NCBI GenBank assembly: GCA_000961655.1
Contig: LADR01000059.1
Span: forward strand, 1 to 40,229
Length of the DNA: 40,229 nucleotides
DNA from: Desulfatitalea sp. BRH_c12
GTDB taxonomy: Bacteria; Desulfobacterota; Desulfobacteria; Desulfobacterales; Desulfosarcinaceae
Direction: 5' to 3'
Below the pieces are notes generated by a model. That model was not told the DNA's origin. It worked only from the letters and a program-made list of their open reading frames with translations, and did no database searches. Shown in pieces: positions 1 to 40,229 of the stretch. The position numbers were made by a program, and so were the translations under genes. Numbering within the stretch: position 1 is the stretch's first letter; every line of letters starts with the position of its first letter.

Positions 1-924
1 GACGGCGGCGGTTCGATCCGCATTCCGGCCGCCTGCTGCGGCCTGTTTGGTCTCAAACCGACGCGCGGGCGCATTCCGGTCGGACCCGATACCGGCGAAG
101 GCTGGGGCGGGATGAGCAGCGATCATGTGATCACCCGTTCGGTCAGAGACAGCGCTGCTCTGCTTGATGTTGCGGCCGGTCCTTCCCTGGGCGATCCCTA
201 CTGGGCGCCGCCAGCTTCCGGGCCCTTCCTGCAGGAGGTGGGACGACCGCCGGGGACGCTGCGTATTGCCTTCTGCACGGCCGCGCCGGGTGGGATGCCC
301 GTGCACCCCGAGTGCGTCGCCGCGGTGCACAGCGCCATCGCGTTGTGTGCCGACCTGGGGCACACTCTGGTTGAGGCCTATCCCGCATATGATGTCGAAG
401 CGCTCCAGAGTGCCGCCGTGAGCGTGATCGACGCCAATTCCTATGCGATGGTCGCAGCGCGCGCCGCTGCCCTGGGGCGCGACATTCAACCGGACGAATT
501 GGAATACGTCACCTGGCGCTCGGCCCAGGCAGGCAAGCGCCGCAGTGCCCTGGATTACCTGAGTGCGATACACACCGTTCACGCCACCGGCCGACAGGTC
601 GCACGCTTTTTCGAAAACTACGATGTCCTGTTGAGCCCGGTACTGCTGCAGCCGCCCGTGCCGTTGGGTTACCTGGATACCCATTCAACGGATGTGCGCG
701 ACTACGTGTCTCACCTGTTCTCTTTTTTTGGATTTACCAGTCTCTTCAACGCCACCGGTCAGCCCTCGATGTCGGTACCGCTCTACTGGACGGCCGACAA
801 CCTGCCGGTGGGCCTGCTTTTTTCAGCACGGTTCGGCGCTGAAGCCACCCTGCTGCGATTGGCGTCCCAACTGGAAGCGGCCCGGCCCTGGAAAGACCGC
901 AGGCCTTCAAACACAGACCTTTAA
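1..924 (+). CDS. Amidase signature family hydrolase (5' end outside window)
   Basis: The reading frame is open from base 1, so this is the C-terminal 307 residues of a larger protein. The first visible residues, [10 protein letters not shown], followed by [15 protein letters not shown], are the core of the amidase signature. In this family the serine of GGGSIR (residue 5 of the fragment) is the nucleophile of a Ser-cisSer-Lys triad; the lysine and the other serine lie upstream of the window. The C-terminal part has the usual ending of the family, a segment around [17 protein letters not shown] followed by [12 protein letters not shown]. Family members hydrolyse amide bonds in diverse small molecules; the substrate cannot be read from this fragment. 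GatA is less likely, since no gat neighbours are visible and the C-terminal half resembles stand-alone amidases. Family confidence is high, substrate unknown. Confidence 0.85.
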
Positions 925-1122
925 ACGAAACCAGAAAAAGATAATGGTAGCACATTGCCCCGTGAACGAGGACTATTCGAATGGCAGATTGTCGACTTTT
1001 TACGAGATCATCAAATTGAATTTGACAAACGATAGAATCTTTCGCTTAACATATCGTGCCCGATCAATCCGGTCGGCCGATGGTGAAGGATGGCTACTGT
1101 TTTACTGAAAGGTTTTCTGGAA

Positions 1123-1980
1123 ATGACTATCGATGCGCAATGGATAGACACCCTGGTCGCCGCATTTATCGAAACATCGCCGAAGAACACGCTTTGCAAC
1201 CCTGCCGGTGAAAAAGCCTTCGACCGGCCACTGGTCGGTTTCGCCAAAGGCGACGACCCGCTCTTTGAGGCGTACAAGGACCATGTCGGGCCTTTTTGTA
1301 TGACCCCTTGGGAGATCTTCGCGCTCACCTTCGGGGATACCGGCGTACGCCCCGAACAACTCACGGTGATCAGCTACATCCTGCCGCAGACCGACGCTAC
1401 AAAGACGGATAACCGCAAGGAAAAGATCTATCCGTCGGAGCGTTGGGCCCGGGCGCGCATTTTCGGCGAAGAGGTCAATGTCGCTCTGCGCCAACATATT
1501 GTGGCTTCCCTCAAAGAAGAAGGGTGCCGGGCGGTGGCACCGCTGCTGACACCGCAATTCAGCCGGCGCATTTCACCCAAATATGGCTTCTCCTCGACCT
1601 GGTCCGAACGCCATGTGGCTTACGCCGCCGGTCTGGGCACCTTCGGCTTGTGCGACGGAATGATTACGCCGGTCGGCAAAGCCATGCGCACAGGTTCGGT
1701 AGTGGCCGAGCTGCGTATACCGCCGAGCCCGCGGCCTTATGCCGATCACCGCGCCGGTTGCTTGTACTACAGCCGGGGTATCTGTAAAAAGTGCATCGCG
1801 CGCTGCCCGGTGGGCGCGATCAGCGAAACGGGTAAAGACAAGGCGCTTTGCTTCACACACGTGCGCAAGACCCGTGACTACGTGAAAACGCATTACGGCT
1901 TCGAAGGCTACGGCTGCGGGTTGTGTCAAACGGGGGTACCGTGCGAGTCGGGAGTTCCGGGGGCCGGTAGCCCGTTGTGA
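1123..1980 (+). CDS. QueG-like 4Fe-4S protein (epoxyqueuosine reductase-related)
   Basis: A predicted 285-residue cytoplasmic iron-sulfur protein. The C-terminal third holds two cysteine clusters: GICKKCIARCPVGAI, a ferredoxin-type CxxCxxxCP, and GCGLCQTGVPCE, a CxxCxxxxxC motif. Between them lies a further cysteine (KALCFTH). The central part, FSSTWSERHVAYAAGLGTFG, matches the region upstream of the clusters in QueG-type corrinoid/Fe-S reductases, so I place it in that superfamily. Whether it reduces epoxyqueuosine or serves another reduction is unclear, because the N-terminal part is diverged. I prefer the ATG at 1123, which has GAAAGG about 10 bases upstream; an in-frame ATG at 1090 would add 11 residues but has no spaced ribosome site. 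It is alone, 198 bases after the amidase. Confidence 0.7.
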   Translation: MTIDAQWIDTLVAAFIETSPKNTLCNPAGEKAFDRPLVGFAKGDDPLFEAYKDHVGPFCMTPWEIFALTFGDTGVRPEQLTVISYILPQTDATKTDNRKEKIYPSERWARARIFGEEVNVALRQHIVASLKEEGCRAVAPLLTPQFSRRISPKYGFSSTWSERHVAYAAGLGTFGLCDGMITPVGKAMRTGSVVAELRIPPSPRPYADHRAGCLYYSRGICKKCIARCPVGAISETGKDKALCFTHVRKTRDYVKTHYGFEGYGCGLCQTGVPCESGVPGAGSPL

Positions 1981-2157
1981 TGAAATAATGCGGGGGAGAT
2001 GGTGCATCGGCGGTTCCGGGGCGCGGTATTCTTCCGGTCCTGATTGAAAATTTCGAGCGGCTGCGTGTAGAAACGGATCACATGGCAACGCATCACGGTC
2101 ACACGTCAAACGGACAAAGGCCAATGGGGGCCAACGGAAACGCAAAAGGAGTCATTT

Positions 2158-2553
2158 ATGACAGAACGCACGTTATGTTTTGACCACATCCATCTGTTCA
2201 GTCCCGACCCGTTGGCTGCCGCTCAATGGTACGTGGACCATCTGGGCGGTACCCTTTCTGCTTCGGTGACGGTGCGCGGGGCGCCCCAAGTCGTGTTGGA
2301 CTTCGAAGGCGCCATGCTGATTATCCGCGGTCGGCGCGCTGGGGAAGACCCTGTGTTTCGCCAAGGGCTGCAATGGGGCATCGATCATTTCGGCTTCACT
2401 GTGCGCGGCGATCTGGATGCCTACTGCAACGCTCTGAAGCAAAAAGGGGTGGTTTTTACGGTTGATCCGATGGACTTCGGACCGTCTTTGCGCATCGCTT
2501 TCCTGCAGGCGCCCGATGGGGTCACCATCGAGCTGCTGCAAAGAAAGGGATGA
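2158..2553 (+). CDS. VOC superfamily (glyoxalase-fold) protein
   Basis: A 131-residue single-module vicinal oxygen chelate protein. It opens with LCFDHIHLFSPDP, has a second beta-strand motif GIDHFGFTV and ends with APDGVTIELLQ. The likely metal ligands are His10, His77 and Glu125, as in glyoxalase I, fosfomycin-resistance and related enzymes. A strong ribosome site (AAAGGAG) precedes the ATG. The next gene, 36 bases downstream on the same strand, is methylglyoxal synthase. Lactoylglutathione lyase or another aldehyde-handling role is therefore a reasonable inference, but single-domain VOC proteins are functionally diverse and the sequence does not prove a substrate. Confidence 0.8.
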   Translation: MTERTLCFDHIHLFSPDPLAAAQWYVDHLGGTLSASVTVRGAPQVVLDFEGAMLIIRGRRAGEDPVFRQGLQWGIDHFGFTVRGDLDAYCNALKQKGVVFTVDPMDFGPSLRIAFLQAPDGVTIELLQRKG

Positions 2554-2589
2554 TACACCACAGCAAGATTGCATTTGGGGAGGGGTTCC

Positions 2590-3015
2590 ATGAAGGCCGT
2601 CAAACGTATCGCACTGGTGGCTCATGATGAACGGAAAAAGGATCTGCTTGCGTGGGTCCAGCATCACGCCGACACCCTGGTCCGGCATACATTGTATGCT
2701 ACCGGCACCACGGGCAAGGTCATTGAGGCGCATTGCGATTTGGCGATCCATCGGCTGAAAAGCGGACCGCTGGGCGGTGACCAGCAGTTGGGGGCCATGA
2801 TCGCCAATGAAGAGCTGGACGTGCTGATTTTCTTCTGGGACCCGATGACTGCTCAGCCTCACGATGTGGATGTCAAGGCCCTGCTGCGCATGTCGGTGCT
2901 CTATGACGTGGCCGTGGCATGCAACCGGGCGACCGCCGATTTTCTGATTTCCAGCGCGCTCTTCCAAACCCATTATGAACCAGTGCGCAAAGATTTCAGC
3001 GCGTTGATCAAATAG
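2590..3015 (+). CDS. mgsA: Methylglyoxal synthase
   Basis: A 141-residue enzyme that converts dihydroxyacetone phosphate to methylglyoxal and phosphate, a bypass of lower glycolysis that relieves phosphate limitation. It is collinear with E. coli MgsA: KRIALVAHDERKKDLL at the start, LYATGTTGKVIE for phosphate binding, GPLGGDQQLGA with the catalytic aspartate (Asp64, E. coli Asp71), then FFWDPMTAQPHDVDVKALLR with His91 and Asp94 (E. coli His98 and Asp101). The ATG at 2590 is preceded by GGGGAGGGG; an upstream in-frame ATG at 2569 has no ribosome site and would add residues absent from homologues. It follows the VOC gene by 36 bases and ends four bases before the convergent sensor-kinase gene. 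Confidence 0.95.
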   Translation: MKAVKRIALVAHDERKKDLLAWVQHHADTLVRHTLYATGTTGKVIEAHCDLAIHRLKSGPLGGDQQLGAMIANEELDVLIFFWDPMTAQPHDVDVKALLRMSVLYDVAVACNRATADFLISSALFQTHYEPVRKDFSALIK

Positions 3016-3019
3016 TTCT

Positions 3020-6000
3020 TCAGTCAACACGTTTGGCCGCATCCAAAGTTTTTCTTACCAGGAAAGCCAGATCACTGACGGAGAGCGGTTTCATCGCCAA
3101 GGCCTTCACTCCGATGGCGGCCACCGTATTCTCGGAAATCCTATCACTGAAGCCGGTACACAGGATGATCGGCAGATCTTTTCGGGTCTGCAGCAATTGC
3201 ACCGCCAGTTTGTCGCCGGTCATTTTGGGCATGGTCATGTCGCTGATCACCAGGTCGAACGCCCAAGGGGCTTTTTTGAAGATTTCCAGTGCCGCAAGGC
3301 TGTTGTTGCTGGTCACCACTTTATACCCCAGCATTTGTAATGACAGTTGGCCGACATCCGTAATGACGGACTCGTCATCCACCAGCAAAATGGATTCGTT
3401 GCCCTTCGGCAGGGCTGGTTTGGTCAATGTCTCCATGGATTGGAACTTTTCTATGGACGGGATGAAGACATTGAACAGTGTACCACCGCCGGGTTGACTG
3501 GATACATGGATAGCACCGCCATAGCGCTGCACGATCCCGTGGACCACTGACAGGCCGAGGCCAGTGCCCTTGCCCTTTTGCTTGGTCGTGAAGTACGGTT
3601 CGAAAATTTTTTCTCGGATCTGAGGCGGAATGCCCGGCCCCGTGTCCTGAATGCTCAGTTTCAGGTAACGCCCCGGACTAAGCTCCGAAGGCAGGTGACT
3701 ATCCCTGGAGGTCAGGACAACCTGTTGCAAACCCACGGTCAGAAGACCGCCATTTTCTTCCATGGCCTGGGCGGCGTTGGTGCACAAATTCATCACGATC
3801 TGGTGAATCTGGATGGCATCGGCCAGCACGTTGTCCACATCGGCGGCAATCTGCTGGGAGATCTCGATGGTGGTCGGCAGGGAAGATCGCAGCAACTTGA
3901 GGGCTTCTTTGATCAATGGCCCGACTTGCAGGGGCTTGAGATTGTGTTTGTCCTGGCGGCTGAAGGTCAGAATCTGGCTGACCAGATCTTTGGCCCGCAT
4001 GCCGGCCGCCAGGATCTGTTCCATATTTCGCGATAACCGATCATCGTCTTTGACCTGGCGCAGGGTCAACTCCGCATAACCGATCACTGCCGACAGGATA
4101 TTGTTGAAGTCGTGCGCAATCCCCCCGGCCAGCGTACCGATGGCTTCCATTTTCTGCGATTGGGTCAGGGCGGCCTGCAGGCGCCTGGCCTCTTCTTCGG
4201 CGTGCTTGCGCTCGGTGATATCCATCAAGACGCCATAGTACACATTGTCTTTTTCTTTGTGGGGCAGGGAATTGACCGAGATCCACATCACTTCGCCATC
4301 GGGTTTGATAAAAGGTCCTTCGTAGCGCCAAGGACGGATTTCATCGACGGCACTGCGGATAGACTCTAGAAAGTGCCCTTTCTGATCATCCGGTATGTGC
4401 TTGCAGAATTGAGTGAAAAAATTTTCGGCGGTCACTTCCAGGCCGAGAATCTGGGACACTTTTTCACTGATGAAGGTCATTGTATAGGCGTGGCCAGGCG
4501 AGGCCTCTAATCGGTAGAAGATACCTGGAACATTGTCGGTGATGTTCTTGAGCAGTCTTTCACTATCGCGGATCTTCTGTTCGTTGAGATAGGCTGCGGT
4601 GACATCCCGGAATACCAGCACCACACCGGCGATAGCGCCGTCCGCCTGACGGATAGGCGCGCCGCTGTCGGCAATCTGGTATTCACGGCCGTCTCGGGCG
4701 ATGAGCACGGTGTGATTGGCCAATCCGACAATTTTGCCTTCGGCAAGTACTTTTTTCGCAGGGTTGGCGACGATGTGCCGGGTTTGGCTGTTGACGATAT
4801 GAAAGACTTCCGACAGCGGCCGGCCGATCGCTTGGGGGGCCGTCCAGCCCGTCAATTGTTCAGCCACCGGATTCATGGCGGTGACGAACGCATTGGCATC
4901 CGTAGCAATCACAGCGTCACCGATGGCATTCAAGGTGATGCGCAGGTTGTTCTCATTGTCGATCAACTGGCGTTCCCGCGCACGGATAGTATCGGCCATT
5001 TGGCGCAGGCTGTCACCCAGATGCGCGAATTCTATGGTTTTGGATGGCGGCCATTTCAGGTCGTAAAAACCGCGGGCGATGGATTGCGCCTGGTCTGCAT
5101 ACACCCCAAAGAGATTGGTCAGCTTTCCTGCTTGAAAGGTTGCCAGCCCGATGGCAAACAACAGCGCGGTGATCAAGCCAAGACCGATCACCCCGAAGGT
5201 GGATCGGATCGGTTGAAAAGCCACACTTTGAGGCTGGGCGACCAATATCTTCCAGCCGAGTTGATCGACCGATACGACCGTTCCGATCAGGCTGCGACCG
5301 TCCATTTCGAAGTGACGTGAGGCGGATATGTCGTTGCTGACCGGAGTTGGCAATGTTTTGGGATCGAGTTGCTGGCCACCCATCACCCGCTGGGAGTCGG
5401 CAACGATCCTTCCGCGCCGGTCCAGAATCATCATGAAAGATCCTGTGGCCGCGGGCAGGTTGCTGACAATGGTCGACAGCCGGTCGACGGTAATTTCGCC
5501 GATCAGCGTATGTCCAACGAGGGGAATGGCCACGGCGACGGCCATTCGGCTGCTGGCGGTCGATAGAAATGTTTCTGACCATACGGTGGTTTTCTTTTGT
5601 CGGGCGAGCGCCGGAAAGCCCCGGCCGGAAATGTCCATACCTATCAGGTCTTCGCGCTTGGCGCGCCGTTCGCGCGCCAGACCCGCGCTGCTGATCGACT
5701 GATTCCTGGAATCGGCAATGTAGATGGTCTCAAACAGGTCACCGTCCGCGCAGTGGGCATCCAGCAAAGCAGTCCATTCCGTCGCCGGGCGGTTCGCCCG
5801 GAGCTGAATATAGTCTGCCAGAATTCTCAGCTGGCGTTCGCCACCCAGCAGATGTGCCTCGACTTGTCCGGCAATGGCGCGCGCAAGCGCTTGATGACGG
5901 ACACTGATATCGTCGCGCATCTGGGGTAGTAGAATCAGCCAGGCCAAGATGGCCACAATCACCAACTGAACTGTGATGACCAACCCATAGTGCAGTGACA

Positions 6001-6031
6001 AAAAGCTGCGCAAAGGAATGCGTCTTGGCAT
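3020..6031 (-). CDS. Membrane-bound PAS hybrid histidine kinase
   Basis: A 1003-residue sensor. Order: transmembrane helix (about 11-36), a periplasmic Cache-like sensor region (about 40-265), a second helix (279-301), a HAMP-like linker, two PAS domains (about 365-480 and 494-615), a HisKA box [11 protein letters not shown] with phospho-acceptor His640, an HATPase domain (GTGLGLSVV) and a C-terminal receiver (phospho-acceptor Asp931 in [11 protein letters not shown]). It should autophosphorylate on His640 and pass phosphate to its own receiver; no output domain is fused or adjacent. The ATG at 6031 has GTGGAG seven bases upstream and lies four bases after the stop of the decayed binding-protein gene. 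This spacing implies that the two were one operon and that the binding protein once delivered a ligand to the sensor. Confidence 0.9.
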
Positions 6032-6035
6032 ACGA

Positions 6036-6634
6036 TTACTCCACAAAAAAGAATTGCCCGTCCCGGACAGTGCTGATGGATACCTGTGGTTTTTGCACAT
6101 CACCAAAGCTGTCGAAACTAAAATCGCCTTGCAGCCCCTCGAAATGCTTCAGTTCGAGAATGACCTCTTGCGCATAGAGATCCGTGGTGGCTGTCGTCCG
6201 GAAAAAGTAGTCGTCTTTGGCGGAAAGCGTTTCCGCTGTGGCGGTAGGACTCATAAGAAGCATTTTTGTGTTGATTGGCCAGGCGGCCTCACGGCATCGG
6301 CCATATCGCTGGTCATGGGGCCGAGGATGGCGACCACGCCTTCGCGGATCAACTCCTGGAGCGCCTGGCGGGCGACCTCGGCGTTCTGGCGGTCGTCTCT
6401 GATGATCAATTGCACCCTATGGCCGGCCACGCCGCCGGCCCGGTTGCATTGGGCGATGGCCAACTGGGCGGCATCCCGTCCGGAAATACCCAAATCGGCA
6501 ACGCGGCCTGATGTCCCGGCCAGGAACCCGATGCGGATAGGGAATTCCGCTTTGCATCCCCACATGATTGGGCTGAGAAGGAGCGCTGCTCCAAGCAACC
6601 GGAAGATCTGTTTCGCAAGGTTTGCGCTTGGCAT
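6036..6634 (-). pseudogene. Remnant of a LivK-type periplasmic binding-protein gene
   Basis: Two reading frames together resemble the two ends of a branched-chain amino acid/amide ABC-type binding lipoprotein. The first (6634-6251) has a signal peptide ending in a possible lipobox Cys (MWGC), then IRIGFLAGTSGR, LAIAQCNRAGGVAGHRVQ and AILGPMTSDMADAV. It then goes out of frame near 6260-6290. A second frame (through 6036) continues with LLMSPTATAETLSAKDDYFFRTTATTDLYAQ and jumps directly to EVILELKHFEGLQGDFSFD and FGDVQKPQ, which belong at the C-terminus of the family. The middle, roughly 150-190 residues by comparison with the family's usual length, is missing. A frameshift plus an internal deletion makes a working protein unlikely. 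It is immediately upstream of, and probably transcribed with, the sensor kinase. Confidence 0.78.
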
Positions 6635-6897
6635 ACAAACGGCCCTTTCCCCGTTCAGTCGGCAATGGATGCGAGAAGATCGGATACGGCCCTGTATCTC
6701 AGCAGTTACCTTTTAATATGAGGCTCATCGCTGTCGGGGGTCAAGCAAAATTACAGTTCAGGGGGATGATCGTGGTGCGCAGGTGACCTGCCGGGCAACC
6801 CATTGATTGCCAGTCGGGACGGGTGCTGATGTGCAGGCGCAAAGCCAACGTGGCCGGTCCTTTTATGGCACGGGGGCATTCTTGCGGGCACGCCGGC

Positions 6898-8904
6898 TCA
6901 TTTGAATGACAATAGCACTGTTCCCGTATCCACTGCGTCACCAGGAGCGACACCTATTTCGGCGACCTCGCCATCGACCGGTGAGGCAACGGACGTTTCC
7001 ATCTTCATGGATTCGATGGTCAGCAGTTCCTGGCCTTTGAATACGCGGACACCGGGTTGGGTTTTGATCTCTACGATCAGACCCGGCATGGGACACCTGA
7101 GTAGATTATCCGTCGCCTTGGGAACCGGCTTCGGCATAAACTGCGCCAATTGCCACTCTTTGGGGGTGTAGATTTCAAACGTCTGAATATTGCCGCAAAA
7201 GGCGGTTTCGATGAAGTTGCCGCTGTATCTGAGCCGAAAATGATGGGGTTGATCATTGATGACCAATTTCAATCTGCGCCGGTAATACTCCATGGGCGGC
7301 GTGATGACCTCATAACGGACATCGTTTACCTGGACGCGCCATTCGTTTTCACGGATCTGCCGTTCGATAGCGATGGCGAAAATGAAACCGTCGCTCTTGG
7401 CAATGTAAGCAGGCGGTATTCTGGGTGCGCTTGTGCGGCCCACGCGGGCGCGCATCGGCAGGAGGCTGTTTTGAATCAGGTTATCGCGCAGATGATGGAT
7501 CAGGGTGGCCGCGATAGCCATGAAGTGAATATTTTTCTCCGGCGGGGCCACCCGTTTTGTCTGCTCCGTTAGGTGCTCAGCGATGAAGTTGGTGGAGAGT
7601 TGGCCGGAGATAAAGGCTGGATGCGTGATTACCTGGTTGGCGAAATCCACGTTGGTCTTGATGCCTTCGATATGGTAGCCATTGAGCGCGCGTACCATCT
7701 TCAGGCGGGCCTGCTCGCGATCTTTGCCCCAGGTAATGACCTTGGCCAGCATCGGGTCGTAGAAAACGTGCACGGTGCTGCCGGCATCGACGCCACTGTC
7801 CACGCGGATGCGGCTGCCGCGCGGTTCGGCATAGCGCGTGATCAATCCCACGGATGGCACAAAGCCTCGGTCGGTATCTTCGGCGCAGACGCGTGCCTCG
7901 ATAGCCCAGCCGTTCAATTCGATGTGTTCCTGCTTCAGCGGCAGTGGTTCTCCGTCGGCCACGCGCAACTGCAGTTCCACCAGATCAAGGCCGGTGACCA
8001 TCTCGGTGACCGGATGCTCGACTTGCAGGCGGGTGTTCATCTCCAGAAAGTAGAACTGGCCATCCTTGTCGAAGATAAACTCGACAGTACCGGCGTTGAT
8101 GTATCCGGACCGCTGGGCCAGCGCACAGGCCATTTGGCCCATTTTGGCGCGGGTGGGCTCGTCCAGGGCCATGGAGGGCGACTCTTCGATGATTTTCTGG
8201 TAGCGCCGCTGAATCGAGCATTCGCGCTCCCCCAAATAGATCACATGCCCGTGGCTGTCGGCCATCACCTGAATTTCGATATGGCGTGGTGCCTCGATAT
8301 AGCGCTCGATGAAGATGGCGTCGTCGCCGAAAGCCTTGCGGGTTTCCTGCTGGCACATTTTCAGGGCCGAGGCCAAGTCTTCAGGTCGATAGACCGTGCG
8401 CATTCCTTTACCACCGCCGCCGGCGGCCGGTTTGAGCAAAATGGGGTAACCGACCTCGGCGGCCACCTCCGCTGCATCCTCGTAGCTGACCAGCGCCTTA
8501 ATGTGACCGGGCACAGTGGGCACCCCGGCTGCCGCCGCCAGCTGCTTGGCGGCGATCTTGTCGCCCAGCATGGCAATAACCGGGCCGGGCGGGCCGACAA
8601 AAGCAAGCCCAGCCTTCGCGGCCGCATCGGCAAAGGCCGCGTTTTCCGATAGAAAACCGTATCCTGGATGAATGGCCTGGCAGCCGCTATCGCGTGCGAT
8701 TTGCAGAATCTTGGTCTGATTCAGATAGGATTCCGCTGGGCGCGCGCCGCCCAAAAGCACCGCTTCGTCGGCCTGGACCACGTGCAGGCTGCGGAAATCG
8801 GGCTCTGAATAAACCGCCACTGTCCCGACGCCCATGCGTTTACAGGTTCCAATGATGCGGACGGCAATCTCGCCGCGATTGGCAATCAGAATTTTCGTGA
8901 ACAT
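6898..8904 (-). CDS. pccA: Acyl-CoA carboxylase biotin carboxylase/biotin carrier subunit
   Basis: A 668-residue biotin-dependent carboxylase alpha chain. The N-terminal biotin carboxylase (about 1-450) begins KILIANRGEIAVRII and has HPGYGFLSENAAFADA, the glycine-rich ATP loop PAAGGGGKGMR, and EMNTRLQVEHPVTE. A linking region follows, then a biotinyl domain with the ESMKMETS motif; the biotinylated lysine is Lys634, 34 residues from the end, as usual. It carboxylates its own biotin with ATP and bicarbonate for transfer by the partner subunit. The start has GAGGAA just upstream and lies nine bases after pccB, so the two form an operon. Fused BC-BCCP subunits of this size are typical of propionyl-CoA, methylcrotonyl-CoA and acetyl/propionyl-CoA carboxylases; propionyl-CoA is preferred from the partner. 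Confidence 0.88.
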   Translation of the reverse strand: MFTKILIANRGEIAVRIIGTCKRMGVGTVAVYSEPDFRSLHVVQADEAVLLGGARPAESYLNQTKILQIARDSGCQAIHPGYGFLSENAAFADAAAKAGLAFVGPPGPVIAMLGDKIAAKQLAAAAGVPTVPGHIKALVSYEDAAEVAAEVGYPILLKPAAGGGGKGMRTVYRPEDLASALKMCQQETRKAFGDDAIFIERYIEAPRHIEIQVMADSHGHVIYLGERECSIQRRYQKIIEESPSMALDEPTRAKMGQMACALAQRSGYINAGTVEFIFDKDGQFYFLEMNTRLQVEHPVTEMVTGLDLVELQLRVADGEPLPLKQEHIELNGWAIEARVCAEDTDRGFVPSVGLITRYAEPRGSRIRVDSGVDAGSTVHVFYDPMLAKVITWGKDREQARLKMVRALNGYHIEGIKTNVDFANQVITHPAFISGQLSTNFIAEHLTEQTKRVAPPEKNIHFMAIAATLIHHLRDNLIQNSLLPMRARVGRTSAPRIPPAYIAKSDGFIFAIAIERQIRENEWRVQVNDVRYEVITPPMEYYRRRLKLVINDQPHHFRLRYSGNFIETAFCGNIQTFEIYTPKEWQLAQFMPKPVPKATDNLLRCPMPGLIVEIKTQPGVRVFKGQELLTIESMKMETSVASPVDGEVAEIGVAPGDAVDTGTVLLSFK

Positions 8905-8913
8905 GGTTTTTCC

Positions 8914-10467
8914 TCACAAAGGGATGTTGCCGTGTTTTCGATCGGGCCGCGCACTTTTCTTGCTTTCCAGGAACTGAAGTGTGCGGATCAGCCGGTGGCG
9001 GGTCTCGCTCGGAAAAATAACATCGTCGATATAGCCGCGTTTGGCGGCCAGAAAAGGGTTTACGTAACGTTTGCGGTACTGCTCCATCTTTTCATGCAAC
9101 ACGGCTTCGGGGTCGGCCGCGCTGTCGATCTCTTTGCGGTAGATCACTTCCGAAGCGCCGCGCGGGCCCAGCACGGCAATTTCGGCAGTGGGCCAGGCGT
9201 AGTTGATATCGCAGTGGATGTGTTTGGAGTTCATCACCAGGTAGGCCCCGCCGTAAGCTTTGCGGACGATAACGGTCATACGCGGCACCGTGGCTTCGGT
9301 AAACGCGTAGAGCAGTTTGGCCCCATGCCGGATGATCCCGCCGTGCTCCTGTTCCGGGCCGGGCATGAAGCCGGGCACATCCACCAGGCAGATCAGGGGA
9401 ATATTGAAGGCGTCACAGAAGCGCACGAACCGGGCCGCTTTGAAAGCGGCGTTGTTGTCGAGCACACCGGCCAGTATGGCCGGCTGATTGGCGACCAGCC
9501 CGATGGTCTGCCCGCCCAGGCGGCCCAGGCCGCAAATGATGTTACGCGCAAAATTCGATTGGACCTCGAGAAACTCCGCGCCATCCAGGATGCTGTAGAT
9601 CAGCACGTTCATGTCGTAACTCTGATTGGGATTGGGCGGTACCAGGTAATCCAGGGTGGGATCGGTGCGCTCGGGCGGATCGTTGAGATCGAGGAAAGGG
9701 GGTTTCTGACGATTGTTCGATGGCAGGTAGTTGATCAACTGGCGCACTCCGCGCAGGCAAAGGATGTCATTGGGATAGACGAAGTGGGCCACACCGCTGC
9801 GTTCGGCATGAACATCGGCACCGCCGAGTTCTTCGGCGCTGATTTCCTTGTGGATAACCGTCTTGACCACGTTGGGTCCAGTCACGAACATGTTGGAGGT
9901 GTGCGCCACCATGAAGACGAAGTCGGTGATCGACGGGCTGTAGACCGCGCCGCCGGCACAGGGACCCATGATGCAGGAGATCTGCGGGATCACGCCGCTG
10001 GCATTGACGTTGCGATGGAAGATTTCGCCATAGGCCGCCAACGCGTCGACGCCTTCCTGGATGCGCGCTCCCCCTGAATCGTTCAGGCCGATAATGGGGG
10101 AGCCTACCTGACTGGCCAGGTCCATCACTTTACAGATTTTTTGAGAATGGCCTTCGCCCAGAGATCCGCCGATCACCGTGAAATCCTGACTGAATACGAA
10201 CACTTCGCGACCGTTGATCAGCCCGTGGCCGGTGATCACACCGTCGCCGGGAAAACGGGTATCCCGATTGGTGATGTCGCCGCGGCCGACCTTGAGCATG
10301 TCGAGTTCCTCGAACGAGCCCTCGTCCAGGAGCAGATCGATGCGTTCGCGTGCGGTGAGTTTACCGCGCCGGTGCTGGGCCTCGACACGTTGTGCACCGC
10401 CGCCCAGAGCGGCCTGCTCGCGCATTCTGGATAATTCCAATATGTTGCTGTGCATGATCTCAACCAT
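8914..10467 (-). CDS. pccB: Acyl-CoA (propionyl-CoA) carboxylase carboxyltransferase subunit
   Basis: A 517-residue carboxyltransferase beta chain that moves carboxyl from biotin to an acyl-CoA. It carries the N-terminal [20 protein letters not shown] typical of PccB/AccD-type subunits, the first oxyanion-hole region [32 protein letters not shown], and in the second crotonase-like half [28 protein letters not shown] and [12 protein letters not shown]. Length and motifs fit the propionyl-CoA carboxylase beta family well. The ATG at 10467 follows GGAAGGA by about six bases. It is the first gene of the operon with the biotin subunit. Product would be methylmalonyl-CoA (or malonyl-CoA if acetyl-CoA is used), linking odd-chain or propionate metabolism, or chain-extender supply, to central carbon. 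Specificity between acyl-CoAs is not certain from sequence. Confidence 0.9.
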
Positions 10468-10851
10468 GTCGGTTCCTTCCTGTCAGGTCGTTCGGGATCA
10501 GCCCATGGGATGATCCCGGCGTTGCGATGGAACGCATGTCACGCAGATGGTTCACTGGATGTTTGACTGGAGCGGTCTAAAGCGTTTCCGAAGAGTTGCA
10601 GGCGCATGGCAGGCAGTCAGAGAGGCATACTAAGAAGATGGTTTCGAGCGGTGGTTCTGAATTGAGCTGATGATGCATGTTACTGGATGATTCGCTGCTT
10701 TTCAAATCGTTTTTAGATCCCGCTGCAATTTTCAGCGTTCCCGATGCAGGTCTGGTATCAGGATGTGATTGCTTGGTCAGCCATGCCCGTCAATGCGGGC
10801 CAAGCCACGGGTGCCTGTCGATGATGGATCAAAGCCCAAGCGCGGTCGGTT
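10468..10851. other. Intergenic region between darB and pccB
   Basis: This 384-base gap holds no convincing gene. It should contain the promoter of the pccB-pccA operon (reading leftward), but I found no good sigma-70 or sigma-54 pair. A small inverted repeat, GGGATCA/TGATCCC with a 10-base loop, sits at 10494-10517, just upstream of the pccB ribosome site. A second imperfect hairpin (GCCCG/CGGGC inside GCTTGG/CCAAGC) lies around 10770-10805, just after darB; it lacks a T-run, so it is not a clear intrinsic terminator. Confidence 0.5.
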
Positions 10852-12012
10852 CTAAGTGTTCTGACCGGGCGCAACCACCTGCAGCAGCATGAAGCAATGG
10901 GCGAACCGGCCGCTTTCGGGAATGAAGCACAGCAGACGCTGTCCGGGCGATAACTGGCCGCTGGCAAAAAGGTCGGCCAGAATGATGAAGATCGCGGCGC
11001 TGCCGGTGTTGCCCTTGGTGGTTAAGTTGGTGAACCATTTGTCATAGGGAATTTCGAAGCCGACCGCGCGCATGCCTTCATAAAAACGCGGCCGGAAAAA
11101 GGCCGACGAATAGTGGGGCAGAAACCAGTCCACCGCATCCGGAGTAAGCTTATGCTTGCTGGTCGCCGCCGCCAGTGCACGACCCATCGTGGGCACGATA
11201 TGTTTGTCCAGGATCTTGATGTCCTGTCGGACATTGTAAAGATATTGTTTCTGTTCTTCGGGAATGGCTTCCATCTGGCGCCAGCCGGTCATGCCGCCGC
11301 CATCTTTTTTGACGCCGCCGCCGTACATGCAGGTTTCCAGCTCACCGGAAAAAGCGTAGTGTTCGATCCATTCAACGCGCAAAGACAGGCGATCGGCCGA
11401 CGGCGTATCGGATAGATAAACCGCTCCGGCCCCGTCCGAGAGCATCCAGCGTAAAAAATCGGCGTCGAAAAGACGTATGGGATTTTTTTCCAGGTCAGCA
11501 TTCGGGGCGCCGTCCATCGTGAAAAAGGCTGAGCGCATATAGGAGGAGGCCAGTTCGCTGCCGGTCGCCACCGCGTTTCGGCTGCAGCCCGCGGCAACAT
11601 TGAGATAGGCGAATTTCATGGCCGTCATGCCGGACAGGCAGATGCCGCTGGTAGTGACGGCTTCGCAGGGTGGCAGGCTGAGTTCTCCCATAACCATCAG
11701 GGCGTGTCCAGGAAAGTGCAGGTCGGGACTGGTGGTGCCGCAGCACAGGCATTCGATGTCATCGGTTTTAAAACCGGCATGAGGCCGCAGGCGCCGGATA
11801 GCCTCCGCAGTCAACTGGGCGTTGGTGTGCGTCAGGTGGCCGGTCGTGGGATCGATGGCGTAATGCCGCTGTTGGATCTGATTGTTGCGCAGCACGATTT
11901 TCTTGGTGCGTGATGGCAAGTTGTTCACTTTACCCAACACCGTTTCGATGTTCTGGTTGTCCACTGGCTGATTGGGCATAAAGGCGGCAACGTCCGTAAT
12001 GTATACACTCAT
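10852..12012 (-). CDS. darB: DarB-like ketosynthase III (dialkylresorcinol/cyclohexanedione synthesis)
   Basis: A 386-residue thiolase-fold ketosynthase of the KAS III type. The catalytic triad is visible: Cys125 in TSGICLSGM, His300 in FLPHYSS and Asn335 in KGNTGSA. The opening YITDVAAFMPNQPVDN, the block KIVLRNNQIQQRHYAID and HTNAQLTAEAIRRL match what I recall of DarB/StlD-type enzymes rather than FabH. These join two beta-ketoacyl-type chains into a 2,5-dialkylcyclohexane-1,3-dione. The ATG at 12012 follows AAGGAAGAG and overlaps the darA stop as ATGA, so the two genes are translationally coupled. The pairing with a DarA-like gene is the strongest support; DarB names a subfamily, so the exact chain lengths are unknown. 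Confidence 0.78.
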   Translation of the reverse strand: MSVYITDVAAFMPNQPVDNQNIETVLGKVNNLPSRTKKIVLRNNQIQQRHYAIDPTTGHLTHTNAQLTAEAIRRLRPHAGFKTDDIECLCCGTTSPDLHFPGHALMVMGELSLPPCEAVTTSGICLSGMTAMKFAYLNVAAGCSRNAVATGSELASSYMRSAFFTMDGAPNADLEKNPIRLFDADFLRWMLSDGAGAVYLSDTPSADRLSLRVEWIEHYAFSGELETCMYGGGVKKDGGGMTGWRQMEAIPEEQKQYLYNVRQDIKILDKHIVPTMGRALAAATSKHKLTPDAVDWFLPHYSSAFFRPRFYEGMRAVGFEIPYDKWFTNLTTKGNTGSAAIFIILADLFASGQLSPGQRLLCFIPESGRFAHCFMLLQVVAPGQNT

Positions 12013-13037
12013 ATGGCACTCTTCCTTATAGAACGCGGATTGGTGTGGTTGCTTCCGGCCGACCCGGCGGGCGGCTTGTGCACTGCCGAGGCAGGCGGGC
12101 AATGGCCGCACAGCCCTGCATTGTAACTGTTCTTTTCAAAGTAAGTCACCAGACTTCTGATCTTATCGTGCTTGAGATGCTGCAGTACGAAGGTGACCAT
12201 TGTTGCCAGAGGAGCAATGAGAAAAATCGCGGTGAACAGATATCCGATGAACAAGCGTAACCGCGGTTTGCGGGCAGGGGCTTTCGCACCGCCCTGTCGG
12301 CCGATAAACTTTGCCCAGACGGCAAATATTTTGGAAATACGCTGCTCGAAAAGGATGTAAGACGGTACAACGCGCACAGCCCCCCGGGGGATCAGTTCGG
12401 ATTGCACGTCGTCCCAGCGGTCGTTGTGCAAGGCGTTCAACAAGATGGGGCCGAAACGAGCCGCGTTAACGATATCGTCATCAGATATGCCCGCCTTGGG
12501 GAAAATTTTCAGGAATGGATCTTTGCGGCCGGTCAGCATCCAGGCGGTAATTGAAATGACGCCCAGCAGGTTAGGGGCGTTATCCTGGAGCACGATGTTC
12601 CCGGCGAGCCTTCCCTGGTGCCCAACGATGGCCGCCTTGACCTTTTCGTGGGCCTGCAACCACATGTTGCGGCATCCGATGATCGTCGTTACCGGGCGGT
12701 TGCGCATGACGCGTGCGGCTTCGGGGCTTTGCAGGAAAGCGGCGATCGGGATGCTTGGAGACAGGTACCATACCTGGTAAGCTAAAATGATGCCATCATA
12801 ATGGGCGTCGGGATCGAATTGCAGTGGTTCGAGCGGGCAGCCTCGCTGCTGCAAGGATTCAGGAAAAACGTCTGTAAATTCAAGGGCTGTCCAGGGAAAA
12901 GGATAGGGGGTGCGCGGGCGCAACTGCTCAAACACCAGTTGAACCTGCCCACTGTCCGCGAGGGGTTTTAGCACCGAATCGACAATTCGGGTCAGTTGCC
13001 CGGTTTGGGAATAGTAAACGACCAGCAGTTTCTTCAT
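12009..13037 (-). CDS. darA: DarA-like flavodoxin-fold dialkylresorcinol condensing/aromatizing protein
   Basis: A 342-residue protein. The N-terminus LLVVYYSQTGQLTRIVDSV is a flavodoxin-type phosphate-binding loop, followed by PRTPYPFPWTALEFTDVFPES and ILAYQVWYLSPSIPIAAFL. These features match what I recall of DarA proteins, annotated as dialkylresorcinol condensing enzyme and proposed to aromatize the cyclohexanedione made by DarB. A hydrophobic segment at about 260-287 (FIGYLFTAIFLIAPLATMV) suggests membrane anchoring near the lipid substrate, and a short basic tail follows. It is the first gene of the darA-darB pair, with a four-base stop/start overlap. No acyl carrier (darC) or aryl polyene genes are adjacent. 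The family call rests on recognition, so a generic flavodoxin-like protein is the alternative. Confidence 0.72.
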   Translation of the reverse strand: MKKLLVVYYSQTGQLTRIVDSVLKPLADSGQVQLVFEQLRPRTPYPFPWTALEFTDVFPESLQQRGCPLEPLQFDPDAHYDGIILAYQVWYLSPSIPIAAFLQSPEAARVMRNRPVTTIIGCRNMWLQAHEKVKAAIVGHQGRLAGNIVLQDNAPNLLGVISITAWMLTGRKDPFLKIFPKAGISDDDIVNAARFGPILLNALHNDRWDDVQSELIPRGAVRVVPSYILFEQRISKIFAVWAKFIGRQGGAKAPARKPRLRLFIGYLFTAIFLIAPLATMVTFVLQHLKHDKIRSLVTYFEKNSYNAGLCGHCPPASAVHKPPAGSAGSNHTNPRSIRKSAI

Positions 13038-13456
13038 TGTATGTCCAGTTTTCAGCAGGCGAACCAGGCGAAGCCACTGTCGAGCTCTATCCAGTCCTGT
13101 CCAATATTAAGTGGCAAAGTTACGCATTCGGGCGTATGCAGGAGCGAAAGGGGCTTCATTTTAACCGCATCATCCGCTCTGCAGAACCCCGCTCAAATAG
13201 CGAATATGCGCCTAAAAGTCAACGCTGTGAAATGGCACCCGCAGGGTAACGCATTTTGAAATTCAACTCTTTAAGCCTTCTCACCCCCATTTTTCGAAAA
13301 AGCTGCCGTTCACCGCAGGTGCGGACCTGAGGGGAGGTGCCCCCCCCGCGGCACTTAACCCGTTCGCCCCTACGAGTAGATAGGTCGGTAGGGACGGCCA
13401 GTCGCCCCTACCGACCATACGACCGTTCCTAATGCAACCAGTCCCGCTAAAGGCGC
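13038..13456. other. Intergenic region upstream of darA, without a gene
   Basis: This 419-base gap separates the DUF4410 lipoprotein gene from darA, both read leftward, and should contain the darA promoter; no convincing pair of boxes was seen. It has a G/C-rich hairpin-like stretch with a run of eight C at 13340-13347 and a separate palindrome at 13383-13416. Short frames here have no ribosome site and no recognisable content. Confidence 0.5.
13383..13416. repeat. REP-like palindrome downstream of the lipoprotein gene
   Basis: GGTCGGTAGGG at 13383-13393 is perfectly complementary to CCCTACCGACC at 13406-13416. The stem extends by two further pairs past one mismatch and has a six-base loop. 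A second CGCCCCTAC lies just upstream. Palindromes built on GTAGGGGCGA are common intergenic repeats in many bacteria. It lies 40 bases beyond the stop of the DUF4410 gene and could stabilise or end its mRNA, although it has no T-run. Confidence 0.7.
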
Positions 13457-14050
13457 TTACTTGGTGGAATTGACAGCGGCAATATAATCGGCGACGATTT
13501 TGCCCATGTCGTTGAGCATGGAATGATCGGTCGATCCGCCACTATAGGTGGCGCCCCAGGCGTTGTTGGCTGTGGATAACTTCTCCTGGCGTACCACCTT
13601 GCCTGTTGCACCGTCGATTAATTCCAGGTCGAGCGCAACATTGGAACTGCCGGCAAACACGCCTCCCCATATGCGTGCGGCACTACTGACTATTCGCATT
13701 TCGGTGACCGTGGCCTTGAGCAGGAGGGCCTTGGCATCGGCTTTGCCCGCTTTGGCCATGCCAATTTCACTGAAGCTGTTTTTCATGCTCAGTGCGGTCA
13801 TCATGCTATGTTGCACATCCCCGGCCGCTGCCGGATAATCCTTGGCGATTTCAGGCGTGCTGCTGAAAGCATAACACATCAGTTTGGTGTAGCTTTTGGG
13901 TAATTTGACGGCAACGGGCGCAGCGGCTTTTTCCTCAGCGGTATCCGTTTCAGAATTGGCCTGCTGCCCGGCGCACGCATTCAATGCAATCGCAAGCAGT
14001 GCCATGCAAGCATAAAACATCAGGGCCCTTAGTCCAACGGGGTGTTTCAT
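13457..14050 (-). CDS. DUF4410-type lipoprotein
   Basis: A 197-residue predicted lipoprotein. The signal peptide MKHPVGLRALMFYACMALL ends in a lipobox LNAC, so the mature protein starts at a lipidated Cys followed by GQQANSETD, a flexible acidic linker. The body has an alternating pattern with MSMKNSFSEIG-like and VTEMRIVSSAARIWGGVFAGSSNVALDLELID segments, ending DMGKIVADYIAAV, which fits the DUF4410 family (function unknown, envelope-associated). The start at 14050 has AAGGAGG eight bases upstream; an upstream in-frame start at 14125 would bury the signal peptide. It is monocistronic as far as visible. Family assignment is by recognition and moderately sure. Confidence 0.75.
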   Translation of the reverse strand: MKHPVGLRALMFYACMALLAIALNACAGQQANSETDTAEEKAAAPVAVKLPKSYTKLMCYAFSSTPEIAKDYPAAAGDVQHSMMTALSMKNSFSEIGMAKAGKADAKALLLKATVTEMRIVSSAARIWGGVFAGSSNVALDLELIDGATGKVVRQEKLSTANNAWGATYSGGSTDHSMLNDMGKIVADYIAAVNSTK

Positions 14051-14149
14051 CGGTACAACCTCCTTTTTCAACGGGAACGGGTAAAATGCTACTGAATTCG
14101 ACAGTCTCGTGATAATATCGGCCAACGAAAAAATAAAAAAAGTTTTTTC

Positions 14150-14249
14150 TGGTTATCCACTTCGGTCAAGTAAGATACGGCGTGGGGTGACGTAGGTGCC
14201 AATCCCGAATACACTTTGCCAATAGTCACTGGAGCGAACTGGATAACCA
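14150..14249. repeat. 100-bp inverted-repeat element
   Basis: TGGTTATCCA at 14150-14159 is matched by TGGATAACCA at 14240-14249, and the complementarity continues inward imperfectly for about 25 positions (20 matches) on each side. A-rich and T-rich tracts flank it on both sides (14134-14149 and 14250-14260). The centre carries GTGCCAATCCCGAA (14196-14209), the same core found in intergenic DNA at 31438. The element could be a small hairpin repeat or a bidirectional terminator. Confidence 0.6.
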
Positions 14250-14449
14250 AAAGTTTTTTTTAGTGTGCGGATTCGGCCGTGCTCGTTTCTTATGGTGATC
14301 ATCAGGCGGCAGGGGGCCCCCAGGGGCTTTTCTGTCGCGATCCATACCATGATTTTCGTGTCGGGGTGCTTTGATCCATCTTTTCCATGTTGTCTGCTAT
14401 TGAACCGTCCGTATTTTGAATTAGGTTTGTAGAGATTGGCCTTCATCAT
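14153..14449 (-). CDS. Doubtful small ORF, 98 residues
   Basis: An open frame of 98 residues with a basic, hydrophilic composition and no recognised domain. Against it: there is no ribosome site before the two ATG codons at 14449/14446, and its last 30 codons run through the 100-bp inverted repeat, with the stop codon lying inside the left repeat arm. For it: it is the only sizeable frame in 14051-14611, and the frame is uninterrupted. It may be spurious or a degraded gene. Confidence 0.25.
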   Translation of the reverse strand: MMKANLYKPNSKYGRFNSRQHGKDGSKHPDTKIMVWIATEKPLGAPCRLMITIRNEHGRIRTLKKTFGYPVRSSDYWQSVFGIGTYVTPRRILLDRSG

Positions 14450-14611
14450 GCGCAGGTATGCATAGCCGCTTAAATGGCAAAATGACTTTGCGCAACATAT
14501 AAGATGTCGGCGTGCGCCGTTGGTTTATGTCAGAGTCAGTCACTTCCGCGTCCGTTACACCTGTCCACAAAACGCAAGAAAAAAGATACTCTTGAAGAAA
14601 GAGGGCACCCA

Positions 14612-17422
14612 ATGCAGAATGAAAATTCCGGCAGACCTTGGAGGGGAAGGGTTCTCGTCATTTTGCTCCTGCTGGTCGGCGCGATTGGATTGATCGTACT
14701 GCTCAGCATGCTGGCAATTGATTATCTTGTAGATGTCTATTGGTTCGAATCGCTTGGTTACGGATTTTACTACTTGCAGCGTAAGCTTTACCGCTATGCG
14801 GTATTTGCCGGTGTTGTCGCCCTTTTCTTTGCAATCTTCTTTTTGAATTTGCGTATTGCCGGACGACTCCTCGCGTCGCCGGAACAAACCGCTACCGCAG
14901 TGGAAGGACGGCCACAGCGCCAGCGATTGCTCGACCGTTTCCGTACAGGAGCGACCCTGCTCTATGGAGGGATTGCCCTGGTGCTCGGCATCCTGGTGGC
15001 CTTGCCGGCGTTTCATTCGTGGGAGAAATTCCTGTTTTTTATTTTCGGTCCTTCTTCCGGCGTGGCGGACCCTTTCTTTGGCCGTGACATCTCCTTTTAT
15101 CTTTTCAGGTACCCGGTTTACACCCTTTTGCAAGAATGGTTGCTTATCGCATTCGCCGTGCTGTTGGCCTGCGTTGTGATCATTTATGCGATGGACAGCG
15201 GTTTTTTAACGAACTATCGGCGGCTGTCCAAGGGCGCCCGCTACCATCTGGGCGCCCTGGTCATGATCCTGATTCTGATCGTAATCTGGGATTTTGCCTT
15301 GCAACGTTACGCCCTGGTCTATGACAGCAGCAATCTGCCGACCTTCTCAGGGCCCGGCTATGTCCAGATGTATGTCACCTTGCCACTGATCTGGGCGACG
15401 ATGATTCTGCTGGCGGCGGTGCCCCTTTCTTTATTGGTCATCTTATACACGGGCCGTGGAAAATGGGTGACGATTGGTCTGGCCGCCGGCCTCGGCCTGG
15501 TGTTGCTGTTGCGCGGCACCGATTTCCCGCATCGTATTGTTGCCGATTACGTGGTCAAACCCAACCAATTGTCCAAAGAGGCCCGTTACATAGCCCGCAA
15601 CATTGAAGCCACTTTGGATGCCTATCGTTTAAACGATGTCGAAATGCGCGACTTTATACATGAACGGTTCCCCACGGACGCCCCTGCGCTTGAGGTCCAG
15701 GATATGCTGCGCAATATACCGGTTTGGGATGAAGAAACGCTTGAAGCCGTTTTCCAGCAGCTACAGGAGTTGCGTGCGTATTACATTTTCCCACCGGTCA
15801 GCGTTGCACGCTATTCGGTGGACGATAGGTATCATCAGGTGTTCCTGGCGCCACGCGAAATCGATTATGACAACCTGCCGGGCTCGGCGCAGAATTGGAC
15901 TAATCGGCGTCTGACCTATACGCATGGCTACGGAACAGTCATGGTTCCCGCCAGCCAGGACGGCGGCAGTCCTATGACCTGGTTTGTGCGCGGCGTGCCG
16001 CCCGTTGCGGAGTATGGGCTTGAAACGAGCCAGCCGCGCGTTTATTTCGGCCTCGGTGCCTATGATTATGTTATCGCGCCCAATAGTTCGGGAGAATTGG
16101 ATTATCCGCAAGGCAACGACAATGTGATGTACACCTACGAAGGCAATACCGGCGGTGTACCGATTGGCTCGCTATTTAAAAAATTCATATTCGCCTATTA
16201 CTTCAAGGATAAAAATATCTTTTTCACCACCAAGACCACCCGCGAGAGCAAGATTTTATATCGGCGGAATATCTTGGAACGCGTTCGCCACCTGCTACCC
16301 TACCTCCGGTTGGACGAGACGCCCTATGCGGTACAAACCCCTTCGGGGATCTACTGGTTTATCGACGCGTACACGACTTCGACCTATTATCCGGCGGCGG
16401 CGCCGTTTCTGACGCCGGATACCGATTACAACTACATTCGCAATTCAGTCAAAATTGTCGTCAATGCCTTTGATGGCAGCGTTGATTTTTACGTGTATGA
16501 TGAAAATGATCCGATTATTCAGGCTTACCAGCGGATGTATCCTGGATTTTTCAAGAACAAAGAGGACATGCCGCAGGAGTTGGCCGCCCATGTGCGTTAT
16601 CCCAAAGACATTTTCAACGTCCAGATGCGCATCTATGCACGCTATCACCAGACCGATCCGAGTGTTTTCTACCAGCAGGAGGATTTATGGACTTTCGCCG
16701 ACACGATCATCGATGATCGCGTGGTGCCATTTCAGCCTTACTACTTGACGCTGAACCTGATTGAGGAACAAAGACCCGATTTTCTGCTCTTGCTGCCGAT
16801 GATGCCCAGGGGGCGCAACAACCTGAGCGCTTTGGCCTTGGCTGGATCCGATCCGCCCCATTATGGCCGGATCGTGATTTACAACTTCCCGAAAGGCGAA
16901 TTGGTTTACGGTCCGGAGCAGATCAACGCCATCATCAACCAGGACCCTGAAATTGCCGAGATGTTCACCCTGTGGGACCAGTCCGGATCTTCAGTGCGGC
17001 GCGGCAAAATGATTATTTTGCCGTTCGAAAATTCGGTTCTGTTCATCCAACCGGTCTATCTGATCGCCCGATCCGCAATCAAAATTCCGGAACTGCAGCG
17101 CCTGATCATGAGTGAGGGCCAGGTGGCCGTGATTGAGTCTTCCCTGGATGCAGCGTATGCCAAGCTTCAGGAGCGCATCGATGCGGAAAGACAACAACTG
17201 CGCAGGCGTTATCCCGGCAGGGCGCCTGCAGATCAAGTGCCCCAAGCGCCCGAGCAGCCCACCGGCCCTGCCGAATCGGATTCGGCACCGGCTGAACCGC
17301 CGAAAGAACCGAACGAAGAACCGGAGGACCGGCGCGATGGCCCGCGTCAGGAACCAGGCGGGCTGAATGAACGGCCGGCAGACGCGCCCGAGCGCGCACC
17401 TGCCTCCGACGAAGAACAATAA
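14612..17422 (+). CDS. UPF0182 family large membrane protein
   Basis: A 936-residue protein. The first third holds seven predicted transmembrane helices (for example VLVILLLLVGAIGLIVLLSM and YAVFAGVVALFFAIFFLNL). The soluble part begins with FPHRIVADYVVKPNQLSKE and contains conserved UPF0182 (COG1615) blocks such as PVSVARYSVDDRY, TYTHGYG, GVPPVAEYG and MYPGFFKNKEDMP. The C-terminal 60 residues are a Pro/Glu/Ala-rich, very acidic tail. The biochemical function of the family is unknown. The ATG at 14612 has AGAGGG at a suitable distance; longer in-frame starts upstream lack a ribosome site and would add a basic leader. A small membrane-protein gene follows after 21 bases, probably in the same transcript. 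Confidence 0.9.
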   Translation: MQNENSGRPWRGRVLVILLLLVGAIGLIVLLSMLAIDYLVDVYWFESLGYGFYYLQRKLYRYAVFAGVVALFFAIFFLNLRIAGRLLASPEQTATAVEGRPQRQRLLDRFRTGATLLYGGIALVLGILVALPAFHSWEKFLFFIFGPSSGVADPFFGRDISFYLFRYPVYTLLQEWLLIAFAVLLACVVIIYAMDSGFLTNYRRLSKGARYHLGALVMILILIVIWDFALQRYALVYDSSNLPTFSGPGYVQMYVTLPLIWATMILLAAVPLSLLVILYTGRGKWVTIGLAAGLGLVLLLRGTDFPHRIVADYVVKPNQLSKEARYIARNIEATLDAYRLNDVEMRDFIHERFPTDAPALEVQDMLRNIPVWDEETLEAVFQQLQELRAYYIFPPVSVARYSVDDRYHQVFLAPREIDYDNLPGSAQNWTNRRLTYTHGYGTVMVPASQDGGSPMTWFVRGVPPVAEYGLETSQPRVYFGLGAYDYVIAPNSSGELDYPQGNDNVMYTYEGNTGGVPIGSLFKKFIFAYYFKDKNIFFTTKTTRESKILYRRNILERVRHLLPYLRLDETPYAVQTPSGIYWFIDAYTTSTYYPAAAPFLTPDTDYNYIRNSVKIVVNAFDGSVDFYVYDENDPIIQAYQRMYPGFFKNKEDMPQELAAHVRYPKDIFNVQMRIYARYHQTDPSVFYQQEDLWTFADTIIDDRVVPFQPYYLTLNLIEEQRPDFLLLLPMMPRGRNNLSALALAGSDPPHYGRIVIYNFPKGELVYGPEQINAIINQDPEIAEMFTLWDQSGSSVRRGKMIILPFENSVLFIQPVYLIARSAIKIPELQRLIMSEGQVAVIESSLDAAYAKLQERIDAERQQLRRRYPGRAPADQVPQAPEQPTGPAESDSAPAEPPKEPNEEPEDRRDGPRQEPGGLNERPADAPERAPASDEEQ

Positions 17423-17443
17423 CACTTAGAATGGAAGAAAAAG

Positions 17444-17893
17444 ATGCAAAACAATCAAACCGGTACCATTAAAAAGGGGCGGGTACATGGGTATGCCCGA
17501 TCCATGCGAACGATAGCAGATTTCTGGTCGCGCTATGTCGTGTGGATCCAGGCGATTTACTACTTGGTAATGGGTCTTTGGCCACTTCTCAATATCATGA
17601 CCTTTCAGGAGGTTACCGGTCCCAAAACCGATCTGTGGCTGGTCAAAACGGTGGGGTTGTTGCTTATCGTTGTCGCTCTGGTGTTGATCCTGGCAGCCTA
17701 CCGGCAACGCATTCACCTGGAAGTTGCGGTTCTGGCGCTCGGCAGCGCCCTGGTGTTGATCATGGTCGAGTTGGTATATGTCTTTATTGGTACGATATCA
17801 CCCATATACTTGCTCGACACACTGTTCGAAGCATTGCTGATCGTGGGTTGGTTCAGGCGTGGAGAGCATTGGATGCGCAACGAAAACACTTGA
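17444..17893 (+). CDS. Small four-helix membrane protein, unknown function
   Basis: A 149-residue protein with four predicted transmembrane segments: YVVWIQAIYYLVMGLWPLL, LVKTVGLLLIVVALVLILA, LEVAVLALGSALVLIMVEL and a fourth around SPIYLLDTLFEALLIVGWF. I do not recognise a named family. The ATG at 17444 has GGAAG six bases upstream and lies 21 bases after the UPF0182 stop, so the two are probably cotranscribed. Its stop codon overlaps a candidate -35 box (TTGACT, 17890-17895) for the riboswitch transcript that follows. Confidence 0.75.
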   Translation: MQNNQTGTIKKGRVHGYARSMRTIADFWSRYVVWIQAIYYLVMGLWPLLNIMTFQEVTGPKTDLWLVKTVGLLLIVVALVLILAAYRQRIHLEVAVLALGSALVLIMVELVYVFIGTISPIYLLDTLFEALLIVGWFRRGEHWMRNENT

Positions 17894-17919
17894 CTTTTCT
17901 TTGTGGACTGTTGTAGCTA

Positions 17920-18088
17920 CCCACCAGCTTGTGGCCCGTTGGGCCTTGATAGGGAAGACGGTGTGAATCCGTCGCGGACCCGCCGCCGTAACCGAGGACG
18001 AACGCCGATAGTATGTCACTGTCCGCAAGGATGGGAAGACGCGGCAAGTAGAACGATTCGGAAGCCGGAAGACCTGCTTGCTTGCGAT
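17920..18088 (+). promoter_or_regulatory. Cobalamin (adenosylcobalamin) riboswitch
   Basis: The leader shows the ordered conserved blocks of the B12 riboswitch: AGGGAAGACGGTGTGAATCC at 17951-17970, the internal GACCCGCCGCCGTAACC segment, TCACTG at 18016-18021 and GGATGGGAAGACG just after, then the B12-box-like AGCCGGAAGACCTGC at 18063-18077. It precedes two cobalamin-synthesis genes on the same strand and is followed by an intrinsic terminator, so binding of the coenzyme should switch transcription off. The ends are estimated from the outermost conserved blocks. Confidence 0.92.
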
Positions 18089-18145
18089 TTGTTCTTTACT
18101 CCTCGTGGTATGGGAGTCTAGATATTTTCAGGGATTAAAAACGGT

Positions 18146-18182
18146 ATCCCCGGACCTGCCCGCAGGTCCGGGGATTTTTTTT
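18146..18182 (+). terminator. Intrinsic terminator of the B12 riboswitch
   Basis: A perfect 14-bp stem, ATCCCCGGACCTGC (18146-18159) against GCAGGTCCGGGGAT (18162-18175), with a two-base loop, is followed by a T-run through 18182. It stands between the riboswitch and the CobD-CobQ start codon. The upstream GGGAT at 18131-18135 can pair with ATCCC at 18146-18150, which would break the terminator stem and could act as the antiterminator. Confidence 0.92.
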
Positions 18183-18209
18183 GCCCAAATGCATATTAAA
18201 GGTGGCCCG

Positions 18210-20792
18210 ATGTCTTTCGAACACGGTGGCTACATTCGTGAGTTGGCCGAAACGGCCGGATGTGAAACAGAGCAGCTTTTGGATTTCAGCGCCAATATCA
18301 ACCCTCTGGGCCCGCCGGAAAAGTTGCGCAGCGTCATCGCCAGACGCTTGGCTGAAGTGGCGCATTACCCCGATCCGCATAGCAGGAACTTGTGCGAAGC
18401 GATTGCCGCGCACTTTCGGATTTCTTCCGCGCAGGTGGTGCCCGGTAATGGCTCAACGGAGTTGCTCTATGCGCTGCCGCGCGTGCTGAACGGTCGCCGC
18501 GCAGTGATTCCCGTCCCCAGCTACCTCGATTATGCCACTGCAGTAGAACGCGCCGGACTGGAAGTGCGCTTTTTGCCCCTGGACGAGCGCAATGCCTTTA
18601 AAATCGACTGGACCGTCGTCAGCAGTCACTTGCAGGGGCAGGATATGGTGATTGCCGGGCAGCCTTGCAACCCCGTCGGAACCCTGTTCGATATCGACAG
18701 CCTGCTGGCCTGTGCGGCGCGGCATCCTGCGACCTTTTTTGTCATCGATGAAGCCTTTGCCGATTTTATCCAAGAGTATCGGAGCGTCATTGCGTATCAA
18801 CGGCCGAATATCATTGTTCTGCGCTCCATGACCAAGTTCTACGGTTTGCCCGGCATTCGCCTGGGATACTTGCTTGCCCCGGCGGTCATTGCGCGGCAAC
18901 TGCGCGAATGGTTGCCGCCCTGGTCGGTGGGAACACTGGCCCAGGCTGTCGGAGAAGCTGTCCTGGCACAGGACGCCTACGCGGGTCGCACGCATTCGGA
19001 ACTGTGTGAAGGCAAAGCCACGCTTTATCGCGCTTTGTCCGAAATGATCGGCATCAAAGTATATCCTTCCTCGGCCAACTTTTTTCTGGCGCGCTTGGAG
19101 CGCTCCGATATGGATGCCCGCGATTTGGCCCGGCGTCTGTTATCCGAACGCATCGCCATACGGGTGTGCGATAACTATCGCGGCCTGGATCGCAGGTACT
19201 TTCGCGTGGCCGTGCGCACCCGCGCTGACAACGAGCGGTTGGTTGATGCCATGACCCGTTTACTGGGTACCGCTGCGGGATGCAAAGCCACAGCGGTCCG
19301 GCGGCGCACGCCAGCGATCATGCTGCAGGGCGTATCTTCCAATGCCGGCAAAAGTGTGTTGAGTGCCGCGTTGGGCCGCATTCTGCTGCAGGACGGCTAT
19401 GATGCGGCGCCCTTTAAGGCGCAGAATATGTCGCTCAATTCGTTCGTGACCCGCGATGGCTGCGAGATGGGGCGCGCCCAGGTGGTGCAGGCCCAAGCCT
19501 GTCGGCGAGATCCGGACGTGCGCATGAATCCGGTGTTGCTCAAGCCCACAGCCGACAACGGCTCACAGGTGATTGTGATGGGCAAGGCCGTCGGCCACAT
19601 GACTGTGGCGCAATATATCGATTTCAAACCCCGGGCGTTTGCGGCTGCGCGTCAGGCTTACGACGCGCTGGCGGCCGAAACGGAGGCGATCGTGATCGAG
19701 GGCGCCGGCAGTCCCGCCGAGGTCAACCTCAAGCGCCACGACATTGTCAACATGGCCATGGCGCATCATTCAGGGGCACCGGTGCTGCTCGTCGGGGATA
19801 TCGACCGGGGCGGTGTATTTGCGTCATTCGTAGGCACTTTCGAACTTCTTTGCGAAGTGGATCGCCGAACCATCGCCGGTTTTGTGATCAACCGGTTTCG
19901 CGGCCAACCGGATCTGCTGCACGACGCCCTTGCCTATACCGCCAATTATACGGGCGTGCCTACCTACGGGGTGGTGCCGTTTATATCCGAATTGGGCATT
20001 CCCGAAGAAGATTCGGTCAGCTTCAAATGCGGCGCCACGCTCGCTCGGCCGGTAGCAGCCGACAATGCCGTCTCGATTGCCGTCATCGATCTGCCGCATA
20101 TCGCCAACTTCACCGATATCGATCCGCTGCGGTTGGAGCCGGACGTCGATCTGCGGGTGGTGCGCCGGAGCGAGGAACTGGGCAGACCGGATGCGGTCAT
20201 CGTGCCGGGCAGTAAAAACGTGCTGGATGACCTGGCGCACCTGCGCCGCATCGGTCTGGCCGAAAGGCTGAGCGCATTGGCCCACGACGGAAAAACGCTG
20301 CTGATCGGTATTTGCGGCGGCCTGCAAATGTTTGGGGAGACGATTGCTGATCCGCATGCGATCGAATCGGCCCGCGGCGTGCAACCGGGTCTTGGGCTGC
20401 TGGCCGGTGCCACTGTACTGGCACCTGAGAAAGTGTTGCGCCTGACCACTGCCCGGCATACCCCTTCGGGTCTATCGATCAAAGGCTATGAGATTCATCA
20501 TGGCCACACCGCAGCGCCTGGATCGCGTGTGGCGTTTGTCCGCGACGACGGTGAGGCGGTCGGATTCTTTTCGGAAAATGGCCGCGTGATCGGCACCTAT
20601 CTGCATGGGGTGTTCGACGATGATGCCTTCCGGCGCTGGTTTGTCGACGATCTGCGCCGCCGGCGCGGCCTGACACCGTTGCTGCACATCCAGGCATTTT
20701 TTGATATAGAACCGGCCCTGGACCGCCTGGCCGCTACCGTGCGCGCACATTTGGATGTTGGCCGGATTTACAGGAAGATGGGGCTGAAATGA
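18210..20792 (+). CDS. Threonine-phosphate decarboxylase-cobyric acid synthase fusion (CobD-CobQ)
   Basis: An 860-residue two-enzyme fusion. Residues 1 to about 355 are a PLP aminotransferase-fold L-threonine-O-3-phosphate decarboxylase (CobD): LLDFSANINPLGPP, VIDEAFADF, and the PLP lysine Lys209 in SMTKFYGLPGIRLGYL. It makes (R)-1-aminopropan-2-ol phosphate, the nucleotide-loop linker. From about 365 the protein is cobyric acid synthase (CobQ/CbiP): AIMLQGVSSNAGKS, PFKAQNMSLNSFVT, LLVGDIDRGGVFASF, then a glutamine amidotransferase domain with nucleophile Cys702 in GICGGLQMFG and GTYLHGVFD. It amidates adenosyl-cobyrinic a,c-diamide. The start at 18210 follows AAAGGTGG and lies after the terminator. 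The frame is continuous with no stop between domains. It overlaps cbiB by four bases. Confidence 0.93.
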   Translation: MSFEHGGYIRELAETAGCETEQLLDFSANINPLGPPEKLRSVIARRLAEVAHYPDPHSRNLCEAIAAHFRISSAQVVPGNGSTELLYALPRVLNGRRAVIPVPSYLDYATAVERAGLEVRFLPLDERNAFKIDWTVVSSHLQGQDMVIAGQPCNPVGTLFDIDSLLACAARHPATFFVIDEAFADFIQEYRSVIAYQRPNIIVLRSMTKFYGLPGIRLGYLLAPAVIARQLREWLPPWSVGTLAQAVGEAVLAQDAYAGRTHSELCEGKATLYRALSEMIGIKVYPSSANFFLARLERSDMDARDLARRLLSERIAIRVCDNYRGLDRRYFRVAVRTRADNERLVDAMTRLLGTAAGCKATAVRRRTPAIMLQGVSSNAGKSVLSAALGRILLQDGYDAAPFKAQNMSLNSFVTRDGCEMGRAQVVQAQACRRDPDVRMNPVLLKPTADNGSQVIVMGKAVGHMTVAQYIDFKPRAFAAARQAYDALAAETEAIVIEGAGSPAEVNLKRHDIVNMAMAHHSGAPVLLVGDIDRGGVFASFVGTFELLCEVDRRTIAGFVINRFRGQPDLLHDALAYTANYTGVPTYGVVPFISELGIPEEDSVSFKCGATLARPVAADNAVSIAVIDLPHIANFTDIDPLRLEPDVDLRVVRRSEELGRPDAVIVPGSKNVLDDLAHLRRIGLAERLSALAHDGKTLLIGICGGLQMFGETIADPHAIESARGVQPGLGLLAGATVLAPEKVLRLTTARHTPSGLSIKGYEIHHGHTAAPGSRVAFVRDDGEAVGFFSENGRVIGTYLHGVFDDDAFRRWFVDDLRRRRGLTPLLHIQAFFDIEPALDRLAATVRAHLDVGRIYRKMGLK

Positions 20793-21754
20793 TCGATCCG
20801 CTTTTGCAGATCTGGTTGGCGCTGGCTTTAGACGGTTGTATCGGCGATCCGCGCAGATGGCCGCATCCGGTACGCCTGATCGGGCGCTGGGCCGCGCTAT
20901 TGGAGCGACCGGCGCGGCGTATGATCCGATCTGCGAAGGCGGCGGGCCTGATTACTGCGGCGATGGTGGTGTGTAGCAGCGGGTTGGCCGCGGCCGCCCT
21001 GCTACATGGCGCGGCTGTGATTTCGCCTATGGTGCACGATATACTCGCGATCGTTCTTCTTTACACCTGTTTTGCGGCCCGCGATTTGGCCGATCACAGC
21101 CGTGAGGTGCAATCGCTCCTGGCAACCGGCGACTTGGCGGCCGCACGGCAGAGCACGGCCAGAATGGTCGGTCGCGATACCCGGACGCTGGACGAGAACG
21201 GCATCGTGCGGGCCACCGTTGAAAGTGTGGCCGAAAACACGGTGGATGGTGTCATCGCGCCGCTTTTCTTTGCTTTTCTCTTTGGACCGGTGGGGGCCGT
21301 CGTCTTCAAAGCCGTCAGCACTCTGGATTCGCTCTTTGGCTACAGGAACGAACGTTATCGCCTTTTCGGCTGGGCGTCGGCGCGCCTGGATGATCTTGCC
21401 AATTATGTTCCCGCACGTTTGGCGATCATACCGATCACCCTGGCCGCCGCCGGTTGTGGCCGCAGTGCCGCAAAAATATGGCGCATCTTCCGGCGCGACA
21501 GCCGGAAGCATGCCAGCCCCAACGCCGGCTACCCTGAAGCTGCCTTTGCCGCCGCACTCGCTGTGCAGTTGGGGGGACCGGTCCTGCGCGGTGGCAAACT
21601 GGAGACCATGCCATTGATGGGCGATCCAGGGCAGCCGTTACATCGAAGCCATATCGGGCAGGCCAATGCCGTATTGGCGTTGGCGACCTTGTGGACGGCC
21701 ATCCTTTTGACCGTTTGTCAGATCGTTTGGAATTCGCTTGAAGGGGTATCTTGA
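20789..21754 (+). CDS. cbiB: Adenosylcobinamide-phosphate synthase
   Basis: A 321-residue polytopic membrane protein that joins adenosylcobyric acid to aminopropanol phosphate, the product of the CobD domain encoded just upstream. Family blocks are present: ALALDGCIGDPRRWPHPVRLIG at the start, MVGRDTRTLDENGIVRATVES followed by VAENTVDGVIAPLFF, and ASPNAGYPEAAFA. The ATG overlaps the stop of the fusion gene (ATGA), giving translational coupling, so one riboswitch controls three successive activities (amidation, linker supply, linker attachment). No other cob/cbi genes are in the window. Confidence 0.95.
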   Translation: MIDPLLQIWLALALDGCIGDPRRWPHPVRLIGRWAALLERPARRMIRSAKAAGLITAAMVVCSSGLAAAALLHGAAVISPMVHDILAIVLLYTCFAARDLADHSREVQSLLATGDLAAARQSTARMVGRDTRTLDENGIVRATVESVAENTVDGVIAPLFFAFLFGPVGAVVFKAVSTLDSLFGYRNERYRLFGWASARLDDLANYVPARLAIIPITLAAAGCGRSAAKIWRIFRRDSRKHASPNAGYPEAAFAAALAVQLGGPVLRGGKLETMPLMGDPGQPLHRSHIGQANAVLALATLWTAILLTVCQIVWNSLEGVS

Positions 21755-21811
21755 TTTTTTGCTATGATGTTTACTACAAAGCGGCTTGAATGAACGCATG
21801 GCTGATTGGAA

Positions 21812-24800
21812 ATGGTGAAAACTTCTCCCTCTCGAACATTCCCAACTAAAACACCGCGCCTTAAAAGTTCCTCCGGGCGGTCGGCCCCGGATAGTTCGGT
21901 CGAACTGGATCGTTTGGAATTTTTTCGTCATGGCATGGCCCTCGTGCCTTCCGATACGGACCCGTATCCGGCTGTCGCTTATGAAGTCGCGGCATGCAAA
22001 GGAGCAGTCGCTCAACGCTTTTGTTCATGCAGCTCATCAAAAAAAACGACCTGCAACCACCTGAAGATGCTCTCCAAAACCGGCGATACATTTCTGAAGA
22101 TACATGGCAGTGACAATGCGACCGAGCTTTTCAAGGCGAGCCACTGGCACACCCTGGCGACGCTTCTGGCGGAAAACTGCCGGGAGACACTTGAAACGAT
22201 TCAACTGATGACCATCGGCCCCAAGGCGCAAGGTAATGGATTGGTCGTGACCGGCCGGTCGGGAGCACCACTGGTTCTATATCTTTCGGAGGGCCCGGAT
22301 CTGGGGCGTTTTGTCGACCGCTGCGCATTGTCCGGCGATGATGCGCTCGTGCCCCGGCGTGCCGATATACTGGCGCATCTGACACAAATGACGCTGTCGG
22401 GTGACGAAAGGATGCTTCGCGACAAAGGGCTCAAAACCGCCCGCCAGACTTTCGAAGGCAATTTCTGGTACCGTTTCGCCTATCACGGGTTCAGAGAGTG
22501 GGGGCGCCACGGTTGTGTGCTGCATCCGGTCATCGAGGAGGGCAGTGGCGATTTTATGCTCAGCGGTCGGGATGCTGATCAAAAAACACTTTTCTACCTG
22601 CCTGTGCCGCGGTTAAAGGTGAAGCGGTTGCTGGCGGCTTTGGGCGGGGCCATGTCCAATGCACATGGGCTGCATGTTCAACCCCTGTCGCTGGATGCTG
22701 TGTTTGACGTCCACTTTACCAAAAACCTGGATCTGGAGATCACTCCCTTGCTACGGATGATCCAGCAAAACGGCCAACACCGTTTTTTTAAACGTGAAGA
22801 TATCGAGCGCTTCCGATATGGTGATCTCTACTACATTAAAGAGGTCGGCTTGCTGGTCGAAGATCACTATCCGGCGCCACCGCCTGAATTCGTCGATTCG
22901 GTACAAACCGTCATTGCCCGCAGCCGCGTGCCTCAATTTCTGGCCGAACACCGAGTGGATTTGCAACAGCAGATGTTTTTGCTGGACACAACTGTTCAGG
23001 AACGCAAGATCATGACGGTCTTCACGGACATCGAAATTACCGCCGAAGCTGCGGAACGCAACTGGTGTTGGCTCTCGGTCCTCTATGGAGACGGCAACCA
23101 ACGCATCTCGCTGGCGGCGATTTTACGTGCCAAAAAGGAAAAACAACGCTTCGTCGCCACTGAAAAGGGCTGGGTCGACTGCGACGCTCCCGCCTTTGAT
23201 GCCCTTAACGACTTGGTCTCACGGTCGGACGCAATACTCCGGGTAGATCGGGACACCGGGATCAAGTTGTCGCAGGCGGACCTTCTTCGTCTGAGCGCCA
23301 TGGAGGGGAAGCTCAGCCTGGGAGGCGATAATGAGGCCACCGCACGCTTGCGCAGTTTGTTGGCGCTGCAGCCTCGTACCTGCCCACCGGCCGCGCAAGG
23401 CTTGCTTTCTACATTGCGTTCTTATCAGGAGAGTGGGGTGCAGTGGTTGTGGTTTCTGTACGAAAATGGTTTGAGCGGCCTGTTGTGCGACGACATGGGG
23501 TTGGGCAAAACGCATCAGATCATGGCTTTTTTATTAGGATTGCGCGAGGGGGAACACACGTCGAAACCGTTTCTAGTTGTTTGTCCCACCTCGGTCATCA
23601 GTCATTGGCAGCAGAAAATCGCCCATCATGCACCCGGCCTCGGTGTGCAGGTCTATTACGGCGGCGGGCGTGACCTGACGCAAGCGCTCACTGCAGCTGA
23701 TGTGATCGTTACTTCCTATGGTCTGTTGCGTCGCGACATCGCGGCGCTTCTTCCGGTGGCATTCGGGGTGGTCGTATTCGACGAAATTCACGCCATCAAG
23801 AATGCCGATACGGCTACCTACAAGGCAGCTCAAGACCTGCGGGCCGACATGAAGATCGGACTGACCGGCACGCCCATCCAAAACAATTTGTCTGAAATCA
23901 AATCGTTGATGGATATCGCCATGCCGGGATATCTTGGTCCCGATGACCGCTTCACCTATCGGTTCAGTGCCGTTAAGGACCCGCACAGCGATGGCGCCGC
24001 GCGGCAGTTCTTGCATCGGCTGATATTTCCCTTCACGTTGCGGCGGTTAAAAAAAAGTGTGCTGCATGAGTTGCCAGACAAGATCGAAGACAACCGGACC
24101 TGTCAGCTCAGCGACGATCAAGTCAAGTTGTATCGCGACGCCATCGCGCGCAGGGGGGTTGAGCTGCACAGGGCGTTGGCGAATGAAAATGAACCTGTGC
24201 CGTACATGCACATTTTTGCCCTGCTCAATTTGCTTAAACAGATTTGCAATCATCCGGCTCAGGTAGAAAAAGATGTCCGGCGATACGATCAATATGCATC
24301 CGGAAAATGGGATCTGTTCACCGAACTTCTGGCGGAGAGTCTGGACAGCGGCCAAAAAGTGGTCGTTTATAGCCAATATGCCATCATGATCGAGATCATC
24401 TCGCATTACCTGGCAGAACAGCAGGTGGATTTCGTCACCCTGACCGGCGCCAGCCGCAAGCGCGGTGATATCGTCGACCGGTTCAACGGCGACCCGCTGT
24501 GCCGTGTTTTTGTCGGCAGCCTGAAAGCCGGTGGTGAGGGCATTGACCTTGTGGCCGCCTCAGTGGTCATTCACTATGATCGCTGGTGGAATGCGGCCCG
24601 TGAAGACCAAGCCACCGACCGGGTTCATCGTATCGGCCAGACGCGCGGTGTGCAAGTGTTCAAGCTGATCACGGAGGGCACGTTGGAAGAAAAAATTGCC
24701 GCCATGATCTCACGTAAACGCGAGCTGATGGAAAGCATCGTCCAGGAAGATGACCCATCTCTGGTCAAAACCTTTTCGCGGGACGAATTGCTCGCTTTGA

Positions 24801-24823
24801 TCGCACCCTTGGAAGATGTCTGA
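21812..24823 (+). CDS. SWIM-domain SNF2 family helicase
   Basis: A 1003-residue putative DNA-translocating ATPase. A SWIM zinc-binding motif lies near the N-terminus (Cys71-x-Cys73, Cys81-x-His83). The helicase core begins near 535: Walker A DDMGLGKTHQ with Lys566, LLVVCPTSVISHWQQ-like motif Ia, motif II DEIH at 657-660, LTGTPIQNNLSEI, then the C-terminal lobe with VVYSQYAIMIEII, KAGGEGIDLVAAS and RVHRIGQTRGV. These are the RapA/SNF2 features; the closest bacterial relatives are SWIM-SNF2 proteins of poorly known role, possibly in transcription or repair. A TTG at 21806 is an alternative start; the ribosome site is weak. It is probably its own unit, 57 bases after cbiB, and converges on the next gene. 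Confidence 0.92.
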   Translation: MVKTSPSRTFPTKTPRLKSSSGRSAPDSSVELDRLEFFRHGMALVPSDTDPYPAVAYEVAACKGAVAQRFCSCSSSKKTTCNHLKMLSKTGDTFLKIHGSDNATELFKASHWHTLATLLAENCRETLETIQLMTIGPKAQGNGLVVTGRSGAPLVLYLSEGPDLGRFVDRCALSGDDALVPRRADILAHLTQMTLSGDERMLRDKGLKTARQTFEGNFWYRFAYHGFREWGRHGCVLHPVIEEGSGDFMLSGRDADQKTLFYLPVPRLKVKRLLAALGGAMSNAHGLHVQPLSLDAVFDVHFTKNLDLEITPLLRMIQQNGQHRFFKREDIERFRYGDLYYIKEVGLLVEDHYPAPPPEFVDSVQTVIARSRVPQFLAEHRVDLQQQMFLLDTTVQERKIMTVFTDIEITAEAAERNWCWLSVLYGDGNQRISLAAILRAKKEKQRFVATEKGWVDCDAPAFDALNDLVSRSDAILRVDRDTGIKLSQADLLRLSAMEGKLSLGGDNEATARLRSLLALQPRTCPPAAQGLLSTLRSYQESGVQWLWFLYENGLSGLLCDDMGLGKTHQIMAFLLGLREGEHTSKPFLVVCPTSVISHWQQKIAHHAPGLGVQVYYGGGRDLTQALTAADVIVTSYGLLRRDIAALLPVAFGVVVFDEIHAIKNADTATYKAAQDLRADMKIGLTGTPIQNNLSEIKSLMDIAMPGYLGPDDRFTYRFSAVKDPHSDGAARQFLHRLIFPFTLRRLKKSVLHELPDKIEDNRTCQLSDDQVKLYRDAIARRGVELHRALANENEPVPYMHIFALLNLLKQICNHPAQVEKDVRRYDQYASGKWDLFTELLAESLDSGQKVVVYSQYAIMIEIISHYLAEQQVDFVTLTGASRKRGDIVDRFNGDPLCRVFVGSLKAGGEGIDLVAASVVIHYDRWWNAAREDQATDRVHRIGQTRGVQVFKLITEGTLEEKIAAMISRKRELMESIVQEDDPSLVKTFSRDELLALIAPLEDV

Positions 24824-24867
24824 GAAAAGGTCATACAAGAACCGACCCTGTGCATCCAAACGGCCAT

Positions 24868-26781
24868 TCAACGACGGTCTACTATAACCTCGCGTATTTT
24901 TTGCAACATATCCCTGAAATGATAGGGTTTTTGGATAAAACCCGCTGCCCGGCGCAGAATGTCGTCCCTGTTGGGGCTGTCCATGGTATAACCGCTTGAA
25001 ATCAACACCTTGGCTTGGGGATTTATTTTGAGGATTTCAGAGAGGCACTGCTTGCCGCCCATGCCGGGCATGATCAGGTCCAGCAGGACCATTGCGATAT
25101 GCGTGGCGTTCTGACGGTACACAGAAAGACCTTCCTCGCCGCTGGCGGCAGTAAGCACCGTATACCCGTTGGGGGTCAAAATTTCCAGGGCCAGGTCTCT
25201 TAAATAGTGTTCATCGTCGATGACCAGGACAGTTTCGTTCAGACCCTGTTCAATGGGTTTTTCAGGCGTTGCAAGTTCTGACGCGACGGTGATGTCAATG
25301 GCCGGCAGATAGATCGAGAAGGTGGTTCCCATATCCGGTGTGCTTTGACATACGATGTGGCCGCGGTGGTTTTTGATAATGCCGTAGGCCATTGATAAGC
25401 CAAGCCCCGTACCTTGACCGATCTTTTTGGTTGTGAAAAAAGGATCGAAAATTCTTTCAATGATTTCCTCGGACATACCGTGGCCGGTGTCGCTCATGCA
25501 AATTTGAACATAGGGTCCGCTGCCGTTGTTCGAATGGATTTTGCGGAAGATATCGTCCGGGATCACATTGGCGGTCGCAATGGTCAGACATCCCCCTTCC
25601 GGCATGGCATCCCTGGCATTGAGGCCGATATTGAGAAGTACCTGCTCCAGTTGGCCGGGGTCAGCGACCACCGTGAAAACCGATTCCGTGAGACGCAATT
25701 CGATGTGGATCATTTTGGGAATGGTGCGATTGAGAAGCTTTTCTACCTGCCGGACCACCTGGTTGATATCCAACGGTCGGGAATTGATCTCCATCTTGCG
25801 TGCGAATGCCAACAACTGGCGCGTCAGATCGGCAGCGCGTTGAGCGGCTTTTTCGATTTCTTTCAATTTACCGAATTCCGCATCCTGGCTGTCTTTGTCT
25901 ATTAGCAGGATTTGGGTGTAGCCCATGATGGCCTGCAGCAGGTTGTTGAAGTCATGCGATATGCCCCCGGCCAAGGTGCCTATGGCTTCCATCTTCTGAG
26001 ATTGCAGCAGTTGGGCTTCAAGCTGCCGAACGGCGGTCAGATCGCGCGAAAAGCCGCACAAACCATAAATACCACCATCATTGCCGGTTAACGGCACTCT
26101 GATACTGTGGAACGTTTTGGGGATGCCGTCGATCCAATGCACCTCTTCTTCTTCGACGATTTCACCCTGAATAACCCGTTCTTCGGTCTTGCTCGTCATC
26201 ATCCCGACCTTGTCGCCGAAAAGCTCAGCGTCCGTGCGGCCCAAGAATCGCGCCGCGTCGATGCCGTACAAGCGTTGCATGACCGGGTTGACAAGGGTGT
26301 ATGTCAGGTTTTTTTCTTTCAGGAAAATAGCATCCTGAGCGGTTTCGAAAATGGTACGAAAGCGTTTTTCGCTCTCGCGCAATTTCTCTTCGGCCAATCG
26401 TTTTTCTTCCCTGATCTGTAAGGTTTCGAAGATACGTTCGAGCAGATTGAACAATTCTATTGGCCGTACGGGCTTTTGCAGGTAATGAAAAGCCCCTTTG
26501 TCCAGGGCGGTGATCGCCGAATCAACATCGGCAAAAGCCGTCATCAGAGCGCACATGCAATCGGGGCTGAACTGTTTGAGCTTACATAGAAGGTTCGCCC
26601 CGGAATCGTCAGGCAGTTTCAAATCCAGCAAGGCCACGCGGGGTTTCTTTACGGATGCCAGCAGCAGGGCCTCGGCGCAGTTAGCCGCTGTATAGATAAG
26701 ATATCCCTCGTCGCTCAGGATATCTTGCAAGTTGTCTCTCAGAGCGTCGTCGTCATCAACGATCATAATCGTTTTGTGCAT
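24868..26781 (-). CDS. Receiver-PAS-histidine kinase-receiver protein
   Basis: A 637-residue cytoplasmic signalling protein with no membrane helix. Order: receiver 1 (residues 3-120, phospho-acceptor Asp53 in LLDLKLPDD), a PAS domain (about 160-265) with its PAC tail, a HisKA box GGISHDFNNLL with His276, an HATPase domain (GTGLGLSMAYG), and receiver 2 with Asp568 in LLDLIMPGMGG. The layout suggests a phosphorelay node that takes phosphate from another kinase on its first receiver. The start at 26781 has GGAGG seven bases upstream. The five-PAS kinase gene ends 82 bases before it, so both are probably one operon, and that kinase is a candidate donor. It converges on the SNF2 gene, leaving only 44 bases between stops. 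Confidence 0.9.
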   Translation of the reverse strand: MHKTIMIVDDDDALRDNLQDILSDEGYLIYTAANCAEALLLASVKKPRVALLDLKLPDDSGANLLCKLKQFSPDCMCALMTAFADVDSAITALDKGAFHYLQKPVRPIELFNLLERIFETLQIREEKRLAEEKLRESEKRFRTIFETAQDAIFLKEKNLTYTLVNPVMQRLYGIDAARFLGRTDAELFGDKVGMMTSKTEERVIQGEIVEEEEVHWIDGIPKTFHSIRVPLTGNDGGIYGLCGFSRDLTAVRQLEAQLLQSQKMEAIGTLAGGISHDFNNLLQAIMGYTQILLIDKDSQDAEFGKLKEIEKAAQRAADLTRQLLAFARKMEINSRPLDINQVVRQVEKLLNRTIPKMIHIELRLTESVFTVVADPGQLEQVLLNIGLNARDAMPEGGCLTIATANVIPDDIFRKIHSNNGSGPYVQICMSDTGHGMSEEIIERIFDPFFTTKKIGQGTGLGLSMAYGIIKNHRGHIVCQSTPDMGTTFSIYLPAIDITVASELATPEKPIEQGLNETVLVIDDEHYLRDLALEILTPNGYTVLTAASGEEGLSVYRQNATHIAMVLLDLIMPGMGGKQCLSEILKINPQAKVLISSGYTMDSPNRDDILRRAAGFIQKPYHFRDMLQKIREVIVDRR

Positions 26782-26863
26782 CAGAACGCCTCCAGCGCAG
26801 TTGACAGTTCCGAGGATGCGCATGCAATACGGTTCATCGCGCAATTCAAGCAGTTTTTGACGT

Positions 26864-29620
26864 TCATGTGCAATGCAGACAAATGGTCATCCTTGTGCCC
26901 TCTCCAAGCTTGCTTTCCAAAGATACTTCTCCGCCATGTTCGCTGACAATTTTTTTCACGTTGGCCAGCCCGATGCCTGTTCCGCGGGCGCGCGTAGTAA
27001 ACAGCGGTTCGAAAGCCTTTTCCAATGTTTCCGCATTCATGCCCACGCCGTTGTCCAGAATTGCGATGATCACGTGGTCCGTTTGCATTTTGGCGTGGAT
27101 CGAAATGGCTGGGTCATACTGGCGGGAGGCCTCCTTGGCGAGTCGTTGCTGAGCCTTGATGGCCTGTATGGCATTATCGATGACGTTGATGAAAACCCGC
27201 CGCATTTTTTCAGGATCATGCGGGACAGCGGAAAAGTCTCCGGACTGTTCCAGGCCGATTGGAATGGTATTGTCTTCACACAATTGCTCGATGACCTGTT
27301 TTAATAGCGGTCTGATATCTTCCCTGACAAGAGATACATTACGTCCACGTGTATATTCCAGCAATTCGGATACAATGGCATCACACAGGGTCACCTGCTC
27401 ATCGATACGTTTAAAGTGTTTGGGCACTTTATCATCTTTGTCCCCGATATGTCTTTGCAGATAAAAGTTGGAAGACCGGATCACACCCAGGGGATTACGC
27501 AATTCGTGACTGACGGTGGCGGTGAGTTGGCCGAGTACGGACAGTTTTTCGCTTTTGATAAGTTCTTGTTGCGCGGCCTTCAGTTCCGCGGTGCGCGATT
27601 GCACCATCTCTTCCAGATGTTGCCGATACTGATCCAGTTCACGCTCGGCAAGTTTTCGCGCGCTAATGTCGACGGTCATGCTCAAAATGCAATCATCTCC
27701 TTTATATCGGATAGGGGCCGCTGAAAACAGGGTTTCCAGAAGGCCGCCATCTTTCGCTTTGAAGCAAACTTCCATGCCATTGACCTGGCCATCGCGTCGC
27801 AAGATCTCCAGCATGCGTTTGCGATCGGATGGATCGATGAGTTTTTCCAAGTCAAAGGTCGTGCGCCCGATGGTTTCCGCGCGACTGAAGCCGGTCTGCC
27901 GGCAAAAGGCTGAATTGACCTGTCTGAATTGCGAATCCGAAATGCGGGTGATCACGACAGCGTAGGGCGCCGATTCGAGAATCGTGCGATAGCTTTCCTC
28001 GCTTTCAGCCAAGGCCTGTTGAACCATCTTGAGGGGCGTGATGAGGGTTACTATGAAAAGGTAGCAGGGATTACCTTTGAACTGAATGGGTCTGGCAGAT
28101 ACCAGGTTGTCGGAGACCGTGCCCGATTTGTCGCGGAATTGCATTTCAAGGCCGCGCACCACACCATGCCGCAGCGCTGCCTCAAGGCGTTTGCGATCGG
28201 TGGGCGCGACAAACAGATTCACTTCGGTGGGGGTGCGGCCGGTGACCTCTTCGGAGCGATATCCGGTCAGATCGCAAAAGGCCCGATTGACTTCCACGTA
28301 ACGTCCATCCTCGATTCGGTTGACAGTGATCGTATCAGGCGACATATCCATCACTGTGCGATAACTCTCTTCGCTATCGCGCAACGCCATTTCCATCTGC
28401 ATCAACTCGGTGCGATCGCGTGATATTCCGAAAAAACCTATCGGTTCAGAGGCGGTATTGCGCATGAGGGACACCGACATTTCATGGATATGCATACGGC
28501 CGGCCTTGTCGATGATCTCGCATTCGAATATTTTTGTGGGTTGACCCGTTAAGAAAACGGTATTGAAAACCTGGCGCGTTTTCAGGATGGTTTTTTCGGA
28601 CATATAATCGCGGTAGTTCATGCCGATCACCTCGCTGTGCGAGCGGCCCAGATTTTTACACGTGGCGGCATTGGCGAAGGTGAAGCTGCCCGTCAAGTCA
28701 AGTTCATAATAGCATTCTTCCATGTTCGTCAGAATACTGGTATGCTTGCGCTTGCTCTCGTGCAGGGCTTTTTCGGTCTCTTTTTGTTGCGTGCGATCAA
28801 TCGTGAGCGTGCGAAATCCCGTTGGCTTACCGGATTCATCGCGTATCAGTGAAACGGAAGCATCCGATATCCTGCATGAGCCATCCTTGGCGAACATTGT
28901 GTGCCCATGAATTCGCCGGGGCAAGCCTGTGCGGTATACTTCTTGGTAAACAGTGTTGCTTAACTCAGTGGTTTCGGGTGGAGAATAGGCGCGGGAGTTC
29001 ACGCCGATCAGTTCATCTCGGGAATACCCCAACCTGCGGCATGCGGACGGATTGACAAAGGTGAAGTTACCTTTCAGGTCGGTTTCCGAGTAGCCTTCCT
29101 CAAGGGTTTCGATGATATGGCGATGCTTCTCTTCGCTTTGACGAAGCTCCTTTTCGAATTTTTTCTTTTCCGTAATATCGCGGGCGATTCCGGAAAAGCC
29201 CACCGTTTCACCGGCCGGGCCGTGCAGCAGGGCTACAGCGGCTTCGGCGCTGGCCAGCGTGCCATCTTTGCGGATGATGTCGTATGCGAACCGTTGGGAT
29301 GGAATTCCGCTTTTGTACACGTCGTGGAAGATGGCTCGCACGCGCCGGGCGTCCTCGCCGGACATGAGGGCGCGGAAGTCGAGTTGTCTCAGTTCATCCG
29401 GCGAGCGGCCATGAAACTGGCAGACGTAATCATTGAAAAAGGTAAGTTTGCCTGACAGATCTGTCTCGAAGTAGCTCTCGCCCATCCGCTCCAGAAGGAT
29501 TTCACATTGGGTTGAATGGATGCGGTTCTGCAAAGCGTGCGGTGTTTGAGATGATGAATGGCCGGATTGGGCGGCAAGGGGTGGATCGTCGACAGGATCT
29601 GAAGTCGGGTTGGCGTTCAT
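26864..29620 (-). CDS. Soluble histidine kinase with five PAS domains
   Basis: A 918-residue sensor without transmembrane helices. Five PAS/PAC repeats fill residues from about 40 to 665; the first three are similar to each other (GESYFETDLSGKLTF, EEGYSETDLKGNFTF, EECYYELDLTGSFTF), which suggests tandem duplication. Then come a coiled-coil linker, HisKA TVSHELRNPLG with His705, and an HATPase domain (N box FINVIDNAIQAI, ILDNGVGM, GTGIGLANVKK). There is no receiver, unlike the next gene, which has two. The start at 29620 has AAGGAA eight bases upstream. It sits between the outer-membrane barrel gene upstream and the receiver-kinase-receiver gene downstream, all on the minus strand. Confidence 0.9.
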   Translation of the reverse strand: MNANPTSDPVDDPPLAAQSGHSSSQTPHALQNRIHSTQCEILLERMGESYFETDLSGKLTFFNDYVCQFHGRSPDELRQLDFRALMSGEDARRVRAIFHDVYKSGIPSQRFAYDIIRKDGTLASAEAAVALLHGPAGETVGFSGIARDITEKKKFEKELRQSEEKHRHIIETLEEGYSETDLKGNFTFVNPSACRRLGYSRDELIGVNSRAYSPPETTELSNTVYQEVYRTGLPRRIHGHTMFAKDGSCRISDASVSLIRDESGKPTGFRTLTIDRTQQKETEKALHESKRKHTSILTNMEECYYELDLTGSFTFANAATCKNLGRSHSEVIGMNYRDYMSEKTILKTRQVFNTVFLTGQPTKIFECEIIDKAGRMHIHEMSVSLMRNTASEPIGFFGISRDRTELMQMEMALRDSEESYRTVMDMSPDTITVNRIEDGRYVEVNRAFCDLTGYRSEEVTGRTPTEVNLFVAPTDRKRLEAALRHGVVRGLEMQFRDKSGTVSDNLVSARPIQFKGNPCYLFIVTLITPLKMVQQALAESEESYRTILESAPYAVVITRISDSQFRQVNSAFCRQTGFSRAETIGRTTFDLEKLIDPSDRKRMLEILRRDGQVNGMEVCFKAKDGGLLETLFSAAPIRYKGDDCILSMTVDISARKLAERELDQYRQHLEEMVQSRTAELKAAQQELIKSEKLSVLGQLTATVSHELRNPLGVIRSSNFYLQRHIGDKDDKVPKHFKRIDEQVTLCDAIVSELLEYTRGRNVSLVREDIRPLLKQVIEQLCEDNTIPIGLEQSGDFSAVPHDPEKMRRVFINVIDNAIQAIKAQQRLAKEASRQYDPAISIHAKMQTDHVIIAILDNGVGMNAETLEKAFEPLFTTRARGTGIGLANVKKIVSEHGGEVSLESKLGEGTRMTICLHCT

Positions 29621-29849
29621 CAATGCGTTCCTTTTCAGGGCCCAAAGAAAGATCGTGCAGGTCATCGTAACACAGTACTGATCGAATGAAGCTATCGCAC
29701 ATGGCACTTAACCCAAACAATTCATGTATGTCAAAGCCCCGGGTGACTGTCAAACCGATATTCATTATCTGAACATCTTGTGCGCGGCAATGGGAATTGC
29801 CGACAAGACGTTTTACTCTGTCAATCGTCCACTCTGTTGTACGAACATG

Positions 29850-31139
29850 TCAGTAGTCGAGCGACAAGGTGAACAAGGCGCCTACATCGTCGCCGAAATA
29901 TGGGTCTTGGCTGAAGATGCCTGACAATCTGGCTTCGAGTTTGTCGTCCAGAAACCTGAACCCCGCGTTCATGCCGGCGTGCAGGGCGACATCTTGCCCC
30001 AGTACCGGTTGGTCGTAGTCGAGGTAAAGCATGTCCGCACCGAGAAAACTGTGGCTAAGGCCCAGAGGGTTGCGCCAATGCAAATTACAGCGCAAGAGAG
30101 AATAACTGTTCTGTTGCGTTTCACCCTGCATACGGCCTATCTCAATATTCAGTCGGCTTCCGCCGGTAGATCTCAGGTTGAACAACCCTGCATAATACAA
30201 GGCTTTTTCATCCCGCAGGTCATAGTCATACTGACGTGCACGCACGCCAATTTGAAGAGGCCGCGCGGCTTGCCAGAGCACATCGGTGCCGGCGATATTC
30301 ACGATTTCCTCATTAGCGCCCAGAAAACCGAAAAGACGATTTTCCATGCTGTGTTTGTCGAATTGGTCCTCGGTTTGAAAGTACCGGTAGAAAGGTCTGA
30401 GTTGCACCTTTTTATAGCGAAGCTGGGCCGAATAGCTGTGCTCGCGCCAACCCTGACCGTCGATGCTGTAGCTGGAGAGTCCGTTTACCGTGAGCCATGA
30501 CCCCAGGCGGAAAGTCATGTCTGCGCCGGCGTTTTCATGCCGGTTTTCTTCGTTGTCCTTTACTTTTTGGTAAGACAGGCCAATTTCATAAAGTGCCCTG
30601 GGGTGGGTGGCAATGCGGGCGCCATAAATCAAGTCGCCTTGCCGGCCATTGCTCGCCGCCGTGGAGGAAGGCAAGCCTCCAAAGGCCGTTGCGGAAAGTC
30701 CGCGCCCCAGACCGGTGGACACCTTCAATCCATCGACACGATCCTTGGTAACACCAGCCCTTATCTGTTGGCGTCCCAGCGTCAATCGCATCCTGTTGTA
30801 AGGTTGCGCCGATTTGAGGTGATTGAACATCGCGTTACTATCAGGCAGATTCTGATTGAATTCATCCTCTTCGAGCTCCAGCCCGACCCAGCCATGTTGG
30901 TGCAAAAACAGGTCGTCGACTTGGGAATAGCCCGACATCACCGCTGAAAAATCCCGTTTTAAAAAAAGTTCTTTTTCTTCGCCGGCGTTGCTTTCGGCGG
31001 GGTGTGGGGCAAAGGCATGCAAGAAATTTTTTCCGGTGCTTTGCCGGCCGGCACAAAAGACGTGCGAACAGAGACAAAGCTGGATCAAAAACGTAACGCA
31101 AACCCAAATGAACATGGAACGATGGAAAGGGTGGAACAA
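29850..31139 (-). CDS. Outer-membrane beta-barrel protein with TTG start
   Basis: A 429-residue predicted secreted barrel. The signal peptide is MFHPFHRSMFIWVCVTFLI and on to HVFCA, followed by a mature region with many short amphipathic strands rich in Tyr, Arg and Leu (RMRLTLGRQQIRAG, ALYEIGLSYQKV, YSAQLRYKKVQLRPFYRY) and a C-terminal aromatic strand ending LFTLSLDY, the usual outer-membrane assembly signal. No ligand can be assigned. Start choice: TTG at 31139 has AGGAGG nine bases upstream (31149-31154) and gives a signal peptide with a charged N-region; the in-frame ATG at 31115 has no ribosome site, and a TTG at 31145 is too close to the site. A sigma-54 promoter lies 37 bases upstream. 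Confidence 0.8.
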   Translation of the reverse strand: MFHPFHRSMFIWVCVTFLIQLCLCSHVFCAGRQSTGKNFLHAFAPHPAESNAGEEKELFLKRDFSAVMSGYSQVDDLFLHQHGWVGLELEEDEFNQNLPDSNAMFNHLKSAQPYNRMRLTLGRQQIRAGVTKDRVDGLKVSTGLGRGLSATAFGGLPSSTAASNGRQGDLIYGARIATHPRALYEIGLSYQKVKDNEENRHENAGADMTFRLGSWLTVNGLSSYSIDGQGWREHSYSAQLRYKKVQLRPFYRYFQTEDQFDKHSMENRLFGFLGANEEIVNIAGTDVLWQAARPLQIGVRARQYDYDLRDEKALYYAGLFNLRSTGGSRLNIEIGRMQGETQQNSYSLLRCNLHWRNPLGLSHSFLGADMLYLDYDQPVLGQDVALHAGMNAGFRFLDDKLEARLSGIFSQDPYFGDDVGALFTLSLDY

Positions 31140-31175
31140 AAGCAAACACCTCCTGGATCAGTTTTCAGGACTTAC

Positions 31176-31191
31176 AGCAATAGATGTGCCA
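31176..31191 (-). promoter_or_regulatory. Sigma-54 promoter of the barrel gene
   Basis: On the minus strand the sequence TGGCACATCTATTGCT fits the -24/-12 consensus (TGGCAC, five bases, TTGCW) at every conserved position and with the correct spacing. Transcription would begin near 31165, about ten bases before the ribosome site and 26 before the TTG start. Such a promoter needs an enhancer-binding activator; none is encoded in the window. Confidence 0.78.
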
Positions 31192-31390
31192 TGAGAAAAA
31201 GGTTTGGGATGTGGGCGATTATTACCGGCAAAAGTCGGTTTGTTTGGGTCCACGGCACGAACCGATTGTCGGAAGGAGGGTCAGATCGTGGGGGCAAATT
31301 TTCAGGGCAGGTTTGTAGATGCGGGAAAATTTTGAAACTCAATGCGAATATTGGCCCATTTGGGTCATGCATTCGCTCTCAATTATTTTA

Positions 31391-31466
31391 AGCTTAATTC
31401 AACTTTCGGGTTCCACCCGCCCGGCTCACCTCACTACGTGCCAATCCCGAAATTTGAGCTTAATTT
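31391..31466. repeat. Dispersed hairpin element, copy 1
   Basis: Inner arms TTCAACTTTCGGG (31398-31410) and CCCGAAATTTGAG (31446-31458) are complementary at all but two positions, and both are flanked by AGCTTAATT-type sequence. The 35-base centre contains CCACCCGCCCGGCTCACCTC (31413-31432), identical to the last 20 bases of the window at 40210-40229, and ends in CGTGCCAATC. It belongs to the same family as the elements at 31766 and 40045. Confidence 0.7.
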
Positions 31467-31567
31467 ACAAACAGGGCTATCAAGAGATACGGGCGTGGGG
31501 TGACCTATAAAAGCCCCGGTTCACCTCCTCCATGCCAAAAGTGGTACCTTTATCAAAAGTTGTAGTT

Positions 31568-31738
31568 GTAGGGTGGGCATTGCCCACCACTATTGTCCGC
31601 AAACAACATCATCGGTTTCTGACACTGATACCGCCCAAGCGATTGGATGACACCGGATCGAACATGGCGATGAAACGTTGTACGGACCATCGCAGAGGCG
31701 ATCAACATAAGACAAATGGTGGGCGATGCCCAACCTAC
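31568..31738. repeat. MITE-like element with 22-bp inverted ends
   Basis: GTAGGGTGGGCATTGCCCAC (22 bp with CA) at 31568-31589 is inverted at 31717-31738 with two mismatches, and each arm is itself partly palindromic (GGGCATTGCCC). The 127 bases between hold no gene. Ends of the GTAGGGTGGGCA type are seen on small non-autonomous repeats in many bacteria. No target-site duplication was identified. Confidence 0.7.
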
Positions 31739-31765
31739 CTGACTTCGCTGTCAATAATTTGGCTT

Positions 31766-31831
31766 GACGCAATTTTTCGGGTTCCACCCGACCGATCGCC
31801 TCGCTTTGTGCCATTTTAGAAAGTTGCGTTA
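31766..31831. repeat. Dispersed hairpin element, copy 2, overlapping the lhr stop
   Basis: The left arm GACGCAATTTTTC and the right arm GAAAGTTGCGTTA are inverted copies with a small mismatch. The centre, CGGGTTCCACCCGACCGATC and on to TTTGTGCC, is a diverged form of the centre of the element at 31391. The right arm reaches 31831 and supplies the last bases of the lhr coding sequence, including its TAA stop. Confidence 0.6.
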
Positions 31832-34800
31832 CGAGGTATGGCGGCGATACAGCAGGAGCGCGCTGTTGTCCGGCACGGTTTCGAAAAGGGCTTGCAGCAC
31901 GGCGACATAGGCCGGCTGCGTGGCAGCGGGAAGGCCATTGATCGACTGAATCCGGACACTGCGCAGAGGCATGAATGCCCGCGTCAGCAGGTGATCCAGA
32001 AAACGAAAATAGTCGCCAAGCCGCGGATGATCCGCTGGCACGCGAATGTCCAGACGTCGTCCAAATTGATGGGAAATGATGACCGTTGCAGCACCGTGAT
32101 AGACCAAGTGGACACCGGGCAGCCTTTTAGGCAAAGCGTTTTGCAGCGCCGTGATACCCAGTCCGCAGACAGAGGCCGGATCCATGGCGTTGAGCCAGTA
32201 GACAGCATCGTCGGGCAACGGATGTTGAAGGAGGCGCAGTGCCTTGGGAGAGATGAATTGAAGCCCCACGATGCTATCGAAGAAATGGCCGGCCAGCACT
32301 TCGCCCGAAAGCTCCATGAGGCGCAACGAGCGAAACAGTGCGGCCCATCGCAGCACGGGTAACTCGCGGACCAGCAGTTCGCGGAAGAGGATCCCGTAGC
32401 GGTCTAACAGCAGGCGCACGCGTTCTTTGCGGCGCTCCTCGCGTTCGATAAGATCATTGGTCACAGCGGGCACGGGGTATTCTATGCGGAACCAGTTGCC
32501 GATAGAAGGACGCGCGCCGCGCCATCGGTCAAACATGGCGCGGCTCTGCCGTTGGACGCTGCGGGCTGGCCGGGCAGTCGCATGTTCGGGCATTTTGAAC
32601 CCGGTTTGAATGCCGCGGCGCAGGGCGGAAAGCGTATCGTTGCTCACCGTCCCCTGCCAGACTGCTTTCCACAGGCGTTCGTTCAGGGCTGTCGCAGACG
32701 ATTCGGACATGTGTTCAAGGACTGAAAACGGATAGCGGCCGTTGCCCTCTGGGAAAAAATCAGACAAACCGGTTTGGTTGCTGATCTTTTGAGAGATTGG
32801 ATCGGATTCAGGGGCCACTTTTCCAGACGATTCTTCATCGCCGATCAAATCAAATTCTTCCTCAAAACAGAAGAGAATTTTATGTCCATTGTTCCCAATC
32901 CAGCGCAAAGTGCTGCCCTGCATCAGACGGTCGAACCATTCTGGCCGATAGCCGGACAGACGCGCCGGAAGAATTTCCGTTTCCCATGCGGCGGCCGATG
33001 CCGGTAAACAGAGCAACTGGTTCAAACGCAAGGGCAGATCTTCTTCTGTTTGATCTGAGTGGCCTATACCTTGGTAAGATGCCAGAAAAAGTGGCAGGCG
33101 CTCGACAGGCAGAGCTTCAACGGTGGGTGCGAAGCTCTTGCGGGATAGCCGTAGCAGACTTTCGAAGTTTTCCTGATCACACAAGTCATCCGTGCCGCTG
33201 TCTTTGATCAGCTGGCCAACGACGATGGTTTGTGCCGCGGCCAGATTTTCAATGGCCGGACTCAGGCGGGGCAGGGGGATGCCGAGTTCTCCTGAGATCG
33301 TCTCCACCGATCGTGGTCCATAAAAGCGCAGCCATTCACCGATCAACTCGGCCGAAACCGCGCGTGAGCGCCGCTTGGGCAATGGCGGGATGGGAACGGG
33401 TTTACCATCGAGAAGCGCTAATGACGGTCGGGCGGATGCATCGCCGTAAAAGTTTTCCAGGACGCGCGGTAGCAGCTCGCGGGCGACCACGAGCTTTGAC
33501 TGCGGATGCATCGCGGTTCTTAGAAGGACGACTTTCGTTGAAACAGGACCCACCAAGTCTTTTTCAACCAGCGCATGATCGCGAACCGCTGCCTGCAGCA
33601 ATGTCTGCCATTCCGACCAAGGCAGGGCGATGCGCTCTTTGATCCAATCGAGTAGTTCTTCGGGCGCATCGGGTGCGTAACCGGCGGCGAGGCGCTGGCG
33701 TTTTTCTTCGAAACGCTGGACCAGGTCTGCATCGATGTTCGGCCGCAAGCCAGGGTCCAGGGTGACTTCGTGCAGCAGATCGGGGCGTAAACGGCCGCCT
33801 TGCTCCGGTGCCGGGTGATCTTCCTGGTACATGTGATAGTTGACTTGTTGCCAGGTGGCGGCACGCGCCATGGGGCTCGGAAAAGGTGTGCGGACGTAGC
33901 TGCGGGTGATGATCCCGTTTTCCAACTCCTGCAGCAGCAGGCGCAGCTGGGGCAGATCAAATTCGTCTTGCAGGCAGGTGCGCCATGTTTCGACCAGGAT
34001 TGGAAAATCAGAGTAGGGTACCACAGCCGTCAAAAGTTTTTGGGCCCGCAGGCGCGTCAACCACAGCGGCATGCGCTGATTGATCTGCCGGCGCGGCAGC
34101 AGCAGGGCGCGTCCGGCGCATTCGCGGAAGCGTGCCCCGAAAAAACCGGTCTGGGCCAGTCTACGGTGCAGCAGGGCGTGCACTGTTTCCGCATGGACCA
34201 GGTTGAACAGGTCTTCGCCGCGCTGGTCCGGGGGCAGAAGAAAAGTGATCGTGTCGTTGGTGCAGAAAATCTGCGGTGTCGATCCGAAATGTTCAATCCA
34301 GGCTGCCTCAAACGCCACGGCCAATGGACGATTCACGCGGCCGCCCCACAAGGTGTGGCAAATCAGCTGGCGTCCGGCCGCGCGACCCGCACCCAGCGTC
34401 GTCTCTTCCAGAAGCAGGTGGTGCCGGTGCGGCAAAGCGGCGCCGGTATGGGTACGCTGATGCGCCAGATCTTCAAGCAAGCGGCGCGCATCGACGCTAT
34501 TCAGCGCGAAAAACTGTTCCAATTCAGACAGAAAGGCAGCGTCGTGCAGGCCCCCTTCGGCACGTTCTAAAAACTGCCCGATTTTTTCAGCCACGTGGTT
34601 TCCGCGCTGGTTCTGTTCGGCGCGCCAGAAAGGCGGGACCGGTTTACCCGGCGCTGCAGGCAGCACGCGCACATCGCTGTGGGTGATCCGGCGGATACGC
34701 CAGTTTTGGGCGCCCAGGGTGAATTCTTGTCCGACACGCGCTTCCCAGACAAATTCTTCATCCAGGTCTCCGATTTTAGCGCTGGTATGGGCGTGACGCA

Positions 34801-36334
34801 GGGCGTAATAGCCCCGGTCGGGTATGACGCCGCCTGAGGCATAAAGGGCCTGCAGGGCCCCCTTGCGTGCAGTGAGGCGCCGGTCGAGGCGGTCATGGGA
34901 GATTTTGGGTTGCAGTTCGCGGATGCGGCTGTCTTCAAATCGGCCTTCGAGCATGTCGATGACCAGGTCGAACTGGCGTCGCGTCAGATCGTGATAGGGT
35001 GCCGCCGTACGGATGACATTATACAGATCGTCAGGGTGCCAGGCCTCGAAGGCCAGCATGGATACCAGCACCTGGGCGAGCACATCCAGTGGCGCGCGCA
35101 ACGCGAAGGCGGGTTCGATATCGCCTTCGATAATGGCCCGGGCAGTAACGATGGCAGCGATCTTGTCGGCGATGTGGGACGGCAGAAAAGTGCCCCGACT
35201 GGTTTGGCCCACGCCATGACCGGCGCGTCCCACGCGCTGGACTGCTTCGGACACCGACCATGGCGTCTGCACCAGGATAACCTCGTCCAGGGCGCCGACA
35301 TCGATGCCCAGTTCCAGCGAGCCAGTGGCCACGATGGCCTTGAGGCGGCCGTGTTTGAGGTTGTTTTCGACCTCCGCGCGAATCTCTTTGGACAGTGAAC
35401 CGTGATGCGCGTAAGCGATCAGTTCGCCATGGCCGCGATTGATCATGAAGGTGAGTTTTTCGCACAGGCGCCGGCTATTTGCGAAGACCAGGGTCGAACG
35501 ATTTGTGTGCAGGTGTGTACGGATGTGTTCGGCAAAGGCATTCCAGAAGTCGTTGGGATCACGCGGACTTTCGGGCTCATCGAGCAGTCGGACGGTCAGG
35601 TCGTATTTTTTGGTTGCTCGAGGGGCCAGTACGCAGACCGGACGTGCTTCGAAAACAGGCGCTGAGCGATGGCCGGTTTGTCGAAACCCACCTACGAAAG
35701 AAGCCGCGGCAGCAAGCGGTTGGATGGTGGCGGACAGGGCGATACGCTGGAACTCGCCGCTCAAAAGGACCAGGCGCTCTATCGCCGTGATCAGGTGCGT
35801 CCCACGCCGGGTCGATAGTATTGCATGGATTTCGTCGAGGATGACGGTCTGCAGACTTCCCAGGATGGCGCGTCCGCTGGCTGAACTGAGCAGCAGGTTG
35901 AGGCTTTCCGGTGTGGTAATCAGAATTTCCGGTGGGCGGCGCACCATGCGACGGCGCTCGGAGGCAGGTGTATCCCCGCTGCGGGTCTGAACGCGTATTT
36001 CGGGAAAGCGGCGCCCGCGCCGCGTAAAAAGTTCCTGCAATTCGGCCAGAGGCGCCAGTACATTGCGTTGAATGTCATTGTTGAGCGCCTTGAGGGGCGA
36101 AACATACACAACGCGCGTGCACCCGGTTTGCCAGCGGGCGGTGATCCACTGATCGAGGGCCCACAAGAAAGCGGCCATGGTTTTGCCGCTGCCGGTCGGT
36201 GCCGTCAGCAGGAGGTGCGTGCCCCTGGAAATCGTCTGCCAGGCACGGGTTTGAATATCAGTGGGGGCCCCATGACGCTCACGAAACCATTCCGCTACGA
36301 GCGGGTCGAATAGAGATAAGGAATCTGCGCTCAT
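31829..36334 (-). CDS. lhr: Lhr family DEAD/DEAH helicase
   Basis: A 1501-residue superfamily 2 helicase, close to the 1538 residues of E. coli Lhr. Motifs in order: Q-type segment PTDIQTRAWQTI, Walker A TAPTGSGKT with Lys51, YVSPLKALNNDIQRN, motif II DEIH at 167-170, SATIQP, ATGSLELGIDVGALDEVI, and VQRVGRAGH. The long C-terminal half carries the Lhr-type region with EETTLGAGRAAGRQL and CHTLWGGRVNRPLAVAF, and a distal domain with winged-helix-like blocks. The family unwinds DNA-RNA hybrids and is linked to DNA repair. No recognisable nuclease or phosphoesterase partner is adjacent. The ATG at 36334 has no strong ribosome site; an in-frame TTG lies two codons upstream. It is divergent from the HEAT-repeat gene. 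Confidence 0.92.
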   Translation of the reverse strand: MSADSLSLFDPLVAEWFRERHGAPTDIQTRAWQTISRGTHLLLTAPTGSGKTMAAFLWALDQWITARWQTGCTRVVYVSPLKALNNDIQRNVLAPLAELQELFTRRGRRFPEIRVQTRSGDTPASERRRMVRRPPEILITTPESLNLLLSSASGRAILGSLQTVILDEIHAILSTRRGTHLITAIERLVLLSGEFQRIALSATIQPLAAAASFVGGFRQTGHRSAPVFEARPVCVLAPRATKKYDLTVRLLDEPESPRDPNDFWNAFAEHIRTHLHTNRSTLVFANSRRLCEKLTFMINRGHGELIAYAHHGSLSKEIRAEVENNLKHGRLKAIVATGSLELGIDVGALDEVILVQTPWSVSEAVQRVGRAGHGVGQTSRGTFLPSHIADKIAAIVTARAIIEGDIEPAFALRAPLDVLAQVLVSMLAFEAWHPDDLYNVIRTAAPYHDLTRRQFDLVIDMLEGRFEDSRIRELQPKISHDRLDRRLTARKGALQALYASGGVIPDRGYYALRHAHTSAKIGDLDEEFVWEARVGQEFTLGAQNWRIRRITHSDVRVLPAAPGKPVPPFWRAEQNQRGNHVAEKIGQFLERAEGGLHDAAFLSELEQFFALNSVDARRLLEDLAHQRTHTGAALPHRHHLLLEETTLGAGRAAGRQLICHTLWGGRVNRPLAVAFEAAWIEHFGSTPQIFCTNDTITFLLPPDQRGEDLFNLVHAETVHALLHRRLAQTGFFGARFRECAGRALLLPRRQINQRMPLWLTRLRAQKLLTAVVPYSDFPILVETWRTCLQDEFDLPQLRLLLQELENGIITRSYVRTPFPSPMARAATWQQVNYHMYQEDHPAPEQGGRLRPDLLHEVTLDPGLRPNIDADLVQRFEEKRQRLAAGYAPDAPEELLDWIKERIALPWSEWQTLLQAAVRDHALVEKDLVGPVSTKVVLLRTAMHPQSKLVVARELLPRVLENFYGDASARPSLALLDGKPVPIPPLPKRRSRAVSAELIGEWLRFYGPRSVETISGELGIPLPRLSPAIENLAAAQTIVVGQLIKDSGTDDLCDQENFESLLRLSRKSFAPTVEALPVERLPLFLASYQGIGHSDQTEEDLPLRLNQLLCLPASAAAWETEILPARLSGYRPEWFDRLMQGSTLRWIGNNGHKILFCFEEEFDLIGDEESSGKVAPESDPISQKISNQTGLSDFFPEGNGRYPFSVLEHMSESSATALNERLWKAVWQGTVSNDTLSALRRGIQTGFKMPEHATARPARSVQRQSRAMFDRWRGARPSIGNWFRIEYPVPAVTNDLIEREERRKERVRLLLDRYGILFRELLVRELPVLRWAALFRSLRLMELSGEVLAGHFFDSIVGLQFISPKALRLLQHPLPDDAVYWLNAMDPASVCGLGITALQNALPKRLPGVHLVYHGAATVIISHQFGRRLDIRVPADHPRLGDYFRFLDHLLTRAFMPLRSVRIQSINGLPAATQPAYVAVLQALFETVPDNSALLLYRRHTS

Positions 36335-36433
36335 GCGCAAGGTTTAACACCGAACCGTGGGTGCGGCAAGCCCGAGTGGCGTTTGGGACGTCTGAAGTTT
36401 CCCCTTTCTTCTTTTTTTTATCTATGACCATAC

Positions 36434-36461
36434 TTGATGCGTTTACAACGCAATTTATATT
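36434..36461 (+). promoter_or_regulatory. Putative sigma-70 promoter of the HEAT-repeat gene
   Basis: TTGATG (36434-36439) and TATATT (36456-36461) are separated by 16 bases, with transcription expected to start near 36468, twenty bases before the ATG. The spacer includes GCGTTTACAACGC (36439-36451), a 5-3-5 palindrome that could be an operator. Confidence 0.5.
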
Positions 36462-36487
36462 CAATGAAACGGAATTCGGAGGGGAAA

Positions 36488-37315
36488 ATGGATCTTAAAA
36501 CATTGCAGGATACGCCGCCATGGGAATGGCCTCCCGAGACAGAACAATTCTTGCTGGACTTGCTGGGCGACCATACCGCTGATGCGGCCGATCGAAAAGC
36601 GGCGGCCGAATTGGCCGGCGACTATAGTGTTATCAGCGATGCCCTTGCGCTGGGATTGTTGACGGTTGTCCGCGATGAGCGGGAATCCTCGGATCTGCGC
36701 AGCACAGCCGTGATCGCACTGGGCCCGGCATTGGAACATGCCGACATGATGGGTTTCGAGGACGAAGACGATGTGCTCATATCAGAACGGCTGTTTCACA
36801 CATTGCAGGATACCTTGCAAAAACTGTATATGCAGGCGGACCTTCCCAAAGAGCTGCGCCAGCGGATTTTGGAGGCATCCGTGCGTGCGCCGCAAAAATG
36901 GCACCATGAGGTGGTACGTAGCGCTTATGGCAGCAATGACCCGGCCTGGCGGCTGACAGCTGTCTTCTGCATGGGATATATTGGCGGGTTCGATTCTCAG
37001 ATTATCGAGGCGCTGCAAAACCCTGATCCCTTGGTGCACTACCATGCGGTCTGCGCCGCCGGCAATTGGGAAGTCGATGAAGCCTGGCCGCACATTTCCG
37101 AATTGGTTCGTTCCGATCGCACCGACAAGGATTTGCGCATCGCCGCTATCGGTGCCGTTGCTGCCATCCGTCCCGAAGAGGCCGGCGGCCTGTTCAATGA
37201 TCTTATCGAATCAGAAGATGAAGAGCTTGTCGAGGCTGTCTTTGAAGCGTTGGCTCTCGCAGGCGGCCTGGAAGAATTCGATGACGACGATGAGGACGAC
37301 GATGAGGACGACTGA
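36488..37315 (+). CDS. HEAT-repeat protein with acidic tail
   Basis: A 275-residue alpha-solenoid-like protein. Repeated helical pairs appear from about residue 35 on: LRSTAVIALGPALEHAD, AWRLTAVFCMGYIGGFDSQ, VHYHAVCAAGNWEVDEAW and LRIAAIGAVAAIRPEEAGG, typical of HEAT/PBS-lyase-like repeats. The last 15 residues are nearly all Asp or Glu (ending EEFDDDDEDDDEDD), an unusual acidic tail suited to binding a basic partner. No enzyme motif is present, so a scaffold or regulatory role is inferred. The start follows GGAGGGG by a few bases. It is divergent from lhr across a 153-base region and converges on the rho gene, stops only 22 bases apart. Confidence 0.82.
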   Translation: MDLKTLQDTPPWEWPPETEQFLLDLLGDHTADAADRKAAAELAGDYSVISDALALGLLTVVRDERESSDLRSTAVIALGPALEHADMMGFEDEDDVLISERLFHTLQDTLQKLYMQADLPKELRQRILEASVRAPQKWHHEVVRSAYGSNDPAWRLTAVFCMGYIGGFDSQIIEALQNPDPLVHYHAVCAAGNWEVDEAWPHISELVRSDRTDKDLRIAAIGAVAAIRPEEAGGLFNDLIESEDEELVEAVFEALALAGGLEEFDDDDEDDDEDD

Positions 37316-37337
37316 CTTCTTTGGGTAAGCCAACTTT

Positions 37338-38408
37338 TTACTGTTTCAGATATTCCAACAGCGCTCCCATCGCGCTGACAGTGTCCAATTTGGCCAGACC
37401 GCGCCGCAGTTGGATCACTTCGCGGTATTCAGCGCCATCCAGCAGCAACTCTTCTTTACGGGTGCCGGACTGTTTGATGTCGATTGCGGGCCATAGGCGA
37501 TGCTCGGCACACTTGCGGTTCAAGACCAGATCCATGTTGCCCGTGCCTTTAAACTCCTGGTAGATGATGTCGTCCATGCGGCTGCCGGTGTCGATCAGGA
37601 TGGTGGCGATGATGGTGAGGGATCCGCCGTTTTCCAGATTGCGGGCGGCGCCGAAAAGCTGGCGCGGAATGTCCAATGCGTTGGCTGCAAGTCCGCCCGA
37701 CATCGTCCGGCCATAGCTTTGCGTTTCCGTGTTGAAGGCCCGTGCCATCCGCGTGAGTGAATCGATGAAGACCACGGCATCACGCCCGGCTTCGGCATTG
37801 CGGATGGCGGTGTTCATGGCCAGGCGCGTCATGCGCATATGCTGCGCGATGCTCTGGTCAGCGGAGGAAGAAAGCACATGGGCACCTTGCACCCCTCTTT
37901 TGAAATCGGTGACCTCTTCGGGTCTTTCATCCACCAATAAAATAAATACGGTCGCATCCGTGTGATTTCCGGCAATGGCATTGGCCATATGGCGCAAAAT
38001 GGTCGTTTTGCCGGTTTTGGGCGGTGCGATGATCAATCCGCGCTGGCCCCGTCCAATAGGTACGATTTTGTCCAGCGCCTTGCCCATTGTGTCATCCTTG
38101 CTCCGGGTGAGAATTAAACGCTGGTCGGGATTGATGCTGGTCTGACTTTGCAGCGGAACGACGGCGGCAAACTTTTCAAGCGGCTGATGATCGATAGCTC
38201 GGAGGGACTGAAGTTTCAGGTTGGCGTTCTTCGCCTTGCCCTGCACTGCATCGCCTTCGATCAGCACGCCTTCGCGAAGATCATACTCACTGATAAGCGC
38301 TGCGGATACGAAGGTATCCTCCAGGCCGGGTTGAAGGTTATTGTCGATGCTGCGCAGAAAACCATACCCTTTGTCCAGTATTTCCAAATGGCCTTTGACT
38401 GATTTCAA
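37338..38408 (-). CDS. rho: Short Rho transcription termination factor, TTG start
   Basis: A 356-residue hexameric RNA translocase. The RNA-binding cold-shock domain opens the protein (GYGFLRSIDNNLQPG, DTFVSAALISEYDLREG), followed by the ATPase: GQRGLIIAPPKTGKTT with Lys134 (E. coli Lys184), VDERPEEVTDFKRG, VVFIDSLTRMARAFN, the segment GGLAANALDIPRQLFGAARN, and FKGTGNMDLVLNRKCAEHRLWPAIDI. All motor motifs look intact. The N-terminal helical Rho_N domain (about 50 residues in E. coli) is absent. The start is chosen as TTG at 38408, with GGAG eight bases upstream; the longest frame would begin at 38498 with an unrelated leader. It may be a second Rho besides a standard one elsewhere; the window cannot tell. 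Confidence 0.85.
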   Translation of the reverse strand: MKSVKGHLEILDKGYGFLRSIDNNLQPGLEDTFVSAALISEYDLREGVLIEGDAVQGKAKNANLKLQSLRAIDHQPLEKFAAVVPLQSQTSINPDQRLILTRSKDDTMGKALDKIVPIGRGQRGLIIAPPKTGKTTILRHMANAIAGNHTDATVFILLVDERPEEVTDFKRGVQGAHVLSSSADQSIAQHMRMTRLAMNTAIRNAEAGRDAVVFIDSLTRMARAFNTETQSYGRTMSGGLAANALDIPRQLFGAARNLENGGSLTIIATILIDTGSRMDDIIYQEFKGTGNMDLVLNRKCAEHRLWPAIDIKQSGTRKEELLLDGAEYREVIQLRRGLAKLDTVSAMGALLEYLKQ

Positions 38409-38461
38409 TATCTTTTCTCCGTGTTTAGGACCTAAACAATCGTCATAAAAGGATGTAAAAA

Positions 38462-38486
38462 CGTGTGCCAATGCAAATGGCACACG
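38462..38486 (-). promoter_or_regulatory. Hairpin in the rho leader
   Basis: CGTGTGCCA (38462-38470) and TGGCACACG (38478-38486) form a perfect 9-bp stem with a seven-base loop, 54 bases before the TTG start of rho. No T-run follows, so it is not a classic terminator; it may be a leader structure or operator. Confidence 0.45.
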
Positions 38487-38571
38487 CGATAGACCCATGT
38501 CCTGCGCGCACCTGATGCCTTGCGCAGTCTCATGGCTGACGGGGCGCGATCACACTCGGGATCACATCTTC

Positions 38572-38600
38572 CGTGCCAATCCGGAAAGTTGACTTTAATG
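38572..38600. repeat. Partial copy of the GTGCCAATCC repeat core
   Basis: CGTGCCAATCCGGAAAGTTG followed by ACTTTAATG closely matches the right half of the hairpin element at 31437-31465 (CGTGCCAATCCCGAAATTTG and on). The left arm is not recognisable, but the core itself folds as TTCCG/CGGAA. It is noncoding. Confidence 0.5.
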
Positions 38601-38766
38601 TAATACGCATTTTTATGGATGACGAGCCAGACTGCCAGTATAGACTTGGCGCCATACGCAAATCTGAGGGTTTGCTGAAGTGACCTTTGGGAGGTTTGGA
38701 ATGTTCAGGCACCGAACAGTCCTCCCGCTGATCCTTTTTCGCCCTGAAGCCTTTCTGATGCACTGC

Positions 38767-39066
38767 TCACGGGCGGCGCATCAACGTCTTAAGCAGCAAA
38801 CTGCCTGGCCCCTTATCCAAATCTTCCAGTGCAAACATCAATGCCAGTTCCAGCAGGGCCGATTTGTTCTCGATGGGCGTGCCGGTCAGTTTCATCTGAT
38901 GAAAGTGGCGGTTGAACCGATCAATCAGCTCTTCGGATAGATAAAAGCCCGCCTTTTTTTTGGGTGCCGTCTTTGCGGTAAAAGGGCGGCGGGTAGCGGC
39001 CGAGATCGGATCAGGGCCATCGTCGTCAAAAAAATCTGGGAACTTGCTGTGATCGGACCCCATCAT
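38767..39066 (-). CDS. Ribbon-helix-helix-like partner of ParA
   Basis: A 99-residue protein. A variable N-terminal half with acidic and Ala/Pro-rich stretches ends in basic KTAPKKKAG, followed by FYLSEELIDRFNRHFHQMK and NKSALLELALMFALEDL, a strand-helix-helix pattern like CopG/ParG DNA-binding folds. It begins inside the end of parA (41-base overlap) with AGGAGG eight bases upstream, so the pair is cotranscribed and coupled. By analogy with ParF-ParG, it may bind the centromere-like site and repress the operon; this is an inference. Confidence 0.68.
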   Translation of the reverse strand: MMGSDHSKFPDFFDDDGPDPISAATRRPFTAKTAPKKKAGFYLSEELIDRFNRHFHQMKLTGTPIENKSALLELALMFALEDLDKGPGSLLLKTLMRRP

Positions 39067-39820
39067 CGATCAGCCTCCTGGTCAGTTTGTGGTAATCTTG
39101 CGCGCCGCTGGCACGTCGATCAAATTCAAAGATTGTTCGCCCGCCGGCTGGGGCTTCGGATAGGCGGACATTGTACCGAATGGGATGACATATCTGTTTG
39201 GTGAAGAGGCGTTTGAGTTTGCGGTACAATTCAGCGCTCTGCCGGGTCCGGGTGTCGAACAAGGTCGGCAAAACGTATTGCAGACAGAGGCGACCGTTGA
39301 GTTTTTGGGCGGATATCAGATAACTGAAAAAGGTTTTCAAACCCTCGATTGCCGGGGCCTGCAACGCGACAGGACAAAGCACCTCCTCGACCGCCATCAG
39401 GATATTGACGCTGAGGATGTCCCAGCCAGGAGCGCAATCGAAAATCAGAAAATCGAGCGTGTTGTCTTTGGGGACGAGCGATTTGCTCAGCAACGCATGT
39501 CTTCTTTCGCGCGGCTGCTCTCCCAGCCAATTCTTGAGCTCTACCAGATTGATGCCGCCGGCCAATATCCACAGGTTCTCGCGGGCTGGATGAATAGCTT
39601 GTTTTTTCAGAATGCTCTCGCCCTTTGCGTTGCGCCCGGTGATGAACTCATACAAACCATAAGCAGGTGTAACGCCGAGAAATTTGGCTACCTGATCCTG
39701 CGTGTCGCAGTCCACCAGCAACACCCGCTGGCCTTGCATGGCCAGATCGTGAGCCAGGTTGACCGCCGTTGTTGTTTTGCCCACCCCGCCTTTGGCCATT
39801 GCCACGGCAATTTTTCGCAT
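39026..39820 (-). CDS. parA: ParA family ATPase
   Basis: A 264-residue deviant Walker-A ATPase for DNA or cargo partitioning. AKGGVGKTTTAVNLAHDLA carries the signature Lys10 and Lys15; VLLVDCDTQDQVAKFLG is the switch/Walker A' region, and FLIFDCAPGW is Walker B. There is no N-terminal DNA-binding domain, so it is a short, type Ib-like ParA. The start has GGAAAG eight bases upstream. Its end overlaps the ribbon-helix-helix gene by 41 bases. No ParB and no parS motif were seen in this window, so this looks like an orphan partition module on the chromosome or on an integrated element rather than the chromosomal parABS system. Confidence 0.85.
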   Translation of the reverse strand: MRKIAVAMAKGGVGKTTTAVNLAHDLAMQGQRVLLVDCDTQDQVAKFLGVTPAYGLYEFITGRNAKGESILKKQAIHPARENLWILAGGINLVELKNWLGEQPRERRHALLSKSLVPKDNTLDFLIFDCAPGWDILSVNILMAVEEVLCPVALQAPAIEGLKTFFSYLISAQKLNGRLCLQYVLPTLFDTRTRQSAELYRKLKRLFTKQICHPIRYNVRLSEAPAGGRTIFEFDRRASGAQDYHKLTRRLIDDGVRSQQVPRFF

Positions 39821-39917
39821 GCCCGATCTTTCCGTTGCAGGTCATTCTTTTAGATGAGAATAGGAGAACATCTGAATTCTTCTATAGCTTCACTATACGA
39901 CATTGTTCGTTGGAGCA

Positions 39918-39937
39918 ACCCTAAACCGGTATAGGGT
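39918..39937. promoter_or_regulatory. Inverted repeat upstream of parA, possible operator
   Basis: ACCCTA (39918-39923) and TAGGGT (39932-39937) flank the self-complementary ACCGGT. The position, roughly 100 bases before the parA start, would suit a binding site for the ribbon-helix-helix partner, but this is only an inference. Confidence 0.35.
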
Positions 39938-40044
39938 GGCATAAGAAGGTTACGTTGTCATTTTTAGAACCTTTGACAAAGCATGCACGTAAAAGCGTGC
40001 AACATGGGGAGGTGCGCATATCAAATCGTCGGGTTCCAAACGCC

Positions 40045-40227
40045 GGTGAGCCGGGCGGGTGGTCCGCGCCACACGCCATTTCGCTCAAGTGAGGCTAAAG
40101 GTGTGCGTAGGGTCGGGCCGCAAACTCGCTGGCGCTCAAACAGTGCGGCCCGAACACCCTACGCACCACCTTAAGCCTCACTAAATCTCATGGCTGACAG
40201 TGGCGCGGACCACCCGCCCGGCTCACC
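40045..40227. repeat. 183-bp nested palindromic element
   Basis: A 28-bp perfect inverted repeat (40045-40072 against 40200-40227) encloses a second set of arms: AGTGAGGCT/AGCCTCACT, AAGGTG/CACCTT, TGCGTAGGG/CCCTACGCA and CGGGCCGCA/TGCGGCCCG, all in nested order, around a 21-base loop (40123-40143). Single-stranded DNA or RNA of this region would form a very long hairpin. It may be one half of a larger repeat element, since the window ends two bases later. Confidence 0.85.
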
Positions 40228-40229
40228 TC

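Follow-up and report, generated by a model that had tools for sequence, protein, structure and literature searches.

Probable core genes of a dialkylresorcinol pathway in a sulfate reducer of the Desulfatitalea group, with the gene set spread over three contigs

Does a lone darA-darB pair on a contig of Desulfatitalea sp. BRH_c12 belong to a working dialkylresorcinol (DAR) pathway, and if so, where are the other genes and how might the aromatic ring be made in such a host? We addressed these questions for the window, that is, the whole stretch of 40,229 nucleotides analysed here. Our answer, which we hold with good confidence, is that the window carries two core genes of a dialkylresorcinol pathway whose genes lie on three contigs of a sulfate reducer of the Desulfatitalea group. 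It builds on the gene identities, the intact catalytic residues, the predicted fold, the co-occurrence of partner genes and their single cluster in a relative, from which we infer the chemistry, the cofactor, the electron acceptor, the ester and the export. The genome contains dsrA (611.8 bits) and, judging by the Desulfatitalea group, its owner is presumably an obligate anaerobe.

The product of darB scores 521.9 bits against the StlD/DarB model NF005293, passing its cut-off of 450, and falls short of the stricter dialkylresorcinol DarB model NF053539 (439.2, cut-off 550), so we file it under the StlD/DarB family and not as an exception-level DarB. Models of FabH type give scores well under their cut-offs (TIGR00747, 67.2 bits against 292.1; NF006829, 83.3 against 249), and a PDB search returns StlD (5gk0) at E 9e-119 with the top FabH at E 1.9e-13; in the PDB alignment, Cys125, His300 and Asn335 coincide with the Cys, His and Asn of the crystallised enzyme. 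A tree of 90 rows, from which nine duplicate-contig loci and rows shorter than 300 residues were left out, unites the window DarB with four genus relatives (100/100), followed outwards by four relatives from the order (96/87) and three more Desulfobacterota (81/88), while some further members of the order fall outside this group at positions that the tree does not resolve. A branch of 100/100 separates DarB from four KAS III-type paralogues of its own genome, two of which sit on very long branches and are unsure in their placement. We reject a FabH-like enzyme on the sub-cut-off FabH scores together with this tree. The ATG at 12012 is the most likely start codon of the gene, in preference to a GTG further upstream (12111).

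Table 1. Features of the darA-darB region, in window coordinates.
Feature	Coordinates	Strand	Basis
darB, StlD/DarB family ketosynthase, 386 aa	10852..12012	-	NF005293, StlD 5gk0 match, tree
DarB catalytic Cys125 codon	11638..11640	-	alignment with StlD
DarB catalytic His300 codon	11113..11115	-	alignment with StlD
DarB catalytic Asn335 codon	11008..11010	-	alignment with StlD
ATGA shared by the darA stop and the darB start	12009..12012	-	sequence
darA, flavodoxin-fold DAR aromatase family, 342 aa	12009..13037	-	homology, predicted model, fold search
SQTGQL loop, DarA residues 10-15, presumed FMN phosphate loop	12993..13010	-	alignments, fold matches
C-terminal hydrophobic helix, DarA residues 254-288, presumed membrane anchor	12174..12278	-	model, hydropathy
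Extra C-terminal tail of the window DarA, about 37 aa	12012..12122	-	alignments, low pLDDT

The case for DarA is built differently, from homology and synteny, because the Pfam and NCBIfam models give no match to the protein. It is homologous over its full length to DarA proteins that stand beside DarB in dar and flexirubin clusters, sharing 38-70% identity with 59 DarA from named records, and a single-sequence search against solved flavodoxins returned none at E<=1. Its predicted structure (pLDDT 90.5) has an FMN-flavoprotein or flavodoxin-like fold by fold search. Receptors among the top Foldseek rows we take for artefacts, their structures having presumably been crystallised with a fused flavodoxin. 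Alignments and fold matches to FMN proteins suggest that the SQTGQL loop may bind the FMN phosphate: Ser10, Gln11, Gly13, Gln14 and Leu15 are invariant in 16 aligned DarA, and across 60 aligned sequences Gln11 and Gly13 remain so, with Gln14 conserved in at least 90%. Towards the C-terminus the best 19-residue window, from residue 267, reaches a mean hydropathy of 2.35, and such a window occurs in the C-terminal part of all 60. Rough dN/dS values against three genus relatives are 0.11-0.20 for darA and 0.09-0.18 for darB, dS being near saturation in both cases. The preliminary description, a DarB-type ketosynthase with an intact Cys125/His300/Asn335 triad next to a DarA-like flavodoxin-fold protein with a membrane segment, thus holds for both genes, and neither of the outcomes that would have told against it was found: DarB does not group with ordinary FabH, and DarA is no ordinary flavodoxin, since DarA proteins of named records match it far better than any solved flavodoxin does.

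The ATGA overlap between the two genes, from which a coupling had been read, is present, but it is not general. Among 83 loci with both genes and a readable DarB start (ten named duplicates excluded), a four-base overlap occurs in two, the window and L068, and a one-base overlap in 12; the nearest relatives have gaps of 65 (L054), 85 (L055), 85 (L057) and 70 bases (L056). We therefore reject the overlap as a conserved coupling, and regard it as brought about by the extra tail of the window DarA, which the other 15 DarA of a 16-sequence alignment lack and which is mostly disordered in the model (pLDDT about 45-56 over residues 311-342). The neighbouring lipoprotein gene was also correctly described; it encodes a DUF4410 protein and lies upstream of the pair. 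Its relatives adjoin darA in two genomes (G002 and G049) and were not seen at the remaining loci compared alongside them, and for this reason we leave it out of the dar module. Elsewhere in the window (18078-20792, plus strand) a 904-residue reading frame appears, by eye, to join a CobD/HisC-type aminotransferase to a cobyric acid synthase in one protein.

The pair had been called stand-alone, which is true of the contig and untrue of the genome. No dar partner was found on the window contig; the matches to BtrH, permease, dehydratase and a chain length factor (CLF)-like protein are all on other contigs. Contig C58 encodes, within 5 kb, an acyl carrier protein (ACP), a ketosynthase, the CLF-like protein, DarE (with BtrH_N and DUF4872 domains), DarD and the dehydratase, and contig C48 encodes an ABC permease and ATPase, so that the dar set of this draft genome is spread over the window contig, C58 and C48. 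An Azoarcus-type set (ACP, ketosynthase, DarD, DarE, ABC pair) is hence complete, but not one cluster, bearing in mind that the ABC ATPase and ketosynthase matches come from large families and count for little on their own. The dehydratase is identified by 72% identity to the copy in the relative G001; that copy fails an ApeP-like model (23.0, cut-off 27), whereas the dehydratase of G003 passes it (30.2). The CLF-like protein has Gln at the Cys position, from which we presume it to be a chain length factor, and DarE we take to be an acyltransferase. Partner genes at the loci were located by tblastn, with the DarD of G001 as the DarD query, because calling the longest reading frames hid genes behind antisense frames (DarE in L104, for example) that tblastn recovered.

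The genome (G000, 98.45% complete) has no match to the aromatic ammonia-lyase family PF00221, which makes a tyrosine-derived flexirubin unlikely, and we have rejected that product. Of 12 genomes, only G002 has a PF00221 match; it falls in two separate reading frames (C7 145271-146649; L187, L188) about 22 kb from the DarE of that genome. Contig C82 of the window genome holds an aryl polyene (APE)-like cluster at 95000-114900 (L225, with L248 upstream). From a family scan of ten of its proteins, it comprises a ketosynthase-ketosynthase fusion, two more ketosynthases, an ACP, LolA, an acyltransferase, a B12-radical SAM protein and ApeP-like and ApeI-like dehydratases, both below their curated cut-offs, along with a large membrane protein that is exporter-like by eye and has no Pfam match. 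Ketosynthase and dehydratase matches of this type also occur in genus members without dar genes.

Comparison within the genus, which had been proposed as a check, gives a divided picture: one species has the set in a single cluster, whereas splitting is common among the others. Presumed names are isolate SURF_4 for G001, Desulfatitalea alkaliphila M08but for G003 and Desulfatitalea sp. UBA4791 for G008. In D. alkaliphila (L056) a single run of about 10 kb contains dehydratase, DarD, DarE, CLF-like protein, ketosynthase, ACP, DarB, DarA, permease and ATPase. In G001 one contig carries darAB together with the ABC pair and a second carries the remaining dar genes, while G002, assembled in seven contigs, has three separate places (darAB with the ABC pair; DarD-DarE-dehydratase; ACP-ketosynthase-CLF); G008 appears to be split like G002, but its assembly is fragmented. 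The window genome is the only one of the six dar-bearing genus genomes in which the ABC pair lies away from darAB; in the other five it adjoins them, downstream of darB in four genomes, on the far side of darA in G003. Eleven genus genomes were compared, and darB is present in six of them, above the cut-off in five (G000, G001, G002, G003 and G008) and cut in G005, where the contig starts inside the gene; four genus relatives whose contig spans the region keep darA beside darB. DarE (BtrH_N), the permease (at least 50% identity) and the CLF-like protein (at least 59%) occur in each of the six darB-bearing genomes and in none of the remaining five, counts that include each query's own copy, are uncorrected for relatedness and draw on two darB-negative genomes that are incomplete (86% and 64%). 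G013, from the same family, combines DarB and DarE with a permease at 39%; DarA gave no match there, and CLF-like matches did not exceed 27%.

DarA occurs in 18 of 194 genomes of the order and DarB above the cut-off in 21 of 297 genomes sampled from the phylum (about 7%), the window genome included in both. At the 20 phylum darB loci other than the window, the fetched stretches contain DarA in eight and DarE in 14, which are lower bounds since several stretches are short contigs. The 12 Desulfobacterota loci with darB and no darA in the fetched stretch (L235-L246) have DarE in eight cases and no dar partner at all in three (L242, L244 and L245), and L238 ends at a contig end; the product at these loci might stay a cyclohexanedione. 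Among 80 named DarA loci, DarB lies within the fetched stretch at 72, an ABC ATPase at 57, and DarD, DarE and a permease at 52 each. Of these loci 51 are flanked by at least 9 kb on either side, and in that subset DarB is found at 49, DarD at 42, DarE at 43, the ATPase at 46 and the permease at 44. In Desulfobacter vibrioformis (L114, 10001-10918) and at L112 a DarA homologue stands beside FabF-type ketosynthases with no DarB in the fetched stretch, and at L070 (G171) and L072 (G153) one accompanies several FabF-type ketosynthases and a KAS III-like protein that is very divergent (about 24%); these sets may represent another pathway that uses a DarA-type flavoprotein. Plasmid searches yielded three Streptomyces records with distant DarA and nothing closer; in plasmids from Prevotella nigrescens and from Phocaeicola salanitronis (L078, L080) a DarB-type ketosynthase adjoins a TetR regulator, and DarA was not found in the fetched stretch. 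The expectation that an alkylresorcinol-type product would be surprising in an anaerobic deltaproteobacterium is therefore weak, given this frequency of DarB and the resorcinol cluster class already on record for Desulfobacterota in the accessible text of PMC11834409. Resorcinol and Desulfobacterota are both mentioned in PMC12918008, whose accessible text does not connect the two. Our literature search found no gene-level or chemical account of DAR in the phylum.

We propose a pathway in which the C58 set of ACP, ketosynthase, CLF-like partner and ApeP-like dehydratase, perhaps assisted by fatty acid synthesis, would supply 3-oxoacyl and 2-enoyl thioesters. DarB would join these into a 2,5-dialkyl-cyclohexane-1,3-dione, which DarA, as a membrane-anchored FMN flavoprotein, would oxidise to the 2,5-dialkylresorcinol. 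The BtrH-like DarE would probably acylate the resorcinol from an acyl-ACP, and export of the lipid would fall to the ABC-2 transporter of C48. Aromatisation of the cyclohexanedione is a two-electron oxidation, and in a host that presumably lives as an obligate anaerobe DarA should hand the electrons to a carrier other than O2; the quinone pool, perhaps menaquinone, is the natural guess because the hydrophobic end of DarA is conserved. A more elaborate version would have the sulfate reducer make an arcuflavin-like ester of polyene and dialkylresorcinol, with DarA aromatising without O2 and passing FMN electrons through its membrane-anchored end to menaquinone, DarE coupling the resorcinol with a polyenoyl-ACP made by the C82 cluster, and the exported product serving as an antioxidant against brief oxygen exposure; we consider this rather unlikely as a whole and offer it as speculation.

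The two genes darA and darB could by themselves turn ordinary fatty acid intermediates into a free dialkylresorcinol, a signal or a lipid, and the bare window contig would suit this, as would two reports, each available in part: darB and darA of C. pinensis yield DAR in a heterologous host (PMC3992019), and a darC mutant of P. chlororaphis makes less HPR but still some (PMC6403133). We think it improbable all the same, for the partners are present in trans, track darB across the 11 genus genomes and are contiguous with darAB in D. alkaliphila. The fate of the ring raises a different doubt. DarB may be active and yet the pathway end at a 1,3-cyclohexanedione for want of oxygen, DarA having some other redox role, as a dsrA-bearing host and the absence of darA from the fetched stretch at 12 of the 20 phylum darB loci (one at a contig end) would allow; however, the window darA is kept beside darB at the rough dN/dS given above, the same adjacency is maintained in the four relatives whose contig spans the region, and P. 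chlororaphis darA mutants, like darB mutants, make no HPR according to the accessible part of PMC6403133, so that this too seems quite improbable to us.

The remaining suggestion concerns the carboxylase that lies near the pair. The propionyl-CoA carboxylase (PCC) operon noted earlier is there, its reading frame starting 384 bases downstream of darB (385 had been given) on the same strand, and this closeness is what speaks for a neighbouring acyl-CoA carboxylase feeding malonyl- or methylmalonyl-CoA to the pathway and giving branched products. The proposed supply has not stood up, and we judge it very improbable. The dar stretches of the five other dar-bearing genus genomes (G001, G002, G003, G005 and G008), two of them short at 5.3 and 10.3 kb, contain no PCC subunit and have ABC genes there instead; moreover, DarB condenses two preformed acyl thioesters rather than malonyl-CoA. 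Most simply, the adjacency is an accident of the window genome.

If the pair does belong to a dialkylresorcinol pathway with its partners in trans, a gene set familiar from pigments, antifungals and signalling is placed at gene level in a sulfate reducer. Reportedly, as cited in PMC3949708, Fuchs et al. in 2013 counted 89 strains with the cluster. The genus also offers a natural case of the same dar set forming one cluster in one species and lying in two or three places in relatives, and in split genomes a cluster-based scan would see a two-gene orphan. Whether DarA depends on oxygen also becomes testable: should the resorcinol form anaerobically, DarA must use another electron acceptor, for which the conserved hydrophobic end would be suited.

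A close likeness is with the dar locus of Azoarcus sp. BH72 (azo0283-0293), which, as printed in the accessible text of PMC3949708, encodes DarA aromatase, DarB cyclase, DarC ACP, DarD, BtrH-like DarE, an ABC transporter (DarF and DarI) and the ketosynthase DarJ; there DAR and a polyene are combined in arcuflavin, and the two polyene loci are unlinked to each other. On that gene content the two organisms have in common DarA, DarB, an ACP, DarD, a BtrH-like DarE, ABC ATPase and permease and an extra ketosynthase, as well as polyene-type loci elsewhere in the genome. They differ in that Azoarcus has one locus and the dsrA-bearing window host three contigs, and in that a dehydratase and a CLF-like protein accompany the dar genes of the host, unlike the printed Azoarcus set. 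In Desulfobacterota of glacier streams the available text of PMC11834409 reports 'other' clusters as mostly aryl polyenes and resorcinol, the latter named as a class without genes; phylum and broad class agree with the window, and aryl polyene clusters occur alongside. The flexirubin clusters of Bacteroidota (C. pinensis, F. johnsoniae), as far as the accessible text of PMC3992019 goes, are another close known system. Many fetched Bacteroidota loci, which stand here for the type-strain proteins of those two species, have darA-darB close to DarD, DarE, an ABC pair, ketosynthases and an ACP, like the window host set, but flexirubin-type loci add an ammonia-lyase, present in the stretch at 29 of the 80 named DarA loci, that was not found in the window genome. 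StlD acts in stilbene synthesis. The Photorhabdus enzyme (PDB 5gk0-5gk2) is homologous to the window DarB over its full length, with identical catalytic Cys, His and Asn. In Pseudomonas chlororaphis darABC-SR, darA and darB are the pair required for HPR, in the part of PMC6403133 available, and it is the same pair that occurs in the window; no gene like darS or darR is among the window neighbours read, and the ACP of the host is on another contig. The window pair is thus a further member of a known dar pathway, ordinary as a family and unusual as to its place.
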